Assembly (NCBI GenBank): GCA_020723325.1 | Contig: DYJD01000008.1 | Coordinates: forward strand, 1 to 64,000 | Length of the DNA stretch: 64,000 nt | Reading direction: 5' to 3' | Source: Desulfosudis oleivorans | GTDB lineage: Bacteria > Desulfobacterota > Desulfobacteria > Desulfobacterales > SURF-7 | Shown here: in pieces, positions 1 through 64,000 of the stretch | How the letters are laid out: the number at the start of each line of letters is the position of its first letter | Numbering within the stretch: position 1 is the first letter of the stretch | The notes under the pieces: model-generated | What the model was told of the DNA's origin: nothing | Database searches by the model: none | The model's input: the letters and a program-made list of their open reading frames with translations, nothing else | Made by a program: the position numbers and the translations under genes

Positions 1-249
1 GAGTCCCCCCATTAAAATCGGCCTGGTTCCGCTTCCCGCCCTTTAATGGATATCATACCAAGTTAACCGATTGATAATTAAAATTTTGACCCAAAAGTGA
101 GGCCGTTTTTTGGGCCAATAACGAACTTTTTGGGGCCGAAAAACAGCTTTTAAGGATTTTGCCCAAAGGGGAGCCCGCCCGCCGCCCTTTTGATGCGGAA
201 GCCACTTGTTGATTGTAAAGTCCCGTCCCGTCATACTGTTTGCGTTCTC

Positions 250-334
250 TTACATAATCCGAGGGGTATTATCCGACATTGCGCCTGATCTATTCCGCTT
301 GAGGTGCAACGATCGGATAATTCGGATTATGTAA
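250..334. repeat. Nested perfect inverted repeat
   Basis: The outer arms TTACATAATCCGA (250-262) and TCGGATTATGTAA (322-334) are perfect 13-base reverse complements. The inner arms TTATCCGA (269-276) and TCGGATAA (313-320) are perfect 8-base complements in the same nesting order. The 36-base centre is unpaired. The design recalls folded single-strand recombination sites or the end of a small mobile element, but no recombinase is nearby. Function unknown. Confidence 0.7.
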
Positions 335-494
335 TCGAGTGCAAACATCCCGCCGGGCCGGTCCTCACTTGAGGTAAGCGGCCGTCTGATTTTGATGTTT
401 ACCTGCTTTGCAGTGCCGCACGCGGCGGGCTCGGCACAAGGCGCTCGATGGTATCAGGTCATTTTTTTTTAACGGCCAAAACCCAAGCAATCAA

Positions 495-526
495 ACAGCC
501 GGAGGAATCTCTCCCCGGCTGTTTTT
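495..526 (+). terminator. Rho-independent terminator
   Basis: ACAGCCGG (495-502) pairs with CCGGCTGT (515-522) across a 12-base loop and is followed by a T run. No plus-strand gene upstream in the window would use it, so it may be a remnant of a lost gene. Confidence 0.5.
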
Positions 527-545
527 AGTTTTGTTACCTTGTAAC
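512..545 (+). repeat. 34-base direct repeat, copy 1
   Basis: This copy matches 827-860 at 31 of 34 positions by eye and ends in TTTTGTTACCTTGTAAC, which contains the small palindrome GTTAC-CTT-GTAAC. It overlaps the right arm of the terminator at 495-526. Confidence 0.6.
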
Positions 546-826
546 AATACGTTCCAGGCATAGCGGATACCATGCGGTTGAAAAAAAATAGCGACCTTTC
601 CACCAGCTTTTCACGACCTTTTCGCCACCTTTCCAGGACCTTTTCACCCCTGAAAATAAGGTTAGTCGTTTGATATGACAGACAATCTGTAAAAACCTTT
701 TCGTTTTCCAGGAAAGGGGGATAAGTAGGGATGAACGCGGGCCTTGCATGATGGACAAGATTCTGATCAGGAAGAAAAATGTGCGGGGCAGCCCGGCCGG
801 CGGTTCTTCTCATCAAAATCAGACCA

Positions 827-860
827 TCCCCGGCGATTTTTAATTTTGTTACCTTGTAAC
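827..860 (+). repeat. 34-base direct repeat, copy 2
   Basis: Second copy of the repeat at 512-545, with three differences. It ends directly beside the 3' end of the minus-strand toxin gene. The two copies bracket about 280 bases with no recognisable gene. Confidence 0.6.
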
Positions 861-861
861 G

Positions 862-1206
862 CTATTTTATCGCATATGCTTTGTCATGGGGGCCTACAGT
901 CAGAAATACAACTGTTTTGTCGGATAGGTCTTCGCAGAAACAAAATTCACATTCTTGAATATTGCGGCACTCCTCGCAGATAACAAAAATGACTCGAAAG
1001 TTCCGGTCAATGCGCGCGCTGCGGCACCCAATCAAATTCAATTTGCCGCTGACGTCACCAAGAAATTCCGTGTTGTGGTATGGATTTTTCAGAATCCGGT
1101 CGATTCGTCGTTTGATGGACTGCCGTATTGATGAATATCGACGCAAGTTTTGAGTGAACAGCTCTTCATATACAGCCTCGTAATCACTCACCCCAAACCT
1201 CGTCAT
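862..1206 (-). CDS. RelE/ParE-like toxin with a cysteine cluster
   Basis: A 114-residue protein that I read as the toxin of a type II toxin-antitoxin pair. Toxins of the RelE/ParE superfamily usually cleave mRNA on the ribosome or poison gyrase; which applies here cannot be told. Support comes from its size, the basic N-terminal helix region, the strand FRVIFVI (70-76) and the ending VGPHDKAY typical of RelE-like chains. It starts inside the upstream gene with a 23-base overlap, the usual arrangement of translationally coupled TA genes. The odd feature is C77-x2-C80-x5-C86-x2-C89-x-C91, a zinc-ribbon-like cluster between the last two strands. The family is a confident guess, the target is not. 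Confidence 0.7.
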   Translation of the reverse strand: MTRFGVSDYEAVYEELFTQNLRRYSSIRQSIKRRIDRILKNPYHNTEFLGDVSGKLNLIGCRSARIDRNFRVIFVICEECRNIQECEFCFCEDLSDKTVVFLTVGPHDKAYAIK

Positions 1207-1408
1207 GGGAATGCAGTTTGATATGACCCCGCGCTTTTCGCTGTTTGATATTTTTCATATCCTTGTAGAGCGGCATTTCCGGGGTCAGATGGAATATGTC
1301 CGGCTCCTTTTTCGTGATTCTTGTCAGTTCCTCGCGAATAATCCGCCGGATAAGCGGTTCCAAGGCTTTGGCGATCTCATTTGCTGAAAGTTGTTGTGGC
1401 TGGGTCAT
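1184..1408 (-). CDS. Antitoxin of the type II pair
   Basis: A 74-residue protein directly upstream of, and overlapping, the RelE-like toxin gene. It starts at an ATG preceded by AGGAGA at good spacing. The N-terminal half (8-34) is a charged helix of the dimerising or DNA-binding kind. The C-terminal half, with PEMPLYKDM and the ending HDEVWGE, looks like the extended tail that wraps the toxin in such pairs. Antitoxins of this kind usually repress their own operon. No operator palindrome stood out upstream. Confidence 0.65.
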   Translation of the reverse strand: MTQPQQLSANEIAKALEPLIRRIIREELTRITKKEPDIFHLTPEMPLYKDMKNIKQRKARGHIKLHSHDEVWGE

Positions 1409-1971
1409 TTTATCTTCTCCTGTTTGGGCTGTAAAAACGTTCTATCCGGCCTTTTGTTGAGCATTATTCCTTTCAGCAATCACCTCGACAAACTGAACAA
1501 CCCGTATGGTCTAAATATTATTTAGCTCATTTAGGTCGCCAAATCAATCGGTTGTGATGAAAAACATTGCGAAAAATTGTCCGTTTCAGTTATTTTGCTG
1601 CGATAATAGTACGTTAGCAAGTCATTGAGGCGTATTATACAAGCAATCGCTCCGGCATTTGGGTTCTGGGCATTTAGGTCTTTTGGTAATAATGGCCGAT
1701 TTTTTTTTTTTTCATCCGGGTTGGGCGTGATCCTGGAAATATGTACCTTGCGACTGTCAATGCCGAAGCGGAAATTCAGGTGACGGCGGGTAGACATCTC
1801 AGGCAAGGGAATCGCATGTGAAAAACATGCGATTCCCCCTGCACGCACCTGCTATTTAAGCCGCCGTGAGACAAGTAAAGTTTGGAGGACTAAAGGATTC
1901 AGGATACGAGATGATTTTCCATCGTATCCCTTTTCCCGTATCCCATATCCCGCGGCTCGTATCCAACATAT
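1409..1971. other. Intergenic stretch without a supported gene
   Basis: The only long open frame (minus strand, 1531-1848) has no ribosome binding site and no recognisable motif, so I do not call it. Near the right end (1902-1961) lies a cluster of CGTATCC-type words, including the hairpin GGATACGA (1902-1909) / TCGTATCC (1922-1929). That hairpin sits about 45 bases past the acyl-CoA ligase stop and could help end its transcript, although it has no T run. Confidence 0.4.
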
Positions 1972-3981
<2,010 letters not shown>

Positions 3982-4112
3982 TGCAACCTCCTTGGTGTCT
4001 TATGTTTTACTCAAGATTTCTCACATGGGCTCCATGCCGAATTGCTTTCATTTGTCATTTTTCGTGACTTTTTTCAAAACATTTTGATAAGGTAAATGCG
4101 AAAGGAAAAAAA

Positions 4113-5186
4113 ATGAAGCTTCCAAAACCGAAGATGGCCATTTGGGGATTGTTGTTCGCAGCGGTTTTTCTTGGGCTGTATTTTTTCGACGAACTGGGAA
4201 TCCGGGAAATCCCCCTGCCGGTATTGCAACAAAAATATGAAAAACCGGAATCAAAATATGTCGCGATTGACGGAACCCTGGTGCATTACTGCGATCAGGG
4301 AAGGGGGCCGACCTTGGTGCTGCTCCATGGTATTGCCGATGCCCTGCAGACCTGGGACGGCTGGGCCGCAGCCCTTGCAGGTCATTATCGGATCATCCGG
4401 CCTGATCTTCCCGGTTTCGGCTTGACCGGGCCCTTGCAACAGGGTGAGTATTCCAAGGAGAGCTATGTTCGTTTCCTGGATCAGTTTATGACCAAGCTGA
4501 AGCTTTCAAAAGTGATTCTGGTGGGTAATTCCCTGGGGGGCGCCATCGCCTGGAATTATGCCCTGCAATTTCCGGAAAAGGTTCAGCGTATGATCTTGAT
4601 TGATCCGGCCGGTTATCCCCTGTCCATTCCCTATCCGCTGAAAATCGCCGGCATGCCTGTTGCCAAGCACATTGCCGCCCTGATCACTCCGCGCTTCATG
4701 TTTCAACTCAGCTTGCAGCAAGTGCTGGGCGACTCTCGGAAAATCACACCGGAAATGGTGGATCGTTTTTATGAGTTGAATCTGCGGCCGGGTAATCGCA
4801 CGGCCCTCACGGTCATCATGGATAATTTGCAGCAATTGAATGCGGACCCGGCCTTCAGCAAGGCCATTGCCGGCATTCGGACGCCGACCCTGCTCCTTTG
4901 GGGGGAAAAGGATCGTTGGATTCCGGTATCCCAGGTGCAATTGTGGCAGCAGGATCTGCCCGGCATTCAAACCATTGTGTACCAAGGAGTGGGCCATGTG
5001 CCCCAGATGGAAATTCCCGGTCGCAGTGCAGCCGATGTTCATCAGTGGCTGATGAGCGCAGGATCAGAAGAAAAACAGGCAACGGCGTATAACGTTTTCC
5101 GAATCGTGGTTGTCGGCGCCGGGTGTTTTCTACTGGGGCTGCTTAGCTGGTATCAATTCAGCAGGAGGAAAAAGATAAAAGAATGA
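4113..5186 (+). CDS. Membrane-anchored alpha/beta hydrolase
   Basis: A 357-residue alpha/beta-hydrolase-fold enzyme. The triad is readable: Ser140 in GNSLGG, Asp267 in GEKDRWIP and His295 in GVGHVPQ, with the oxyanion motif LLHGIAD near residue 71. A hydrophobic segment at 9-26 and another near the C-terminus (about 329-348, followed by SRRKK) suggest anchoring at both ends with the catalytic domain outside the cytoplasm. The substrate is unknown; esterase or lipase-like action would suit the divergent acyl-CoA ligase, but that is inference. AAAGGAAAAA lies just before the ATG. Confidence 0.85.
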   Translation: MKLPKPKMAIWGLLFAAVFLGLYFFDELGIREIPLPVLQQKYEKPESKYVAIDGTLVHYCDQGRGPTLVLLHGIADALQTWDGWAAALAGHYRIIRPDLPGFGLTGPLQQGEYSKESYVRFLDQFMTKLKLSKVILVGNSLGGAIAWNYALQFPEKVQRMILIDPAGYPLSIPYPLKIAGMPVAKHIAALITPRFMFQLSLQQVLGDSRKITPEMVDRFYELNLRPGNRTALTVIMDNLQQLNADPAFSKAIAGIRTPTLLLWGEKDRWIPVSQVQLWQQDLPGIQTIVYQGVGHVPQMEIPGRSAADVHQWLMSAGSEEKQATAYNVFRIVVVGAGCFLLGLLSWYQFSRRKKIKE

Positions 5187-5257
5187 GGCCCTGGGAGTCG
5201 ATAAACGGGTCGTCTTGCCAAACATCCTGCTGATGAAAAACGTGAATGAATTGAAAC

Positions 5258-6700
5258 ATGATCGACAACGTTTCTGATCCTGACAAACTCCTGCAGGTTC
5301 GCATCCGGCGTTTTTATCTATCGGTTTTGGGTTACACTCTGACCATTTCCGTTTTATGGGTGGCCAAGGCAGCGGATCTGGTGCTCATCTCCAATCAGCA
5401 GTTTCTGGCAGCCGTGGTCGTATACGTAATCATTGAAATCGGTTTTTACAGTCTGATCCGCTCCGGATTCAGCCTGCGTTTCAAGGACCCCAGCTTGACC
5501 ATTCCCCAGATCGTGGTGGCCCTGACCTGGATATCCTACCTGATGGTTTTTTCCTACAAGATCAGCGGCGGCGTTATGGCAGCCTACTATTTCGTCATCC
5601 TGTTCGGTGTATTTCAGTTGACCCTTACTCAATTCCTGTTGGTTTCCTTCATCACCCTGATGGAATTCGGCGGTGTCATTCTGTGGCATGTGCAGGCATC
5701 AACACCGAATTATAATTTGAAGGGCGAATTGATTCTGTGGTTCATTTTGGCCGGCGGTATGTTGTGGCTGTCTTTTGTGGGGGACTATATCCGCAAATTG
5801 CGCGAAAAATTAAAAACCAGCAAGATCAAGCTGGAGGAAAATCATCGTGAAATTTTGCTTCAAAAGGAAGAATTGGATTCGGCCAATCGAAAAATCCAGA
5901 GATCCTTGCGGGATCTGAAAAAAGCCCAAGAGGATTTGATCCAAAACGAAAAAATTGCCGTGACAGCCAAGCTGGTGGCCGGGGTGGCCCATGAAGTCAA
6001 TACGCCCCTGGGGGCGGCCATTATGGCGGCCTCCTTCCTGGATGAAAAAACCAGGCAATACACGGAAAACTGCCTCCAAGGCAAGGCGGACCAGGCGGAT
6101 TGGGCCGCCTATTTATCAAAGGCGGCGGATTCTTCCAGAATCATTCTCGAAAACCTGAATCAAGCCGCTGAACTGATCTCCTCCTTTAAACGTTTGGCCC
6201 TGGAACAGCCCAATGAAAAGCCGCGTTTTTTTAATTTAAGGAAAAATCTGGAAAGAACCATTGCATTGTTGCGCGCGGAATATCAGCAGGGAGGGCATAC
6301 GGTCACGCTGGATTGTTCAGAGCAAATCAGTATTTACAGCTATCCTGACGCATTTACCCAAATCATCACCATCCTGGTGAGGAATTCCCTGGTGCATGGT
6401 TTTGAAAATCTGGCGGGCCGGGAAATTCATATCCAGGCCGAGATCGTGAGAGGCTACCTGAAGCTGGTCTATACGGATAATGGAAGCGGCATGGATCAGA
6501 CCACTCTGAAAAAAATGTTCGACCTTTTTTTCACCACCAAGAAAAAGCAAGGCCGGTCAGGACTTGGTCTGCCGATTCTAAACAACTTGATTCATCAGAA
6601 GCTGGAAGGTCGCCTCGAGTGTTCCAGCATTAAAGACCAAGGTGTTGCTTTCTGTATTCAGATCCCCCTGCAAGGCGAGTGGAACAACATCATCAACTAG
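5258..6700 (+). CDS. Membrane sensor histidine kinase
   Basis: A 480-residue kinase. The first 180 residues hold about six hydrophobic segments and no clear periplasmic sensor domain. A coiled coil follows (about 185-235), then the phosphoacceptor box GVAHEVNTPLG with His245. The ATPase part shows NSLVHGF (N box), DNGSGM (G1) and SGLGLPI (G2). It probably senses a membrane or soluble cue through the membrane bundle. No response regulator is directly attached; the nearest is the lone receiver at 7437. The 3' end overlaps the convergent gene at 6693 by 8 bases. Confidence 0.88.
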   Translation: MIDNVSDPDKLLQVRIRRFYLSVLGYTLTISVLWVAKAADLVLISNQQFLAAVVVYVIIEIGFYSLIRSGFSLRFKDPSLTIPQIVVALTWISYLMVFSYKISGGVMAAYYFVILFGVFQLTLTQFLLVSFITLMEFGGVILWHVQASTPNYNLKGELILWFILAGGMLWLSFVGDYIRKLREKLKTSKIKLEENHREILLQKEELDSANRKIQRSLRDLKKAQEDLIQNEKIAVTAKLVAGVAHEVNTPLGAAIMAASFLDEKTRQYTENCLQGKADQADWAAYLSKAADSSRIILENLNQAAELISSFKRLALEQPNEKPRFFNLRKNLERTIALLRAEYQQGGHTVTLDCSEQISIYSYPDAFTQIITILVRNSLVHGFENLAGREIHIQAEIVRGYLKLVYTDNGSGMDQTTLKKMFDLFFTTKKKQGRSGLGLPILNNLIHQKLEGRLECSSIKDQGVAFCIQIPLQGEWNNIIN

Positions 6701-7133
6701 GCTTTTTTGAGTGCATCCCTGGGCGCATATGTTTTTGAACAATATGCATGAAATCATCGATGAGGCGCTTGTGCTTATAGCGACCGCGCTTCTTGATCAC
6801 TTGTAATGCCTGGTATACTTTTTCCAGTTCCATCTGCGAGCAGAAAGTCAGGCGGTCGTTTGAAAATGCAGCCGGCAGAATGTTTATTGCCGGCTTGTTC
6901 CCGGAGAAAAATACATTGATGCTTTCAACGACTTCAGCCGAGGTTTTAATGGGCCAGGATTCATCCGGATTGCACGCCGCCCCTTCGGTACGCTTGGCTT
7001 GGCAGTCGCTACGATTTTTTTTTGCAACGGCAGTACAAGGGGAATCCAGGTTGTCGGCAATGGTAAGGCCGTATTCATCTGCAAAGACAAGACAGGGCAT
7101 CAGCAACGCAATGAACAGAAGCATTTTTTTCAT
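6693..7133 (-). CDS. Small secreted protein of unknown function
   Basis: A 146-residue protein with a clear Sec signal peptide (MKKMLLFIALLMPCLVFA, cut about residue 18-19). The mature part has four cysteines, enough for two disulfides if it folds in the periplasm, and a basic C-terminal third with KKRGRYKHKR. I do not recognise the family. It is convergent with the kinase gene and overlaps its last 8 bases. A possible partner of that kinase, but nothing in the sequence proves it. Confidence 0.6.
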   Translation of the reverse strand: MKKMLLFIALLMPCLVFADEYGLTIADNLDSPCTAVAKKNRSDCQAKRTEGAACNPDESWPIKTSAEVVESINVFFSGNKPAINILPAAFSNDRLTFCSQMELEKVYQALQVIKKRGRYKHKRLIDDFMHIVQKHMRPGMHSKKPS

Positions 7134-7436
7134 GGGGCACCGAATTATTTAAGTTCATGTTGTCTGGTTTTATTACTGGAACGATTCATTCGTTTTTCTA
7201 TCTTTTTGAGCTTTTTTTCAAGCTTTTTTGTGGTCGCAGGCATCTCTGAAGGCAGATAGATATAAAATATATTGATCTTTTTAGAAGGGTATGGCATTTT
7301 TGGAGCGTGAAATGCATGTTGAACCCTGCCTCTTCCTGCCGCCTCATGGTTTGTAGCGCTTGCTGTACCTGCTGGTGATCATCAGTGGCAACCGGAAATA
7401 ATCAGACAACAATCACCCAAAAAATGCGAGGTATCT
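7134..7436. other. Intergenic region
   Basis: This gap lies between two divergently read genes and should hold both promoters. It contains T-rich tracts (about 7195-7235) and a sigma-54-like -24 element TGGCAT at 7292 whose -12 half is poor (GAGC). I see no RNA gene or repeat. Confidence 0.35.
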
Positions 7437-7910
7437 ATGTCCGATGGTCTTGACGTCATTATTATTGATGATGACCCGGCCGCTTCCGAAGCCATAGCGG
7501 ATATTGTTAATCGCTTTTACACCTGGGGCGATGTTTATGTATTTACGGACGACGAGGAAGCCCGGATTTACTGCCTAAATCGAGATACCAGCATAGCGAT
7601 CTTCATCGTGGATGTATTCTTGAAGGATAAGAGCGGCTTTTTGTTTCTTGACTCCATTGCCGGTAAATACGAGGCTGTTTATGAAGACACCATCATCATC
7701 ACCGGCCATTCCAATAATGATGTGGTGGACATGTGCGTGGCTGCAGGCATCAATCATCTTTTGGAAAAGCCCATCCGCATCCATGCCCTGCAATTGGCGG
7801 TGCGCTCCATTGCCGCAAAATACTTGCGCCTGGCGGATCGGCTCATGAACAGTACGGTATTCCACCGGGATTATTTCAAGATTGCGGATGCGGTGGGCGG
7901 GCGCGACTGA
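7437..7910 (+). CDS. Single-domain response regulator
   Basis: A 157-residue protein made of a receiver domain and a short C-terminal helix. The acidic pocket is Asp11-Asp12-Asp13, the phosphate acceptor is Asp59 in IVDVF, the switch threonine is in ITGHS and the invariant lysine is Lys111 in EKPI. There is no output domain, so it must act through a partner or as a phosphate relay. The kinase at 5258 is the closest candidate donor. The start ATG has a weak upstream GAGG. Confidence 0.85.
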   Translation: MSDGLDVIIIDDDPAASEAIADIVNRFYTWGDVYVFTDDEEARIYCLNRDTSIAIFIVDVFLKDKSGFLFLDSIAGKYEAVYEDTIIITGHSNNDVVDMCVAAGINHLLEKPIRIHALQLAVRSIAAKYLRLADRLMNSTVFHRDYFKIADAVGGRD

Positions 7911-7930
7911 TGTTTTTTTGCAAAGACTGA

Positions 7931-9727
7931 TTAATTGGTTTTGTGTTTGAATCTAGCCACGAATTTGTGAAACATTTGTTTAACTTCTGGATCCTTTTCC
8001 TGATCAAAAAGCCGTTCAAATGTGCCGCGAATTCCTACCCTGGAAAAAGCCAGGGATTCCCCCAATTCTTTATATGCACTGGCGCCGAGTTGAAAGAGCA
8101 TGGCTGCCGCCACGCCTCCCACACGTTCCCGTAAATTGAACCGGCCGGCTTGTGTCGGATATTGCCAGGCCTTGAAGCCCATGCAGGCTGCATTGTAAAA
8201 GGCGGTGCGACCGGCCCCGACCCTGCGGACAGCATCATACACCATATACGCCACCACCAGCGGGCTGCTTTTCAGGCTTGGGGGTACGGCTAAATTCATT
8301 TCAGAAAGATCGGCCAGGCTCAGGGACAGCAAATAGTTCATGGAGTCAGGGGGGGTATACAGGAGGGTACCTTGCTCAAGCTGCTCGCGAAAAGTGATGG
8401 AGCCCGGCAGGGCGGTAAAGGATGCGGGCTGCAGGCCGATTTTGTTTTGGATGCAGAATGCGGCGATATCCCGGCCTGTATGGTCGTCCATGGAATGGAA
8501 ATAGTCAAAAGGCAGTCCGGTGATGAAAGCGCCGTGCACTGAAATCCCATGCCCGATGATGTTGCGGATGCAGGCGGAATAATATTCGGAAACACTCAAA
8601 CCACTGCGACGGATGGCGTTGATGGCGTTTTTGCCGATATATTCCAGATTGCGCATATCCAGGGATTCAAAACCAATGAAAAAATGGGAAGCGCCTGATA
8701 AGCGCAACTTTTTCAGCAGGGTTTCATCTTCAGCCACGTTGATGGAGACCTGGGCCGCATAATTCAGGTTCAGATTTCGCTTGATTATGCCGTCCAGGAT
8801 AGCCTCCAGGTTTTTTTTGGCCAACAGTAGATTGTCCGGCAGAAAAAAAAAGAAGCGGTTCTGGAAAGAAGGCTTTTTTTGCTGGATATGGGTCAATTCA
8901 TCCAGAAAGTCCTCCGGGCGCCGGGAAGAAAAGGCACGCTGGTTGCGCGGCAGACTGGAAATGGAACAGAATCGGCAGGAATATGGGCAGCCCAAATAGG
9001 GGGTGGTGACATGAATGCGCAAACCCTTGCCGAGCTGGACGCCGATTACCGGAATTTTCCTGAAAAATTGAAGTGGCATGGCCGGCAGTTCAACCACATT
9101 GGGGTTGCCCCAGATCGCATTTTCCATGGTGTGTGTGCCGATGTATTCTGGTTGGAGGGCGCCTTTACGGATGTCGGCCGTGATTCTGGTAATAGTGGCG
9201 GTGTCCCCGGCGCCCTTGACACAGGCGATCAGATCCGGAAAAGGCGCATGCTTGCGCAAAAAGGTATCAATATCTTTGCTGCTGGTGGAAACATGGATGC
9301 CGCCCAGAATCACCGGAATGCGGGCAAAATTAAGGGGCAAGGCAGCGGCCACGGCCGTGGGGAAATTGGAGCTGATGGTGGAGATGAAAACCGCCTGGGG
9401 ATTGCTATGGGCTTTCCGGATGATTTCGTCCATCTGGCGTCTGCGATTGTCGGCCAGGATGATTTTGGCGTGAATATCGGCCTTGGCCAGTTGGTTGGCG
9501 ATATAATAGGAGGCATAATTCTCCATGCCGAAATATTCCAGAATTTCCCCGCGGATTTTTTGCTCATCGAAATGCAGATAATTGAGAAAATTATCCCGGC
9601 CCAGCGCCTGGGCATCCCGGCCGGTGAGATAGGTCACAAGTTCAAAGGGCGAGGCAATGCCTTTTTCTGATAGATCCATCAGGTTAAAGGCAGCCGGATG
9701 GAACATGATGTAGTATCGTCGATGCAT
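7931..9727 (-). CDS. B12-binding radical SAM protein
   Basis: About 598 residues counting from the ATG at 9727. The first 190 residues resemble a cobalamin-binding domain, with GGIHVS matching the fold's nucleotide loop. A radical SAM core follows with CPYSCRFC (about 245-252), the CxxxCxxC that holds the 4Fe-4S cluster. Members of this class methylate or rearrange lipids, tetrapyrroles, antibiotics or peptides; the substrate here is unknown. An upstream in-frame start at 9802 would lie inside pepA, so I prefer 9727, which puts the ATG 1 base after the pepA stop. ATG at 9706 is another choice. Co-transcribed with pepA. Confidence 0.8.
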   Translation of the reverse strand: MHRRYYIMFHPAAFNLMDLSEKGIASPFELVTYLTGRDAQALGRDNFLNYLHFDEQKIRGEILEYFGMENYASYYIANQLAKADIHAKIILADNRRRQMDEIIRKAHSNPQAVFISTISSNFPTAVAAALPLNFARIPVILGGIHVSTSSKDIDTFLRKHAPFPDLIACVKGAGDTATITRITADIRKGALQPEYIGTHTMENAIWGNPNVVELPAMPLQFFRKIPVIGVQLGKGLRIHVTTPYLGCPYSCRFCSISSLPRNQRAFSSRRPEDFLDELTHIQQKKPSFQNRFFFFLPDNLLLAKKNLEAILDGIIKRNLNLNYAAQVSINVAEDETLLKKLRLSGASHFFIGFESLDMRNLEYIGKNAINAIRRSGLSVSEYYSACIRNIIGHGISVHGAFITGLPFDYFHSMDDHTGRDIAAFCIQNKIGLQPASFTALPGSITFREQLEQGTLLYTPPDSMNYLLSLSLADLSEMNLAVPPSLKSSPLVVAYMVYDAVRRVGAGRTAFYNAACMGFKAWQYPTQAGRFNLRERVGGVAAAMLFQLGASAYKELGESLAFSRVGIRGTFERLFDQEKDPEVKQMFHKFVARFKHKTN

Positions 9728-9728
9728 C

Positions 9729-11201
9729 CTACTTGATTTTTTCGAGCAATCGGCACAGCAAGCGTACGCCGAAACCAGTGCCGCCGGGACTGCAATAGGC
9801 ATCGGCCTTTTTCAAGAACGCCGGTCCGGCGATGTCCAGGTGGGCCCACTTGGTCTTGCCGATGAATTCAGATAAAAACAAGGCGGCGGTTACCGCTCCC
9901 CCCCAGCGCGCACCCGTGACATTTTTGAGATCCGCGGCGTCGCTTTTCAGGAGTTCTTTATAGTCTTCCGGCAGGGGTAAACGCCAGCATCGTTCGTTGG
10001 TTTCCTCACCGGCCGCAAGGAGCATTTGCGCCAGTTCGTCGTCGTTGGAAAACAGGCCGGCGATCTTTTCACCCAAGGCGATGACGCAGGCGCCGGTAAG
10101 GGTGGCCAGGTCAAGGAGCAGGTCCGGCTTGAATTTTTTAAGGACAAAGGTCATGGCATCGATCAGGATCAGACGGCCTTCGGCATCGGTATTGGCGATT
10201 TCAATGGTCTTGCCGGCCAGGCTTTTAATAATGTCCCCCGGCCGGGTGGCAGTGCCGGAGGGCATATTTTCCACCATGGGCATGGCCGCGATCACATTCA
10301 GGTCCGGTTTCAGTTTGGCCACGGTGAGCATGGTGGCGGCCACGGCCGCAGCGCCGGCCATGTCCATTTTCATGTCTTCCAGGGACCCGGCCGGTTTCAA
10401 ATTGATGCCGCCGGAGTCAAAGGTTACTCCCTTGCCCACCAGGGCAATGGTTTTTTTAGCCTTGTCCGCCCGGTATTCCAAGATCATCAGACAGGGCGGA
10501 TTGCGACTGCCGGCTGAAACCGCCAGCATGGCCCCGAACCCTTGGCGCAGGAGCTCTTTTTCATTCATGACCGTAACGCGCAGGTTGTGCTTGCGGGCCT
10601 GGTCGGCCATGGTTTCGGCCAGTCGCAGCGGCGGTTTGTCATTGGGCGGCATGGAAACCCAATCCCGGGCAAGACAAGTGCCCGCGCAAATGCTTTCCAC
10701 CTGTTGCAGGCGGCGTTTGGTTTCTTTCAGATCAGCTTCAGCAGTCAAAAGCTGAATTTGTTTCAGGGGTGGATCTTTTTTCTCGCTTTTGTACACATGA
10801 AAGCGGTGATTGGCCAGATAGGCGCCCTCTGCCAGGGCGGAAATGATTCCGGCCTGGTTCAGGGGCAATTTTTCAGCATCGGGAACAGCCAAGGTCAGGG
10901 TGGACAGTTTTTTGTTCAAGCCGATTTTGACAGCAGCCCCGGCGCAGCGGCGCAGACTTTCCGCATTGACAGCTTCAATTTTACCCAGCCCGATAAAGAG
11001 CAGCCTTTCCGCCTTGGATCCCGCGGGATGATACAAAAGCAGTTCCTCTTTGGATTTGCCTTTGAATTCCTTATGTTTTTTTGCAATCTGGTCAAGCTCG
11101 GCCAGGTCGACCTGGTGGAACAAACAGGTGTCTGCGCATACCGGAACCACCAGGATTTCAGTCTTGTCTTTTTTAAAATCAATGGTTTTAGCGTGTAACA
11201 A
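9729..11201 (-). CDS. pepA: Leucyl aminopeptidase
   Basis: A 490-residue cytosolic M17 aminopeptidase, which removes N-terminal residues from peptides using two metal ions. The signature NTDAEGRLIL, the metal-site stretch VGKGVTFDSGG and DMAGAAAV are all present. Length fits the family (about 480-500). The start is a TTG at 11201 with AAAGGAGAA at good spacing; no ATG fits. The radical SAM gene follows at once and probably shares the transcript. Confidence 0.93.
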   Translation of the reverse strand: MLHAKTIDFKKDKTEILVVPVCADTCLFHQVDLAELDQIAKKHKEFKGKSKEELLLYHPAGSKAERLLFIGLGKIEAVNAESLRRCAGAAVKIGLNKKLSTLTLAVPDAEKLPLNQAGIISALAEGAYLANHRFHVYKSEKKDPPLKQIQLLTAEADLKETKRRLQQVESICAGTCLARDWVSMPPNDKPPLRLAETMADQARKHNLRVTVMNEKELLRQGFGAMLAVSAGSRNPPCLMILEYRADKAKKTIALVGKGVTFDSGGINLKPAGSLEDMKMDMAGAAAVAATMLTVAKLKPDLNVIAAMPMVENMPSGTATRPGDIIKSLAGKTIEIANTDAEGRLILIDAMTFVLKKFKPDLLLDLATLTGACVIALGEKIAGLFSNDDELAQMLLAAGEETNERCWRLPLPEDYKELLKSDAADLKNVTGARWGGAVTAALFLSEFIGKTKWAHLDIAGPAFLKKADAYCSPGGTGFGVRLLCRLLEKIK

Positions 11202-11411
11202 AGCGTTCTCCTTTGACCTTAGGTCTATCGATTATGGGCGATGACTGGTTGCCATGGGCGTATGTGTATTCAGCAGGCTGATGAAACGCGCAAACTATAG
11301 TGAAAGCCGGATTTCATGTCAAATGCTAAAAACATTACTGGATCTTGACGGCTGCGGACATCCTAATTTAAAGTAAGCTGTCTTGAACAATACCAAAAGG
11401 AGAATGACAAT

Positions 11412-12095
11412 ATGAGCATGAATGTGGTTGACACCATCGACCAATGGGTTGAGGTGAAAAACGTCCTTGTGAGCGTATCTGATAAACAAGGGCTGGCTGG
11501 ATTTATCCCCCGGCTGTTGGCCATCAACAGCGGTATTAAAATTTATTCAACCGGCGGAACCTTTACCGCCATTCAGAAGATTTTGGGGCCGGCCGGGGCC
11601 CGCAATCTGGTTCAGGTTTCGGATTATACCGGCCAGCCCGAAACCCAGGGCGGATTGGTAAAGACCCTTGATTTTAAAATTTATCTAGGGCTTTTGACAG
11701 AGACCTACAACCCGGAACATCAACAGGATCTGAAGCGTACCGCCGCGGTTCCCATGGACATGGTGGTGGTAAATCTGTATCCGTTTCAGGCCACCATTGC
11801 CGCACCGGGCGTAACAGTTGAAAAAGCCCGTGGGAATATCGATATCGGCGGTCCCTGTATGATCCGGGCCGCGGCCAAGAATTTTATACGGGTGGCCCCG
11901 GTGGTGGATCCGTCCGACTACGAGATGGTGATCGCCGTCCTGAAAGCCGGCGGAGGCAAAACCGATCTGGCCCTGCGCTATCGCCTGGCAACAAAGGCCT
12001 TTGCGCATACAGCGGAATATGATCGGGCCATTGGGGAATATTTAACAAAACAAAACTATGCGGATCAAGTGGCGGTTTGTTATCAATTGCGATAG
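11412..12095 (+). CDS. purH: IMP cyclohydrolase (stand-alone PurH N-domain)
   Basis: A 227-residue protein matching only the N-terminal, MGS-like half of bifunctional PurH, which closes FAICAR to IMP, the last step of purine synthesis. Visible landmarks are VSVSDKQGL, YSTGGT, DMVVVNLYPF and NIDIGGPCMIRAAAKN. In fused enzymes this domain continues into the transformylase; here it stops cleanly with TAG, and the second half restarts 70 bases later as a separate gene with its own AGGAGAAAG. GGAGAATG precedes its own start. The frame is intact on both sides, so this is a true split and not a recent frameshift. Confidence 0.88.
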   Translation: MSMNVVDTIDQWVEVKNVLVSVSDKQGLAGFIPRLLAINSGIKIYSTGGTFTAIQKILGPAGARNLVQVSDYTGQPETQGGLVKTLDFKIYLGLLTETYNPEHQQDLKRTAAVPMDMVVVNLYPFQATIAAPGVTVEKARGNIDIGGPCMIRAAAKNFIRVAPVVDPSDYEMVIAVLKAGGGKTDLALRYRLATKAFAHTAEYDRAIGEYLTKQNYADQVAVCYQLR

Positions 12096-12165
12096 GCAAG
12101 GACATTGAACGGAAAAGAACGGCGATGCATTCAGCGCATGGAACGCCTGGGCGAGGAGAAAGCAA

Positions 12166-13416
12166 ATGAGCGATGATCTTAAAAAAATCTACCGGACAGT
12201 GATGGATGATCATTTCCCGGCAAAGATGGAAATCAGTTTTATCGAGGGGAATCAGCGGCAGACTCTTTGTTATGAAAAAGTTGTCTGGACCATTGAGGGC
12301 CTTCAAAAAGGGCTGCGCTACGGAGAAAATCCGGGGCAAGAAGCGGCCTTGTATCGTCTGGTGAATGGAAATTTGGTGCTGGGGGAAACCGCCACCCTGA
12401 ACCCCGGCCAATACCTGGCTTCGGATATCGAATTGCTGCAATCCGGCAAACACCCAGGCAAGACCAATATCACCGATGCCGACAATGCCTTGAACATCAT
12501 CCGCTACTTCAATGACACACCCACGGCGGTGATTGTGAAGCACAACAACCCCTGCGGTGTGGCCCGGGCAGCTTCCTTGGAAAGCGCCTATCAGAAAGCC
12601 TACATGGCCGACCGGGTCGCGGCTTTTGGCGGCTGTATTGCCGTAAACCGCCCCTTGGACAAGGTTACGGCCCAGGCCATCGCCGCCCAATACGCCGAGG
12701 TGGTGGTGGCTCCGGAATTTGAAGAGGGGGTTATGGAAATTTTATCCGCTCGACCGAATCTGAGGGTCATGAAAATCGGAAATATTTCCCGGTTGCAGTC
12801 TTTTGTGGGCCAACAGTGCGTGGACTTTAAAAGTCTGATCGACGGCGGAATTATCGCCCAATGGTCTTTTGTGCCCCTGGCCCGTACCCGTCTGGATCTG
12901 AAACCGGCTGAAACCGAACACAGAGGCCGGAAATATCAAATTCTGCGGTCCCCCACGGATCAGGAGTACGAAGACATGTTGTTCGGCTGGTTGGTGGAGT
13001 CGGGCATCACATCCAACTCGGTGATTTACGTTAAAGACGGGGTAACCGTGGGAATCGGCACAGGTGAACAGGACCGGGTGGGGGTGGCCGAGATCGCCAG
13101 GGACAAGGCGTATAAAAAACTCGCGGATCGTTATTGTTTTGAATGGTTGCAAACGCCGTTCAACGATTTGAAAGATGAAGACCAAAAGAAGGAGATTGAG
13201 GGCCGCGTGGTCCGGGAAAAGGGCGGCCTGATAGGCGCCACCATGGTGAGCGATGCGTTTTTTCCATTTCGCGACGGTGTGGATGTAGGTTTGCGGGAAG
13301 GGATCAGCGCCGTGATTCAACCCGGCGGGTCCCTCAACGACCACCAGGTCATCGAAGCCTGCAATGAATACAAGGCCACCATGGTTTATACAGGACAGAG
13401 AAGTTTCAAACATTGA
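12166..13416 (+). CDS. purH: AICAR transformylase (stand-alone PurH C-domain)
   Basis: A 416-residue protein equal to the C-terminal half of PurH, which formylates AICAR with 10-formyl-tetrahydrofolate. It shows LRYGENPGQEAALY, the catalytic Lys-His in VKHNNPCG, RVAAFGGCIA, GLIGATMVSDAFFPFRD and the end QPGGSLND. It is longer than the usual transformylase half because about 40 extra N-terminal residues precede LRYGENP. With the gene at 11412 it makes a two-protein version of PurH. Confidence 0.88.
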   Translation: MSDDLKKIYRTVMDDHFPAKMEISFIEGNQRQTLCYEKVVWTIEGLQKGLRYGENPGQEAALYRLVNGNLVLGETATLNPGQYLASDIELLQSGKHPGKTNITDADNALNIIRYFNDTPTAVIVKHNNPCGVARAASLESAYQKAYMADRVAAFGGCIAVNRPLDKVTAQAIAAQYAEVVVAPEFEEGVMEILSARPNLRVMKIGNISRLQSFVGQQCVDFKSLIDGGIIAQWSFVPLARTRLDLKPAETEHRGRKYQILRSPTDQEYEDMLFGWLVESGITSNSVIYVKDGVTVGIGTGEQDRVGVAEIARDKAYKKLADRYCFEWLQTPFNDLKDEDQKKEIEGRVVREKGGLIGATMVSDAFFPFRDGVDVGLREGISAVIQPGGSLNDHQVIEACNEYKATMVYTGQRSFKH

Positions 13417-13670
13417 GGATATTCGCATACCAGGGAATCTTTTTGATCATAATAAAAAAAACGTGCCGAAAATCAATTTTTGTGGTAAGATGGCTTTAAA
13501 AGTCAAAAAAGTGATCCTCAAATTACCCCAGACATCTAGTCGGCTTTGTACCTTTTCTCCTCCGACCGCTATTATATGGCCGGCCATTTGCCCGGCGGAA
13601 ACCCGACCAGGGCGTTCTGAGAAAATGTACAAAAAAAAGTAAATACGTCCAAAGTGATGGATAGCGACCT

Positions 13671-15284
13671 TTGACGGAAACAAAGGAAGATAAGTTGAAT
13701 CGACTCAATCGACAAAAAACGGTGGAGACGAAAAAGGAAAATATTCTGTTTGTGGATGATGAAGAGAGTATTCTCGAAATCGCCGTGGAGTTTTTTAAGC
13801 ATAAGGGCTACCAGGTCATTGCCGCCAGAAACGGCCTGGAGGCTTTGGAAATTCTGAAACAATCAAAAGTGGATTGCTGTTTTACCGACATCAATATGCC
13901 GGAAATGGATGGGTTGGAACTGGCCGAGCAAATCCGGGAAATGGACAATACGATTCCCGTGATCGTCATGACCGGCTATCCTTCCCTGGATAACACCATC
14001 CGCACCCTGAAAAACGGGGTGGTGGACTTTCTCATCAAACCGGTGAATTTAAACCAGATGGAAGTCTGTGTTCGGCGGGTTCTGAGGGAACGCCAATTAT
14101 TTGTTGAAAATATCCTGCTGAAAAAAGAAGTTGAAGGCAAAGCCCGCCTGGAAAAGATCAACCAGGAATTGCTGTACAAGGTTGAGGAACTGAATGTGCT
14201 CAACCGGATCATGAGTGATGTGGCGGCCGTCAGCCGTAGCGTGGATGTCTATAAACGCATTGTTGAAATGGCTTTGGAGCTGACCCATGCGGATGTATCC
14301 AAATTTTATGTGATCAATGAGGCTGAATTCAAGTCGTTTGAAGTTGCCGCATCCCAGCGGGAATCTGAAAAGGAAAAGGTTAGGTTGGAACAAAGGGAAC
14401 CGGAAAATGAAGCCTTTAATCGATTGATCATGGAAACCGTGGCTGATGAAATTCCCTTGCTCATTTCCGCTAATACCGGCATGCGTGGGATTCCCCCCCA
14501 GGTCTCATCCCTGATGGTTGTGCCCATGAAGATCCAGGAGAAAGTCTTCGGCGTTCTCACGGCCGAGGTCCACCAGGGGGAAAAGCGTTTCTCAGACAAG
14601 GAGTTGTATTATTTATCCTTTATGACCCAACGGGCCGCCTACGCCATTGAAAATCTGGCTTTGTATGAACACATCAACCGGGGACTCATTACCACCCTTA
14701 ATGCTTTTGTGAAAGCCATCGAAGCCCGGGACCCCTATACGGAGCAGCACTCCAACCGGGTAACCGAGGTCGCTGTGGCCATCGGCATGGAAATAGGCTG
14801 TACCGAGGAGGAAATTGATATTCTCAACATCGCCGGACCGCTCCATGATATCGGTAAAATCGGTATCCGTGATGATATCCTGTTGAAGCCCGGACGGCTC
14901 ACGGAACAGGAATTTGAGAAGATCAAAGAACATCCGGATATCGGAGCAAATATTATCGGACAGCTTGGGATGTGGGATGAACATCAGAGCATCATCCGTC
15001 ATCATCATGAACGCTTTGACGGAACCGGTTATCCGGATGGTCTCAAGGCTGATGAGATTCCGTTTCTTGCACGAATTTTGTCAGTGGCCGATGCCTATGA
15101 CGCCATGGCTTCCGACCGCGCATATCGCAAAAAAATGCCCATTGAAAAGGTTTTATCCATCTTGAAGGAAGGTTCCGGGACCCAGTTCGACCCCCGTTGC
15201 ATTGAAATCTTCATTCGGATTTTTGACAAAGGACTGATCCCTCTGGACGGGGATGAGCTGCGGGATGATCATGCAAAACAATGA
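13671..15284 (+). CDS. Receiver-GAF-HD-GYP response regulator
   Basis: A 537-residue, three-part regulator. Residues about 23-140 are a receiver with acceptor Asp73 in TDINMPEMDG; a helical link and a GAF-like domain (about 180-335) follow; then an HD-GYP domain with His392-Asp393 and GYP at 453-455 plus HHERFDGTGYP. HD-GYP domains hydrolyse cyclic di-GMP, so phosphorylation and the GAF ligand probably adjust c-di-GMP level. It is followed with overlap by two PilZ genes, the receptors for the same messenger, and then by chemotaxis and flagellar genes. The assigned start is TTG. Confidence 0.88.
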   Translation: MTETKEDKLNRLNRQKTVETKKENILFVDDEESILEIAVEFFKHKGYQVIAARNGLEALEILKQSKVDCCFTDINMPEMDGLELAEQIREMDNTIPVIVMTGYPSLDNTIRTLKNGVVDFLIKPVNLNQMEVCVRRVLRERQLFVENILLKKEVEGKARLEKINQELLYKVEELNVLNRIMSDVAAVSRSVDVYKRIVEMALELTHADVSKFYVINEAEFKSFEVAASQRESEKEKVRLEQREPENEAFNRLIMETVADEIPLLISANTGMRGIPPQVSSLMVVPMKIQEKVFGVLTAEVHQGEKRFSDKELYYLSFMTQRAAYAIENLALYEHINRGLITTLNAFVKAIEARDPYTEQHSNRVTEVAVAIGMEIGCTEEEIDILNIAGPLHDIGKIGIRDDILLKPGRLTEQEFEKIKEHPDIGANIIGQLGMWDEHQSIIRHHHERFDGTGYPDGLKADEIPFLARILSVADAYDAMASDRAYRKKMPIEKVLSILKEGSGTQFDPRCIEIFIRIFDKGLIPLDGDELRDDHAKQ

Positions 15285-15831
15285 AAAACGTCAGGATGTC
15301 CGGGTGGATATTTCAGCCCGGGCAAAGGTGAAGATGATCGATCCTAAGGAAATGGAAAGGAATCATCACCCCTATTCAACTCCGTTCAACCTGGCTGATT
15401 TTATTACCCGCATGGAAGAAAACCAAGATCCCATCATCGGATATCTGGTGGACTCATTGGGAAGGATGGAAGAAAAACTGGATCAGATTCTGAATGCCCT
15501 GGAAGGCACACGGCAAGGGGAAGAACGCACTGTAAAACAAACCATTGATATCAGTGGCTCAGGGATTCGATTTGTCCTGCCGGGACCGGTTGAAAAAGGC
15601 CAGTTGCTGGATATTTCGTTGCAAATTCCAGGCTTTCCATTGGGGCGCCTATATGCTTTTGGTGAGGTCGTTCACAGTCGGCCGCACCCGGGGCCGGAGG
15701 AGGGATATTACGAGGTGGGCGTCAAATTCATAAAAATGACGCCGGAGCAGCGGGAAGCGATTATCGCTTTTGCATTTCAACAGCAACGGGGCATGATCCG
15801 GCGAAACAAGGAAAAAAAAATTCCGACTTAA
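15253..15831 (+). CDS. PilZ domain protein (putative c-di-GMP receptor)
   Basis: About 190 residues. The C-terminal half (about 95-180) looks like a PilZ domain: DISGSGIRF, then LDISLQIPG, GEVVHSRP and YEVGVKFIKM. The N-terminal half is mostly helical. The classic RxxxR may be the KRQDVRVD at the N-terminus (about 12-19). Three in-frame ATGs (15253, 15265, 15271) all fall inside the end of the HD-GYP gene, so the two are translationally coupled; the exact start is open. Confidence 0.75.
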   Translation: MSCGMIMQNNEKRQDVRVDISARAKVKMIDPKEMERNHHPYSTPFNLADFITRMEENQDPIIGYLVDSLGRMEEKLDQILNALEGTRQGEERTVKQTIDISGSGIRFVLPGPVEKGQLLDISLQIPGFPLGRLYAFGEVVHSRPHPGPEEGYYEVGVKFIKMTPEQREAIIAFAFQQQRGMIRRNKEKKIPT

Positions 15832-15884
15832 ACCAAGTCTGCAATGTCCAGCAAAACAGATAATGCCAATGCGGAGGGGAATTC

Positions 15885-16238
15885 ATGACGCACCTGGTAG
15901 AGGATGAAAGACGCAAAAAGCTCCGGGTCGATTTTACCACCAACATTGTTTTAAATATGGACGGCACCGAAATCCATATGCAAGGCAATTCCAAGGATCT
16001 AAGTTTAAGCGGGGTTTATATTTATACAAAGGACGATATTCCCGTTAATAGAAAGTGCGGAGTGGAGATCACCCTCACCGGCCTGGTGGAACCGTTGAAA
16101 TTGAGGATTAACGGTTCAACCGTGCGCAAGGAACCAACCGGCATTGCCGTATTGTTTGAATCCATGGACCTGGAAAGCTATATTCATTTGAAGAATATTG
16201 TGCGGTATAACAGCTCTGAGCCCGACAATATATATTAG
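15885..16238 (+). CDS. PilZ domain protein
   Basis: A 117-residue single PilZ domain. It has the N-terminal basic motif ERRKKLRVDF (8-17), then KDLSLSGVYIYT, which fits D/NxSxxG, and ends with GIAVLFESMD. Such proteins bind c-di-GMP and change motility or attachment by contacting a partner. It sits between the PilZ gene at 15253 and cheX, with GGAGGGG before the ATG. Confidence 0.8.
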   Translation: MTHLVEDERRKKLRVDFTTNIVLNMDGTEIHMQGNSKDLSLSGVYIYTKDDIPVNRKCGVEITLTGLVEPLKLRINGSTVRKEPTGIAVLFESMDLESYIHLKNIVRYNSSEPDNIY

Positions 16239-16355
16239 CTGAAAAACGCAGCGCCGGTTGAAATAGTTATTTTTATTAAATCCGCGAAATGCCCGGACCA
16301 ATTATTGCCGTGAGAAAGCATTTTCAAATTGGCTGCGGCCGAAGGAGGATGAATA

Positions 16356-16817
16356 ATGGATGCGAAGTTGATCAATCCTTTTATCAATGCGACGATGAAT
16401 GTGCTTGAGACCATGGCTTTTGTCAAGTGTACGGCGGAAAAGCCGTATCTGAAAAAAGACGACGTCGCCAGGGGGGATGTGACCGGAGTGATCGGGATTA
16501 CCGGTGAAGCTAATGGGACTATTGCAGTTACCTTTGATCAGGGCGCCATCTTGAAAATCGTTTCCAATATGTTCGGCGAGACCATTACCGAACTCAACAA
16601 CGAGGTGGCGGATGCGGTGGGGGAGTTGACCAATATGATCTCCGGCCAGGCCCGCCGAGAGCTGGAGGAAGCCGGCCGGGTGTTTGAGGCTGCCATTCCA
16701 TCGGTCATATCCGGAAAAAACCATATGATCACCCACTATACGGACGGACCGAAGATTGCCATCCCTTTTTCCACCGAAGGCGGAAAATTCACCATTGAAG
16801 TCTGTTTGGAAAAATAA
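16356..16817 (+). CDS. cheX: CheX-family chemotaxis phosphatase
   Basis: A 153-residue CheX-like protein, which dephosphorylates CheY-P. The family motif E-x2-N appears in DAVGELTNMISGQAR, flanked by the usual alpha-beta layout. It lies directly before a stand-alone CheY, its natural substrate. GAAGGAGGA precedes the start. Confidence 0.82.
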   Translation: MDAKLINPFINATMNVLETMAFVKCTAEKPYLKKDDVARGDVTGVIGITGEANGTIAVTFDQGAILKIVSNMFGETITELNNEVADAVGELTNMISGQARRELEEAGRVFEAAIPSVISGKNHMITHYTDGPKIAIPFSTEGGKFTIEVCLEK

Positions 16818-16908
16818 ATTGCCGGGGCAGGATTCGACGCTTTCGGCTTAAGCGAATACAGCAGCTCGACAGGGGCAGTAACCGATTTGAAACAAGGAGG
16901 ACAGTCAG

Positions 16909-17283
16909 ATGGATCTTTCCATAAAAATATTGATCGTCGACGATTTTGCCACCATGCGCCGGATATTGAAAAACATTTTAAAACAACTGGGCTTTTCCAA
17001 TGTGACCGAAGCCGATGACGGCACAACAGCCCTTGACCTCTTGAAAGCCAGCAGTTTCGACCTGGTTATTTCCGATTGGAACATGCCCAAAATGACCGGC
17101 CTGGATCTCCTGAAACAAATCCGCTCCATGCCCGAGACCAAAAACCTTCCTTTTCTGATGGTAACCGCCGAAGCCCAGAAACAAAATGTGATTGAAGCAG
17201 TTCAGGCCGGCGTCTCCAACTATGTGGTAAAACCCTTTACGGCTGATCAGATTTCAGAAAAATTGAAAAAGATATTGGGTTGA
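16909..17283 (+). CDS. cheY: Chemotaxis response regulator CheY
   Basis: A 124-residue single receiver domain. The acidic pair is in [11 protein letters not shown], the acceptor is Asp56 in [11 protein letters not shown], the switch Thr is in VTAEAQ and the lysine is in VVKPFT. The wording [13 protein letters not shown] is typical of true CheY, the flagellar-switch ligand. AAGGAGGA lies before the ATG. Confidence 0.92.
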
Positions 17284-17289
17284 TGTTTT

Positions 17290-18306
17290 ATGAAAGATGA
17301 TCATCAAGGGGATGGCTGCGGTTTTCTCATTGGAGAAAGTACTGAAATCAAGCACATCCTTAACATCATCAAGAAAGTCGCCCCCACTGACAGCACGGTC
17401 TTGATAATGGGTGAAAGCGGCACTGGCAAGGAATTGGTGGCCCGGGCCATTCATGCCCAAAGCAGCAGACAGGACAGGTCCATGATCACCATCAACTGCG
17501 GGGCCATTCCGTCCGAACTCTTGGAAAGCGAGCTTTTCGGACATGAAAAAGGCGCTTTTACCGGCGCCCATCATACCCGTATCGGCCGGTTTGAGATCGC
17601 TGATCATGGAACGATTTTTTTAGATGAGATCGGCGATATGAGTCCCAGCTTGCAAGTGAAATTGTTGCGGGTGATTCAAGATCAAACCCTGGAACGGGTG
17701 GGGGGGACCAAGCCGATCACAGTGGATACGCGCATCCTGGCTGCCACCAACAAGGATTTACGGGCAGCGATCCAGAGTGGAACATTCCGCGAAGACTTAT
17801 ATTACCGCTTAAATGTGATCCCCATTCAGATCGAGCCCTTGCGCAACAGAAAAACGGATATTCCCTTACTCGTACAATATTTTCAAAAGCGACTGGCCGG
17901 GCAACGCGGCATGGGCGCGAAAACATTTACCGATGCTGCCATGACGGCCCTTATTAAGTACCATTGGCCCGGCAACATTCGTGAGCTTGAAAATCTAATG
18001 GAAAGACTCTTTGTATTGGTGGGGCATGAAATCATTGATCTAGTGGATTTGCCGGAGATGTTTCAGTCTGATACGATCATTTCCACGGTTCCGCCGTACG
18101 TCTATTTTGAAACCGGTATCGGCTTCAATGAAGCTGTTGAAGAGTATCAGAAGGATCTTATCCTGGAGGCCTTGCGCCAGACCAACTGGGTCAAGGCAAA
18201 GGCGGCGGAAATATTAAAAATGAATCGAACCACCCTGGTGGAAAAAATTAAAAAATTGAAACTCGAAGAAGAAGGCGCCGGCGAAGAAAATCCTGTTTTG
18301 CACTGA
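17290..18306 (+). CDS. Sigma-54 activator without a receiver domain
   Basis: A 338-residue AAA+ activator of sigma-54 RNA polymerase. It starts almost directly with the ATPase domain: Walker A GESGTGKE from Gly41, the sigma-54 contact loop GAFTGA at 88-93, and DEIGDM. It ends with a Fis-type helix-turn-helix (about 295-325, KAKAAEILKMNRTTLVEKIK). The sensor or receiver seen in FlrA/FleQ or NtrC is absent, leaving only about 20 N-terminal residues, so it may be constitutively active or held in check by a partner. The next genes downstream carry sigma-54 promoters, making it a likely flagellar master activator. Confidence 0.87.
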   Translation: MKDDHQGDGCGFLIGESTEIKHILNIIKKVAPTDSTVLIMGESGTGKELVARAIHAQSSRQDRSMITINCGAIPSELLESELFGHEKGAFTGAHHTRIGRFEIADHGTIFLDEIGDMSPSLQVKLLRVIQDQTLERVGGTKPITVDTRILAATNKDLRAAIQSGTFREDLYYRLNVIPIQIEPLRNRKTDIPLLVQYFQKRLAGQRGMGAKTFTDAAMTALIKYHWPGNIRELENLMERLFVLVGHEIIDLVDLPEMFQSDTIISTVPPYVYFETGIGFNEAVEEYQKDLILEALRQTNWVKAKAAEILKMNRTTLVEKIKKLKLEEEGAGEENPVLH

Positions 18307-18488
18307 CAATGCCGCCGGTGCTCAAGCAAGCGCCAAATTCTTGACTGCTTTTCCCAATTCCTGCCGATAGCCAGCCAAGCGCAGGCAGCCATTCAAACCG
18401 ATTTGATACCCTGTTTCAGCCTTCAGCCGTCTGCCCCTTTCCATTGCCGCCGTGCAAATCCGGATTTCCAAAAGGCTGCAAGGCAATT

Positions 18489-18503
18489 TGGCATATAGAT
18501 TGC
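18489..18503 (+). promoter_or_regulatory. Sigma-54 promoter for the TPR gene
   Basis: TGGCAT-ATAGA-TTGC matches the -24/-12 consensus TGGCAC-N5-TTGC at all but one base, with the required spacing. The start site would be near 18515, which rules out a translation start at 18514 for the next gene and supports the ATG at 18586. Confidence 0.8.
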
Positions 18504-18585
18504 TATATTTCAATTGCGATGGTTATCAGGACACGGCTCACCGCTGGTTATCCAATTTTTTTCAAAGAGTGGTTTAGGCGTAACG

Positions 18586-21069
18586 ATGATGATCCGGATA
18601 AGAAATCTCCATGGCCTGGGCCTATGGTTGCTTTTTGGTTTTGCCGCCATGCTCATTGGTGCTGAAGCTGTCCCGGGAAGTGACCTGCGGACGGTTGAGG
18701 GGCTTCAAATCCAGGCTGAGCCGGCCAGGATCATCATGCATTTCAGTGCCAAAACCGATTATAAGATCATTCGATTTGAAGATGATCAAGGGGTTTCCAT
18801 AGCATTCAAGGGCGCCCGCCTTGCCGCTGATATGCAGAGCATTGGTTCCGGAAGTGCCTGGCTTCAGGAAATGCGCTTTGAACAATTGCCGGAGCAGGTA
18901 TTGGCACTGCGGATCAGAACCCGTTCACCTGCGCCTAAAATCATTGGAGAATGGGCCGGTGACACCAAAACTCTGACAATTGCCTTTGGCTTTACCCCGG
19001 CTAGACTCGTGCATAAAAGACGGGCTCTGGGTTTAAAGCCCAAACCGTCTTCAGTGAAACTTGCAGAAGCGCAAGTGCCACCCGACCAACAAGCACCTGT
19101 GCCATTGCAACCAATTGAAACAGTACGGAAAAAAGACGGCAACGCCGGCACGGTGGATGATCTGCTGGATATGTTTGCATCCGACTCCTGTGGGCAGGAA
19201 GACGCCTTGCGCCGGGCTGCGGATGATTGCCGGAAGGAACTGTATGATGATGCCTACCATGCCATTGTCGCCTATTTGCGCTCCGGATCTACCCCACCAT
19301 GTGCCGAGGCTGCTTATTTTTTGCGAGGCTTGGCCATTTTCAAGGGTAGTGAAGGCGCGGATGAGTTTCAACTGCTGCAGGTGGCCAATGAATTACAGGA
19401 CGCCGTCAGTTTTTATCCCCAATCCAAATACACACCCTTTGCCCAAACCATGCTTGGAAAAATCAATTTGGAATTGAACAATGACACGGAGGCGGCCGGC
19501 TATTTCAGACTCGTTCTCAATAATTTCAAGGATTATTCCGGAACGCCGGAAGTGTTGTTTGAAATGGGCAGGCTGTCGGCCAAAACCAAAAAACTATCCC
19601 AGGCCGTATCATTTTTCGACCGGATCCTCTCCCAATATCCCGGTTGCGCTTATGAGAAGGACGCCAGGCTTGAACTCGGAAAAACCTATTTCAATTCCAA
19701 CCGTTTTTCCAAAGCCCTGGACTATTTGGAACCATTGCTGGAATCCTTCCCCAACATGGCTTACACTTCCAATGAACTTCTCGTAACCATGGGCAACTGT
19801 TATTATCAAACCGGAAAATATGACAAGGCCAGGGAGGTTCTGGCCAAGGCATACAATTTTTTTCCGGACATGCCGGATAACCATGTGGCCTTGACGCGCA
19901 TCGGCGATGTTTATCTGGATGAGAAAGACAGTGAAAAAGCCCAAAAAATTTATGAGGAAGTGCGCAAGAAATACCCAAAAACAGACGGCTTTGTCATCAG
20001 TTCCATGCGGCTGGCTGAATTGGAGCCGAATCCGGAGGGAAAAGAAAAAATATACCGCATGATCATTGAGGATTTCCCCCATCACCCCATGGCGGATCTC
20101 AGCAAACTGCGTCTGGCAGAGATTCAACAAAAGGCGGGTCTGTATGAAAACAGCATCGCCATGATCAACGAACTCCTGCATAAGGGGGCCAAGGCCTTAA
20201 AAAAGGAAGCCCTATATTTACAAGAGAGATCCTTTGAAGAATATTTTCAGCAAATGCTGGCGAACAATGATCATCCCCGGGCCATGCACATGGCGGAAAA
20301 GGAAAAAGCAGCCCTCAAACGTTTGGATAGTCCGCAATTGTTTTATTTGTCAGGCAAGGCTTTTTATCTGGGGCATCTGTATCCCCAGGCTGTGGAGAAT
20401 TTGGAAAAGGCTCAAAAATTGTTTGTACATAGCGCCAGACCCAAAGATCTGTCGTTCTTGTTGGGCAGAGCTTTTCAAGAAACCGGGGCCATGGATGAGG
20501 CCCTTGCCAAGTTGGAGCAGTATCTCCGGGATGAGCCCAAAGGGGAACATTGGGTTGAAGCGCACATGCGGATCGGGCGCGGCCGCTTGGCAAAGAAGGA
20601 TTATCTGAACGCCGAGACATCCTTTCAGACAGCTTATACCCATGCCCGAACGGATCTGGAACGGGCCAATATCCTGATGCTGCAAGCCGCAGCCGCCGGC
20701 GAGACCGGTAAAAAACAAGAGAAATGCGAGCGCTTGATCAAGGCCATCAATCTGTTTGCCGCAGATCCTGACGCTAATTTCACAGCCATGTCCAGTGCCT
20801 ATCGTGAATTGGGTGAAACCTATATGGGCATGGGGACCTTTGAGCGTGCAGCAGATGCTTTTTCCATGGCGCTTAAATTTTTGCGTCAAGAAGAAGGCCA
20901 GGCAGGTCTCCGTTATTTGCTGGCCGAGTCCTATCGAAAAGGCAAAGCCTCGGATCGGGCTGCGGCCATCTACCGCGAGCTCGTGGCTACCGGAGATCCC
21001 ATCTGGGGTAAATTGGCAGAAGAAAAGCTGCGCAGCATGTCATTTATCGGGCGGTTGGAGCGGACTTGA
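18586..21069 (+). CDS. Exported TPR protein with AMIN-like domain
   Basis: About 827 residues from the ATG at 18586. It starts with a signal peptide (MMIRIRNLHGLGLWLLFGFA and on to GAEA). Residues about 35-140 look like an AMIN domain, a fold that targets envelope proteins to peptidoglycan or secretins. The rest is a long series of tetratricopeptide repeats (about 200-820), a scaffold for protein contacts. Its place between a sigma-54 promoter and the flagellar activator, ahead of the basal-body operon, suggests a role in passing the flagellum through the wall or in fixing motor parts. That role is inference. Confidence 0.75.
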   Translation: MMIRIRNLHGLGLWLLFGFAAMLIGAEAVPGSDLRTVEGLQIQAEPARIIMHFSAKTDYKIIRFEDDQGVSIAFKGARLAADMQSIGSGSAWLQEMRFEQLPEQVLALRIRTRSPAPKIIGEWAGDTKTLTIAFGFTPARLVHKRRALGLKPKPSSVKLAEAQVPPDQQAPVPLQPIETVRKKDGNAGTVDDLLDMFASDSCGQEDALRRAADDCRKELYDDAYHAIVAYLRSGSTPPCAEAAYFLRGLAIFKGSEGADEFQLLQVANELQDAVSFYPQSKYTPFAQTMLGKINLELNNDTEAAGYFRLVLNNFKDYSGTPEVLFEMGRLSAKTKKLSQAVSFFDRILSQYPGCAYEKDARLELGKTYFNSNRFSKALDYLEPLLESFPNMAYTSNELLVTMGNCYYQTGKYDKAREVLAKAYNFFPDMPDNHVALTRIGDVYLDEKDSEKAQKIYEEVRKKYPKTDGFVISSMRLAELEPNPEGKEKIYRMIIEDFPHHPMADLSKLRLAEIQQKAGLYENSIAMINELLHKGAKALKKEALYLQERSFEEYFQQMLANNDHPRAMHMAEKEKAALKRLDSPQLFYLSGKAFYLGHLYPQAVENLEKAQKLFVHSARPKDLSFLLGRAFQETGAMDEALAKLEQYLRDEPKGEHWVEAHMRIGRGRLAKKDYLNAETSFQTAYTHARTDLERANILMLQAAAAGETGKKQEKCERLIKAINLFAADPDANFTAMSSAYRELGETYMGMGTFERAADAFSMALKFLRQEEGQAGLRYLLAESYRKGKASDRAAAIYRELVATGDPIWGKLAEEKLRSMSFIGRLERT

Positions 21070-21119
21070 AAGATGGTTGCCCGGCTCCGGGAGGATTTTT
21101 TACTGCTCGCATGTAGAGA

Positions 21120-22514
21120 ATGGAACACATGGAAAAAGCGGGAATTTTATTGGTTGAAGCCGAGCACAGGGAAAGGAATCGTTTGTGCGAAGTCCTGGAA
21201 GACTGGGGCTACAAGGTCGTGACCGCCTATGACGGAACCGATGCCCTGCGCAAGCTGAAAAACCTGGATGACCTTCGCTTGATAATTGCCGATGCAGATG
21301 CGCCCAATGCAGAGGCCGCAGCTCTTTTGGATCTGGCCCATGCCAAGGGTGAAAGCGTGCGGGTATTGTTCGCCGCACGGCAGGCTTCGGTGGAAAACGC
21401 GGTTGAAGCAATGAAGGCCGGAGCCCTGGATTATTTGGTAAAACCCATTGAAACCACGCGCCTCCGCCTGCTGGTTGAAAAAGCCTTCCAAGGCAACGGC
21501 GACAGCCCGGCCCCCAGCATTTCGCCTGTGGATCCGGTTAGAATCATCACCAATGATCCGGCCTTCCGCAAGCTGCTTGACCTTGCCCGCAAGATCGCCG
21601 CCAGTCAGGCTTCTGTCTTGATTCAGGGTGAAAGCGGCACTGGTAAGGAATTGCTGGCCCGCTACATCCATTCCCATAGTGAACGGCGCAACCGGCCTTT
21701 TGTCGCGGTTAATTGTGCGGCCCTGCCGGAGAGCCTGCTGGAAAGTGAACTGTTCGGTCATGAAAAAGGCGCATTTACCGGTGCGGTTGCGCGCAAACTG
21801 GGCAAATTCGAATTGGCCGACGGCGGGACCCTGTTGTTGGACGAAATTACCGAGATGCAATTTCATCTACAGTCAAAATTATTGCGGATCCTGCAGGAGC
21901 GGGAGATTGATCGGATAGGAGGGGGGCGGCCGGTCAGAATCGATGTGCGGGTCATTGCCACCAGCAACCGGGATATCCGGGAAACCATCCGCAAGGGCGA
22001 ATTCAGGGAGGATTTATATTACCGTTTGAATACAATTCCTTTTCGAATCCCCTCCCTGGGGGAGCGGGAAGGCGACATCTCCTTGCTGACGCGGCATTTT
22101 ATTGAGAAGTATAATGAGATTGACGGCCGCAATGTCAAAAGTTTGACTAAAGCAGCGGAACAATGCCTGGAGAATCATCCCTTTCAAGGGAATGTGCGTG
22201 AATTGGAAAATATCATTCGGCGGGCAGTGCTGCTATCCGAGGGTGAAACCATCACCGATGCAGATCTGTTTTTAGGGGAGGAGGGTGAGGCCGGCGCAAC
22301 ATTCACCACAGACATGGAAATCGAGTTGCCGGCCGATTTCATCAGTGCCCCCCTGAAAGAGGTGGAAAAAAAGATGATTTTTCATACCTTGGATCGCACA
22401 AAGGGAAATCGCACCCATGCTGCCAAAATGCTGGGCATCAGCGTTCGAACCCTGCGCAACAAACTGAATGAATACCGGGAAAGCCTGGATCAATTTCAGG
22501 GAGAAGATCTCTAA
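21120..22514 (+). CDS. NtrC/FlrC-type sigma-54 activator, degenerate receiver
   Basis: A 464-residue activator with receiver, AAA+ and Fis-type parts. Walker A GESGTGKE starts at 170, GAFTGA at 217, and the DNA-binding helix-turn-helix is near the end (NRTHAAKMLGISVRTLRNKL). The receiver keeps the acceptor position Asp58 (IADADAP) and Lys108 (VKPIE), but the acidic pair has become VEAEH and the switch Thr/Ser position is Ala (LFAAR, 85-86). It is therefore unlikely to respond to phosphate in the normal way. It directly precedes the sigma-54 promoter of flgB, as FlrC/FlbD-like regulators do. ATG at 21120 or 21129 is possible. Confidence 0.88.
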   Translation: MEHMEKAGILLVEAEHRERNRLCEVLEDWGYKVVTAYDGTDALRKLKNLDDLRLIIADADAPNAEAAALLDLAHAKGESVRVLFAARQASVENAVEAMKAGALDYLVKPIETTRLRLLVEKAFQGNGDSPAPSISPVDPVRIITNDPAFRKLLDLARKIAASQASVLIQGESGTGKELLARYIHSHSERRNRPFVAVNCAALPESLLESELFGHEKGAFTGAVARKLGKFELADGGTLLLDEITEMQFHLQSKLLRILQEREIDRIGGGRPVRIDVRVIATSNRDIRETIRKGEFREDLYYRLNTIPFRIPSLGEREGDISLLTRHFIEKYNEIDGRNVKSLTKAAEQCLENHPFQGNVRELENIIRRAVLLSEGETITDADLFLGEEGEAGATFTTDMEIELPADFISAPLKEVEKKMIFHTLDRTKGNRTHAAKMLGISVRTLRNKLNEYRESLDQFQGEDL

Positions 22515-22515
22515 C

Positions 22516-22530
22516 GGGCATGTAAATTGC
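22516..22530 (+). promoter_or_regulatory. Sigma-54 promoter for the flgB operon
   Basis: GGGCAT-GTAAA-TTGC has GG and GC at the exact sigma-54 spacing and differs from the consensus only at the first and sixth bases. It sits two bases after the activator gene stop and 37 bases before the flgB ATG. Confidence 0.75.
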
Positions 22531-22566
22531 TTTTGCTATACGTAAACAGATTTATGGGAGGGTATT

Positions 22567-22974
22567 ATGGCAGATACTTTCATTTTTGATAAGACCCATA
22601 CCGTGCTGAGCAAATCATTGGACATCTCCGCCCGCAGGAACACCCTCATCACCGGTAATATTGCCAACATGGATACCATCGGCTACCAGCCCAAGGATTT
22701 GGATTTCCAAGAAACCTTGCAGAAGGCCATGGAAACGGGCACCGCCGGTTTAAAGCGCACCCATGCCAAGCATTTGCCCCAGAACCAAAGCAGTATCGAC
22801 CTGGCCGGGAGTATCCGCAAAGGGGAAACCGACAGCTTTCACCTTGATACGGTGGATATCGACACAGAGATGACCCATCTGATCGAGAACAATATCAAAT
22901 ACAGGACCAGTGTGGAACTGCTGCTGCGCAGAATCGGCATATTACGCCAGAGCATTACCGAAGGAGGTCGCTGA
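22567..22974 (+). CDS. flgB: Flagellar proximal rod protein FlgB
   Basis: A 135-residue rod subunit, built just above the MS ring. It has the N-terminal rod/hook motif around TGNIANMDTIGYQPKDLDF and the C-terminal VDIDTEMTHLIENNIKYRTSVELL. Length fits FlgB (about 130-140). First gene after the sigma-54 promoter; GGGAGGGT before the ATG. It overlaps flgC by one base. Confidence 0.93.
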   Translation: MADTFIFDKTHTVLSKSLDISARRNTLITGNIANMDTIGYQPKDLDFQETLQKAMETGTAGLKRTHAKHLPQNQSSIDLAGSIRKGETDSFHLDTVDIDTEMTHLIENNIKYRTSVELLLRRIGILRQSITEGGR

Positions 22975-23408
22975 TGGATTTTGTCCAAGCCCTGCGAGTC
23001 AGCAAGAGCGGACTGGCTGCCAATCGAACCAAGATGAATGTCATTGCTGAGAATTTGGCCAACGCGGAAACCACCCGCACAGCCGAGGGTGGCCCCTATC
23101 GCCGGCAAATGGTGGTTTTCGCGCCCAAGGAAATCCCTTCTTTTGAAAATGAATTGGAACAGGCCCAGAAACCTGCCCAAGGTGTTGAAGTTGGAGAAGT
23201 TATTCGCTCCCAGGAGGATTTCCGGTTGGTTTACAATCCTTCCCATCCGGATGCTGATCCTGTGACCGGATATGTGGCCATGCCCAATGTCAGTCATTTG
23301 ACCGAAATGGCCGATATGATGGTGGCCCGGCGGGCCTATGAAGCCAATGTGGCGGCCTTGACCAACACCCGCGGCATGCTTTTAAAAGCTTTGGAGATCG
23401 GCAAATAA
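22974..23408 (+). CDS. flgC: Flagellar proximal rod protein FlgC
   Basis: A 144-residue rod subunit with the N-terminal signature LRVSKSGLAANRTKMNVIAENLANAET and the C-terminal helix MADMMVARRAYEANVAALTNTRGMLLKALEIG. Starts on the last base of the flgB stop (TGATG), so translation is coupled; GGAGG precedes it within flgB. Confidence 0.95.
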   Translation: MDFVQALRVSKSGLAANRTKMNVIAENLANAETTRTAEGGPYRRQMVVFAPKEIPSFENELEQAQKPAQGVEVGEVIRSQEDFRLVYNPSHPDADPVTGYVAMPNVSHLTEMADMMVARRAYEANVAALTNTRGMLLKALEIGK

Positions 23409-23434
23409 TTATCGGCAGATAAATTTCAGGAGCG

Positions 23435-23728
23435 GTGAAGCCCATGAAGATCAGTGATCAGATTTCCCTATCAAAGAACCTGCAGCCGGCCATGGGCAAC
23501 CAGGACCGCCCTGAGGGATTTGCCCGGCGGTTAAAGGACGCCATCCAGGAGGTCAACCGGGATCAGCTTGACGCGGATCAGGCTGCGCGTCAGGTGATGG
23601 AAGAAAAATTAGGGGTCCATGAGGGCATGTTGCGAATCCAAGAAGCGGATCTTTCCTTCCGATTATTTTTACAAGTGCGTTCAAAGGTTTTGGATGCGTA
23701 CCGGGAAATCATGCGCCTGCAATTTTGA
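23435..23728 (+). CDS. fliE: Flagellar hook-basal body protein FliE
   Basis: A 97-residue protein that joins the MS ring to the rod. Family features are VNRDQLDADQAARQVM and the ending RLFLQVRSKVLDAYREIMRLQF, typical of FliE. Its place between flgC and fliF is the standard order. Confidence 0.93.
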   Translation: MKPMKISDQISLSKNLQPAMGNQDRPEGFARRLKDAIQEVNRDQLDADQAARQVMEEKLGVHEGMLRIQEADLSFRLFLQVRSKVLDAYREIMRLQF

Positions 23729-23780
23729 TTGATCCCTGCAATCAGTGGGTTGCTTTTTTACAGCATGAGGTGATGAGCAA

Positions 23781-25391
23781 ATGGCTGCCGAAGACAAGGA
23801 ATTAACCACCGGAATGATGCGCGGGAATCCGGCGCTTCAACAAGTGCTGCGCATTTACCAAAGAATGCCGTTGTCTAGAAAAATCGGCATGGCAGGCATG
23901 ACGGTTCTATTGTTCATCGCCTTCGGCGCCATGTTTTTCTGGGCCAATCGCATAGATTTCCAGACAGCTTACGCCGGGCTCTCAGCCGAGGATGCGGCCC
24001 AGATCGTGGAAAAATTGAAAGAACAGAATATCCCTTATGAATTGGCCGGCAACGGCGCCGTGGTTAAAGTTCCCGCAGATCGCGTGTATGATGTGCGCTT
24101 GACCATGGCTGCGGCCGGCCTGCCCAAAGGCGGGGCCGCCGGTTACGAATTGTTTGATAAAACTGATTTCGGAGCCACTGAATTTGTTCAGAAAATGAAT
24201 TATCAACGGGCCTTGCAAGGTGAATTGGCCAGAACCATCCGCGAATTTCAAGAGGTTGAGGATGCCCGGGTCATGATCGCCATGCCCAAGGATTCGGTGT
24301 TCATCGAAGAAACCAAACCACCTTCGGTGTCGGTATTGCTCAAGTTGCGCAGGGACCTTTCCGCTGAAAAAGTGAGAGCAGTGGTGCATCTGGTGGCCAG
24401 CGCCCTGGAAGGGATGACGCCGGAACGTGTGGCGGTGGTGGATACCAAGGGCCGGGTGCTTTACAAAGGACCTTCGGAGGAGGAAAAAGTGGGCGGGCAG
24501 GCCGATTCCCGCCTGAAATATAAATTGTCCTATGAAAAGAATCTGGCCGGGCGGATTCAGACCATGCTCGAGCGTATTGTCGGACCAGGCAAGGCGATTG
24601 TGCGGGTCACGGCTGACATGGATTTTGATCAGGTGGACATCAACGAGGAATTATTTGATCCGGATGTACAGGTGGTCCGCAGTCAGCAGAAATTGTTGGA
24701 AACCAAAGACAGGTCGTCTGTTCCGGGTGAAGTCTCCAGCGTCAACCGGGTGGCCCCCCAGGGGCAGGAAGGCGGGGCGGCAGTAAATGAAAAGAACAAC
24801 AAACAAGACGAGACTGTTAATTATGAGCTCAATCGCACCCTTAAACGCACCATCAAACCAGTGGGCATTCTGAAGCGTCTTTCCGTGGCAGCAGTGTTGG
24901 ACGGCAATTACCGGATTGAAAACAATGAAAAAGGGAAGCCGGTCAGACAATATTCGCCGCGAACCCCGGCGGAACTGGAACAGTTTAAGGGCATAGTTCA
25001 GAATGCCATGGGTTACAGCGAGGATCGGGAAGATAAAGTCAGCGTGGAATCCTTCCCCTTTTCCGAGGTGGATGAAACCATTGCCGAGCCCGCCATGGAT
25101 TGGCAGGGCTTTTTCCGGCAGTACGGCCGCAGTTTGATCAACATCATCCTGGTGTTGCTGTTGTTTGTTTTCATTGTATTGCCTTTGGTGAAAACCATGA
25201 AGGAAATCAAAACCACGGTAATTGAATCCCTGCCGCCGCCGGAAACCGAGAGAAAAGAACTGGCCGCCGGACTGGAAAAAGAAGTAGTGGATCCGTCCAA
25301 GATGGTACCCAAGGATCGGGCCAAACATTATGCGGCTGAAGATCCCAATAAAGTCGCCAATATTCTGAAGGGCTGGATGGCGGAGACTTGA
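23781..25391 (+). CDS. fliF: Flagellar MS-ring protein FliF
   Basis: A 536-residue membrane ring protein. There is one membrane helix near residues 35-53, the ring-building motifs (YAGLSAEDAAQIVEKL, ARVMIAMPKDSVF) in the periplasmic part, a second membrane helix at about 451-473 and a C-terminal cytoplasmic tail (EDPNKVANILKGWM) that binds FliG. Stop and fliG start overlap as ATGA. Confidence 0.95.
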   Translation: MAAEDKELTTGMMRGNPALQQVLRIYQRMPLSRKIGMAGMTVLLFIAFGAMFFWANRIDFQTAYAGLSAEDAAQIVEKLKEQNIPYELAGNGAVVKVPADRVYDVRLTMAAAGLPKGGAAGYELFDKTDFGATEFVQKMNYQRALQGELARTIREFQEVEDARVMIAMPKDSVFIEETKPPSVSVLLKLRRDLSAEKVRAVVHLVASALEGMTPERVAVVDTKGRVLYKGPSEEEKVGGQADSRLKYKLSYEKNLAGRIQTMLERIVGPGKAIVRVTADMDFDQVDINEELFDPDVQVVRSQQKLLETKDRSSVPGEVSSVNRVAPQGQEGGAAVNEKNNKQDETVNYELNRTLKRTIKPVGILKRLSVAAVLDGNYRIENNEKGKPVRQYSPRTPAELEQFKGIVQNAMGYSEDREDKVSVESFPFSEVDETIAEPAMDWQGFFRQYGRSLINIILVLLLFVFIVLPLVKTMKEIKTTVIESLPPPETERKELAAGLEKEVVDPSKMVPKDRAKHYAAEDPNKVANILKGWMAET

Positions 25392-26410
25392 CCATGAAGA
25401 CGGACAAGCTGGATCCGCAGAATCTGACCGGAATTCAAAAAGCCGCTGTTTTCCTGTTGACCATGGGTGAAGCCTATACCAGCCAGATTTTTCGAACCAT
25501 GACGGATGATGAGATCAAAATGCTGGCCAATGTCATGGCCCAGATCGACCAGATTTCACCGGAGGTCACCAAAGCCGTCATGGAGGATTTTGTAGCTGTT
25601 TTTGAAGACGAGGACCGCTTGCTGGTGGGTGGGGAATCATTTGTCCGCAATGTTGTGGAAAAATCCCTTGTCAGGGAAAAAGCCGAGCGCATTTTTAAAG
25701 ATATCGAAGAGAACAAAAGGGAGGTTCCGTTCAACTGGAGCAAGGAGGTTAATCCGGCCATTTTGGCGGGTTACTTGGCCACGGAACATCCGCAAACCAT
25801 TGCCATGATATTGACGCATTTGCCGCCGGAAACTTCTTCCGAGATTCTAATGGCCCTGCCCGCGGAAAGAAAGGGTGATATCGCCTTGAGAATAGCCAAG
25901 CTGGGTCAGGTTTCCGACGAAGTTGTGCGGGATGTGGACGAAGCTTTGCGCAGCGAGATCGGCAATATCGGCAGCGGCAGCACAAAATCCGGCGGGGTCG
26001 AGGCCCTGGTGGAAATTCTCAACAGTGTGGATAAAGCCACGGAAGACGCCGTCATGGAAAAAATAGAAGAAGAACAGGCGGACATGGTGGACGAGATCCG
26101 CAAATTGATGTTTGTTTTCGAAGATCTGAGCAGCCTGGATGACCGCGGCATGCGGGAAGTGTTGAAAAAGGTGGAAAGCTCCCAGTTGACCCTGGCCATG
26201 AAGACCGCCAGTGAAGAGATGAAAAAGAAAATTCTCAGCAATCTTTCCAGCCGGGCCGCGGAAATGCTGCTTGAAGATTTGGAGGTTATGGGACCGGTGA
26301 AGTTGTCGGAAGTCGAGGCTGCCCAGCAAGCCATTGTGGCGGCCGCCAAGGAATTGGAAGCAGAAGGCACCATCACCTTGGGTAAAGGAGGAGGAGATGT
26401 CCTTGTCTAA
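25388..26410 (+). CDS. fliG: Flagellar motor switch protein FliG
   Basis: A 340-residue switch protein that links the MS ring to FliM and carries the torque helix. Visible are LTGIQKAAVFLLTMGE at the N-terminus, the EHPQTIAMILTHL signature, and the charged C-terminal part with FVFEDLSSLDDRGMREVLKKV containing the motor charges. It ends 14 bases inside fliH. Confidence 0.95.
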   Translation: MTMKTDKLDPQNLTGIQKAAVFLLTMGEAYTSQIFRTMTDDEIKMLANVMAQIDQISPEVTKAVMEDFVAVFEDEDRLLVGGESFVRNVVEKSLVREKAERIFKDIEENKREVPFNWSKEVNPAILAGYLATEHPQTIAMILTHLPPETSSEILMALPAERKGDIALRIAKLGQVSDEVVRDVDEALRSEIGNIGSGSTKSGGVEALVEILNSVDKATEDAVMEKIEEEQADMVDEIRKLMFVFEDLSSLDDRGMREVLKKVESSQLTLAMKTASEEMKKKILSNLSSRAAEMLLEDLEVMGPVKLSEVEAAQQAIVAAAKELEAEGTITLGKGGGDVLV

Positions 26411-27245
26411 AGCGCAATCCGAATATCAAGAGGGAACCGGCATGGATTGGCAGCCGCTGGACATTCATCAATTGGAACGTTTTCAAACCCTGGCGATTCA
26501 ACAGGACCCGCTCCAGGATGATAGGAATCAAGAGTTTATTCCGTTGTGTCCCACCAAGTCCGCAAGCAGTCAGGAAGACGGTTTCCGGCGGATCCATGTC
26601 AAGAACATGGGGGCGGATGAAGGCGTTCAGGAGCAGTCTTCAAATCGCAAGCAAAAGGACGATCCCGCGGGGTCACAGCCTGTTGAGGCCAACGCCGCGG
26701 CTTTGAAATCGTCTGATGATATCAAAGCCATTGAGCAAAAAGCCTATGCCGACGGTTTCAGCAAAGGCGAAAAGGATGGATTCGCCGCCGGCAAAAAACA
26801 GGCAGAAGCAGTCGCCGCCAATTTACAGAAAATGATAGGTGAAATCGAGGGACTTTTCCAGCGGATGGTTGAGGTCAATGAACGGGAGATACTCAGCCTG
26901 ATTTTTCGGACCGCGGAAAAAGTGGTCATGGGGCATATCCAGAGCGATAGTGAAGTAGTCAAACGATCAATTTTGCATGCCTTTGAGATCATACCGGAAC
27001 CTTCCGAGGTCAGTATAAAAATTCATCCGGAAGACTATGAATTCATCGAACTGATCAAGGAGGATTTTTTTGAGCAGATCAAAGGCTTGAAACAAGTGGA
27101 GGTTGTTGCCGATTCGGCCGTAAACCGCGGGGGCTGTGTCGTTGAAACACGTTCAGGCAATGTGGTGGTGGATATGGGAAAACGCCTGGAAAGCATCCGG
27201 TTGAGCATGCTGGAGGCCAATCGGGTCAAAGGATCGATGGCGTAA
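26397..27245 (+). CDS. fliH: Flagellar export regulator FliH
   Basis: About 282 residues from the ATG at 26397, chosen because AAAGGAGGAGG lies directly before it; a longer open frame upstream is only the fliG overlap. FliH regulates the FliI ATPase and brings it to the export gate. The N-terminal third is variable. The GxxxG-like stretch ADGFSKGEKDGFAAGKKQ (about 118-135) is the FliH hallmark, and the C-terminal part (ILHAFEIIPEPSEVSIKIHP) is the FliI-binding domain. Confidence 0.9.
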   Translation: MSLSKAQSEYQEGTGMDWQPLDIHQLERFQTLAIQQDPLQDDRNQEFIPLCPTKSASSQEDGFRRIHVKNMGADEGVQEQSSNRKQKDDPAGSQPVEANAAALKSSDDIKAIEQKAYADGFSKGEKDGFAAGKKQAEAVAANLQKMIGEIEGLFQRMVEVNEREILSLIFRTAEKVVMGHIQSDSEVVKRSILHAFEIIPEPSEVSIKIHPEDYEFIELIKEDFFEQIKGLKQVEVVADSAVNRGGCVVETRSGNVVVDMGKRLESIRLSMLEANRVKGSMA

Positions 27246-27266
27246 AGCCGGGATAAGGGGAAACCA

Positions 27267-28589
27267 ATGGGAGCGAACCTGCGCATCGACTGGCAATCCT
27301 ACGAGGCGGCTGTCGATAATTGCGACGGCATTCGGCTGGAGGGCAGGATCACTCAATTGATCGGACTCGTGGCCGAAGGAAACGGCCTGGGCATGAGCAT
27401 CGGCAGTCTCTGCACCATTGAAAATGAATATGGTAAGGGCACCATGGCCCAGGTGGTCGGGTTTAAGGATGATCGGGTGTTGTTGATGCCTTATGGCGAT
27501 ACCCTGGGGATCAAGCCCGGCAGCCGTATTCTGTTTCTTGACAACAATCCCAAGGTGGATGTGGGCAATGCCTTTATCGGACGGGTCATTAACGGGATGG
27601 GGCTGCCCATAGACGGGAACGGCGATATTCCGGCCGATGATCACTATCCTTTATATGGGACCCGAATCAACCCCATGCAACGCCAGCCTATCCGGGAATT
27701 AATGGATGTGGGCATCGGCGCCATCAATACCATGATCCCCCTCGGCAGGGGCCAAAGGGTGGCCATTATGTCCGGTTCCGGTGTGGGCAAAAGCGTTCTG
27801 ATGGGCATGATGACGCGCCATACCACCGCGGATGTGATTATTATCGGTTTGATCGGCGAGCGCGGTCGGGAAATCAAGGAAGTGATTGAGAAGGATTTGG
27901 GGCCCGCCGGTATGAAGCGGGCTGTAGTGGTGGCTGCCACCTCCGATACGCCGCCACTGGTGAGAATGCGGGGCGCCTATTTGGCCACCACCCTGGCTGA
28001 ATATTTCCGCGACCAGGGCAAGAACGTGCTGCTCATTGTGGATTCCATCACTCGTTTTGCCATGTCTTCCCGGGATGTGGGCCTGGCAGCCGGGGAGCCG
28101 CCCACAACCAGGGGCTATACACCCTCCTTTTTTGTGCAAATTCCGGTACTGCTGGAAAGGGCCGGGAACGTGCGCGGCAAGGGCAGTATTACCGGTATTT
28201 ATACGGTGTTGGTGGAGGGCGATGATTTGAATGATCCGGTGGGGGATACGGTTCGATCCATTGTGGACGGACATATTGTACTATCACGAAGACTGGCCAA
28301 CCGGGGGCATTATCCGGCCATTGATGTGCTGGAAAGTGTCAGCCGGGTCATGCGGGATGTGGTGCCCAAGGGCCATATCGAGATGCGGGCAAAGGCCATC
28401 GACGCCCTTGCCACCTATCGGGAAGCTGAAGACATGATTTCCATCGGGGCTTATGTGGCAGGTTCGGATGTGCGTATCGACTATGCTATCCAGGTGGTGC
28501 CCAAGATCAATGCCTTTCTACGACAGGATGTGGATCAAGCCATGCCTTATGATGCCGGTGTGAAAAAATTGCAGGGAATTATTCGATAA
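27267..28589 (+). CDS. fliI: Flagellar export ATPase FliI
   Basis: A 440-residue type III export ATPase, close to F1-beta. The Walker A GSGVGKS is at 170-176, with GLIGERGREIKEV and DSITRFAMSSRDVGLAAGEPP. It unfolds and feeds rod, hook and filament proteins. Its stop overlaps the fliJ ATG (TAATG). Confidence 0.96.
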   Translation: MGANLRIDWQSYEAAVDNCDGIRLEGRITQLIGLVAEGNGLGMSIGSLCTIENEYGKGTMAQVVGFKDDRVLLMPYGDTLGIKPGSRILFLDNNPKVDVGNAFIGRVINGMGLPIDGNGDIPADDHYPLYGTRINPMQRQPIRELMDVGIGAINTMIPLGRGQRVAIMSGSGVGKSVLMGMMTRHTTADVIIIGLIGERGREIKEVIEKDLGPAGMKRAVVVAATSDTPPLVRMRGAYLATTLAEYFRDQGKNVLLIVDSITRFAMSSRDVGLAAGEPPTTRGYTPSFFVQIPVLLERAGNVRGKGSITGIYTVLVEGDDLNDPVGDTVRSIVDGHIVLSRRLANRGHYPAIDVLESVSRVMRDVVPKGHIEMRAKAIDALATYREAEDMISIGAYVAGSDVRIDYAIQVVPKINAFLRQDVDQAMPYDAGVKKLQGIIR

Positions 28590-29038
28590 TGAAGCGATTC
28601 CGATTCCGTCTTGAACCCATGTTGCGGCTGCGCCAATTCAGGGAGCGTCAAGCCCAGCAGAGATTTGTCCAAGCCCAAGCCGAGGTGGCCGAGAGTGAAA
28701 GACGCCTTCAACAGGGAAGTGAATTGTTCAAGGAGTCGGCCGATGTGCTGGATGAAAAAGCATCTGCCGGAATGAATATCTCCGAGTACCGGATTCATCG
28801 CAACCATCTGACTGCAATTGATCGGGCCTTGGAGATGGAACGCCGTCGTCAGCGGAAATTGATTCAAGTGCGGGAGAAGCGGCAGCAGGAACTGGCTAAA
28901 AAATCAAAAGAAAAAAAGATGTTGGAAAATCTGCGGGAACACAAAAAAGATGCCTACTACCAGGAGGTCGCCGTTAATCTGCAAAAGGAAATCGATGACA
29001 TGGTTACGGTTCGCAAGGCCAGGGAAATCATGAAATGA
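28589..29038 (+). CDS. fliJ: Flagellar export chaperone FliJ
   Basis: A 149-residue, almost fully helical coiled-coil protein rich in Arg, Glu and Gln, with the FliJ-like start RFRFRLEPMLRLRQFRERQAQ. FliJ sits in the FliI ring like the gamma stalk of F1. The gene is coupled to fliI and overlaps the next start by 4 bases. Confidence 0.88.
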   Translation: MKRFRFRLEPMLRLRQFRERQAQQRFVQAQAEVAESERRLQQGSELFKESADVLDEKASAGMNISEYRIHRNHLTAIDRALEMERRRQRKLIQVREKRQQELAKKSKEKKMLENLREHKKDAYYQEVAVNLQKEIDDMVTVRKAREIMK

Positions 29039-29838
29039 AAGCGCCCCTAACGGTTATCATGAGATTTTTTTTATTGGGTCTTCTGGTCATCAAAATCGGT
29101 TTGGTCATTCAATTGTCTGTGGGCCTGCTCTGGCCGGACTTGCGCTGTTTTGGTGATAAGCCGGCATATAGTCAGGAGAAAAAGTCGGAAGCAACACCGG
29201 AAAAGTCAAAGGAAAAAGAGAAGGAAAAAGGCAAGGAGAAAGAAAAGGAAAAGGAGAAGGAAAAAGAAAAAGGTAAACCTGAGGCTGAAAAAGCCGCGGA
29301 CCAGAATAAGGAAAAGGGGGAGGCGGCCAAGCCGGAGCAGCAGACCGAAGATGCCCAGGAAGAGGCAATCATTGCCATTGAAAAGGAAAAAGCCGCAGCA
29401 TTTCAAGATATGAAAATTACCCTTGAGGGTCTGGAACAGAAGCGGCTTGAACTCCAAGAGGCCGAGAAGCATCTTGCCGATGAAAAGAAAAGCTTGGAGG
29501 ATGTGAAGCAGGAACTTGCGGCCCAAATCGAAGCCTTGGCCAAGATCAATCAGCAATTGGAAGACAAGCTGAAGGCGGCTGAAAACAAAGAAACCGCTGC
29601 GGAAAGGGATCAGAAAGCAGCCGATGAAAAGAAATTGAGAAATCTGGTGAAGGTTTATTCTGGCATGAAGCAGAAAGAAGTGGCGGCCATCCTGGATAGA
29701 CTGGAAATGGAATTGGTGGAAAAGCTATTTCTGCGCATGAAGGGCGACCAGGCCGGGCAACTTTTAACCTACATGAACAAAGAACGCGCTGCCAAAATCA
29801 GTGAGCGGCTGGCGCTGGAAAATAAAAAAGCCAAATAG
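29035..29838 (+). CDS. MotE-like flagellar protein
   Basis: A 267-residue protein with one N-terminal membrane helix (about 8-34). An extreme low-complexity Lys-Glu tract follows (about 56-82), then a long coiled coil (about 115-200) and a C-terminal domain similar to the MgtE N-domain (LVKVYSGMKQKEVAAILDRL, then LFLRMKGDQAGQLLTYMNKERAAKISERLA). Proteins of this layout next to fliJ, called MotE in some bacteria, are exported chaperones of motor parts. Here the role is inferred from position and layout. Confidence 0.7.
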   Translation: MKAPLTVIMRFFLLGLLVIKIGLVIQLSVGLLWPDLRCFGDKPAYSQEKKSEATPEKSKEKEKEKGKEKEKEKEKEKEKGKPEAEKAADQNKEKGEAAKPEQQTEDAQEEAIIAIEKEKAAAFQDMKITLEGLEQKRLELQEAEKHLADEKKSLEDVKQELAAQIEALAKINQQLEDKLKAAENKETAAERDQKAADEKKLRNLVKVYSGMKQKEVAAILDRLEMELVEKLFLRMKGDQAGQLLTYMNKERAAKISERLALENKKAK

Positions 29839-30034
29839 ATTCCACAAGGATCATTCCCCCCCCCTATAACCCACCTGTTGTTGGTATTCCTCCAGCCCCA
29901 TAGGCAATATTTTCCGTGCACGTGCTTTTCATCGGAAAGAAATGCGCTGTGTTTGATCCGCCGTTTGAGCCCGGCGGCGACCACTTCCTATATAACATAC
30001 TAAATTAAAACAAGAAAATTAGAAAAAGGGCAAA

Positions 30035-31867
30035 TTGGCATGGAGGTTGCTGAAAAACCTGTCAGAGTATGCTTGCATGGGCATTTTGGCTAATATCGAT
30101 TCATATGCTGGAAACCTTTTTGATGCCACGGAAACCAATATGATACAGCCGGGTTTAAAAATCGATATGTTGTTCGGAGCGGGTGAAGGGCTTCCGGCCG
30201 GGAAAGGAATCGCCCAAGGAATCGCTAAAGGGATCAACGGTTCGTTTGCGGGGATACTGGCCCGGGTTTCGTCCAAGGCTGTCAAAGCCCATTTCAATGC
30301 CTTGGAAGATGCGCTTGCCGGAAAACAAACCGGGCTTTGTGCTGGTTTGGATATGAACAGCGGCCGAGCCACGTTGGAGCGATTGCGGCGAATTTTGCTG
30401 GCCCAGGGCGGGGGGCTTGGACAGTTGCAAGTGAATGAAAAAGGGTTGACGGCCTTGAGAGAAATCTTGATGGCCGCCGGATTCACGCCGGACCAGGTAT
30501 CCGACCTGTATGACCAATTGAAAAAAGGTGCTCTGGATCATAAGGTCGATGTGTCGGATCTGTTCACGCGGCTGAATCAGATGGAGGCCAAGACCGATAA
30601 AGACGATCCCATGCTGGATTTGTCCATGCTGCCGTATCTGCAAGTCATTTTATCCAATTTTGGAATTGATCAGGCCCGGAGCGACAAGATCATTGCCGAC
30701 AGCACGCTAGCCGGTGAAGGGGTTGACCTGAAACAGTTCATTCAAGGAATTCGAACGGCAATAAAGCAAGGCCAAGTGCCGAGGACGGTCAACAACAGGA
30801 AAAATAACGAGCAAATAGCGGCTTTCCTGGCGGACATGAATGCGGACAAGGGGGCGGCGGATGCTGAAGGCCGCATCACCCTGGAGAGATTCGTTGCCGC
30901 CCTTGAAAAAAAGTTCCAGCAAAACAATCGAAAAGGTCTGCTGGACAAGACCCTGGCAGAGGCAGGTGCACGCTTTTTGAAAAACGTCGGTACCAAGGAA
31001 GACGCCCTTTCCGATTCATTTTCCAAGGAGGCTATCCAGGGCATGCTGCCCAATAAAATAAGCACCCATGAAAAATCAACAAAGCTTCATCATAAATCTG
31101 GGGAATTGAAAGCAGCCCAGATCAGCCGGCTGGAGCCTGACAAGGCCGCCGGCGCAATTTGGCTGAATGTCGGCATGGAACCCAGCCAGATGCTTGCGGA
31201 AAAAACAGTGGGGGCCGGGGCCTTATCCGAGGACTTTTTGAGTCTCATGGAGGAAAACCGGACCGACAAAATCCAGGAACTAATCCAGCCGGATCTTCAG
31301 AATGACTTGGCCGGCAAAGATCAAGACCAGGAGGGCCGGACTTTAACTTCCATGGGAGCAGGTGTGAAACAGTCCGGAAAAATCGGCCCGGCTTTTGTCG
31401 GATCAGGCGAAGGGGCGGCCGGGAAGAGTTTACCGGCCTATGTGCTTCATCAAGTCGGACGTCAGATTGTCCGCTCGGTGCAGGAGAACAATAATGAGAT
31501 CCAACTTCAACTGAAGCCCCCCCATCTTGGAAGGCTCCACCTGAGTTTGGAAACCGTCCAGGACGGCGTGCGGGTCAGCATCGTGGCAGAACAGAAAAGC
31601 GCCCGTGAATTGCTGGTGGCCCATGTGGATGAATTGAGATCCGCCCTGCTGGATCAAGGCATCAAATTGGAAAAAATCGACGTACAGATCGCTTTTAATT
31701 TTGATCAGTTTATGACGCAAACCAGGGAGGACGGCAACCGCTCCAGCAGTAGAAAAAATCCTGAATTCCAAATCTCCGGGGAAAGCAGTGCGGGAACTAC
31801 TAGTGTTGAAGAACTTGCCGCCCTTAGCTCCCGCAAATCGGACGGTTTACTGGATCTAATTGTTTGA
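30035..31867 (+). CDS. fliK: Flagellar hook-length control protein FliK
   Basis: About 610 residues. Only the C-terminal domain is conserved: VQENNNEIQLQLKPPHLG, then LHLSLETVQDGVRVSIVAEQ and ELLVAHVDELRSALLDQGI (about 490-555), the FliK Flg_hook domain that senses hook completion and switches export. The long N-terminal part is unlike anything I know and acts as the molecular ruler in other species; it may be matched to the giant hook protein here. The start is uncertain: TTG at 30035 has AAAAAGGG upstream, ATG at 30077 has none. Confidence 0.85.
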   Translation: MAWRLLKNLSEYACMGILANIDSYAGNLFDATETNMIQPGLKIDMLFGAGEGLPAGKGIAQGIAKGINGSFAGILARVSSKAVKAHFNALEDALAGKQTGLCAGLDMNSGRATLERLRRILLAQGGGLGQLQVNEKGLTALREILMAAGFTPDQVSDLYDQLKKGALDHKVDVSDLFTRLNQMEAKTDKDDPMLDLSMLPYLQVILSNFGIDQARSDKIIADSTLAGEGVDLKQFIQGIRTAIKQGQVPRTVNNRKNNEQIAAFLADMNADKGAADAEGRITLERFVAALEKKFQQNNRKGLLDKTLAEAGARFLKNVGTKEDALSDSFSKEAIQGMLPNKISTHEKSTKLHHKSGELKAAQISRLEPDKAAGAIWLNVGMEPSQMLAEKTVGAGALSEDFLSLMEENRTDKIQELIQPDLQNDLAGKDQDQEGRTLTSMGAGVKQSGKIGPAFVGSGEGAAGKSLPAYVLHQVGRQIVRSVQENNNEIQLQLKPPHLGRLHLSLETVQDGVRVSIVAEQKSARELLVAHVDELRSALLDQGIKLEKIDVQIAFNFDQFMTQTREDGNRSSSRKNPEFQISGESSAGTTSVEELAALSSRKSDGLLDLIV

Positions 31868-31876
31868 TGCAGTATG

Positions 31877-31891
31877 GGGATATTCAAATGC
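31877..31891 (+). promoter_or_regulatory. Possible weak sigma-54 site before flgD
   Basis: GGGATA-TTCAA-ATGC keeps GG and GC at the sigma-54 spacing but departs from the consensus elsewhere. It would place a start near 31903, ahead of flgD. Weak evidence. Confidence 0.25.
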
Positions 31892-31925
31892 TTATCATAT
31901 TTACCCTTAATGTAGAGAGTATACC

Positions 31926-32639
31926 ATGACAACAGTTCAATCCGCCTACGGCAATAAATCGGTGAACGGTCTTCTGACAGGTCATAGTCAGAAAACAGAA
32001 GAGAAGAAAGACCCCTTGGGGCGTGAGGCTTTTTTGGGCATGTTGATTGCCCAACTCAAGCATCAGGATCCGTTAAATCCGCTGGAAGGTACGGATTTCA
32101 CCGCCCAGTTGGCTCAGTTTTCCATGCTTGAGCAACAGTTCAGCACCAATGACAATCTCAAGTCCCTGCTGGGTGCAACCAATGCCAAACGCGAGGACAA
32201 TCTCATCGAATACATCGGCAAGGAGGTTTCCGGAACCGCCGAAACCATGATTGTGAAAGAGGGAAAGGTCTCGGGCGGACAGTATACAATGGAAAAGCAG
32301 GCTGATGTTTCCATTAGTATTTATGATAGCAAGCACAAGGAAGTCTGTACGATCTATGCCGGTCAGCGCAATCCCGGTACCCATGCCATCCAATGGGATG
32401 GAAAAGACAATGACGGTCAATCCCTGGCGGATGGAACCTATACTTATGAGGTGATGGCGCTGGACACCCTGGGCGGATATGTGCCTGTCCGGACGGCCTT
32501 CAGCGGCCTTGTGACCGGTGTCACCTATGAAAACGGAACAGGATATCTCCAGGTCGGCGACAATTTGTTGGATCCGGCCACGGTTAAACGGGTATGGCAG
32601 ACCGCGCAAACAGAAACAGGCGCCGGTGCCGATAAATAA
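31926..32639 (+). CDS. flgD: Flagellar hook-capping protein FlgD
   Basis: A 237-residue hook cap and assembly scaffold. The N-terminal export part has FLGMLIAQLKHQDPLNPLEGTDF and QLAQFSMLEQ, the family signature. The second half is the FlgD Ig-like pair (QWDGKDNDGQSLADGTYTYEV). It directly precedes the hook gene. Confidence 0.95.
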   Translation: MTTVQSAYGNKSVNGLLTGHSQKTEEKKDPLGREAFLGMLIAQLKHQDPLNPLEGTDFTAQLAQFSMLEQQFSTNDNLKSLLGATNAKREDNLIEYIGKEVSGTAETMIVKEGKVSGGQYTMEKQADVSISIYDSKHKEVCTIYAGQRNPGTHAIQWDGKDNDGQSLADGTYTYEVMALDTLGGYVPVRTAFSGLVTGVTYENGTGYLQVGDNLLDPATVKRVWQTAQTETGAGADK

Positions 32640-32659
32640 TCAGTAAAAGGGGGGCTTGT

Positions 32660-35600
32660 ATGTCTCTGACCAGTTCGTTGTATTCAGGTACAAGCGGCAT
32701 GACCAATTTCGGGAATGCCATGCAGGTGATCGGCGACAATATCGCCAATGTGAACACCACGGGTTTTAAAGGCAGCCGGTATGTGTTCCAGGATTTGCTC
32801 AGCCAGGCCATTGCCACCCAGGCCGGCACAGCCCAGGTGGGGCGCGGTATGGCCCTGGGAGATGTGGCCGGTGTTTTCCAACAGGGTTCGTTTGAGTCCA
32901 CCGGCAACACCACTGATTTGGCCATCGGCGGCGAGGGTTTTTTCGTGATGCGCGAGGCGGCCAGCCAGCAGTTGTTTTACACCCGGGCCGGCAATTTCCG
33001 GTTTGACAAGGAAGGTTATTTGATCAATCCGGAAGGGTACGTGACCCAGGGCTGGAAATTGGATGACAACGGCGACGACATCGGCGCGGTCACGGACATC
33101 CTGCTGCAATCCTTTACTTCGCCGCCCACCTTGAGCGAGCACATGACCGTGATTACCAATCAGGATTCCAGGGCCACCAGCCAGACCTCGGTGTTGAGCA
33201 ATGCCTGGGACGCCACAGCCACGACGCCCATCAATACTTCCAATTATCATTATCAAACCGTGGTTAAAGTGTATGATTCCCTGGGCAGCACCCATGATGT
33301 CACGGTCTACTATGACAAAAAATCCGGTTCCGAGTGGGAATACATGATCACCTGCAATCCCAATGAGGACAAACGCAATCTGGTCCAGGGCACGGAAGGC
33401 CTGGGTTTGCTGGCCCGGGGAACCATCACCTTTTCCGAAAGCAGCGGCACCATTTCCAACATGACCATGGAACGCTTTACCGGCCGCATCGGCAACGTAT
33501 CCACCGATGGAGCCATTGCCAATGAAAATACGGTTTTCACCATCAACAACTACGATGCCTTGCCTTTGGACGGCTATGGGTTCAGTCTTGAATTCGACGG
33601 TACTGCCTGGACTTTTGAGGATGTGGCCGCGCCCTTGGGGGTCATCACGGCAGCGGATCTGCCGAGCAACTATCCCCGGGCCACCATCCTGAGCGGCGAC
33701 GCCAACTCCATCCGCCTGAACCTGGATGGGGATGCGGAGCGCACCGCGGACCTGACCATCACTTTTACCACACCGGCCCAGGCCACCGACTCCCTCAGTT
33801 TCGACATTATCAACCCCAGCAATATTCATATCCAGGATGTGACCAATACCCGTTACATCGGCGACACAGCCAATGACAATACCACCCTGGAAATCCACAA
33901 TCCCCAGGTTCTGACCATGGATTCCACCAATCTGCGTATCAACTGGGACGCCAGCGATCAGGCTTGGTACTGGAGCATGCCCTTGCTGCAAAATGTCACC
34001 AATATGGATACTGGTCAGTTGACGCCGGCGGCCTTGACCGGTGTGGCCGACGTCACCAATCCGGAAGTGATGACCAGCTATGCCGAGAACATGAACCTTT
34101 GGTTCGACGACACGGCCGGTGAATGGAATTTTGTTTCGCCCTATGCCCGGGATCTGTCCAACGTCACTTACAGCGGCGGCATCAGCCAGGGCAACACCAC
34201 GCTGGTGGTCAGCGACCCCACCATCCTGACCCAGCGGGCTATGGATCTGCGGTTATTTTGGAACAACATTGTGGGTGTCACCAATCTCAATTATACGGAT
34301 GCCGGCTCAGGGGTCATCACTGCCACGCCGCCCACCATGACCGTGACCCAGGAAGATAATATGTTGCGGGATTCTTCAATTGTCTACACCCTCCAGTATA
34401 ACGGCGTGGGCGATTCTTGGAGTTATATGCCCGGCGCAGACCCGGTGGTGGATTACGCCAACCGGCAGGTGCCGGCCTGGAATACGGCCGCCAATACCCT
34501 CTCCCTTGACTTGACAGGCAACGGCGAGGATATCCGTTTCACGTTCCCATACAATCCGGCCGGCGCCCAGAACGGCGATCGTATTTCCTTCAGAATCGAC
34601 GCCGACGGCGCCTGGTCCTGGGGCATGCCTTCCATCACCGGGCCGACTTACGGCGGCGGCATCAGTGGCAACAACACCATGATGGATATTGCCGATGTGC
34701 TTTCCGGCGGCGGACCATTGGTGAATTCCACTGCGGATTATAATCTCGTCTATACCCAGGCCACCCAAACCTGGTCCTGGGGCCTCAACAGCCCGGCCGG
34801 CAGCGGCGACTACCCGGCCGAAGCCTTTATCGTCAACAACGAGAATCAAGTTTCCATTGACCTGGACGGGGATGCAACCGCGGAAATCACCTATACCTTT
34901 ATGACCCCCCTCACCGCCAACGGCACCCTGGATTTCGGTATTGATGCCTGGGGCGGACCGCCGGCCCAGTATTCCGGCGCCAGTATCATGGGCACTTCCG
35001 GCCCGGAATCCATAAGCCTGGATATGAACGGCAACGGCAGCGCCGACATAACTTATACCTTTCAGACCGCCCTGACCTCGGACGGGGCAATTAATTTCGA
35101 CATCGATACCTTTATACCGCCCTTTGAATATCCGGATGCGGTCATTGATGCGCTCGCCTCCAATGCCAACGCGGTCTTCCTGGATCTCAACGGCGACGGC
35201 ACCAATGATGCGAATTTCAGCTTTGAGGATGCCGGCGGTACTCCCCAGGGACTCACGGCCAATGGCATTTTTCAACTGGATATTGATCCCCGCGTGCCGC
35301 CCACGGAATATCCCAATGCCCAGATCCACGGGGACCGGGAATCGGTTTCCATTGACATGAACAACGATGACGAGGATGATTTTACCTTCACCTTTGACAC
35401 CCCCCTGCCCACCGGAATTAATGTGGACGACAGCGCCATCACCTTTGACATCGATGGATCCACGGCCTGGACTGAGGCTGAGACCGATTCCAACGGCTAT
35501 TTTCAATTTTTGGCGGATTTCCTGGGGGGTGAAAGCGGCGCCACCCAGATGGCCATTGAATTCGACATCGGCACCCGGGATGACGGCACCGGCCAGTTTG

Positions 35601-36034
35601 TCAACGACTCCATGACCACCACCCAGTACGCCCGTTCCTCCACCACCACATTCCAGTCCGCCGATGGCTACGGCGCGGGTGATCTGCAGAATGTGGACGT
35701 GGATGTGGACGGCGTCATGACCGGTATTTATTCCAACGGCCAGTTGATCCCGCTCTACCGCGTAGCCCTTGCCAAATTCCTGAACACCAACGGTTTGCTG
35801 AAAGTGGGCGGCAATCTTTACCGGGAAACCCGTGACAGCGGCACCGCCATCACCAACAAGCCCGGCACCAACGGCCTTGGGAGCATCGCCCCCAACTCCC
35901 TGGAGCAGTCCAATGTGGATATTGCCACGGAATTCGTGAACATGATTACGGTGCAAAGGGCTTTTCAGGCCAATTCCAAAATCGTAACCACGGTTGATGC
36001 CTTGCTGGGGGAAGTAATCAACCTGAAGCGTTGA
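32660..36034 (+). CDS. flgE: Giant flagellar hook protein FlgE
   Basis: A 1124-residue hook subunit; most FlgE are 400-500. The ends are standard: SLYSGTSGMTNFGNAMQVIG and NIANVNTTGFKG at the N-terminus, QSNVDIATEFVNMITVQRAFQANSKIV at the C-terminus. About 700 extra residues fill the surface-exposed middle. Asp-rich loops begin at residues 356, 617, 734, 788, 842 and 899 (for example DLDGDATAE, DMNGNGSAD, DLNGDGTND, DMNNDDEDD); the last four recur every 54-57 residues, each followed by a TF strand pattern and a DIDxx end. The loops resemble calcium-binding DxDxDG motifs. A second repeat, GNTTL...LRxxW, recurs around 410-680. The coding reading frame is clean throughout. Confidence 0.93.
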   Translation: MSLTSSLYSGTSGMTNFGNAMQVIGDNIANVNTTGFKGSRYVFQDLLSQAIATQAGTAQVGRGMALGDVAGVFQQGSFESTGNTTDLAIGGEGFFVMREAASQQLFYTRAGNFRFDKEGYLINPEGYVTQGWKLDDNGDDIGAVTDILLQSFTSPPTLSEHMTVITNQDSRATSQTSVLSNAWDATATTPINTSNYHYQTVVKVYDSLGSTHDVTVYYDKKSGSEWEYMITCNPNEDKRNLVQGTEGLGLLARGTITFSESSGTISNMTMERFTGRIGNVSTDGAIANENTVFTINNYDALPLDGYGFSLEFDGTAWTFEDVAAPLGVITAADLPSNYPRATILSGDANSIRLNLDGDAERTADLTITFTTPAQATDSLSFDIINPSNIHIQDVTNTRYIGDTANDNTTLEIHNPQVLTMDSTNLRINWDASDQAWYWSMPLLQNVTNMDTGQLTPAALTGVADVTNPEVMTSYAENMNLWFDDTAGEWNFVSPYARDLSNVTYSGGISQGNTTLVVSDPTILTQRAMDLRLFWNNIVGVTNLNYTDAGSGVITATPPTMTVTQEDNMLRDSSIVYTLQYNGVGDSWSYMPGADPVVDYANRQVPAWNTAANTLSLDLTGNGEDIRFTFPYNPAGAQNGDRISFRIDADGAWSWGMPSITGPTYGGGISGNNTMMDIADVLSGGGPLVNSTADYNLVYTQATQTWSWGLNSPAGSGDYPAEAFIVNNENQVSIDLDGDATAEITYTFMTPLTANGTLDFGIDAWGGPPAQYSGASIMGTSGPESISLDMNGNGSADITYTFQTALTSDGAINFDIDTFIPPFEYPDAVIDALASNANAVFLDLNGDGTNDANFSFEDAGGTPQGLTANGIFQLDIDPRVPPTEYPNAQIHGDRESVSIDMNNDDEDDFTFTFDTPLPTGINVDDSAITFDIDGSTAWTEAETDSNGYFQFLADFLGGESGATQMAIEFDIGTRDDGTGQFVNDSMTTTQYARSSTTTFQSADGYGAGDLQNVDVDVDGVMTGIYSNGQLIPLYRVALAKFLNTNGLLKVGGNLYRETRDSGTAITNKPGTNGLGSIAPNSLEQSNVDIATEFVNMITVQRAFQANSKIVTTVDALLGEVINLKR

Positions 36035-36052
36035 TCCAGATTCTCAATAAAG

Positions 36053-36088
36053 AAACCGGGCGGTCTTGATCAGGCCGTCCGGTTTTTT
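36053..36088 (+). terminator. Terminator of the flagellar operon
   Basis: AAACCGGGCGG (36053-36063) pairs with CCGTCCGGTTT (36075-36085 region) with one mismatch, followed by a T run. It lies 19 bases after flgE and also faces the convergent uppP gene. Confidence 0.85.
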
Positions 36089-36113
36089 ATTTATGGAAAA
36101 CGGTTTGGGGTGT

Positions 36114-37124
36114 TCAGAGCAGACGGGTGACAATCAAGCCGGATGCAATGACAGCCAGGATGATGCGATACCAGCCGAAAATTGCCAGACCATGGCGGTT
36201 CAGATAGGCCACCATCCATTTTACGGCTATGACGGCGGCGATAAAGGCCACCACCAGCCCCACGGCCATGGGCAGCACATCAAAAGTTTGCAGCATGATG
36301 CGGCCATGTTTAAGACCGTCGTAGGCTGTTGCGGCAGAAAGGGTTACCAGCCCCAGCAGAAAACTGAATTCCACCGCCGCTGAAAGCGACAGGCCCACCA
36401 GCATCCCGCCCATAATCGTCACCAGACTGCGGCTCACGCCGGGCCACATGGCAATACACTGTGCCAATCCGATCAGAAGTGCCATCTTCCAGTTCATATC
36501 CGTCAGGGATAAAAGAACTCGGCTCGGTTGTTCATCACCACGGCGTGGCCGATCCATGACAAGGATGGCAAGGCCGCCGGCGAACCAGGCGAAAACGATG
36601 GGCCATGGGCCAAAAAGATATTGTTTGATTATTTTATTAAACAACAGGCCGATGACGGCCGCGGGCAGAAAACCGGCCGCCAAATTGATCAGCAAGCGGC
36701 GACCGGCGCGGTCTTGACCGAATAAGCCGGCCAGCATCTGGCGGACTCTGCCGAAATACAAGCCCAGTACGGCCAAGATGGCTCCGGCCTGGATGCAAAT
36801 GGCGTAAGCGTCGGAAGCAGCTTTGGTGGGTTGGGGTGTTTCCGCGCCCACCGAGTCGGTGCGGCCGATGCCTAGGAGCCGTTCGGCCATGAGCAGATGC
36901 CCGGTGGAACTTACCGGTAAATACTCGGTTATCCCTTCCACCAGACCCAGGACCACGGCTTGGCCGATGGTCATGGCGGATTTCGCATGAGGCTGGGGCT
37001 TGGAAGGTGCAGCAGATGAATTTTCGGCGCAAGTCGCCGGCTGGGTAGTCAGAAAAATCAGTAACCATGCCAGATATGTGATCAGGCATTTTACGGGCCG
37101 CATGCTTTTCTCCCTTTTTTTCAA
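36114..37124 (-). CDS. uppP: Undecaprenyl-diphosphatase
   Basis: A 336-residue integral membrane enzyme that recycles the lipid carrier of cell-wall synthesis by removing one phosphate. Both active-site motifs are present: EGITEYLPVSSTGH and GVSRSLVTIMGG, plus IQAGAILAVLGLY. Unlike the common 265-residue form it has about 45 extra N-terminal residues that look like a cleavable signal (LAWLLIFLTTQPATCA), and extra residues after LLGIGRTD. Start at 37124 or the ATG at 37103. Confidence 0.9.
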   Translation of the reverse strand: MKKREKSMRPVKCLITYLAWLLIFLTTQPATCAENSSAAPSKPQPHAKSAMTIGQAVVLGLVEGITEYLPVSSTGHLLMAERLLGIGRTDSVGAETPQPTKAASDAYAICIQAGAILAVLGLYFGRVRQMLAGLFGQDRAGRRLLINLAAGFLPAAVIGLLFNKIIKQYLFGPWPIVFAWFAGGLAILVMDRPRRGDEQPSRVLLSLTDMNWKMALLIGLAQCIAMWPGVSRSLVTIMGGMLVGLSLSAAVEFSFLLGLVTLSAATAYDGLKHGRIMLQTFDVLPMAVGLVVAFIAAVIAVKWMVAYLNRHGLAIFGWYRIILAVIASGLIVTRLL

Positions 37125-37257
37125 TTTGTATTGGATGGGCTTTGCCTGTGAACCTTGTCAGGGCGCTTAAAGCACCAGGCGATCCATTCGTCAATAGCTT
37201 TAGCCCTGGAGCTGAAAAAAACTCAATGATCGGCAGGGATGGAGTTTAAACTTGTGC

Positions 37258-37287
37258 TTGACAGCTATGATGGCGGTGGGATATGGG
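37258..37287 (+). promoter_or_regulatory. Putative promoter of the TetR gene
   Basis: TTGACA at 37258-37263 is a perfect -35. The best -10 at a usable distance is TATGGG (37282-37287, 18-base spacer), which is poor. The operator palindrome begins seven bases after it, so a bound repressor would block the start site. Confidence 0.45.
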
Positions 37288-37293
37288 AAATAT

Positions 37294-37317
37294 TTATTCG
37301 GCCGACCGGCCGAATAA
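37294..37317. promoter_or_regulatory. Palindromic operator of the TetR regulator
   Basis: TTATTCGGCC (37294-37303), a GACC spacer, and GGCCGAATAA (37308-37317) form a perfect inverted repeat, 17 bases before the TetR start codon. Size and position are those of a TetR-family autorepression site. Confidence 0.75.
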
Positions 37318-37334
37318 TAAGTACGGAGTTCTGC

Positions 37335-37913
37335 ATGCAAACCATGGATTTGGATAAAAAAGAAAAAAAGAAAACCGCCATCATCCAGGCTGCCAGCCTT
37401 CTTTTTGTCAAGAAAGGCATCAAGCAGACCAGTCTTGCGGATATTGCGCGCGGGATGGGGATCAGCAAGGGGACCTTGTACTATTATTATTCCTCCAAGA
37501 ATGATCTGATTTTTGATATCACCGCCCATCACATGAATCAGATTACCAACGATCTGTTTGCTATGATCGATGCTGAAGGGAGCGGTGAAGCGGCCCTGGA
37601 AACCGTATTGACCGCCCTGGTGGAAACCATATTAAATGCCAGGACCCGCAGTCGTTTGCATCTTTACCTGATCCGCGAGGCCATGTCCGGCAACGAGGCC
37701 ATCCGCCAGCGTTTTCAAAAGACCTATCGGGGATGGTTTTCATCCACCACGGAAGGGGTGCGCAAAATCATGAACAACCAGGATGTGTGTGAAACCATGG
37801 CACCTGTCCTTGTTGCGGTTCTGGATGGTTTTGTAATCCAGTCCATGCTGGCGGTTCAGTCCATACCGGTTAAGGACGTTGTGAAATATCTGATGAGAAT
37901 GGTAAGGAATTAA
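37335..37913 (+). CDS. TetR-family transcriptional regulator
   Basis: About 192 residues from the ATG at 37335, chosen because ACGGAG precedes it and the operator lies upstream; a longer frame would start inside the promoter. The N-terminal helix-turn-helix is clear: AASLLFVKKGIKQTSLADIARGMGISKGTLYYYYSSKNDLIF. The C-terminal domain binds an unknown ligand. It leads the oxidoreductase genes and probably represses itself and them until an alcohol, aldehyde or acyl compound appears. The ligand is inference. Confidence 0.88.
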   Translation: MQTMDLDKKEKKKTAIIQAASLLFVKKGIKQTSLADIARGMGISKGTLYYYYSSKNDLIFDITAHHMNQITNDLFAMIDAEGSGEAALETVLTALVETILNARTRSRLHLYLIREAMSGNEAIRQRFQKTYRGWFSSTTEGVRKIMNNQDVCETMAPVLVAVLDGFVIQSMLAVQSIPVKDVVKYLMRMVRN

Positions 37914-37955
37914 TACAGATCTGCATAGGCGCAAAATACAAAAAAGGAGTTATCT

Positions 37956-38480
37956 ATGGGCAAAAAATATGGGCCGATCAAATCCGGCGTAAAATGGTTT
38001 AAAATCCTGGTGGCCAAAATCGTCTTTTTTGTACTGGGCAGGGCCTTTCAGTCCGCAACCAAGCATGATCCGGACATTAAAAAGGAGATTTCCGTTTGGC
38101 GTGAAGGCTTTGTTCTGATCATGCGGGTTTTGCCCAATGGACCCCGCATGGTTCTGGAAAAGCTCAACGGCAGGTTGAAGTATCGCGGAGCCAAATATGA
38201 CGATGGGGATCTGGTGATCAGTTTCAAGAACATTGAATGTGCTTTTTTGGTACTGACGCCCCAGGTGGGAGCAGCCCAGGCCTTTGCCGAGCGCCGCATG
38301 ACCGTCAAAGGGGATTTGGGCAATGCCATGATTTTTACCCGTTGTTTGACCATTCTGTTGGGGCATCTTTACCCCCAATTTATCTGCCGGCGTTTGGTCA
38401 AGCGGGTGGCGCCCATGCCCTTGAAAAAGCAAATGATCAAATTGGTAATCAACGTTGTCGGCATTCCCTTTGGCCTGTAG
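37956..38480 (+). CDS. Conserved protein, possibly SCP2-like
   Basis: A 174-residue basic protein. It has a hydrophobic N-terminal stretch (about 14-30) and a core with LVISFKNIECAFLVLTP, then AFAERRMTVKGDLGNAMIFTRCLTIL, which recalls SCP2-type lipid-binding domains (the KGDL segment). It lies between the TetR gene and the alcohol dehydrogenase on the same strand. It might bind a hydrophobic alcohol or acyl chain. The family call is tentative. AAGGAG precedes the ATG. Confidence 0.55.
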   Translation: MGKKYGPIKSGVKWFKILVAKIVFFVLGRAFQSATKHDPDIKKEISVWREGFVLIMRVLPNGPRMVLEKLNGRLKYRGAKYDDGDLVISFKNIECAFLVLTPQVGAAQAFAERRMTVKGDLGNAMIFTRCLTILLGHLYPQFICRRLVKRVAPMPLKKQMIKLVINVVGIPFGL

Positions 38481-38533
38481 GTGCTTAAAATGCCATGAAC
38501 TTTGTGCAGCAAATAAAACAGGAGGACAGATCC

Positions 38534-39718
38534 ATGTTGCCTAGCTATTATGAATTTTTTAATCCGGTTAAAATTTTATCGGGAAAAAACGCCCTTGATA
38601 ATCTCCCTTATGAGCTGGAGCAGCTAGGGGCCAAACGGCCGATTATTGTTACCGACAAAGGGGTGATCAAGGCCGGTCTGATTCAAGTGGTCAAGAGCGC
38701 CTTTGACAGCTCCGGTATGGTCATCGGCGCAATTTACGATGATGTGCCGCCGGATTCATCCAGCGACGTAGTGAATCAGATTGTGGCGGTTTATCGGGAA
38801 AACGGTTGCGATGCCATCGTGGCGGTGGGCGGCGGTTCACCCATAGATACTGCCAAGGGGGTCAATATCGTGCTATCGGAGAATTCGGATGACCTCATGA
38901 AATTTGAAGGTGCGGACCGGCTCAAGGCGCCCATGAAACCGTTCATTGTCATCCCTACCACGGCAGGCACTGGATCGGAAGTAACCTTGGCGGCCGTGAT
39001 CAAGAATACGGCAAAGAATGTCAAGATGGCCTTTGCTTCCCATTTGCTTTTCCCCAAAATAGCCATTCTGGATCCACGCATGACCACAACCATGCCGCCC
39101 CATATCACGGCCATGACAGGCATGGATGCCCTTGCACATTCCATGGAAGCCTATACCTGTCTTCAAAAAAATCCTTTGAGTGACGCCTATGCCACGGCAG
39201 CGATTAAATTGATTGCCCAGTATCTTCCCAAGGCGGTTGAAAACGGCAAGGATATGGAGGCCCGCATGGCCATGGCCAATGCCGCCACCATGGCCGGCGC
39301 CGCCTTTTCCAATTCCATGGTGGGCATGGTGCATTCCCTGGGGCATGCCACCGGCGCCATCTGCCACATCCCCCATGGTTTGGCCATGTCCATTTTCCTG
39401 CCCTTTGGCTTGGAATATAATCTTCCCAAAACCGAAGCCATGGTGGCGGAATTGTTACTGCCCCTGGGGGGAGAAGCAGAATACGTTAAGGTGGCGGCGG
39501 GTCAGCGCGCCGCCCGTACCATCGTGTTGGTGAGAAAATTTCAGCAGACCTTGTTCGATCTGTGCGGACTGCCGCGCACCCTGAAAGAGGCGGGAGTACC
39601 CAAGAACAAGCTGGAGGAAATCGCCAAGACCGCCATTAATGACGGGACGCTGAGCTTTAATCCGGAGGAACTGGATCTCAATGACGCCTTGAACGTATTG
39701 AACGAGGCTTACAGCTAA
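38534..39718 (+). CDS. Iron-containing alcohol dehydrogenase
   Basis: About 394 residues from the ATG at 38534, chosen for AGGAGGACAG just before it. Group III (metal-dependent) alcohol dehydrogenase that interconverts alcohol and aldehyde with NAD(P). The nucleotide site shows VAVGGGSPIDTAKG and PTTAGTGSEVT; the metal ligands fall in GMDALAHSMEAY and HSLGHATGAICHIPHG. With the aldehyde oxidoreductase next door it would oxidise an alcohol to the acid in two steps. The substrate is not readable. Confidence 0.92.
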   Translation: MLPSYYEFFNPVKILSGKNALDNLPYELEQLGAKRPIIVTDKGVIKAGLIQVVKSAFDSSGMVIGAIYDDVPPDSSSDVVNQIVAVYRENGCDAIVAVGGGSPIDTAKGVNIVLSENSDDLMKFEGADRLKAPMKPFIVIPTTAGTGSEVTLAAVIKNTAKNVKMAFASHLLFPKIAILDPRMTTTMPPHITAMTGMDALAHSMEAYTCLQKNPLSDAYATAAIKLIAQYLPKAVENGKDMEARMAMANAATMAGAAFSNSMVGMVHSLGHATGAICHIPHGLAMSIFLPFGLEYNLPKTEAMVAELLLPLGGEAEYVKVAAGQRAARTIVLVRKFQQTLFDLCGLPRTLKEAGVPKNKLEEIAKTAINDGTLSFNPEELDLNDALNVLNEAYS

Positions 39719-39729
39719 AGGAGGGCGCA

Positions 39730-41706
39730 ATGGGACACGCATATATGGGTAAAGTGCTGCGGGTGGATCTCAGCAGCGGGGAAATCCGGGAAGAAGAAAT
39801 TCCGGATAAAGTATATGAGGATTATTTGGCCGGGCTAGGTCTGGGCGCTTACATGCTTTATAAATATATGCCGGCAGGTGCCGATCCCCTGGGGCCCGAC
39901 AACATGCTCGGCTTTGTTGCCGGCCTGCTGACCGGTACCGGCAGTCTGTTCACCGGGCGCTGGATGGTGGTGGGCAAATCACCCCTCACCGGCGGCTGGG
40001 GAGATGCCAACTGCGGCGGTACGTTTTCACCGGCCATCAAACGTTGCGGCTATGACGGCATTTTTTTCACCGGCATCAGCGCGAAACCGGTTTATCTTGC
40101 CATTGAGAAGGGCAAAGCAGAGTTACGGGATGCGGCCGATATTTGGGGCAAGGATGCCCTGGAAACCGAGGATTTGCTCATGGAAAGAGCCAAAGGCGCA
40201 AAAAAACCACGGGTGGTCTGCATTGGTCCGGCTGGTGAAAAATTATCGCTCATTGCCGGGATCTGCAATGATCGCGGCCGCATGGCGGCCCGTTCCGGGC
40301 TGGGGGCCGTGATGGGCTCCAAACGTCTGAAGGCCGTGGTTCTGTCCGGCACCAAAAAGGTTGAGCCCCACAATCGCGAGGAAATGAAAAGGTTGAGCAA
40401 GAAATGCAACAAATGGGTGCAGTTCCAGCCGCCTTTTATTTCCGGTCCCATGACTTCCTACCTGGGGGCCCTGCTGCGCATCTTGCCCACCCAAATGGCC
40501 CAAGACGGTTTATTATATAAAATCATGCTCCGCAAATGGGGCACGGTGAGTATGAACCAGACCAGCGTGGAAATGGGCGATGCGCCGGTGAAAAATTGGG
40601 ACGGCAGCAATAAGGATTTTGGTCCGAAAAAATCCCTGCCGGTCAATCCGGATGTGTTCACCGATTGTGAAATCGTCAAATACCATTGTTATTCCTGTCC
40701 CTTGGGCTGTGGCGGGATTTGCGCCATCAAGGATAAAACCCACAATGAATTCAGCGAGGGCCACAAACCGGAATATGAAAGCGTGCTGGCCTTGGGCGGC
40801 CTGTGCATGAACGAGAATCCGGACAGCATTTTCTACATGAATGAATTGTTGAATCGGGCCGGCATGGACACCATTTCCGCCGGCGGAACCCTGGCCTTTG
40901 CCGTGGAATGCTACCAGAAAGCCATCCTGACCAAGGAAGACACAGGTGGTCTGGAATTAACCTGGGGCAATACTGATGCTCTGATTGCCTTACTGAAAAA
41001 AATGATCGCACGGGAAGGCATCGGCGATCTTCTGGCCGACGGCGCCAAAAAAGCAGCCGACCGGCTGGGTTTGAACGCCAAGAAATATGCGGTTCACGCC
41101 GGCGGCCAGGAATTGGCCATGCACGACGGCCGGAATGATCCTGGTTTTAATTTGCATTATTCGGTGGAGCCGACCCCAGGTCGGCATACCATTGGTTCGT
41201 GGTTGTATTATGAAATGTATCAATTGTGGAAAAAGGTCAAAAACGTTCCAAAGATCGGCCTGTTTGGCATGATCTACCACAAGGACAAAAAATATGTGGC
41301 TGACCAGACCAAGGCGGCCATGGGTGCTGCCTGCAGCAAATACATGAGCTTGCTGAACGGCGCCGGTGGTTGCATGTTCGCGGCTTTCCTGGGAGCTCCC
41401 CGTTTCCCCTTATTCGACTGGTTCAATGCCGCCACCGGGTGGCGCAAGACACCGGAAGAATATATGGAAATCGGTCGCCGCATCCAGACCCTGCGCCAGG
41501 CTTTCAATGCTAAACATGGGATTGAGCCAAAGGAATTCAAAGTCAACTCCAGAGCATACGGTGCGCCTGCCCAGAAAGAGGGCGCCAACAAAGGCCGTAC
41601 CATGGATTTGGAAAAAATGATGAGGGATTATTGGGAGGAATTCGGCTGGGACGGCCAAACCGGAAAACCAACGGAAACAACCCTGCGGAGTCTGGGAATC
41701 GAATGA
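39730..41706 (+). CDS. aor: Tungsten aldehyde:ferredoxin oxidoreductase
   Basis: A 658-residue AOR-family enzyme, which oxidises aldehydes to acids and reduces ferredoxin with a tungsten bis-pterin and a 4Fe-4S cluster. It shows the start YMGKVLRVDLSSGEI, the pterin-binding RWMVVGKSPLTGGWGDANCGG and GPAGEKLSLIAGI, and the cluster motif CYSCPLGCGGIC (about 319-330). Length is slightly above the archaeal AOR (about 605). It sits between alcohol dehydrogenase and a ferredoxin and MoaD-like pair, all parts the reaction needs. AAAGGAGGG precedes the ATG. Confidence 0.93.
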   Translation: MGHAYMGKVLRVDLSSGEIREEEIPDKVYEDYLAGLGLGAYMLYKYMPAGADPLGPDNMLGFVAGLLTGTGSLFTGRWMVVGKSPLTGGWGDANCGGTFSPAIKRCGYDGIFFTGISAKPVYLAIEKGKAELRDAADIWGKDALETEDLLMERAKGAKKPRVVCIGPAGEKLSLIAGICNDRGRMAARSGLGAVMGSKRLKAVVLSGTKKVEPHNREEMKRLSKKCNKWVQFQPPFISGPMTSYLGALLRILPTQMAQDGLLYKIMLRKWGTVSMNQTSVEMGDAPVKNWDGSNKDFGPKKSLPVNPDVFTDCEIVKYHCYSCPLGCGGICAIKDKTHNEFSEGHKPEYESVLALGGLCMNENPDSIFYMNELLNRAGMDTISAGGTLAFAVECYQKAILTKEDTGGLELTWGNTDALIALLKKMIAREGIGDLLADGAKKAADRLGLNAKKYAVHAGGQELAMHDGRNDPGFNLHYSVEPTPGRHTIGSWLYYEMYQLWKKVKNVPKIGLFGMIYHKDKKYVADQTKAAMGAACSKYMSLLNGAGGCMFAAFLGAPRFPLFDWFNAATGWRKTPEEYMEIGRRIQTLRQAFNAKHGIEPKEFKVNSRAYGAPAQKEGANKGRTMDLEKMMRDYWEEFGWDGQTGKPTETTLRSLGIE

Positions 41707-41728
41707 GTCCGGTTTATGGTTAATGAAA

Positions 41729-41770
41729 ATCAGGGAGTCCTGCTCCGGCAAGCCGCAGCAGGTCCCTGAT
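41729..41770 (+). promoter_or_regulatory. Long hairpin between aor and ferredoxin genes
   Basis: ATCAGGGA (41729-41736) pairs with TCCCTGAT (41763-41770), and CCTGCT with AGCAGG inside it, separated by a two-base bulge on the left arm. No T run follows, so it is more likely an RNA-processing or stability element, or a leaky terminator, than a full stop. Confidence 0.6.
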
Positions 41771-41795
41771 AACTCAACCTTCAGAGAGATGAAAC

Positions 41796-42029
41796 ATGGC
41801 AAAAAAATCAGAGAAAGAAATCCCAAAGATCAATATCAAGAAATGTAATTCATGTGTTGTCTGTATTGATTCATGTCCGGTGGATTGCCTCTCCATGTCC
41901 TTGGCAAGTGATGGCATCCCTGGTCATAAATATCCTAATTTATTAAATGAAGACTCATGTATCGGCTGCGGGACATGCGCCTTGGATTGTCCGGTGGATG
42001 CCATTATCATGACAGCGCGCGCTGCTTAA
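41796..42029 (+). CDS. 2[4Fe-4S] ferredoxin
   Basis: A 77-residue ferredoxin with two cluster motifs, CNSCVVCIDSCP and CIGCGTCALDCP. It is the probable electron acceptor or small subunit of the aldehyde oxidoreductase upstream. The residues PVDCLSMS and PVDAIIM are typical of such small partners. Confidence 0.88.
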   Translation: MAKKSEKEIPKINIKKCNSCVVCIDSCPVDCLSMSLASDGIPGHKYPNLLNEDSCIGCGTCALDCPVDAIIMTARAA

Positions 42030-42106
42030 TGAGCATGCTGGGAACCCTGAAATCCGGGATAAGGGTGACCGGCTTCATGCAATTCAAATGCGAATGAATA
42101 CAGTCC

Positions 42107-42355
42107 ATGCATATCACGCTAAAATTGCTTGCGGGATTGGAGCTGGATGCCCGCATACCGGGGTACGACCCCATAAAAGGGATCAGGATGGAAATACCGC
42201 CGGGTTATCGGTTGCAGGCACTGATCAAACAATTGAAATTCCCTGATGGCGGGCGGCGAATCATTTATTTTATCAACGGGACCCGTGTCGGCCTATGGAA
42301 AAAGCTGCAAGACGGAGATGAGATCGTCTGCCTCAGGCCCTTGGCCGGGGGCTGA
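42107..42355 (+). CDS. MoaD/ThiS-like sulfur carrier
   Basis: An 82-residue beta-grasp protein ending in Gly-Gly, the C-terminus that is adenylated and thiocarboxylated in MoaD and ThiS. It has the usual LKLLAGLELDARIPGY start, FINGTRVGLWKKLQDGDEIVCLRPLAGG end. Copies beside aor genes are thought to serve tungsten-pterin formation. Here that is inferred from position. Confidence 0.78.
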   Translation: MHITLKLLAGLELDARIPGYDPIKGIRMEIPPGYRLQALIKQLKFPDGGRRIIYFINGTRVGLWKKLQDGDEIVCLRPLAGG

Positions 42356-42567
42356 AAGACAGGGACTTGACCAGAGCCGTGAATGCATCATAAAAAAGCT
42401 GCCGCCCAGGTCGCAAAACAGTTTTTCCCTTGCATTCCAAAAGGGTTGCTATTATTATTCCCGCAGCAATTAAGAATCAAAGCAGAATGCATTTGATTCT
42501 TCAAATAAATGACCAAACAAGCCGATAAGAAACACTGCATGTGGAATTGTGAAAAAGGGGATAATAA

Positions 42568-42990
42568 ATGGGAAAAGTATTTCGCCCGAGCAACCGGGAA
42601 TCGAAAATCCTGTCGCAAATAGAATCTTCCAAAGAGCGCGCCCGTCGCGTCGCCATTGCCGGTATTCATGATTGCCTGGAACCGCTCAGCAATGCCATCA
42701 CCACCAAGCTGATAGAATATTCATTGGTGGAAACCACCAATAAAAACGGTTTGGAAGATCAAATCATGAAATGCCTTGACAACATGAGTCATGCCGATGA
42801 TTTCGACATTGACTATCAAATCGCCCCCTTTCGCAATCTGGTTCCCCATCCCAACATCGTAAGCCTTTATGCCACCTCGTTTGTGATCGAGAAAGTAATC
42901 AATTTAAAGGATACGGTTGATGTTTACGGATCAGACGAAGAAATTTATCATTGCATTCATCAGCAGGTGATTAAACATCTCCCCGAATAA
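42568..42990 (+). CDS. Hypothetical protein coupled to RNase Z-like gene
   Basis: A 140-residue, mostly helical acidic protein that I do not recognise. The stretch IAPFRNLVPHPNIVSLYATSFVIEKVINLKDTVDVYG is the most structured part. It has no signal peptide or membrane segment. AAAGGGGATAAT precedes the ATG. Its stop overlaps the next start (TAATG), so the two products are made together and may act together. Confidence 0.65.
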   Translation: MGKVFRPSNRESKILSQIESSKERARRVAIAGIHDCLEPLSNAITTKLIEYSLVETTNKNGLEDQIMKCLDNMSHADDFDIDYQIAPFRNLVPHPNIVSLYATSFVIEKVINLKDTVDVYGSDEEIYHCIHQQVIKHLPE

Positions 42991-44006
42991 TGCCGCTTTC
43001 GTTTCATCCCAGGTTGATTAACGGTCCTTTTGATGACCCCGGCCTTTACGTCCCTTTTTCTTTTGAAAAGCGTGCACTGGTTTTCGATCTGGGTGATCCG
43101 GGCGGATTATCGAACCGGGATCTTCTGAAAATCAGCCATGCCTTTGTGACCCATGCCCATATGGATCATTTTATCGGGTTCGATGCCCTCCTGCGTTTAT
43201 TTTTAGGCCGTGAAAAGATCTTGCATTTGTTTGGACCAGAGGGCTTTCTGCAGCACGTTGAAGGAAAATTGTCGGGGTATGTCTGGAATCTAGTTGAAAA
43301 CTACTATAACCGTTTCGTGTTGCAAATAACCGAGGTCCGGTCCGATTGCTGCTTGATAAAAAAATATTCCTGTGAAAAGCGTTTTCACAATGAGCTGCCG
43401 GCCGAGAAGATTGATTTCAACGGCACACTATTGCAGGAACCGGCCCTGACCGTTTCCGCTGTTGTTCTGGATCATCAGATCCCCTGTCTTGGTTTAGCCC
43501 TCCAGGAACGATTCCATGTCAACATCAAGAAAGTCGCGCTCGCATCGCTTGGATTGGAGGTGGGGCCCTGGTTGCGGGATTTTAAAACCGCCTTATTTGA
43601 AGAGCGGCCGGCGGATTCGGAATTTATTGTTGCTAGCGGAAGCAATCAAGCCGATGCCAGGGTTTTCCTGCTCGGCGAGTTGACTGAACAGATTGCCGCC
43701 ATTACTCCGGGTCAGAAGATCGTCTATATCACCGATGTGGTATTTCATGATGCTAATGCGGAAAAAATTATTAAAATCGCGGAAGATGCCGATCATCTTT
43801 TTATTGAAGCCGCTTTTCTGGAAGCGGAGCGCGATATGGCTGCACGCAAATATCATCTGACGGCGCGTCAAGCCGGTGAGCTGGCCGGCAGGGCCGGCGC
43901 ACGCCAATTCAGTCTGTTCCACTTTTCCCCCCGCTATGAATCGGACATGCAGGCCATGTGGCAAGAGGCCTACGGCGCATATCAAATGTTTTTGCATAGG
44001 CAGTAA
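42990..44006 (+). CDS. RNase Z-like metallo-beta-lactamase protein
   Basis: A 338-residue metallo-beta-lactamase-fold protein. The metal motif is THAHMDHFIGFD (HxHxDH), with further ligands likely in ITDVVFHDAN and the C-terminal HLTARQAGELAGRAGARQFSLFHFSPRY. The last segment (LFHFSPRY) is close to the tRNase Z group, which trims tRNA 3' ends. In this group distant members may act on other esters, so tRNA processing is probable but unproven. Confidence 0.78.
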   Translation: MPLSFHPRLINGPFDDPGLYVPFSFEKRALVFDLGDPGGLSNRDLLKISHAFVTHAHMDHFIGFDALLRLFLGREKILHLFGPEGFLQHVEGKLSGYVWNLVENYYNRFVLQITEVRSDCCLIKKYSCEKRFHNELPAEKIDFNGTLLQEPALTVSAVVLDHQIPCLGLALQERFHVNIKKVALASLGLEVGPWLRDFKTALFEERPADSEFIVASGSNQADARVFLLGELTEQIAAITPGQKIVYITDVVFHDANAEKIIKIAEDADHLFIEAAFLEAERDMAARKYHLTARQAGELAGRAGARQFSLFHFSPRYESDMQAMWQEAYGAYQMFLHRQ

Positions 44007-44140
44007 TAAAAAACCATCAGCTTGTTTTCAACAAGGTTCATTTGTTTTGCGGGTGCTTAAGTGAGTGATAGTTGGATATGATTTGACATTAAATTATATT
44101 TAATTTATATAGTATTGAAACAAGAGCGACGGGAGGGCTA

Positions 44141-44338
44141 ATGCGGCAACGAATATTCGAATTCCAGGAGCGGCGGAGCGGGAAAGACCGGCGTCAATGC
44201 CATTTGCGACTGGAGGGGACTTATTTTCTTGAGCGCAGGCGGCTGGGCTTTGATCGGCGAAATTCTTGTGAACAAGCGGCAAGTCCTTTAATCCCGCCGC
44301 TCTATGAGGTTGACGCAATTAAATTGGGCTCACAGTAG
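44141..44338 (+). CDS. Small basic protein, RRSGKDRRQ type
   Basis: A 65-residue, Arg-rich protein with two similar blocks, QERRSGKDRRQ and ERRRLGFDRRN. Short proteins with this pattern occur in other Desulfobacterota, but I know no function. ACGGGAGGG lies just before the ATG, which is the main reason to call it. The isolated position gives no further clue. Confidence 0.5.
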   Translation: MRQRIFEFQERRSGKDRRQCHLRLEGTYFLERRRLGFDRRNSCEQAASPLIPPLYEVDAIKLGSQ

Positions 44339-44376
44339 CACCTGGGGCAAAAACTGAGGCGAGCAACCACTACACC

Positions 44377-44862
44377 TTATTCTTGTTTTTTCTCTTTTGA
44401 AAGCTCTTCTGAAGACATATCCCAGAAAGGGGTGCCATCCTTTGTCAGCCGGACTTTGAATTCCCAAAAATCACCCTTTTTCAATTTGGATGCCATAAAT
44501 ACTTCTCTGCCGTCGATTTCAGCCCAGGCTCCTTTAATTTTTATCTGATCGCCCTTTTTGATGCCGATTTTTTGGGCATTCGAATACCAGAGGGGACATA
44601 CATGTACCAGGATGGTTTCTTCCGGGGATTCCTTTACCGAAAGGGCCAGACCTGGCGACATCCCTTTTAGTGGAACCACTTCCAAGATTTCCACGATTTC
44701 ACCTTTGAAAGAGTCGGTTTCGTCGGCTTTATAATAAGCATTATAACGACTACCTTTTTCCCATCCGCCGGATTCATTTTTATTAACAGCCCCAGACAGG
44801 TTCGGCAGCAAAAGCACAAATAGGGTGCAGATCAATTCATATTTTTTTTGCCGGATCATCAT
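44377..44862 (-). CDS. Exported OB-fold-like protein
   Basis: About 161 residues from the ATG at 44862, chosen for GAAAGGAGG just before it; the longer frame lacks one. Signal peptide: KYELICTLFVLLLPNLSGA. The mature part has the pattern FKGEIVEILEVVPLKG, VHVCPLWYSNAQKIGIKKGDQIKIKGAWAEIDGREVFMA, which looks like a five-strand OB barrel. Probably a periplasmic ligand-binding protein; ligand unknown. Confidence 0.62.
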   Translation of the reverse strand: MMIRQKKYELICTLFVLLLPNLSGAVNKNESGGWEKGSRYNAYYKADETDSFKGEIVEILEVVPLKGMSPGLALSVKESPEETILVHVCPLWYSNAQKIGIKKGDQIKIKGAWAEIDGREVFMASKLKKGDFWEFKVRLTKDGTPFWDMSSEELSKEKKQE

Positions 44863-45054
44863 GGCCCTCCTTTCAGATGGATACAAGCATAGGGTGATTG
44901 GCTCAATCATAGGCAATGGCAAAATCTTTGACAAGGGGAAAAAGATTTGAAATTTGAAATTTGAGAATCAGGATGATATCTTCACTATAAATCAGCATTG
45001 GAGAGCCATGCTGGATTTTTTCCATTTACCAAAAGTATCATACAGGTTTTAACT

Positions 45055-46197
45055 ATGCAGATTTTTCTTGTCGGCGGTTCGGTACGGGATGAACTTATGG
45101 GGCGGACCGGGCAGGATCGGGATTTCGTTGTCATCGGCGCTTCTGAAGAGATGTTTTTACAGCGCTTTCCTTTGGCCAAGAAAGTCGGTAATCGCAAGTA
45201 TGTTTATTTGCTTGGTCGAGATGAATACAGCTTGTCTTCGGCTGACACCATTGAAGAAGACCTAATGGGTAGGGATTTGACCATCAATGCCTTAGCCAGG
45301 GATATGGACGGTCACATCTTCGCCCACCCGAAAGCATTTGAGGATTTGAAAAACAGGTTGTTGCGGCCGATATCACAAGCAAATTTCATGAATGATCCTT
45401 TGCGGGTGTTTCGGGCTGCGCGATTGGCTTCCCAATTGCCGGACTTTCAGGCAGACCCGTCATTATTTGAAAGCATGACTAGTGTGGTACGGAAAGGGCT
45501 GCTTGCAAATGTCGCTGCCGAGAGGGTCGGCAATGAAGTCCGAAAAGCTTGTGCCGGCGCCAGGCCCGGTCGTTTTTTCAGAATCCTTGAGCAAGCAGAG
45601 GCCCTTTCTCCTTGGCTTGATGAAATCCATCTTTCCAAGAGTGTTCCCGCCGGGCCGCCACCCTATCATTTGGGCTCTGTTTTTGATCATCTATTGGCGT
45701 TAGCAGATGCATTGAAAGGAGAGGCGTTGACAGTTTGGATGGCGGTTTGCCATGATCTGGGCAAAATCGCAACAAACCCCGGGCAATGCCCGGCCCACAA
45801 TGGGCCTGCCGGGCCAGGAGCGACTCCGGCCGAAACCATTGGGAAAAGATTGCGATTGCCGCAACGTTTTATCCGTGCCGGAATTGCCGCTGCCAGATGG
45901 CATACGACCGCCGCTCGCTATGCGGAATTGCGTCCGGGAACCAAAGTGCGATTATTAATGAACCTTCATCGCATCGGCCTGATCCGTGAAATCTTCAATC
46001 TGGTAAAGGCAGATAGCGGGTATGATCATTTGCTTCAAATAGAACAGGACTTAAAGCGGATTCTTTCAGTGCGTTTGCCGGAGCTAAATCAAGGGTTGGG
46101 GCCAGAGTCCGGTATTTTGCTGCATCAATTGCGCTGCCGACAATTGAATGCAGTACTTCAAAAAGAAATGGGTTCTGCGTGCAATCAAACGATATAG
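45055..46197 (+). CDS. cca: CCA-adding tRNA nucleotidyltransferase
   Basis: About 380 residues from the ATG at 45055. It adds or repairs the CCA end of tRNAs. The nucleotidyltransferase part shows GGSVRDELMGR, the catalytic DRDFVV and RDLTINALARD. A C-terminal HD domain (WMAVCHDLGKIATNP, about 220-234) is as in the E. coli enzyme, which also has 2',3'-cyclic phosphatase action. An in-frame ATG 57 bases upstream is possible, but homologues start close to the GGSVRD motif. Confidence 0.9.
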   Translation: MQIFLVGGSVRDELMGRTGQDRDFVVIGASEEMFLQRFPLAKKVGNRKYVYLLGRDEYSLSSADTIEEDLMGRDLTINALARDMDGHIFAHPKAFEDLKNRLLRPISQANFMNDPLRVFRAARLASQLPDFQADPSLFESMTSVVRKGLLANVAAERVGNEVRKACAGARPGRFFRILEQAEALSPWLDEIHLSKSVPAGPPPYHLGSVFDHLLALADALKGEALTVWMAVCHDLGKIATNPGQCPAHNGPAGPGATPAETIGKRLRLPQRFIRAGIAAARWHTTAARYAELRPGTKVRLLMNLHRIGLIREIFNLVKADSGYDHLLQIEQDLKRILSVRLPELNQGLGPESGILLHQLRCRQLNAVLQKEMGSACNQTI

Positions 46198-46218
46198 AAT
46201 AATTCTAGGAGAATCACC

Positions 46219-46791
46219 ATGACGACCAAGGAAACTTATTATGGCAGGATTTTAAACGGAAAATATAGCCAGTCCTTAAAACAGCGGGTGTCCGGAATTT
46301 TGCAAAACCTGCAGGCAGTGGACGCGCTCGCCTTGCCGGTAATGGTTTATCTCGCGGCCTGGCAGACTGAGGAAGAAACCATCTGGTATGAGTTCACTTG
46401 TCGACGTTTCCAGAAGATGATGGGATGCGCGCCGGATGAAATTGCCGGTGCCTTCAGAAACAGCGTGCTGGACAGACGGGTCTACCGCTATGCCAATATT
46501 CAGGATGATGTTGCCAAGGAAAGCCTCAACAAATCCGAGTTAAGCACTTCCCGCCGAAAATTGCGGCGCAAGACAGATGAAGAAGGCCAGGTGGAGGCTG
46601 TTTATAAAATTTTATTGGATAAGGGGCGGGCGTTTTGGTTAAAGGATCAGGCCGTAATCGAGACCCATAAAAAAGACAAAATCAGTCTTTCCCTTGGCTG
46701 CATGACGGTGGTATCAAAGGAAATGGAGGCGACGGAGGAGAAGGAAAGACTTGTGGCCAGACTCCAGAAAACATTGAAAGATTTTGAATAA
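46219..46791 (+). CDS. Conserved hypothetical protein
   Basis: A 190-residue protein of unknown family. The first half contains WYEFTCRRFQKMMGCAPDEIAGAFRNSV and reads like a small sensory (PAS-like) or adaptor fold. The middle is charged (STSRRKLRRKTDEEGQ). The end has AFWLKDQAVIETHKKDKISLSLGCMTVVSKEMEA, then a short coiled coil. TAGGAGAA precedes the ATG. The neighbouring cca and PilZ genes give no clear role. Confidence 0.6.
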   Translation: MTTKETYYGRILNGKYSQSLKQRVSGILQNLQAVDALALPVMVYLAAWQTEEETIWYEFTCRRFQKMMGCAPDEIAGAFRNSVLDRRVYRYANIQDDVAKESLNKSELSTSRRKLRRKTDEEGQVEAVYKILLDKGRAFWLKDQAVIETHKKDKISLSLGCMTVVSKEMEATEEKERLVARLQKTLKDFE

Positions 46792-46815
46792 AAATGGAGT
46801 TCGGCTCCAATGGTA

Positions 46816-47214
46816 TTATTCTTGGACTCCTCTCAGGAATTCAATACCGATGCCTTTATGGGTAGTTCTGACTACATGTGCCGGAATGCGAATGCATTTT
46901 TGGTTGTTGGTAAATGGGATATTCAGGACAATGGTCTGGCCGATGGAGATGGGCTCGTCGGTTTTAATGAATATCCCATTGCTGCTGATATTCTGACTGA
47001 CGCCCATGCAGGATCGGCCTTTAACAAAGAATTCAATTGAGTTGACATAAGGTCTTCGAATGCTTTGTCTTTCTCCGGATTTGCTGGAGGGGCCCTGGGC
47101 AGCTTCCAATTGATTCAGCAGAGTTATCCGCTGGTCCTCGTTCAAATTCAATATCAGTCGAATCAGGCGGACGGTGACGGTATCTTTTTCAGTCGAGCGC
47201 TCAATTCCTGTCAT
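46816..47214 (-). CDS. PilZ domain protein
   Basis: A 132-residue protein with a helical N-terminus (1-45) and a PilZ domain: ERQSIRRPY (RxxxR-like) at about 48-56, QNISSNGIFIKT and HVVRTTHKGIGIEFLRG at the end. A probable c-di-GMP receptor, third of four PilZ genes in the window. It starts at an ATG with a weak upstream purine run (GGGAAAAC). Confidence 0.78.
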   Translation of the reverse strand: MTGIERSTEKDTVTVRLIRLILNLNEDQRITLLNQLEAAQGPSSKSGERQSIRRPYVNSIEFFVKGRSCMGVSQNISSNGIFIKTDEPISIGQTIVLNIPFTNNQKCIRIPAHVVRTTHKGIGIEFLRGVQE

Positions 47215-47293
47215 GATAGTTTTCCCTTTAACTTGATGATGGGTATGCTATCCCATTATCGTGGTGAAGTCAATGTGGCTGATAGCTGTATAC

Positions 47294-47340
47294 AATACAG
47301 GCTGATCGCACCAGAAAACCAACGGGGATCAGCCTGTATT
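47294..47340. terminator. Perfect 14-base inverted repeat between genes
   Basis: AATACAGGCTGATC (47294-47307) and GATCAGCCTGTATT (47327-47340) are exact reverse complements around a 19-base loop. It lies 24 bases past the PFOR stop. No T run on either strand, so a factor-dependent end point or a 3'-stability hairpin is as likely as a classic terminator. Confidence 0.55.
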
Positions 47341-47363
47341 CGTGTGAAGGGATGAAAATTAGA

Positions 47364-51345
<3,982 letters not shown>

Positions 51346-52386
51346 ATGCGCATTGTATGCTCAAGCTGCAACAAGGTATATAATATTCCGGATGAACGCC
51401 TGCCCAAGGAGAAAAAGATTGCTTTCCCTTGTCCCTCTTGCCGAAATCCTATTGAATTGGACCTTCGTATAGATATCGATAAAGCGGTTTCAAAAAACGA
51501 CGATATAAAAGCGGTTTCGGGCGGAAGAGATCGGGATATATTTAAAAAAAAGATACTGCGGGCCGTGAAAGACCTGCCGCCCATGCCCCAGGTGGTTATT
51601 AAGGCCCAAGAAGTAATGGCAAATCCTGCTTCAAGTTTCAAAGATCTCGGGGCGATAATCGAAATGGATCAGGCAATTGCGGCGCGGGTTCTAAAATTGG
51701 CCAATTCCGCCTATTATGGTTTGCGCGGCATGGTTTCCTCTATTCATCAGGCCATCGTGGTATTGGGCTATGAAGCCTTGGGGGAATTGATCTCAGTGGT
51801 GGGGGCATCAGGGCTGATTGACAATATTTTAACCGGTTATCGATTGGAGGCGGGATTTTTATGGCAGCATTCTTTGGCAGTTGCTTTTGGTTCCAAGGTG
51901 ATCGCAAAAAAGCGATATCCTCGTCTTGAAAATGATGCCTTTTCAGCCGGTCTGCTACATGATGCCGGAAAAATCATCATGGATCCTTTTGTACTTGAAA
52001 AGGAAGCTGATTTTGAGAAATTCATGGGAGATGAAAAAGCAACTTTCCTCATGGCTGAAAAAGCCATTTTCGGATTTGATCATGCTGAAATTACATATGA
52101 GATCTGTTTGCAATGGGGGATCCCAGAATCCCAATGCATTGCGATAAAGAATCATCATTATCCATCCCTGTCGGAAGGTAATTCCCTGGCCTATATCCTT
52201 CATATTGCCGATTTGATGGCCATGCAAAGCGGTATCGGCACGGGTGTTGATGCCATGCAATACCAAGCGGAGTCCGGAGCGCTGGATCAACTCAAGATGG
52301 ATCAAGCTGATTTGCACGAGATTTCCCAACAGGTGATTGAAGCGGTTAATAAAATTGCTTCGGAAATAAACGTGGAGCAGGAATGA
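51346..52386 (+). CDS. Zinc-finger HDOD signalling protein
   Basis: A 346-residue protein. Residues 1-38 form an MJ0042-type zinc ribbon (CSSCNKVYNIPDERL then CPSCRNPI). An HDOD domain follows (about 75-300: LPPMPQVVIKAQEVM, RVLKLANSAYYG, LLHDAGKIIMDPF, IKNHHYP). HDOD proteins are non-catalytic relatives of HD enzymes that link signals to motility or development. It overlaps the STAS gene by 4 bases, so they likely work as one module. Confidence 0.85.
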   Translation: MRIVCSSCNKVYNIPDERLPKEKKIAFPCPSCRNPIELDLRIDIDKAVSKNDDIKAVSGGRDRDIFKKKILRAVKDLPPMPQVVIKAQEVMANPASSFKDLGAIIEMDQAIAARVLKLANSAYYGLRGMVSSIHQAIVVLGYEALGELISVVGASGLIDNILTGYRLEAGFLWQHSLAVAFGSKVIAKKRYPRLENDAFSAGLLHDAGKIIMDPFVLEKEADFEKFMGDEKATFLMAEKAIFGFDHAEITYEICLQWGIPESQCIAIKNHHYPSLSEGNSLAYILHIADLMAMQSGIGTGVDAMQYQAESGALDQLKMDQADLHEISQQVIEAVNKIASEINVEQE

Positions 52387-52700
52387 CCAACCCCTCGGAA
52401 GGCGGAAAATCAGTCATTATCACACCGGGAAAAGATGTGGTTGCCTCAACCGCAACGGCTTTTAAGGCAGAATTGTATGCCATCATGCAAGAAAAACCTA
52501 AAAAATTGGTTATTGATCTGACCGGGGTTGAAATGATCGATTCCATTGGAATCGGTGTTATTATAGCGGCTTATAATTCATTGCGGGCGATCGGAGGATT
52601 GCTGGAAATAATAAATGCCTCCCGGAATATTTATAAAGTTTTTCTTGCCATGCGTCTAAACCATCATTTCTCCATCAAGAAGATCGATGAAAGTTATTAG
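52383..52700 (+). CDS. STAS-domain anti-sigma-antagonist-like protein
   Basis: A 105-residue single STAS domain. It contains the phosphorylation-site motif DLTGVEMIDSIGIGVIIAAY, where the Ser after Asp is the usual target. Such proteins release a partner from an anti-sigma or kinase. Translation is coupled to the HDOD gene by an ATGA overlap. The start codon is ATG at 52383. Confidence 0.85.
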   Translation: MTNPSEGGKSVIITPGKDVVASTATAFKAELYAIMQEKPKKLVIDLTGVEMIDSIGIGVIIAAYNSLRAIGGLLEIINASRNIYKVFLAMRLNHHFSIKKIDESY

Positions 52701-52745
52701 CCCCCATGGAAGAGCACTTGCCCCAATATCTACCGGGTCCGTCTT

Positions 52746-53435
52746 TTACAAGTATTGGGTCGTCCAAAGAGCGGCTTGCAGGCGATTGGGAACTCTGATT
52801 TTTTTATAAATATTATAAATATGGGTTTTTACAGTATGCAGGCTGATCTCTAAATCATGGGCGATCTCTTTATTGCCTGCCCCGGAGGCGATCCGGATGA
52901 GAATTTCCCTTTCCCTTAGGGTTAGTGTGCTTACAGCGACTTTGGAGAATTTGGCAAACGAATATTGCTCTGTAAGAAATGTAGCTAAGGTTTTTCGAGA
53001 AAACCATAGCTCACCCCTTAAAATATCCCTAATGCCTTTCACATAAACATTGAGCGGATCATTTGCATAAAAGACCCCGCGAGCACCCTGCTCAACAGCT
53101 AAATGTTCAAGATTCTGATCCGGATCCACATTAAAGAGAGCCACAAGGCTTTCCTTTCGTTTATCCGAGAAGCTCACCACCGGCAAACAATCAGACCGGT
53201 TTTTAGACTCAAAGGTTTTAAAGCAATCCAACAGAAATAAGTAGGAGGGGGCTGGATGTTTTTTGGTTAGGCTTTCAACATCTGTATTGTCATTGTAAGC
53301 ACAAGGTAAACCGAGCTTCTTTTCCAGATAATGGGCGAAAAGTTCGTTTTGCAGCCGGTTGGGACCGATAATCAGTACGTTGACGGCTGAAATCGTTTGC
53401 GATGTATGTTTTGATTGTTTCATTTTTGAACTCAA
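52746..53435 (-). CDS. LuxR-family transcriptional regulator
   Basis: A 229-residue regulator. Residues about 15-150 look like a degenerate receiver of the CsgD kind (VLIIGPNRLQNELFAHYLEKK). The C-terminal LuxR helix-turn-helix is clear: LTLREREILIRIASGAGNKEIAHDLEISLHTVKTHIYNIYKKI (about 168-210). CsgD-like proteins control biofilm matrix. It is coupled by ATGA to the upstream PilZ gene, which supports a c-di-GMP link. Confidence 0.82.
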   Translation of the reverse strand: MSSKMKQSKHTSQTISAVNVLIIGPNRLQNELFAHYLEKKLGLPCAYNDNTDVESLTKKHPAPSYLFLLDCFKTFESKNRSDCLPVVSFSDKRKESLVALFNVDPDQNLEHLAVEQGARGVFYANDPLNVYVKGIRDILRGELWFSRKTLATFLTEQYSFAKFSKVAVSTLTLREREILIRIASGAGNKEIAHDLEISLHTVKTHIYNIYKKIRVPNRLQAALWTTQYL

Positions 53436-53755
53436 TCAAGAGGTGAGATGCGATAGCGATTATTGAAAAGAATCGCCATCCCCTGCAAATCTGCGCGTAC
53501 TATTTTCCCATTCAGCTTAATTTGAGAATGTTTCCTTTTTTCGATGACAATATGATCAAGGGGAAGATGTAGCACCAAATCCACATCCATGCCGATCGGC
53601 AGGGGCTGGGTGGTAAGCAGATAGGCTCCGCCGGCATTGATATTGGACGTTGCTAATTGAATTTCTTTTTTGTTACCGCAATCTCCGGGAAATGAAATCC
53701 AGGTCGGTAATTTTAAGACAAACCTTTCCAGCTTTCGTCTTTCTTTAATAGACAT
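53432..53755 (-). CDS. PilZ domain protein
   Basis: A 107-residue PilZ domain with KERRKLERFVLKLP at the start (the c-di-GMP arginines), then ATSNINAGGAYLLTTQPLP and GKIVRADLQGMAILFNNRYRI. It leads a two-gene operon with the LuxR regulator. Its stop overlaps the next start by 4 bases. Confidence 0.82.
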   Translation of the reverse strand: MSIKERRKLERFVLKLPTWISFPGDCGNKKEIQLATSNINAGGAYLLTTQPLPIGMDVDLVLHLPLDHIVIEKRKHSQIKLNGKIVRADLQGMAILFNNRYRISPLD

Positions 53756-53884
53756 TTTTCGCCTTCTCCCGGGAAAAGCAACTGAGAATGAATTGAAGCA
53801 ATGAAATGCTGGAATTGAAACAGACTGCTAACTATGGCCTAAAAATATTAAATTTTCAACTGATTTTATAATTAAGGCAATCAA

Positions 53885-54640
53885 ATGTTGAAAAGGGTTT
53901 TTTCCTTGCGCTTGAAATTCAGGGGGAAGCAATATATATCTAATTATAGATCAATTAAAATCAAACTGGCAATTGGATTGGCCATGAAAGCTGAAAACGA
54001 AAAAAAAATATTGCAGGAAGTCAGACAACTAGCCGAGCAAATGTTTCAAAATATCAGCGGCAGTCACGATTGGGATCATACCCTGCGAGTCTACAGACTT
54101 TGCAAACGCATCGGGGTTGTGGAAAAAGCCGATTTGTTTGTGCTGAAAACAGCGGCTTTACTTCATGATATCGGAAGAGGGTGCCAGGATCGGACCAATG
54201 GTGAGATTTGTCATGCCCAAGCAGGGGCTGAAATGGCTGATTCAATGATCTCCCATATGGCTTTTTCAAGCGATCAAAAAAACAATATTTTACATTGTAT
54301 ACGTTCGCACAGATTTCGTGGGGGGCAAGAGCCGAAAACCATTGAGGCCAAAGTCCTATTTGACGCTGACAAACTGGATGCCATCGGTGCTGTAGGTGTT
54401 GCCAGGGCTTATTTATTTGCCGGCGAAGTCGGGGCAAGATTGCATAACCCCCATAATGACATTGAGAATACAAGTGCCTATTCCAGAGAAGACACCGGTT
54501 ATCGCGAATTTAAAGTCAAGCTTTGTAAAATCAAAGATCGCATTATGACAGCAGAAGGACAGCGTATTGCCCAGGCACGTCATGAATTCATGTCCGTTTT
54601 TTTTGAGCGACTCATTGAGGAAAATGAAGGTGTAAAATAG
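53885..54640 (+). CDS. HD-domain phosphohydrolase
   Basis: Up to 251 residues. The HD domain shows SHDWDHTLRVYRLC, the metal pair in AALLHDIGRG, and later IRSHRF and LFDADKLDAIGAVGVARAY. The pattern fits the YedJ/Rv-type HD hydrolases that act on nucleotides or phosphates. Substrate unknown. The N-terminal 33 residues look irregular; ATG at 53984 (MKAENEKKIL) is a reasonable alternative start, neither having a strong ribosome site. Confidence 0.8.
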   Translation: MLKRVFSLRLKFRGKQYISNYRSIKIKLAIGLAMKAENEKKILQEVRQLAEQMFQNISGSHDWDHTLRVYRLCKRIGVVEKADLFVLKTAALLHDIGRGCQDRTNGEICHAQAGAEMADSMISHMAFSSDQKNNILHCIRSHRFRGGQEPKTIEAKVLFDADKLDAIGAVGVARAYLFAGEVGARLHNPHNDIENTSAYSREDTGYREFKVKLCKIKDRIMTAEGQRIAQARHEFMSVFFERLIEENEGVK

Positions 54641-54746
54641 ATTGAAGCCAAAAGCCTTAATCTTGCTTAAATAGGTTTATTTCTGTATAATTTTTTGTAC
54701 TAAATCGGCGTAAATATTGGGCATGACACAAAAGCATTAAAAGTCC

Positions 54747-55505
54747 ATGATTGAAAATAGGATGACTGTCAACCGTATTAAAAGCAGACAACAGAACAGC
54801 GCTACAAAACGAAATGATTGTCTTCGTTGCGGTACTTGCTGTCAAAAGGGCGGGCCAGCACTACATTCGGTAGACTTGGAAAAAGTCGAAAGCGGGCAAA
54901 TCCTGTTGAAATACCTATTCACCATGCGTGCCGGTGAACCAATTTTTGATAATGTTCGCGGTATGATCGAGACTACCGATACGGATATTATTAAGATAAA
55001 AGCAAAAGCAAGATCTTCTGTTTGTATTTTTTATGATTTCACCTCTTCAAATTGCGGCATATATGATAATCGTCCATTGGAATGTCGGCTTTTAAAATGC
55101 TGGGATACCGGTGCAATTGAAGCTGATTATAACCGCCAGCGGTTAAGCCGGAAAGATTTGATAGTAGGAATCCCAGGCCTTTGGGAATTGGTAATGGATC
55201 ATCAGGAACGCTGCTCTTTTACACGATTGGCAAAGGCAGCCGGAGCCATCAAGAATGGAAAAATTTCTGCGCATGCCGAGGATGAAATTCTTGAAATGAT
55301 TCGTTTTGATGATTCATTGCGTACGCTGATTCCGAGCAAAAGCGGTATGGATAAGGAAATCTTGGAATTTCTGTTGGGGCGTCCAATATTTCAGGTGATT
55401 CACATATTCGGGATAAGTTATGATACAGATAACAATCGGCTGAAATATATTTCAAGACCTTGGGCTTCCATTTCTTGGCATTGGGATCAAATTGAGAATC
55501 AATAA
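54747..55505 (+). CDS. YkgJ-family cysteine-cluster protein
   Basis: A 252-residue protein with the YkgJ pattern: CLRCGTCCQKGGPAL at the N-terminus, then CIFYDFTSSNCGIYDNRPLECRLLKC. Such proteins probably bind zinc or an Fe-S cluster; function is unsettled. It has an added C-terminal half (about 150-252) not seen in the minimal family. Its end overlaps the next gene by 14 bases. Confidence 0.75.
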   Translation: MIENRMTVNRIKSRQQNSATKRNDCLRCGTCCQKGGPALHSVDLEKVESGQILLKYLFTMRAGEPIFDNVRGMIETTDTDIIKIKAKARSSVCIFYDFTSSNCGIYDNRPLECRLLKCWDTGAIEADYNRQRLSRKDLIVGIPGLWELVMDHQERCSFTRLAKAAGAIKNGKISAHAEDEILEMIRFDDSLRTLIPSKSGMDKEILEFLLGRPIFQVIHIFGISYDTDNNRLKYISRPWASISWHWDQIENQ

Positions 55506-56220
55506 TGGTTGCCATACGGCGGTGCTTTCAGCCGCGCTATTCGTTTTTTTAACGGGTGCAATGCCTTGCCTGGCAGTTCAAGAACCATTTGATTATCCGG
55601 TGGATGAAAGCAAGCTGAAATCAGGTGAACTGCAACTATTTCAAAAGAAATATCCCACATCCGGCATCAGCAAGAAAAGACAGATCGCCGGAATCATCGT
55701 AATCGATGCCGGACCGGACAGGGTCTGGGAAATTATGAAAGACTGGGATGAATTTGGGCAGTTTGTACCGGATGTGGACTATTATAAAACCATGCTGGTA
55801 TTGGAACCCATTGGAAACGGGCGCATCGGGAAATCATTTATTGAAGGCAAGCTGGATATTCCCCTATTCAGCATTCAATACACGCTGGATGTCATTTTCG
55901 ATCAATCCCATTTGCGGCAAGAATGGCGGATGATGACACCGGAGGAGATCAATATCTACAATTTGATCGGCATCAATTTAAAACCTTCCAGTAGCGGCAT
56001 TGAAAATATCGAGGGCATGGCTTTGATCAAACCCTATGATAATGGGAACAAAGCCATCTACATGTATGTTTCCACCGTGGAATATACAATGCCTCTGCCC
56101 GAATTTCTAGAGGAATATTTGGCCAAGGATGCATTGGCCGGTTACATGGAGGGTGTGAAGAAGCGCGTGGAATCCCAAGGATTGTATATGAAACACGCCA
56201 TGCGGCTTTTTTCCCATTAA
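55492..56220 (+). CDS. Exported START/SRPBCC-like protein
   Basis: About 242 residues. A signal peptide (VLSAALFVFLTGAMPCLA) leads to a SRPBCC fold: IIVIDAGPDRVWEIMKDWDEFGQFVPDV, then the long GIENIEGMALIKPY and a final helix. Such cups bind hydrophobic ligands. The TTG at 55492 overlaps the end of the YkgJ gene; a GTG at 55522 is another start. Ligand unknown. Confidence 0.72.
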   Translation: MRINNGCHTAVLSAALFVFLTGAMPCLAVQEPFDYPVDESKLKSGELQLFQKKYPTSGISKKRQIAGIIVIDAGPDRVWEIMKDWDEFGQFVPDVDYYKTMLVLEPIGNGRIGKSFIEGKLDIPLFSIQYTLDVIFDQSHLRQEWRMMTPEEINIYNLIGINLKPSSSGIENIEGMALIKPYDNGNKAIYMYVSTVEYTMPLPEFLEEYLAKDALAGYMEGVKKRVESQGLYMKHAMRLFSH

Positions 56221-56241
56221 GAACGATTATTCACACCTACA

Positions 56242-56652
56242 TTAGGATTGCCGGTCTGGATTTGAAACAATTTGTACATATACCTTGCGGGTTCGCGGAC
56301 CGTCAAATTCACAGAAAAAGATGCTTTGCCATGTTCCCAAAACCAGCCGGCCTTTTTCAATGATAACAAGTTCCGAGGCTCCCACCAGCGAGGCTTTCAT
56401 ATGGGCCGCCGAGTTGCCCTCAACGTGCCGATAACCGCCTTCCCATGGAATCAGACCATCAAGCAAAGAATCCATATCGCGCGGTACGTCCGGATCCGCG
56501 TTTTCATTGATGGTAACAGCCGCGGTGGTATGTGGAACAAAGACGATACAAAAACCGCTAGTGATCCCGGCACCTGTGATTTGTTTTTGAATCCGGTCGG
56601 TAATATCGATAAAATGGGTGCGTTTATTTGATTCTATGGTGATGACGAGCAT
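56242..56652 (-). CDS. YjbQ-family protein
   Basis: About 136 residues from the ATG at 56652. It matches the UPF0047/YjbQ family with GFCIVFVPHTTAAVTINENADPDVPRD, HVEGNSAAHMKASLVG and LGTWQSIFFCEFDGPR. Members have weak thiamine-phosphate synthase activity; the true role is unknown. It follows dsrC on the same strand, but the dsrC terminator lies between. Confidence 0.85.
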   Translation of the reverse strand: MLVITIESNKRTHFIDITDRIQKQITGAGITSGFCIVFVPHTTAAVTINENADPDVPRDMDSLLDGLIPWEGGYRHVEGNSAAHMKASLVGASELVIIEKGRLVLGTWQSIFFCEFDGPRTRKVYVQIVSNPDRQS

Positions 56653-56682
56653 GGCCGCGAATGATTGCAAAACACTTAAATC

Positions 56683-56710
56683 AAAAAGGCCCTGAAAGAT
56701 CCAGGGCCTT
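56683..56710 (-). terminator. Rho-independent terminator of dsrC
   Basis: Read on the minus strand, AAGGCCCTG and CAGGGCCTT form a 9-base perfect stem with a 7-base loop, followed by TTTTT. It is 29 bases past the dsrC stop. Confidence 0.9.
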
Positions 56711-56739
56711 GGAGTGCGATGTTACAGGAAACAGGTTGC

Positions 56740-57057
56740 TTATACGCATCCGGTCGGTTTGGGAAGACCGGCCATCTTACAAGCTCCCTTACCCGGCCCT
56801 GAGGGGAAGAGTTCATAAATATGTTTCAGTTTGAACGAGGTCAGCTTGGAAAGAACCCGCACCATGGGAGCAATACCGTTCTTCTTATAGTAGTCTTGAA
56901 GAATATTGATCACCTTCCAGTGTTCATCATTGAGCTCATCAATGCCTTCCTGCTCTTTGACGTACATGACCCAATTTTTTGACCATGAATTGAAGTCAAG
57001 GATGAAACCATCTTCATCGATCTGAAATTTTTCGCCGTTGAATTCGACTTCCGCCAT
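56740..57057 (-). CDS. dsrC: Sulfur carrier protein DsrC
   Basis: A 105-residue DsrC, the substrate-carrier of dissimilatory sulfite reductase. It carries the sulfur of sulfite as a trisulfide between its two C-terminal cysteines, which membrane or soluble reductases then reduce. Both are present: Cys93 (GKGACKMAG) and the penultimate Cys104 (TGCV), 11 apart. That separates true DsrC from RspA and TusE relatives. The core VEFNGEKFQIDEDGF and HWKVINILQDYYKKNGIAPM are typical. AAAGGAGG precedes the ATG. It has its own promoter and terminator, and follows the Flx/Hdr operon. Confidence 0.96.
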   Translation of the reverse strand: MAEVEFNGEKFQIDEDGFILDFNSWSKNWVMYVKEQEGIDELNDEHWKVINILQDYYKKNGIAPMVRVLSKLTSFKLKHIYELFPSGPGKGACKMAGLPKPTGCV

Positions 57058-57146
57058 TTATATAGCCTCCTTTATCTAATTATTTTTCACTAGGCCTCGT
57101 GCCTATCTTATTCCTCAATTTTTGCAACATGCTTGAAAGTGTGACT

Positions 57147-57173
57147 TTTATACCAAACCTATACCATTGTCAA
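57147..57173 (-). promoter_or_regulatory. Promoter of dsrC
   Basis: On the minus strand, TTGACA (57173-57168) and TATAAA (57152-57147) are 15 bases apart, and TGG before the -10 adds an extended -10. The gene would be expressed apart from the operon upstream, in keeping with the high level of DsrC known in sulfate reducers. Confidence 0.6.
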
Positions 57174-57232
57174 TATGAAAACTTTCTGATTGCAGCCGGC
57201 AAGGTTGCATGCACTTGTCGCGCTGGGAAAAA

Positions 57233-58078
57233 TTAGTATTCCCGTGGCGTCATGTTAATCTGATCCAGTGTGAATACCGGGCCGTCCTTGCAAACGAATT
57301 CCTTGCCGATATTGCAGCGACCGCACATGCCGAATCCACATTTCATGCGGTTTTCAAGGCTCATGATGATATGATCATGGGCATAACCAAGCTTTTCAAG
57401 CACCGGCTGGGTGAATTTGATCATAATGGGCGGACCGCAAACAATGGCATAGGTATTTTCATCGCCTTGGGGCGCCTTTTGTTCCGTGATGGGTGGGACA
57501 AAGCCCACATTGTATTTCCAGTCGGGATCATCCGTGCGGTCCACGGTGATATGCATGTTGATGTCATCGCGTTTTTCCCATTCGATCAACTCCTGCTTAT
57601 ACAGCAGCATGCCGGGCGAACGGGCACCATATACCACATCAATGGTGCCGAATTTGGAGCGATTGGCCGGATCCAACATGTAAACGATGGAAGAACGCAG
57701 GGTGGTAAAAGCAAAGCCGCCGCCCACAATCAGAATGTTCTTGCCTTCCAATTTTTCCCAGGGATACCAGTTGCCCAAAGGACCGCGAATCCCCATGACA
57801 TCCCCCACCTTCATGTTGTGGAGATGATTGGTGACAAGTCCGGCCTTGTTGACGGTGAACATGACAAAACCTTTTTCCACCGGTGAGGAGGCAATGCCGA
57901 TGGGAATCTCACCTTTGCCGGGAATGGAAAGTTCGCCGAACTGGCCGGCTTTATATGCGTATTTGGCTTCATCTTGGGGATTCAGAAATACAAATTTAAA
58001 TGTCTTCAGATTTTTATCTTCGGTTTCAGTGATGATTTGATCAATGCGAACCGGATAGGGTAAATATGGATTTTGCAC
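57233..58078 (-). CDS. flxA: FlxA-like NAD(P)H:acceptor FAD/2Fe-2S subunit
   Basis: About 281 residues from a GTG at 58078, chosen for AAAGGGAGG just before it; no ATG fits. A ferredoxin reductase-like chain that passes electrons from NADH through FAD to a 2Fe-2S cluster. The FAD domain comes first, then the NAD site GGGFAFTTLRSS, and a C-terminal cluster site CGFGMCGRC...C, as in PyrK and sulfhydrogenase gamma subunits. It is last in the hdrA-flxDCBA operon. FlxA is the NADH-facing end of the complex. Confidence 0.88.
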   Translation of the reverse strand: MQNPYLPYPVRIDQIITETEDKNLKTFKFVFLNPQDEAKYAYKAGQFGELSIPGKGEIPIGIASSPVEKGFVMFTVNKAGLVTNHLHNMKVGDVMGIRGPLGNWYPWEKLEGKNILIVGGGFAFTTLRSSIVYMLDPANRSKFGTIDVVYGARSPGMLLYKQELIEWEKRDDINMHITVDRTDDPDWKYNVGFVPPITEQKAPQGDENTYAIVCGPPIMIKFTQPVLEKLGYAHDHIIMSLENRMKCGFGMCGRCNIGKEFVCKDGPVFTLDQINMTPREY

Positions 58079-58089
58079 AGTGCCTCCCT

Positions 58090-59166
58090 TTATTTTTTTA
58101 GCGCGCAAGTATCGGCACCCGCGGAATAGCTGTTCATGATATCGCATACTTTACGAATATCAATATTGACCGGACAGGAGCGGATGCAGCGACCGCAGCC
58201 CACACACATGATGCCGTCTTCATATTTATCCAGGAAGTATTTCAGTTTATGCATGAAGCGTTGGCGCACACGCTGAACTTTGGTTCCGCGCGGATTATGG
58301 CCGGTGGTATGAATCGTAAACAACGGGTACATACAACTATCCCAGGTTTTCATGCGCTTGCCGCATTTGGCATGGGTCTCATCCTGAATGTCAAAGCACC
58401 AACAGGTCGGGCAAACATAGGTACATGTCCCGCAATTGATGCAGGCAAAGGCTACTTCTTCCCAGAAATCAGCTTCGTAAAGGGACATGATGGACTGGCG
58501 CTGAATATTATCAAAGGCAACTGTAGCGCGGATTTGTTTTTCAGCAGACGCTTTCAACTCGGCAATCTGTTTTTCACCTGCGGCACCGGCCTCGGTTTCC
58601 CAGGCAGCGCTTTTTGCAAAGGCAGCGCCTTTGTCGGTCAGGATTTTGGCAAGATAATGGTTGCCGGTATCCACCAGCAATACATCCAGACCGTTTTCGT
58701 CAAAAGGACCGGATTTGGTGCTGGTGCTGAAATCAAGGGCACTGGGCGTGTTCACTGCAAGACCGATAAACGTACAGGCTTCGTAGGCATCGCACCAGTA
58801 CGGGTCACGATATTCCGGAGTATCGAAATTTTTCTTCACCAGTAAAAAGGCGGCGGCATCGTACGGGCGGATGCCGATGATGGCCCTTGGGGCGTAGTCC
58901 TTTTGTGGAACCTGCATCTGGTTGCACAATTCACTATTTTCATCCGTGGTAAAGACCATCATGACTTCCTGGGGTGGGAAGGCAATGGATTTGGGGGATA
59001 GGCGCGTATCGGTCGCCGTCATGTCCGGCATTGCATCCGGGCCCAGTGCCTGAAATTCGCTGAAGCCTTTGTCTTTCACTTGGACCGGGCCGTACAGACG
59101 GTAGGCCTTGTGCGCCTTTTGGATACCGCCGGCCCAGTCTTTTTTATCAATTTTTAGGACCTTCAT
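58090..59166 (-). CDS. flxB: FlxB-like 4Fe-4S electron-transfer subunit
   Basis: A 358-residue protein of the sulfhydrogenase-beta/FlxB family. Two cluster sites are near the C-terminus: CINCGTCTYVCPTCWCFD and CVGCGRCIRSCPVNI. The first half is the wide alpha-beta domain typical of the family (VKKNFDTPEYRDPYWCDAYEAC). It relays electrons between FlxA and FlxC. AGGCAGGAAC precedes the ATG. Confidence 0.87.
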   Translation of the reverse strand: MKVLKIDKKDWAGGIQKAHKAYRLYGPVQVKDKGFSEFQALGPDAMPDMTATDTRLSPKSIAFPPQEVMMVFTTDENSELCNQMQVPQKDYAPRAIIGIRPYDAAAFLLVKKNFDTPEYRDPYWCDAYEACTFIGLAVNTPSALDFSTSTKSGPFDENGLDVLLVDTGNHYLAKILTDKGAAFAKSAAWETEAGAAGEKQIAELKASAEKQIRATVAFDNIQRQSIMSLYEADFWEEVAFACINCGTCTYVCPTCWCFDIQDETHAKCGKRMKTWDSCMYPLFTIHTTGHNPRGTKVQRVRQRFMHKLKYFLDKYEDGIMCVGCGRCIRSCPVNIDIRKVCDIMNSYSAGADTCALKK

Positions 59167-59187
59167 AGTTCCTGCCTTTATTTCTAA

Positions 59188-60135
59188 TTATTTAATGAAA
59201 TCCTCGGGATCATTTGGTTTAAAAGTATCCAACGGCGGCCGCACATCCAGCGACAGCCCGGCTTCCCAGCCATAGAGCTCAAAGGCGTCTTTTTCCAGCT
59301 TTTTGGTAAAGGCCCGCATATTAATGTTCACCGGGCAGGCTCGTTGGCATGCGCCGCAGTCGGTGCAGCGGCCGGCGCAATGGTAAGCCCTTAGAAAATG
59401 AAAGGTGCGGGTGTCGATGGGGTCCAGGGTCTTGCCTACCCATTGGGGTCGGGATTCATCCACGAAACAAGTGGGGCAAAAGCAAAGGGGGCAAGCATTC
59501 CGGCAGGCATAACAACGCACACAGGGGGCCAAAAGCTCTTCAAAAAATTGCCATTTTTGCGCAGGCGTCATGGCTTCCACTTGCCGAACCTCGGCATAGC
59601 GATCAACATCTTTTTGTTCTTCTACCAACTCGGCGGCAAGTTCATCATAGATCACCGGATTGCGGTGGATGCAGACCGCACAGTTTTCCTGAATAACATC
59701 GGCTTTTGTCAGAGTTTGACTTGCCCCCCCGCCTGCAATGGTGATTTTATCGCCTTGCTCGCCGACGGTTTCAATTTCCTGCTGGAATTGGGCAGCGATT
59801 TTACGGCGGTCGATCATGCCCTGGCAGGGGATACCGATGATATAGAGTTGTTCCCGCTTGATCTTATTCTCGATAATGTGGGTAACAAGGTTGCGGCTAT
59901 CACAACCCTTGGCGATAATTCCGATTTTTTCCTTGCGGTCGGTTACATAATTGGCAAGGTTGATGCCGCAATTGCTGTCCCACACAAGCTTATCAACATC
60001 AGCCGGATTTTTGATGAAACAGGGTTCGTTCATCATGGGCAGGCTGCCTTTGCGGAAACCAATGATCATGTCCACCCGGCATTCCTGTAGTAGCCGGCCG
60101 GCTATTTTTTTTATTTTGTCTGTGTATGCTGACAT
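59188..60135 (-). CDS. flxC: FlxC-like 4Fe-4S electron-transfer subunit
   Basis: A 315-residue protein with CVRCYACRNACPLCFCPTC and CAGRCTDCGACQRACPVNI, two ferredoxin-like sites, behind an N-terminal domain with IIGFRKGSLPMM and IAKGCDSRNLVTHI like the F420 hydrogenase beta family. FlxC joins FlxB to the MvhD-like subunit. The start is one base after the flxD stop (TAACATG). Confidence 0.87.
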   Translation of the reverse strand: MSAYTDKIKKIAGRLLQECRVDMIIGFRKGSLPMMNEPCFIKNPADVDKLVWDSNCGINLANYVTDRKEKIGIIAKGCDSRNLVTHIIENKIKREQLYIIGIPCQGMIDRRKIAAQFQQEIETVGEQGDKITIAGGGASQTLTKADVIQENCAVCIHRNPVIYDELAAELVEEQKDVDRYAEVRQVEAMTPAQKWQFFEELLAPCVRCYACRNACPLCFCPTCFVDESRPQWVGKTLDPIDTRTFHFLRAYHCAGRCTDCGACQRACPVNINMRAFTKKLEKDAFELYGWEAGLSLDVRPPLDTFKPNDPEDFIK

Positions 60136-60136
60136 G

Positions 60137-60568
60137 TTAGGCTACCTTTGTTTCATGCTTGGCAAATGTTGTATTGGGGCCTAACGCCTTGACCGTTTCC
60201 GTAACTTCCGTGACCACACGCACAAATTTGGTGGATTCGGCCGAGGAGACCCATGAGAAATGGAGGCGTCCGGGCTCAACCCCCATGTGTTCCATCAGGT
60301 TGTTAAAAAGAGCGAATTTACGTCGGGCATGATAATTACCTTCCAGGTAATGACATTCACCGGGATGTCACCCGGATACCCAAACCCCGTCGGCGCCTTC
60401 CCGCAGGGCCGCCAGGGCAAATTTGGGGCTCATCCGGCCGGTGCAGGGGATGCGGATGACGCGAATATTCGGCGGGTACTGCATTCGGCTGACACCTGCC
60501 AGATCAGCAGCGCCGTAGCTGCACCAGTTGCACAAAAAGCTGACAATTTTCGGTTCCCATTCAGACAT
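60137..60568 (-). CDS. flxD: FlxD/MvhD subunit, selenocysteine-containing
   Basis: Read with UGA at 60370-60368 as selenocysteine this is a 143-residue MvhD-family iron-sulfur protein, which passes electrons from Flx proteins or hydrogenase to HdrA. It shows [15 protein letters not shown] (Cys13, Cys16), Cys42 in IPCTGRM, then VSG-U67[11 protein letters not shown], where U replaces the usual Cys. The C-terminal part ([20 protein letters not shown]) is normal. Ending at the UGA would give only 66 residues. AAGGAGATT precedes the ATG at 60568; an in-frame extension to 60637 is less likely. Operon position between hdrA and flxC. Confidence 0.9.
60335..60370 (-). other. Selenocysteine UGA and SECIS-like hairpins in flxD
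   Basis: UGA is at 60370-60368. TGACAT (60370-60365) can pair with ATGTCA (60356-60351), and ATTACC (60351-60346) with GGTAAT (60340-60335) around the loop TGGAA. Both directly follow or include the codon, where bacterial SECIS elements lie. Which of them SelB reads is not decided by sequence alone. Confidence 0.7.
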
Positions 60569-60633
60569 GCTTGTAATCTCCTTCTCGTCAATGGCCGAAA
60601 TCAGGTGAAAAGCTACCTGATCCCGGCTGAATA

Positions 60634-63600
60634 TCATCCCGCCTCATGCATTGTGAAAATCTGGGCGAAAATTTGATCGTTGTCAAAACCCTTTAAATGA
60701 ATGGCGCCGCTGCGGCAGGAGGCCACACAGAGTCCGCACCCCTTGCACAGGACCGGGTTGATCTCGGCTTTGCCGGTAAAGGGACCCTTTTCCGAATAGG
60801 CAGGGGCGGAATACGGGCAAATGGCAACACATACACCGCAGGCGCTGCAAATGGACGGGTTGGTTTTGGCCACGGTTCCACTGGTGTGGATTTTTTCCCG
60901 GGCCAGCAAGGTTACTGCTCTAGATGTGGCGGCCTTGGCCTGGGCCACGGATTCATCAATGGGTTTGGGATAATGGGCCAAACCGCACAGGAAGACGCCG
61001 CTGGTGGCAAATTCCGATGGACCCAGCTTGGCATGCCTTTCCACAAAGAAGCCGTCTTCGTTCATGGGAATCTTGAAGAATTGCGCCAATTGCTCATCCC
61101 GGTTGGGAACGATGGCGGTTGCCAGGGTTAATAGGTCAGTCTCGATTTCCAGCGGCCGTCCCAGCACATGGTCCATGACTTGAACCAGCAACCGATCGTT
61201 CTGCAAGGATACTTCCGGTTTTTGGGTCAGGGAATAGCGGATGAAGATGACCCCGGCTTCCCGGGCTTGTTTGTACAGATATTCCCGCTCGCCGTAAGTG
61301 CGGATATCTCGGTATATAACAAATACGTTCATGGCGGGGTTTAGCTTTTTCAGGGCCAGCGCATTTTCCACGGAATGCGTGCAACAAACCCGTGAACAAT
61401 AGGGACGGTTCGGCTCCCGTGACCCCACACATTGAATAAAAACCGCACAGGTCATGCTGGCAAGGGCCGGGTCGGCCGCCATCAGCTTCTTATCCAGATC
61501 CAGGCTGGTGATGATGCGGGGATCTTGCCCATAGGCATATTCCGTGGGCTTATAAGGGGCTGCGCCCGTGGCCACCACCGCCACACCGTGCTCAACCACC
61601 TGCTTGTTCTCACCGGTTGCAAGGGTGGTCTTGAAATTTCCGACAAAGCCTTCCACCTGGGAAAGCTTGGTGTTAAGGTGCACTTGAATCTTATCATTCT
61701 CACGGACAGACCGGATGAGGGCCGACAGATTTTCCTGCACGCTTTCACCCTTGGCGGTTTTTTGAATATTCAGCGCTTGGCCGCCCAACTGCTCTTTTTG
61801 CTCGATTAGATGGGTCTGATAGCCTTGATTGGCAAAGCTCAGGGCCGTGGTCAAGCCGGAAATACCGCCGCCGATGACCAGGGCGGTTTGATTTACCTGC
61901 AATTCCGCCTCTTCCAGGGGAGCGGTCAGGGCCACTTTGGAAACCGCCATGCGCACCAAGTCTTTGGCTTTTTGGGTGGCCAGATCCGGGTTATGCTTGT
62001 GCACCCAGGAATTATGGTTGCGGATATTGGCCATTTCAAAAAGGTATTTGTTCAAGCCGGCATTGATGAGGGTCTCCTGGAACAGGGGCTCATGGGTTTT
62101 GGGTGTACAGGCCGCCACCACAATCCGGTTCAGGTTTTTTTCCTTGATAAGCTGGACGATATTGGCCTGGGTATCCTGGGAACAGGCATACAAATTATCG
62201 GCCGTGTATTCCACATAGGGAAGTTTGGCGGCGTATTCAGCCACACTGGGAACATCCACGGTTCCGGCGATATTGGTGCCGCAACGGCACACGAAAACGC
62301 CGATGCGCGGACGTTCACCGGCAATATTGATTTCCGGCACGATTTCCGGAGTCTTGGTCAGGGTATTGCGGGCGGTTGTCAGCAATTCACCGGCGGCCTC
62401 GGCTGCGGCACTGGCGTCAATGACCGACTGGGGGATATCCTTGGGGCCTTGGAAGGCGCCGCAGACAAAAATGCCTTTGCGGGAGGTCTGGACTGGTGCA
62501 AAGGAGTCGGTTTGACAGAAATTGCCGCTGGTGAGTTTGATCCCCAGCTTGTCCGCCAACGCCATGGTTTGTTTGCTGGTTTCAAGGCCGATGGAGAGCA
62601 CCACCATGTCAAAGACCTCGGTCTTGACTTCTCCGGCTTCGGACACATAGCGCAGTTCCAGATCATCGGTGCCCAGGACTGGTTTGATGGTATGCACCCT
62701 ACTGCGCACAAAGCGGATCCCATGTTTTTCACGGGCCGCATCGTAGTAGCGCTCGAATTCCTTGCCGTGGGTGCGCATATCCATGAAAAAAATAGCGCAG
62801 TCCAGATCTTCGCCTACATGTTCCTTGGCAATGACGGCTTCTTTGATGGCATACATGCAGCAGACCGATGAACAATAGGAATGATCGCATTTGTTCATAT
62901 CCCGTGAACCCACACACTGGAACCAGGCGATCTTTTTTGGTTCCTTATGATCCTTGGAACGGCGGGCTACATGCCCCGCGGTGGGACCCGAAGCTGAGAG
63001 AATGCGCTCGAATTCCATGGATGTGACCACATTGGGATGGCTGGCGTAGTTGTAATTATCAAACGCCGACGGATCAAACGGAGTAAAACCCGGGGATAAA
63101 ATCACCGAGCCCACCTGTAAGCTGATGGTTTGCTCTTTTTGATCATAATCAATGGCTTCAGCCGGGCAGACTTTTTTGCAGTTGCCGCATTTCCCCTTGG
63201 TCAGATAAACGCATGCCTCGGGATCGATGCTGTATTTCAAAGGCACCGCCTGGGCGTATTCCACATAGATGGCTTTGCGTTTGGCCAGACCGCTGTTATA
63301 GGTGTCGACGATTTTTTTCGGGCATTTTTCAGCGCAGGCCCCGCAGCCCACACACTTGTTTACGTCCACATAGCGTGGGCGCTGGCGGAGTTTTACCTGG
63401 AAATTGCCCGCTTCTCCGTCAATGGATTCAATGTCACACAAGGTTTTAAGTTCAATGTTTAGATGCCGGCCGACCTCGACCAGTTTGGGCGAGATAATTC
63501 ACATGGCGCAGTCGTTGGTCGGAAAGGTCTTGTCCAATTGGGACATGACCCCGCCGATGGACGGCCCTTTTTCAACCAAGTAAACATAATAACCAGAATC

Positions 63601-63678
63601 GGCCAGATCCAAGGCGGATTGCATACCGGCAATTCCCCCCCCGACGACCATTACGGAGCCGATGACGTCTTTTGACAT
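60634..63678 (-). CDS. hdrA: Long HdrA-like flavoprotein, selenocysteine-containing
   Basis: Read with UGA at 63501-63499 as selenocysteine, a 1014-residue HdrA, the FAD/Fe-S hub of heterodisulfide reductase-type electron bifurcation. The N-terminus has the dinucleotide site [20 protein letters not shown], then [19 protein letters not shown]60[12 protein letters not shown], where U replaces a conserved Cys. Cluster sites [12 protein letters not shown] (from 109) and CGNCKKVCP follow. A second HdrA-like unit starts near 594 ([11 protein letters not shown]) and ends with [12 protein letters not shown] and [12 protein letters not shown]. The tandem FQCVGSR (about 250) and IQCVGSR (about 748) show duplication. 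ATG 63678 is the likely start, with AGGAGAA near. It leads the operon. Confidence 0.9.
63475..63501 (-). other. Selenocysteine UGA and SECIS-like hairpin in hdrA
   Basis: UGA is at 63501-63499. Five bases later CTCGCCC pairs with GGTCGAG (63493-63475) with one mismatch and a five-base loop. The reading frame is open for 59 codons upstream to the ATG at 63678 and for 954 downstream, with HdrA similarity on both sides. Confidence 0.75.
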
Positions 63679-63766
63679 GGGTGGTTTTCTCCTGTTCTGA
63701 AATTTGCTGCAACTGATTTAAGTACTTTATTTAAATACATTGATCCTGTTTTAGTGTAAAAGTGGT

Positions 63767-63795
63767 TAAATATATAATGACCGGAAATTTGTCAA
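63767..63795 (-). promoter_or_regulatory. Promoter of the hdrA-flx operon
   Basis: On the minus strand, TTGACA (63795-63790) is followed at 15 bases by TATATT (63774-63769), or at 17 bases by TATTTA (63772-63767). The AT-rich leader to the hdrA ATG is about 90 bases. No strong operator was seen. Confidence 0.5.
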
Positions 63796-63905
63796 TAAAA
63801 AACCGATCGATAATCATCGTAAACCATACTGGAATAGTAGGTATCTATGGCATGGTTGCATTCACAGTTGAATTCGATTTCTGATGGGTGTAAGAAACGA
63901 ATCCT

Positions 63906-64000
63906 ATGAATTTTCCAACAACCCACGAAATACCTTATAATTATACTTCTGCGGATGATGCCAGAGTCATTCGCATACTGTTTGATTCGGCCACCTGGTA
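63906..64000 (+). CDS. N-terminus of probable FAD/Fe-S dehydrogenase (cut by window end)
   Basis: The frame from ATG 63906 stays open to the last base and gives about 31 residues. The stretch EIPYNYTSADDARVI resembles the start of DUF3683-type proteins, long FAD-linked oxidases with Fe-S and often HdrD-like CCG domains, related to D-lactate and glycolate dehydrogenases. It is divergent from the hdrA operon. Only the N-terminus can be judged, so the assignment is from a short motif. Confidence 0.55.
   Translation, partial: MNFPTTHEIPYNYTSADDARVIRILFDSATW

Follow-up and report, generated by a model that had tools for sequence, protein, structure and literature searches.

We assign a probability of roughly 0.87 to the reading that flxD, a minus-strand gene in a 64,000-nucleotide stretch of Desulfosudis oleivorans DNA (the window), encodes a 143-residue selenoprotein with selenocysteine (Sec) at UGA codon 67, that this protein is a connector to HdrA, and that Sec is kept at one site in each of the two proteins because each would make the other useful, a reason suggested by the statistical coupling of the sites. 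The coupling of the two Sec sites is the element for which we found no earlier statement; a Sec-containing HdrA and a Sec-containing delta subunit in one operon were already known. To learn what Sec gains over Cys where electron-bifurcating enzymes have Fe-S or thiol sites, natural Sec/Sec and Cys/Cys enzymes, sometimes found in one genome, together with a few mixed pairs, provide a ready comparison. The HdrA-FlxD operon is easily misannotated because gene callers that stop at UGA split both proteins.

An in-frame UGA codon in flxD

The following features were assigned to flxD.
60137..60568, minus strand: flxD, FlpD/MvhD-family subunit of 143 codons, selenoprotein (translation with one TGA; PF02662; PDB MvhD 5odc_D)
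60368..60370, minus strand: UGA codon 67 of flxD, read as Sec (translation, relatives, collected FlpD genes)
60335..60351, minus strand: SECIS-like hairpin of flxD, bacterial type, 7 pairs, loop GGA (fold; comparison of Sec, Cys and recoded sequences)

The translation of flxD (MSEWEPKI...KVA) contained a single internal TGA, at codon 67, and ended at TAA. The initial annotation, which had described an internal UGA preceded by 66 residues in a protein of 143, was exact on this point (minus strand, 60568-60137). It had also called the protein MvhD-like and proposed an alignment with MvhD, which we ran: FlxD matched the PDB MvhD 5odc_D with an E value of 3.9e-49, as well as the MvhD chains of the solved Mvh-Hdr and Fdh-Hdr complexes. 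PF02662 was matched over its whole profile by residues 8-130 (E 1e-53, 181 bits against a cut-off of 22.3), and the MvhD-like assignment thus held. FlxD is an additional member of a known selenoprotein family, that of FrhD, MvhD, and VhuD.

Of 519 related loci, the best 80 were compared, and TGA was found at codon 67 in 80/80; these loci are kin and not independent. When 192 genomes of the class were searched at the protein level, a match at E 1e-60 or better was obtained in 159; among the 150 protein matches listed, 121 had exactly one internal stop, always TGA, and 29 had none (counted by eye). We also collected 149 FlpD genes with a motif admitting a stop, Cys, or Trp at codon 67, a set enriched for Cys forms, and in these the codon was TGA in 69, Cys in 80, and Trp or another stop in 0. 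The motif misses some members of the family, for example a copy in the same genome with Sec at position 16.

The second half of the protein had been described as conserved, and the comparison agreed with this: codons 68-138 were free of stops in 79/79 loci (one incomplete locus was left out), and 67% of the base differences downstream of the UGA fell at third codon positions. Mean identity to flxD of the window was 92% before the UGA and 80% after it. FlxD of the window has Cys at 13, 16, 42, and 72 in addition to U67; positions 13, 16, and 42 were cysteine in nearly all collected FlpD genes, and the constancy of Cys 72 is no test because this residue belonged to the search motif. The statement that relatives have Cys in place of U67 was correct for the solved methanogen MvhDs in the alignment and for 80/149 FlpD genes, but not for the closest relatives, which have UGA in 80/80 loci. 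By homology, U67 may be a ligand of the FlxD cluster.

A second in-frame UGA codon in hdrA

The gene upstream of flxD was assigned as follows.
60634..63678, minus strand: hdrA, double-length HdrA of 1014 codons, selenoprotein (translation; HdrA NCBIfam models; PDB 5odc_A)
63499..63501, minus strand: UGA codon 60 of hdrA, DCAM-U-IISP, CxxU position (translation, motif search)
63466..63483, minus strand: SECIS-like hairpin of hdrA, 7 pairs, loop AGGU (fold; comparison of Sec, Cys and recoded sequences)

Codon 60 was the only internal TGA of hdrA, whose other TGA is its true stop. The best NCBIfam matches of the protein were HdrA models, although the double-length form scored below the cut-offs that NF040770, NF041778, and NF041891 set for the whole protein, and the HdrA-type FAD and Fe-S domains and the CxxC/U site were present. 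In the alignment with PDB 5odc_A, U60 stood opposite the second DCxxC cysteine; it replaces the second cysteine of CxxC in the FAD domain of HdrA. The residue of PDB 9sfi_A aligned with U60 is written X, which we read as a putative Sec. The view that two adjacent subunits both have a Sec codon is therefore upheld for UGA-67 of FlxD and UGA-60 of HdrA, both read as Sec from indirect marks.

Hairpins and selenocysteine machinery

The flxD hairpin begins 16 nt past UGA-67, and 23 nt separate the UGA from the loop; the segment marked in the initial annotation began at 60335, the 3′ end of this hairpin. Shuffling of single sequences found neither hairpin unusually stable (z -0.47 for flxD and -0.35 for hdrA), and in place of single-sequence folding, which gave no significance, we compared Sec and Cys windows, with the stem under test taken from the fold of our own sequence. 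The flxD stem was paired at 99.0% in 135 distinct Sec windows, at 81.5% when the Sec windows were recoded at random with synonymous codons, and at 56.6% in 79 Cys windows; it was complete in 93% of Sec windows versus 5% of Cys windows, and the loop started with G in 135/135 distinct Sec windows. The stem offers no covariation because it hardly varies. By this comparison of sequences, Sec genes almost always retain the flxD hairpin, and Cys genes have mostly lost it. For hdrA, pairing was 94.4% in 76 distinct Sec windows, 72.0% after recoding, and 65.0% in 49 Cys windows, with the stem complete in 82% of Sec windows versus 4% of Cys windows; Cys HdrA windows were still somewhat more stable than recoded copies (-6.1 vs -4.6 kcal/mol).

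The genome from which the window derives encodes SelA (605 bits), SelB (385.5 bits), and a tRNA-Sec (51.9 bits versus a gathering score of 47; also called by ARAGORN). SelA was found in 23/24 genomes tested, the sole exception being a genome that is 77% complete, and SelB exceeded the cut-off in 23/24. A Cys/Cys pair of FlxD and HdrA occurred in 16/24 of these genomes, and 15 of the 16 were SelA-positive. The coupling of the Sec sites described below is thus not due to loss of the machinery, since SelA was present in 23 of the 24 genomes.

Taken together, conservation, the hairpin, the machinery, and the Cys alternative indicate that UGA-67 of flxD is very probably Sec. A true stop at this codon would give a FlxD of 66 residues, whether or not translation restarts further on; UGA serves as a stop elsewhere, including the end of hdrA, and an in-frame ATG lies downstream at 60295. 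This is nevertheless very improbable given that coding is conserved past the UGA, that no other type of stop appeared among the matches listed, that other members have Cys at codon 67, and that a hairpin and SelA, SelB, and tRNA-Sec are present. A sequencing error or a decayed gene is more remote again and was rejected, as the same TGA codon was found in 80/80 loci of other genomes (the best 80 of 519). Least probable of all is an altered code in which UGA means tryptophan, which the open frame would fit, as would nothing beyond it; this was rejected because the alternative in 149 FlpD genes is Cys and never Trp, and because UGA still acts as a stop in this genome, where hdrA itself ends in TGA.

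Genes around flxD

The hdrA and flxD genes head an operon-like run of six genes on the minus strand, from 63678 to 56740, in which two genes for 4Fe-4S proteins, a reductase gene, and a gene of the DsrC family follow.
59188..60135, minus strand: flxC-like 4Fe-4S protein, 315 aa (Fer4_8 match)
58090..59166, minus strand: flxB-like 4Fe-4S protein, HydB/AsrA type, 358 aa (profile matches)
57233..58147, minus strand: flxA-like FAD/NAD-binding reductase, HydG/AsrB type, start codon uncertain (profile matches)
56740..57057, minus strand: DsrC/TusE-family protein, 105 aa, at the operon end, two cysteines near the C terminus (PF04358, E 2.1e-37; TIGR03342)
56686..56710, minus strand: terminator-like hairpin past the dsrC-like gene (consensus scan only; 15 terminator-like sites found in the region versus 10.3 expected)

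The gene at 59188..60135 is presumed to be flxC from its position. Fer4_8, a domain that HdrC also carries, occurred in two of the six proteins. The domain profile search found no CCG (HdrB-type) domain in the six minus-strand proteins between 56740 and 63678, and no hydrogenase large or small subunit and no bamB- or bamC-like gene among the six genes. A DsrC-family protein also closes the gene run in relatives, for example at loci L133, L136, L138, and L174.

The divergent gene upstream of hdrA (63906 onward in the window; L131 3906-7529, plus strand) encodes a 1207-aa protein in which an FAD oxidase is joined with Fer4_8 and CCG domains. The CCG domains of this protein are cysteine-rich and of the HdrB/D type, and DUF3683 lies at its N terminus.

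Coupling of the FlxD and HdrA states

The Sec or Cys state of FlxD was compared with that of the nearest HdrA. The HdrA site was located by a direct search for the CxxU motif because whole-HdrA tblastn often broke before the N terminus and reported other places. The first sample comprised 80 stretches in the order of the match listing, containing 81 FlpD genes, and the nearest HdrA motif was sought up to 7 kb away in both directions. Selection by listing order passed over matches less than about 4 kb from the low contig end, along with a few of the last entries. The FlxD/HdrA states were Sec/Sec in 30, Cys/Cys in 17, Cys/Sec in 8, and Sec/Cys in 0, and 25 had no motif; Cys/Cys becomes 18 when a chance TGG match in one row gives way to the real upstream TGC. 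The sample was enlarged by 20 further stretches in listing order, 8 from the same genome, 20 chosen for a stop-free FlxD, and 20 more, of which three were chosen as stop-free and 17 as Sec forms. The resulting 149 rows give no population frequencies because some matches were chosen by FlxD state.

Of the 149 distinct FlpD genes (identical copies were dropped), 104 had an HdrA motif upstream within 7 kb; the rows without one (17 Sec and 28 Cys) were dropped from the count, and two loci with masked letters were unscored. The 104 pairs consisted of 51 Sec/Sec, 38 Cys/Cys, 14 with Cys-FlxD and Sec-HdrA, and 1 with Sec-FlxD and Cys-HdrA, and the part in listing order alone gave 32, 22, 11, and 1, respectively. 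Among the 80 closest loci, 38 had no HdrA motif in the available stretch and were uncounted: 18 with less than about 3.1 kb of upstream sequence and 20 others.

Ten of the 14 Cys-FlxD/Sec-HdrA genes, the main exception to the pairing, belong to one clade with an 'HIGDCHY' FlxD (L139, L153, L202, L204, L207, L211, L212, L221, L225, and L235), in which the Sec HdrA (DCSI-UGA) lies 1.6 kb before the Cys delta subunit. The lone Sec-FlxD/Cys-HdrA pair lies at L175, where a Sec HdrA is also found downstream. At L160 (5594, plus strand) and L179 (6977, minus strand), the FlpD gene has UGA at cysteine 16 (CTW-UGA) and Cys at 67, and HdrA has Sec; the FlxD proteins of these loci are therefore selenoproteins after all. 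Re-scoring them, a post hoc step made after the data had been seen, changed the four counts to 53, 38, 12, and 1. The Fisher p value for coupling was 3e-15 before and 1e-16 after this correction of two rows, kinship being ignored in both.

At L133, L134, L136, and L138, flxD and flxC were present, together with flxBA-dsrC where the sequence reaches, and no HdrA homologue was found in the available sequence; FlxD had Sec in three of these and Cys in one. A further FlpD gene with Sec at cysteine 16 (CCNY-UGA) and Cys at 67 occurs in the genome under study (L093/L233, contig C76), outside the counts; TGA likewise occupies the same-strand HdrA motif there.

To take kinship into account, a quick maximum-likelihood tree was built from the joined FlxD and HdrA stretches, with codon 67 and the HdrA site masked. 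It required 11 state changes for FlxD and 14 for HdrA. In 8 independent supported pairs differing in FlxD, HdrA changed the same way in 6.4 and the opposite way in 0.5 (median p 0.0625); in 9 such pairs differing in HdrA, FlxD changed the same way in 6.1 and the opposite way in 0.0 (median p 0.031). The re-scoring of L160 and L179 gave changes the same way in 7.2/8 and 7.1/9 and the opposite way in none, with a median p of 0.016 in both directions. These sequence comparisons suggest that the coupled switching of the FlxD and HdrA sites is likely real, though it comprises few independent events. The earlier hint about the pairing gains moderate support, the two Sec sites being coupled statistically, and moderately so on the tree; that the pair might tune potentials is suggested by homology.

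As a tentative interpretation, which we hold at somewhat under even odds, Sec in FlxD and HdrA would form one functional unit: selenium at the FlxD cluster would pay only with a Sec HdrA, the sites would switch together, each by its own codon and hairpin, and FlxD could carry Sec at cysteine 16 or 67 without breaking the pairing. A competing explanation of comparable plausibility, likewise short of an even chance, is that the sites have no functional link and co-occur merely through co-inheritance in an operon and a genome-wide liking for selenium. The two genes are adjacent and inherited together, Sec is common in these genomes (4/11 FlpD matches in the genome under study have TGA), the phylogeny-aware signal comes from only 8-9 supported independent pairs, and the published counts of Sec FrhD and HdrA are not everywhere one to one. 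Against this explanation, Cys/Cys and Sec/Sec copies occur within one genome (the genome under study, with Cys/Cys at L232 and Sec/Sec in the window, and those of L240 and L241), and SelA is retained in nearly all tested genomes that have a Cys/Cys pair. Because each gene has a separate hairpin, a switch also requires separate changes in both genes, and three FlpD genes have Sec at the other cysteine while HdrA has Sec.

It is rather unlikely that the Sec and Cys versions are isoforms for differing selenium supply, although Methanococcus maripaludis offers a precedent: under selenium shortage it trades HdrAU and VhuD for Cys forms, by block exchange of hdrAU-vhuD (PMC11097638), and the Cys/Cys hdrA-flxD locus of the genome under study adjoins a tRNA-Sec and a selB gene. 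That Cys locus has other partners than the window, namely a CCG/4Fe-4S protein, an HdrA-redox fusion, and a molybdopterin oxidoreductase, which speaks against such isoforms.

Comparison with known systems

The BamE and BamF proteins of class II benzoyl-CoA reductase are HdrA-like and MvhD-like subunits, and in the Desulfovibrio FlxABCD-HdrABC NADH dehydrogenase/heterodisulfide reductase, HdrA is accompanied by an NAD-binding flavoprotein, two Fe-S proteins, and an FlxD of the MvhD type. The window shares all of the latter components with FlxABCD-HdrABC; it differs in lacking a CCG domain in the six genes, in its double-length HdrA, and in the DsrC-like gene at the end, and the pair of hdrB (CCG-domain) and hdrC genes encoded with hdrA was not found within the six minus-strand genes. 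With the Bam complex it has in common HdrA-like and MvhD-like subunits with Sec in at least one of them, BamE of Desulfococcus multivorans containing Sec (PMC5109826), while bamB and bamC were absent from the six genes.

The kind of arrangement seen here is already known, since a bacterial operon with Sec in both HdrA and the delta subunit (FrhD) was published in 2006: archaea and Deltaproteobacteria were reported to encode the two selenoproteins together, the bacterial hdrA being duplicated (PMC1794560). In Sec-decoding archaea and Deltaproteobacteria, the hdrA-frhD-frhG-frhA operon likewise has a Sec HdrA with a CxxU motif and a Sec delta subunit (PMC1794560; PMC13188914), but it contains hydrogenase genes where the window has FlxC/B/A-like and DsrC-like genes. 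A review lists both the delta subunit and HdrA with CxxU (PMC13188914); FlxD of the window has Sec at GUHPGECHY instead, and the delta-subunit CxxU of that review fits the site of L160, L179, and the copy elsewhere in the same genome. In Desulfobacterium autotrophicum HRM2, also a sulfate reducer of the Desulfobacteraceae, Sec was reported in hdrA1, hdrA2, hdrL1, and hdrL3 and in mvhD1, mvhD2, mvhD3, and mvhD5, and mvhD follows the HdrA/HdrL genes except hdrA4; the available part of that account neither states a pairing rule nor tests one on a tree (PMC2702500).

Some published counts speak against a strict pairing rule. In Table 3 of PMC1794560, the FrhD and HdrA numbers are equal in Syntrophus, Desulfotalea, Syntrophomonas, Carboxydothermus, and Moorella, and they are 8 FrhD to 7 HdrA in Syntrophobacter fumaroxidans and 2 to 1 in Desulfotomaculum reducens; for Geobacter metallireducens the table gives FrhD but no HdrA as a selenoprotein. 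Sec/Cys conversions were counted there for each family separately. D. multivorans has one Sec HdrA and one Sec mvhD (PMC5109826), and since their locus tags are distant, they are apparently not partners, unless a partner UGA was overlooked. A single SECIS element serves both hdrA and frhD in archaea and was offered as a reason for joint Sec insertion (PMC11227280); this reason does not apply here because each gene has its own hairpin. In the literature searched, mostly the main texts of open-access papers, we found neither a claim nor a test that the FlxD and HdrA sites switch between Sec and Cys in a coupled way.

Proposed electron path

From conservation and the machinery present, SelB with Sec-tRNA would read UGA-67, directed by the downstream hairpin. 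By analogy with the solved Mvh-Hdr, Fdh-Hdr, and Elp-Hdr homologues, FlxD is predicted to serve as a connector of the MvhD type, holding a [2Fe-2S] cluster and handing electrons to HdrA, as the [2Fe-2S] cluster of MvhD/ElpC does to the HdrA flavin (PMC12350162; PMC6019823). The operon suggests NAD(P)H as the most likely electron source, with entry via the FlxA/B/C-like proteins. From the FlxD cluster, electrons may pass to the HdrA flavin and divide there, with ferredoxin receiving one branch and a disulfide acceptor the other. Judging from the operon, this acceptor could be the DsrC-like protein, because no CCG domain of the HdrB type was found among the six genes. U67 and U60 would then both lie at metal clusters or redox thiols of one electron path, where Sec at both sites might lower potentials, speed electron transfer, or protect from oxidation, an effect that would need both.

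Other loci in the same genome

Of the 11 FlpD matches in the genome under study (L090-L100), four contain one TGA, and another five are part of long open frames (533-1084 aa). At L232 (851-2890, minus strand, contig C1), a tRNA-Sec and a SelB-family gene adjoin the Cys/Cys hdrA-flxD locus, which is followed by HdrA fused to further redox domains and by a molybdopterin oxidoreductase. This SelB-family gene is the second SelB match over the cut-off in the genome, besides one on contig C92.
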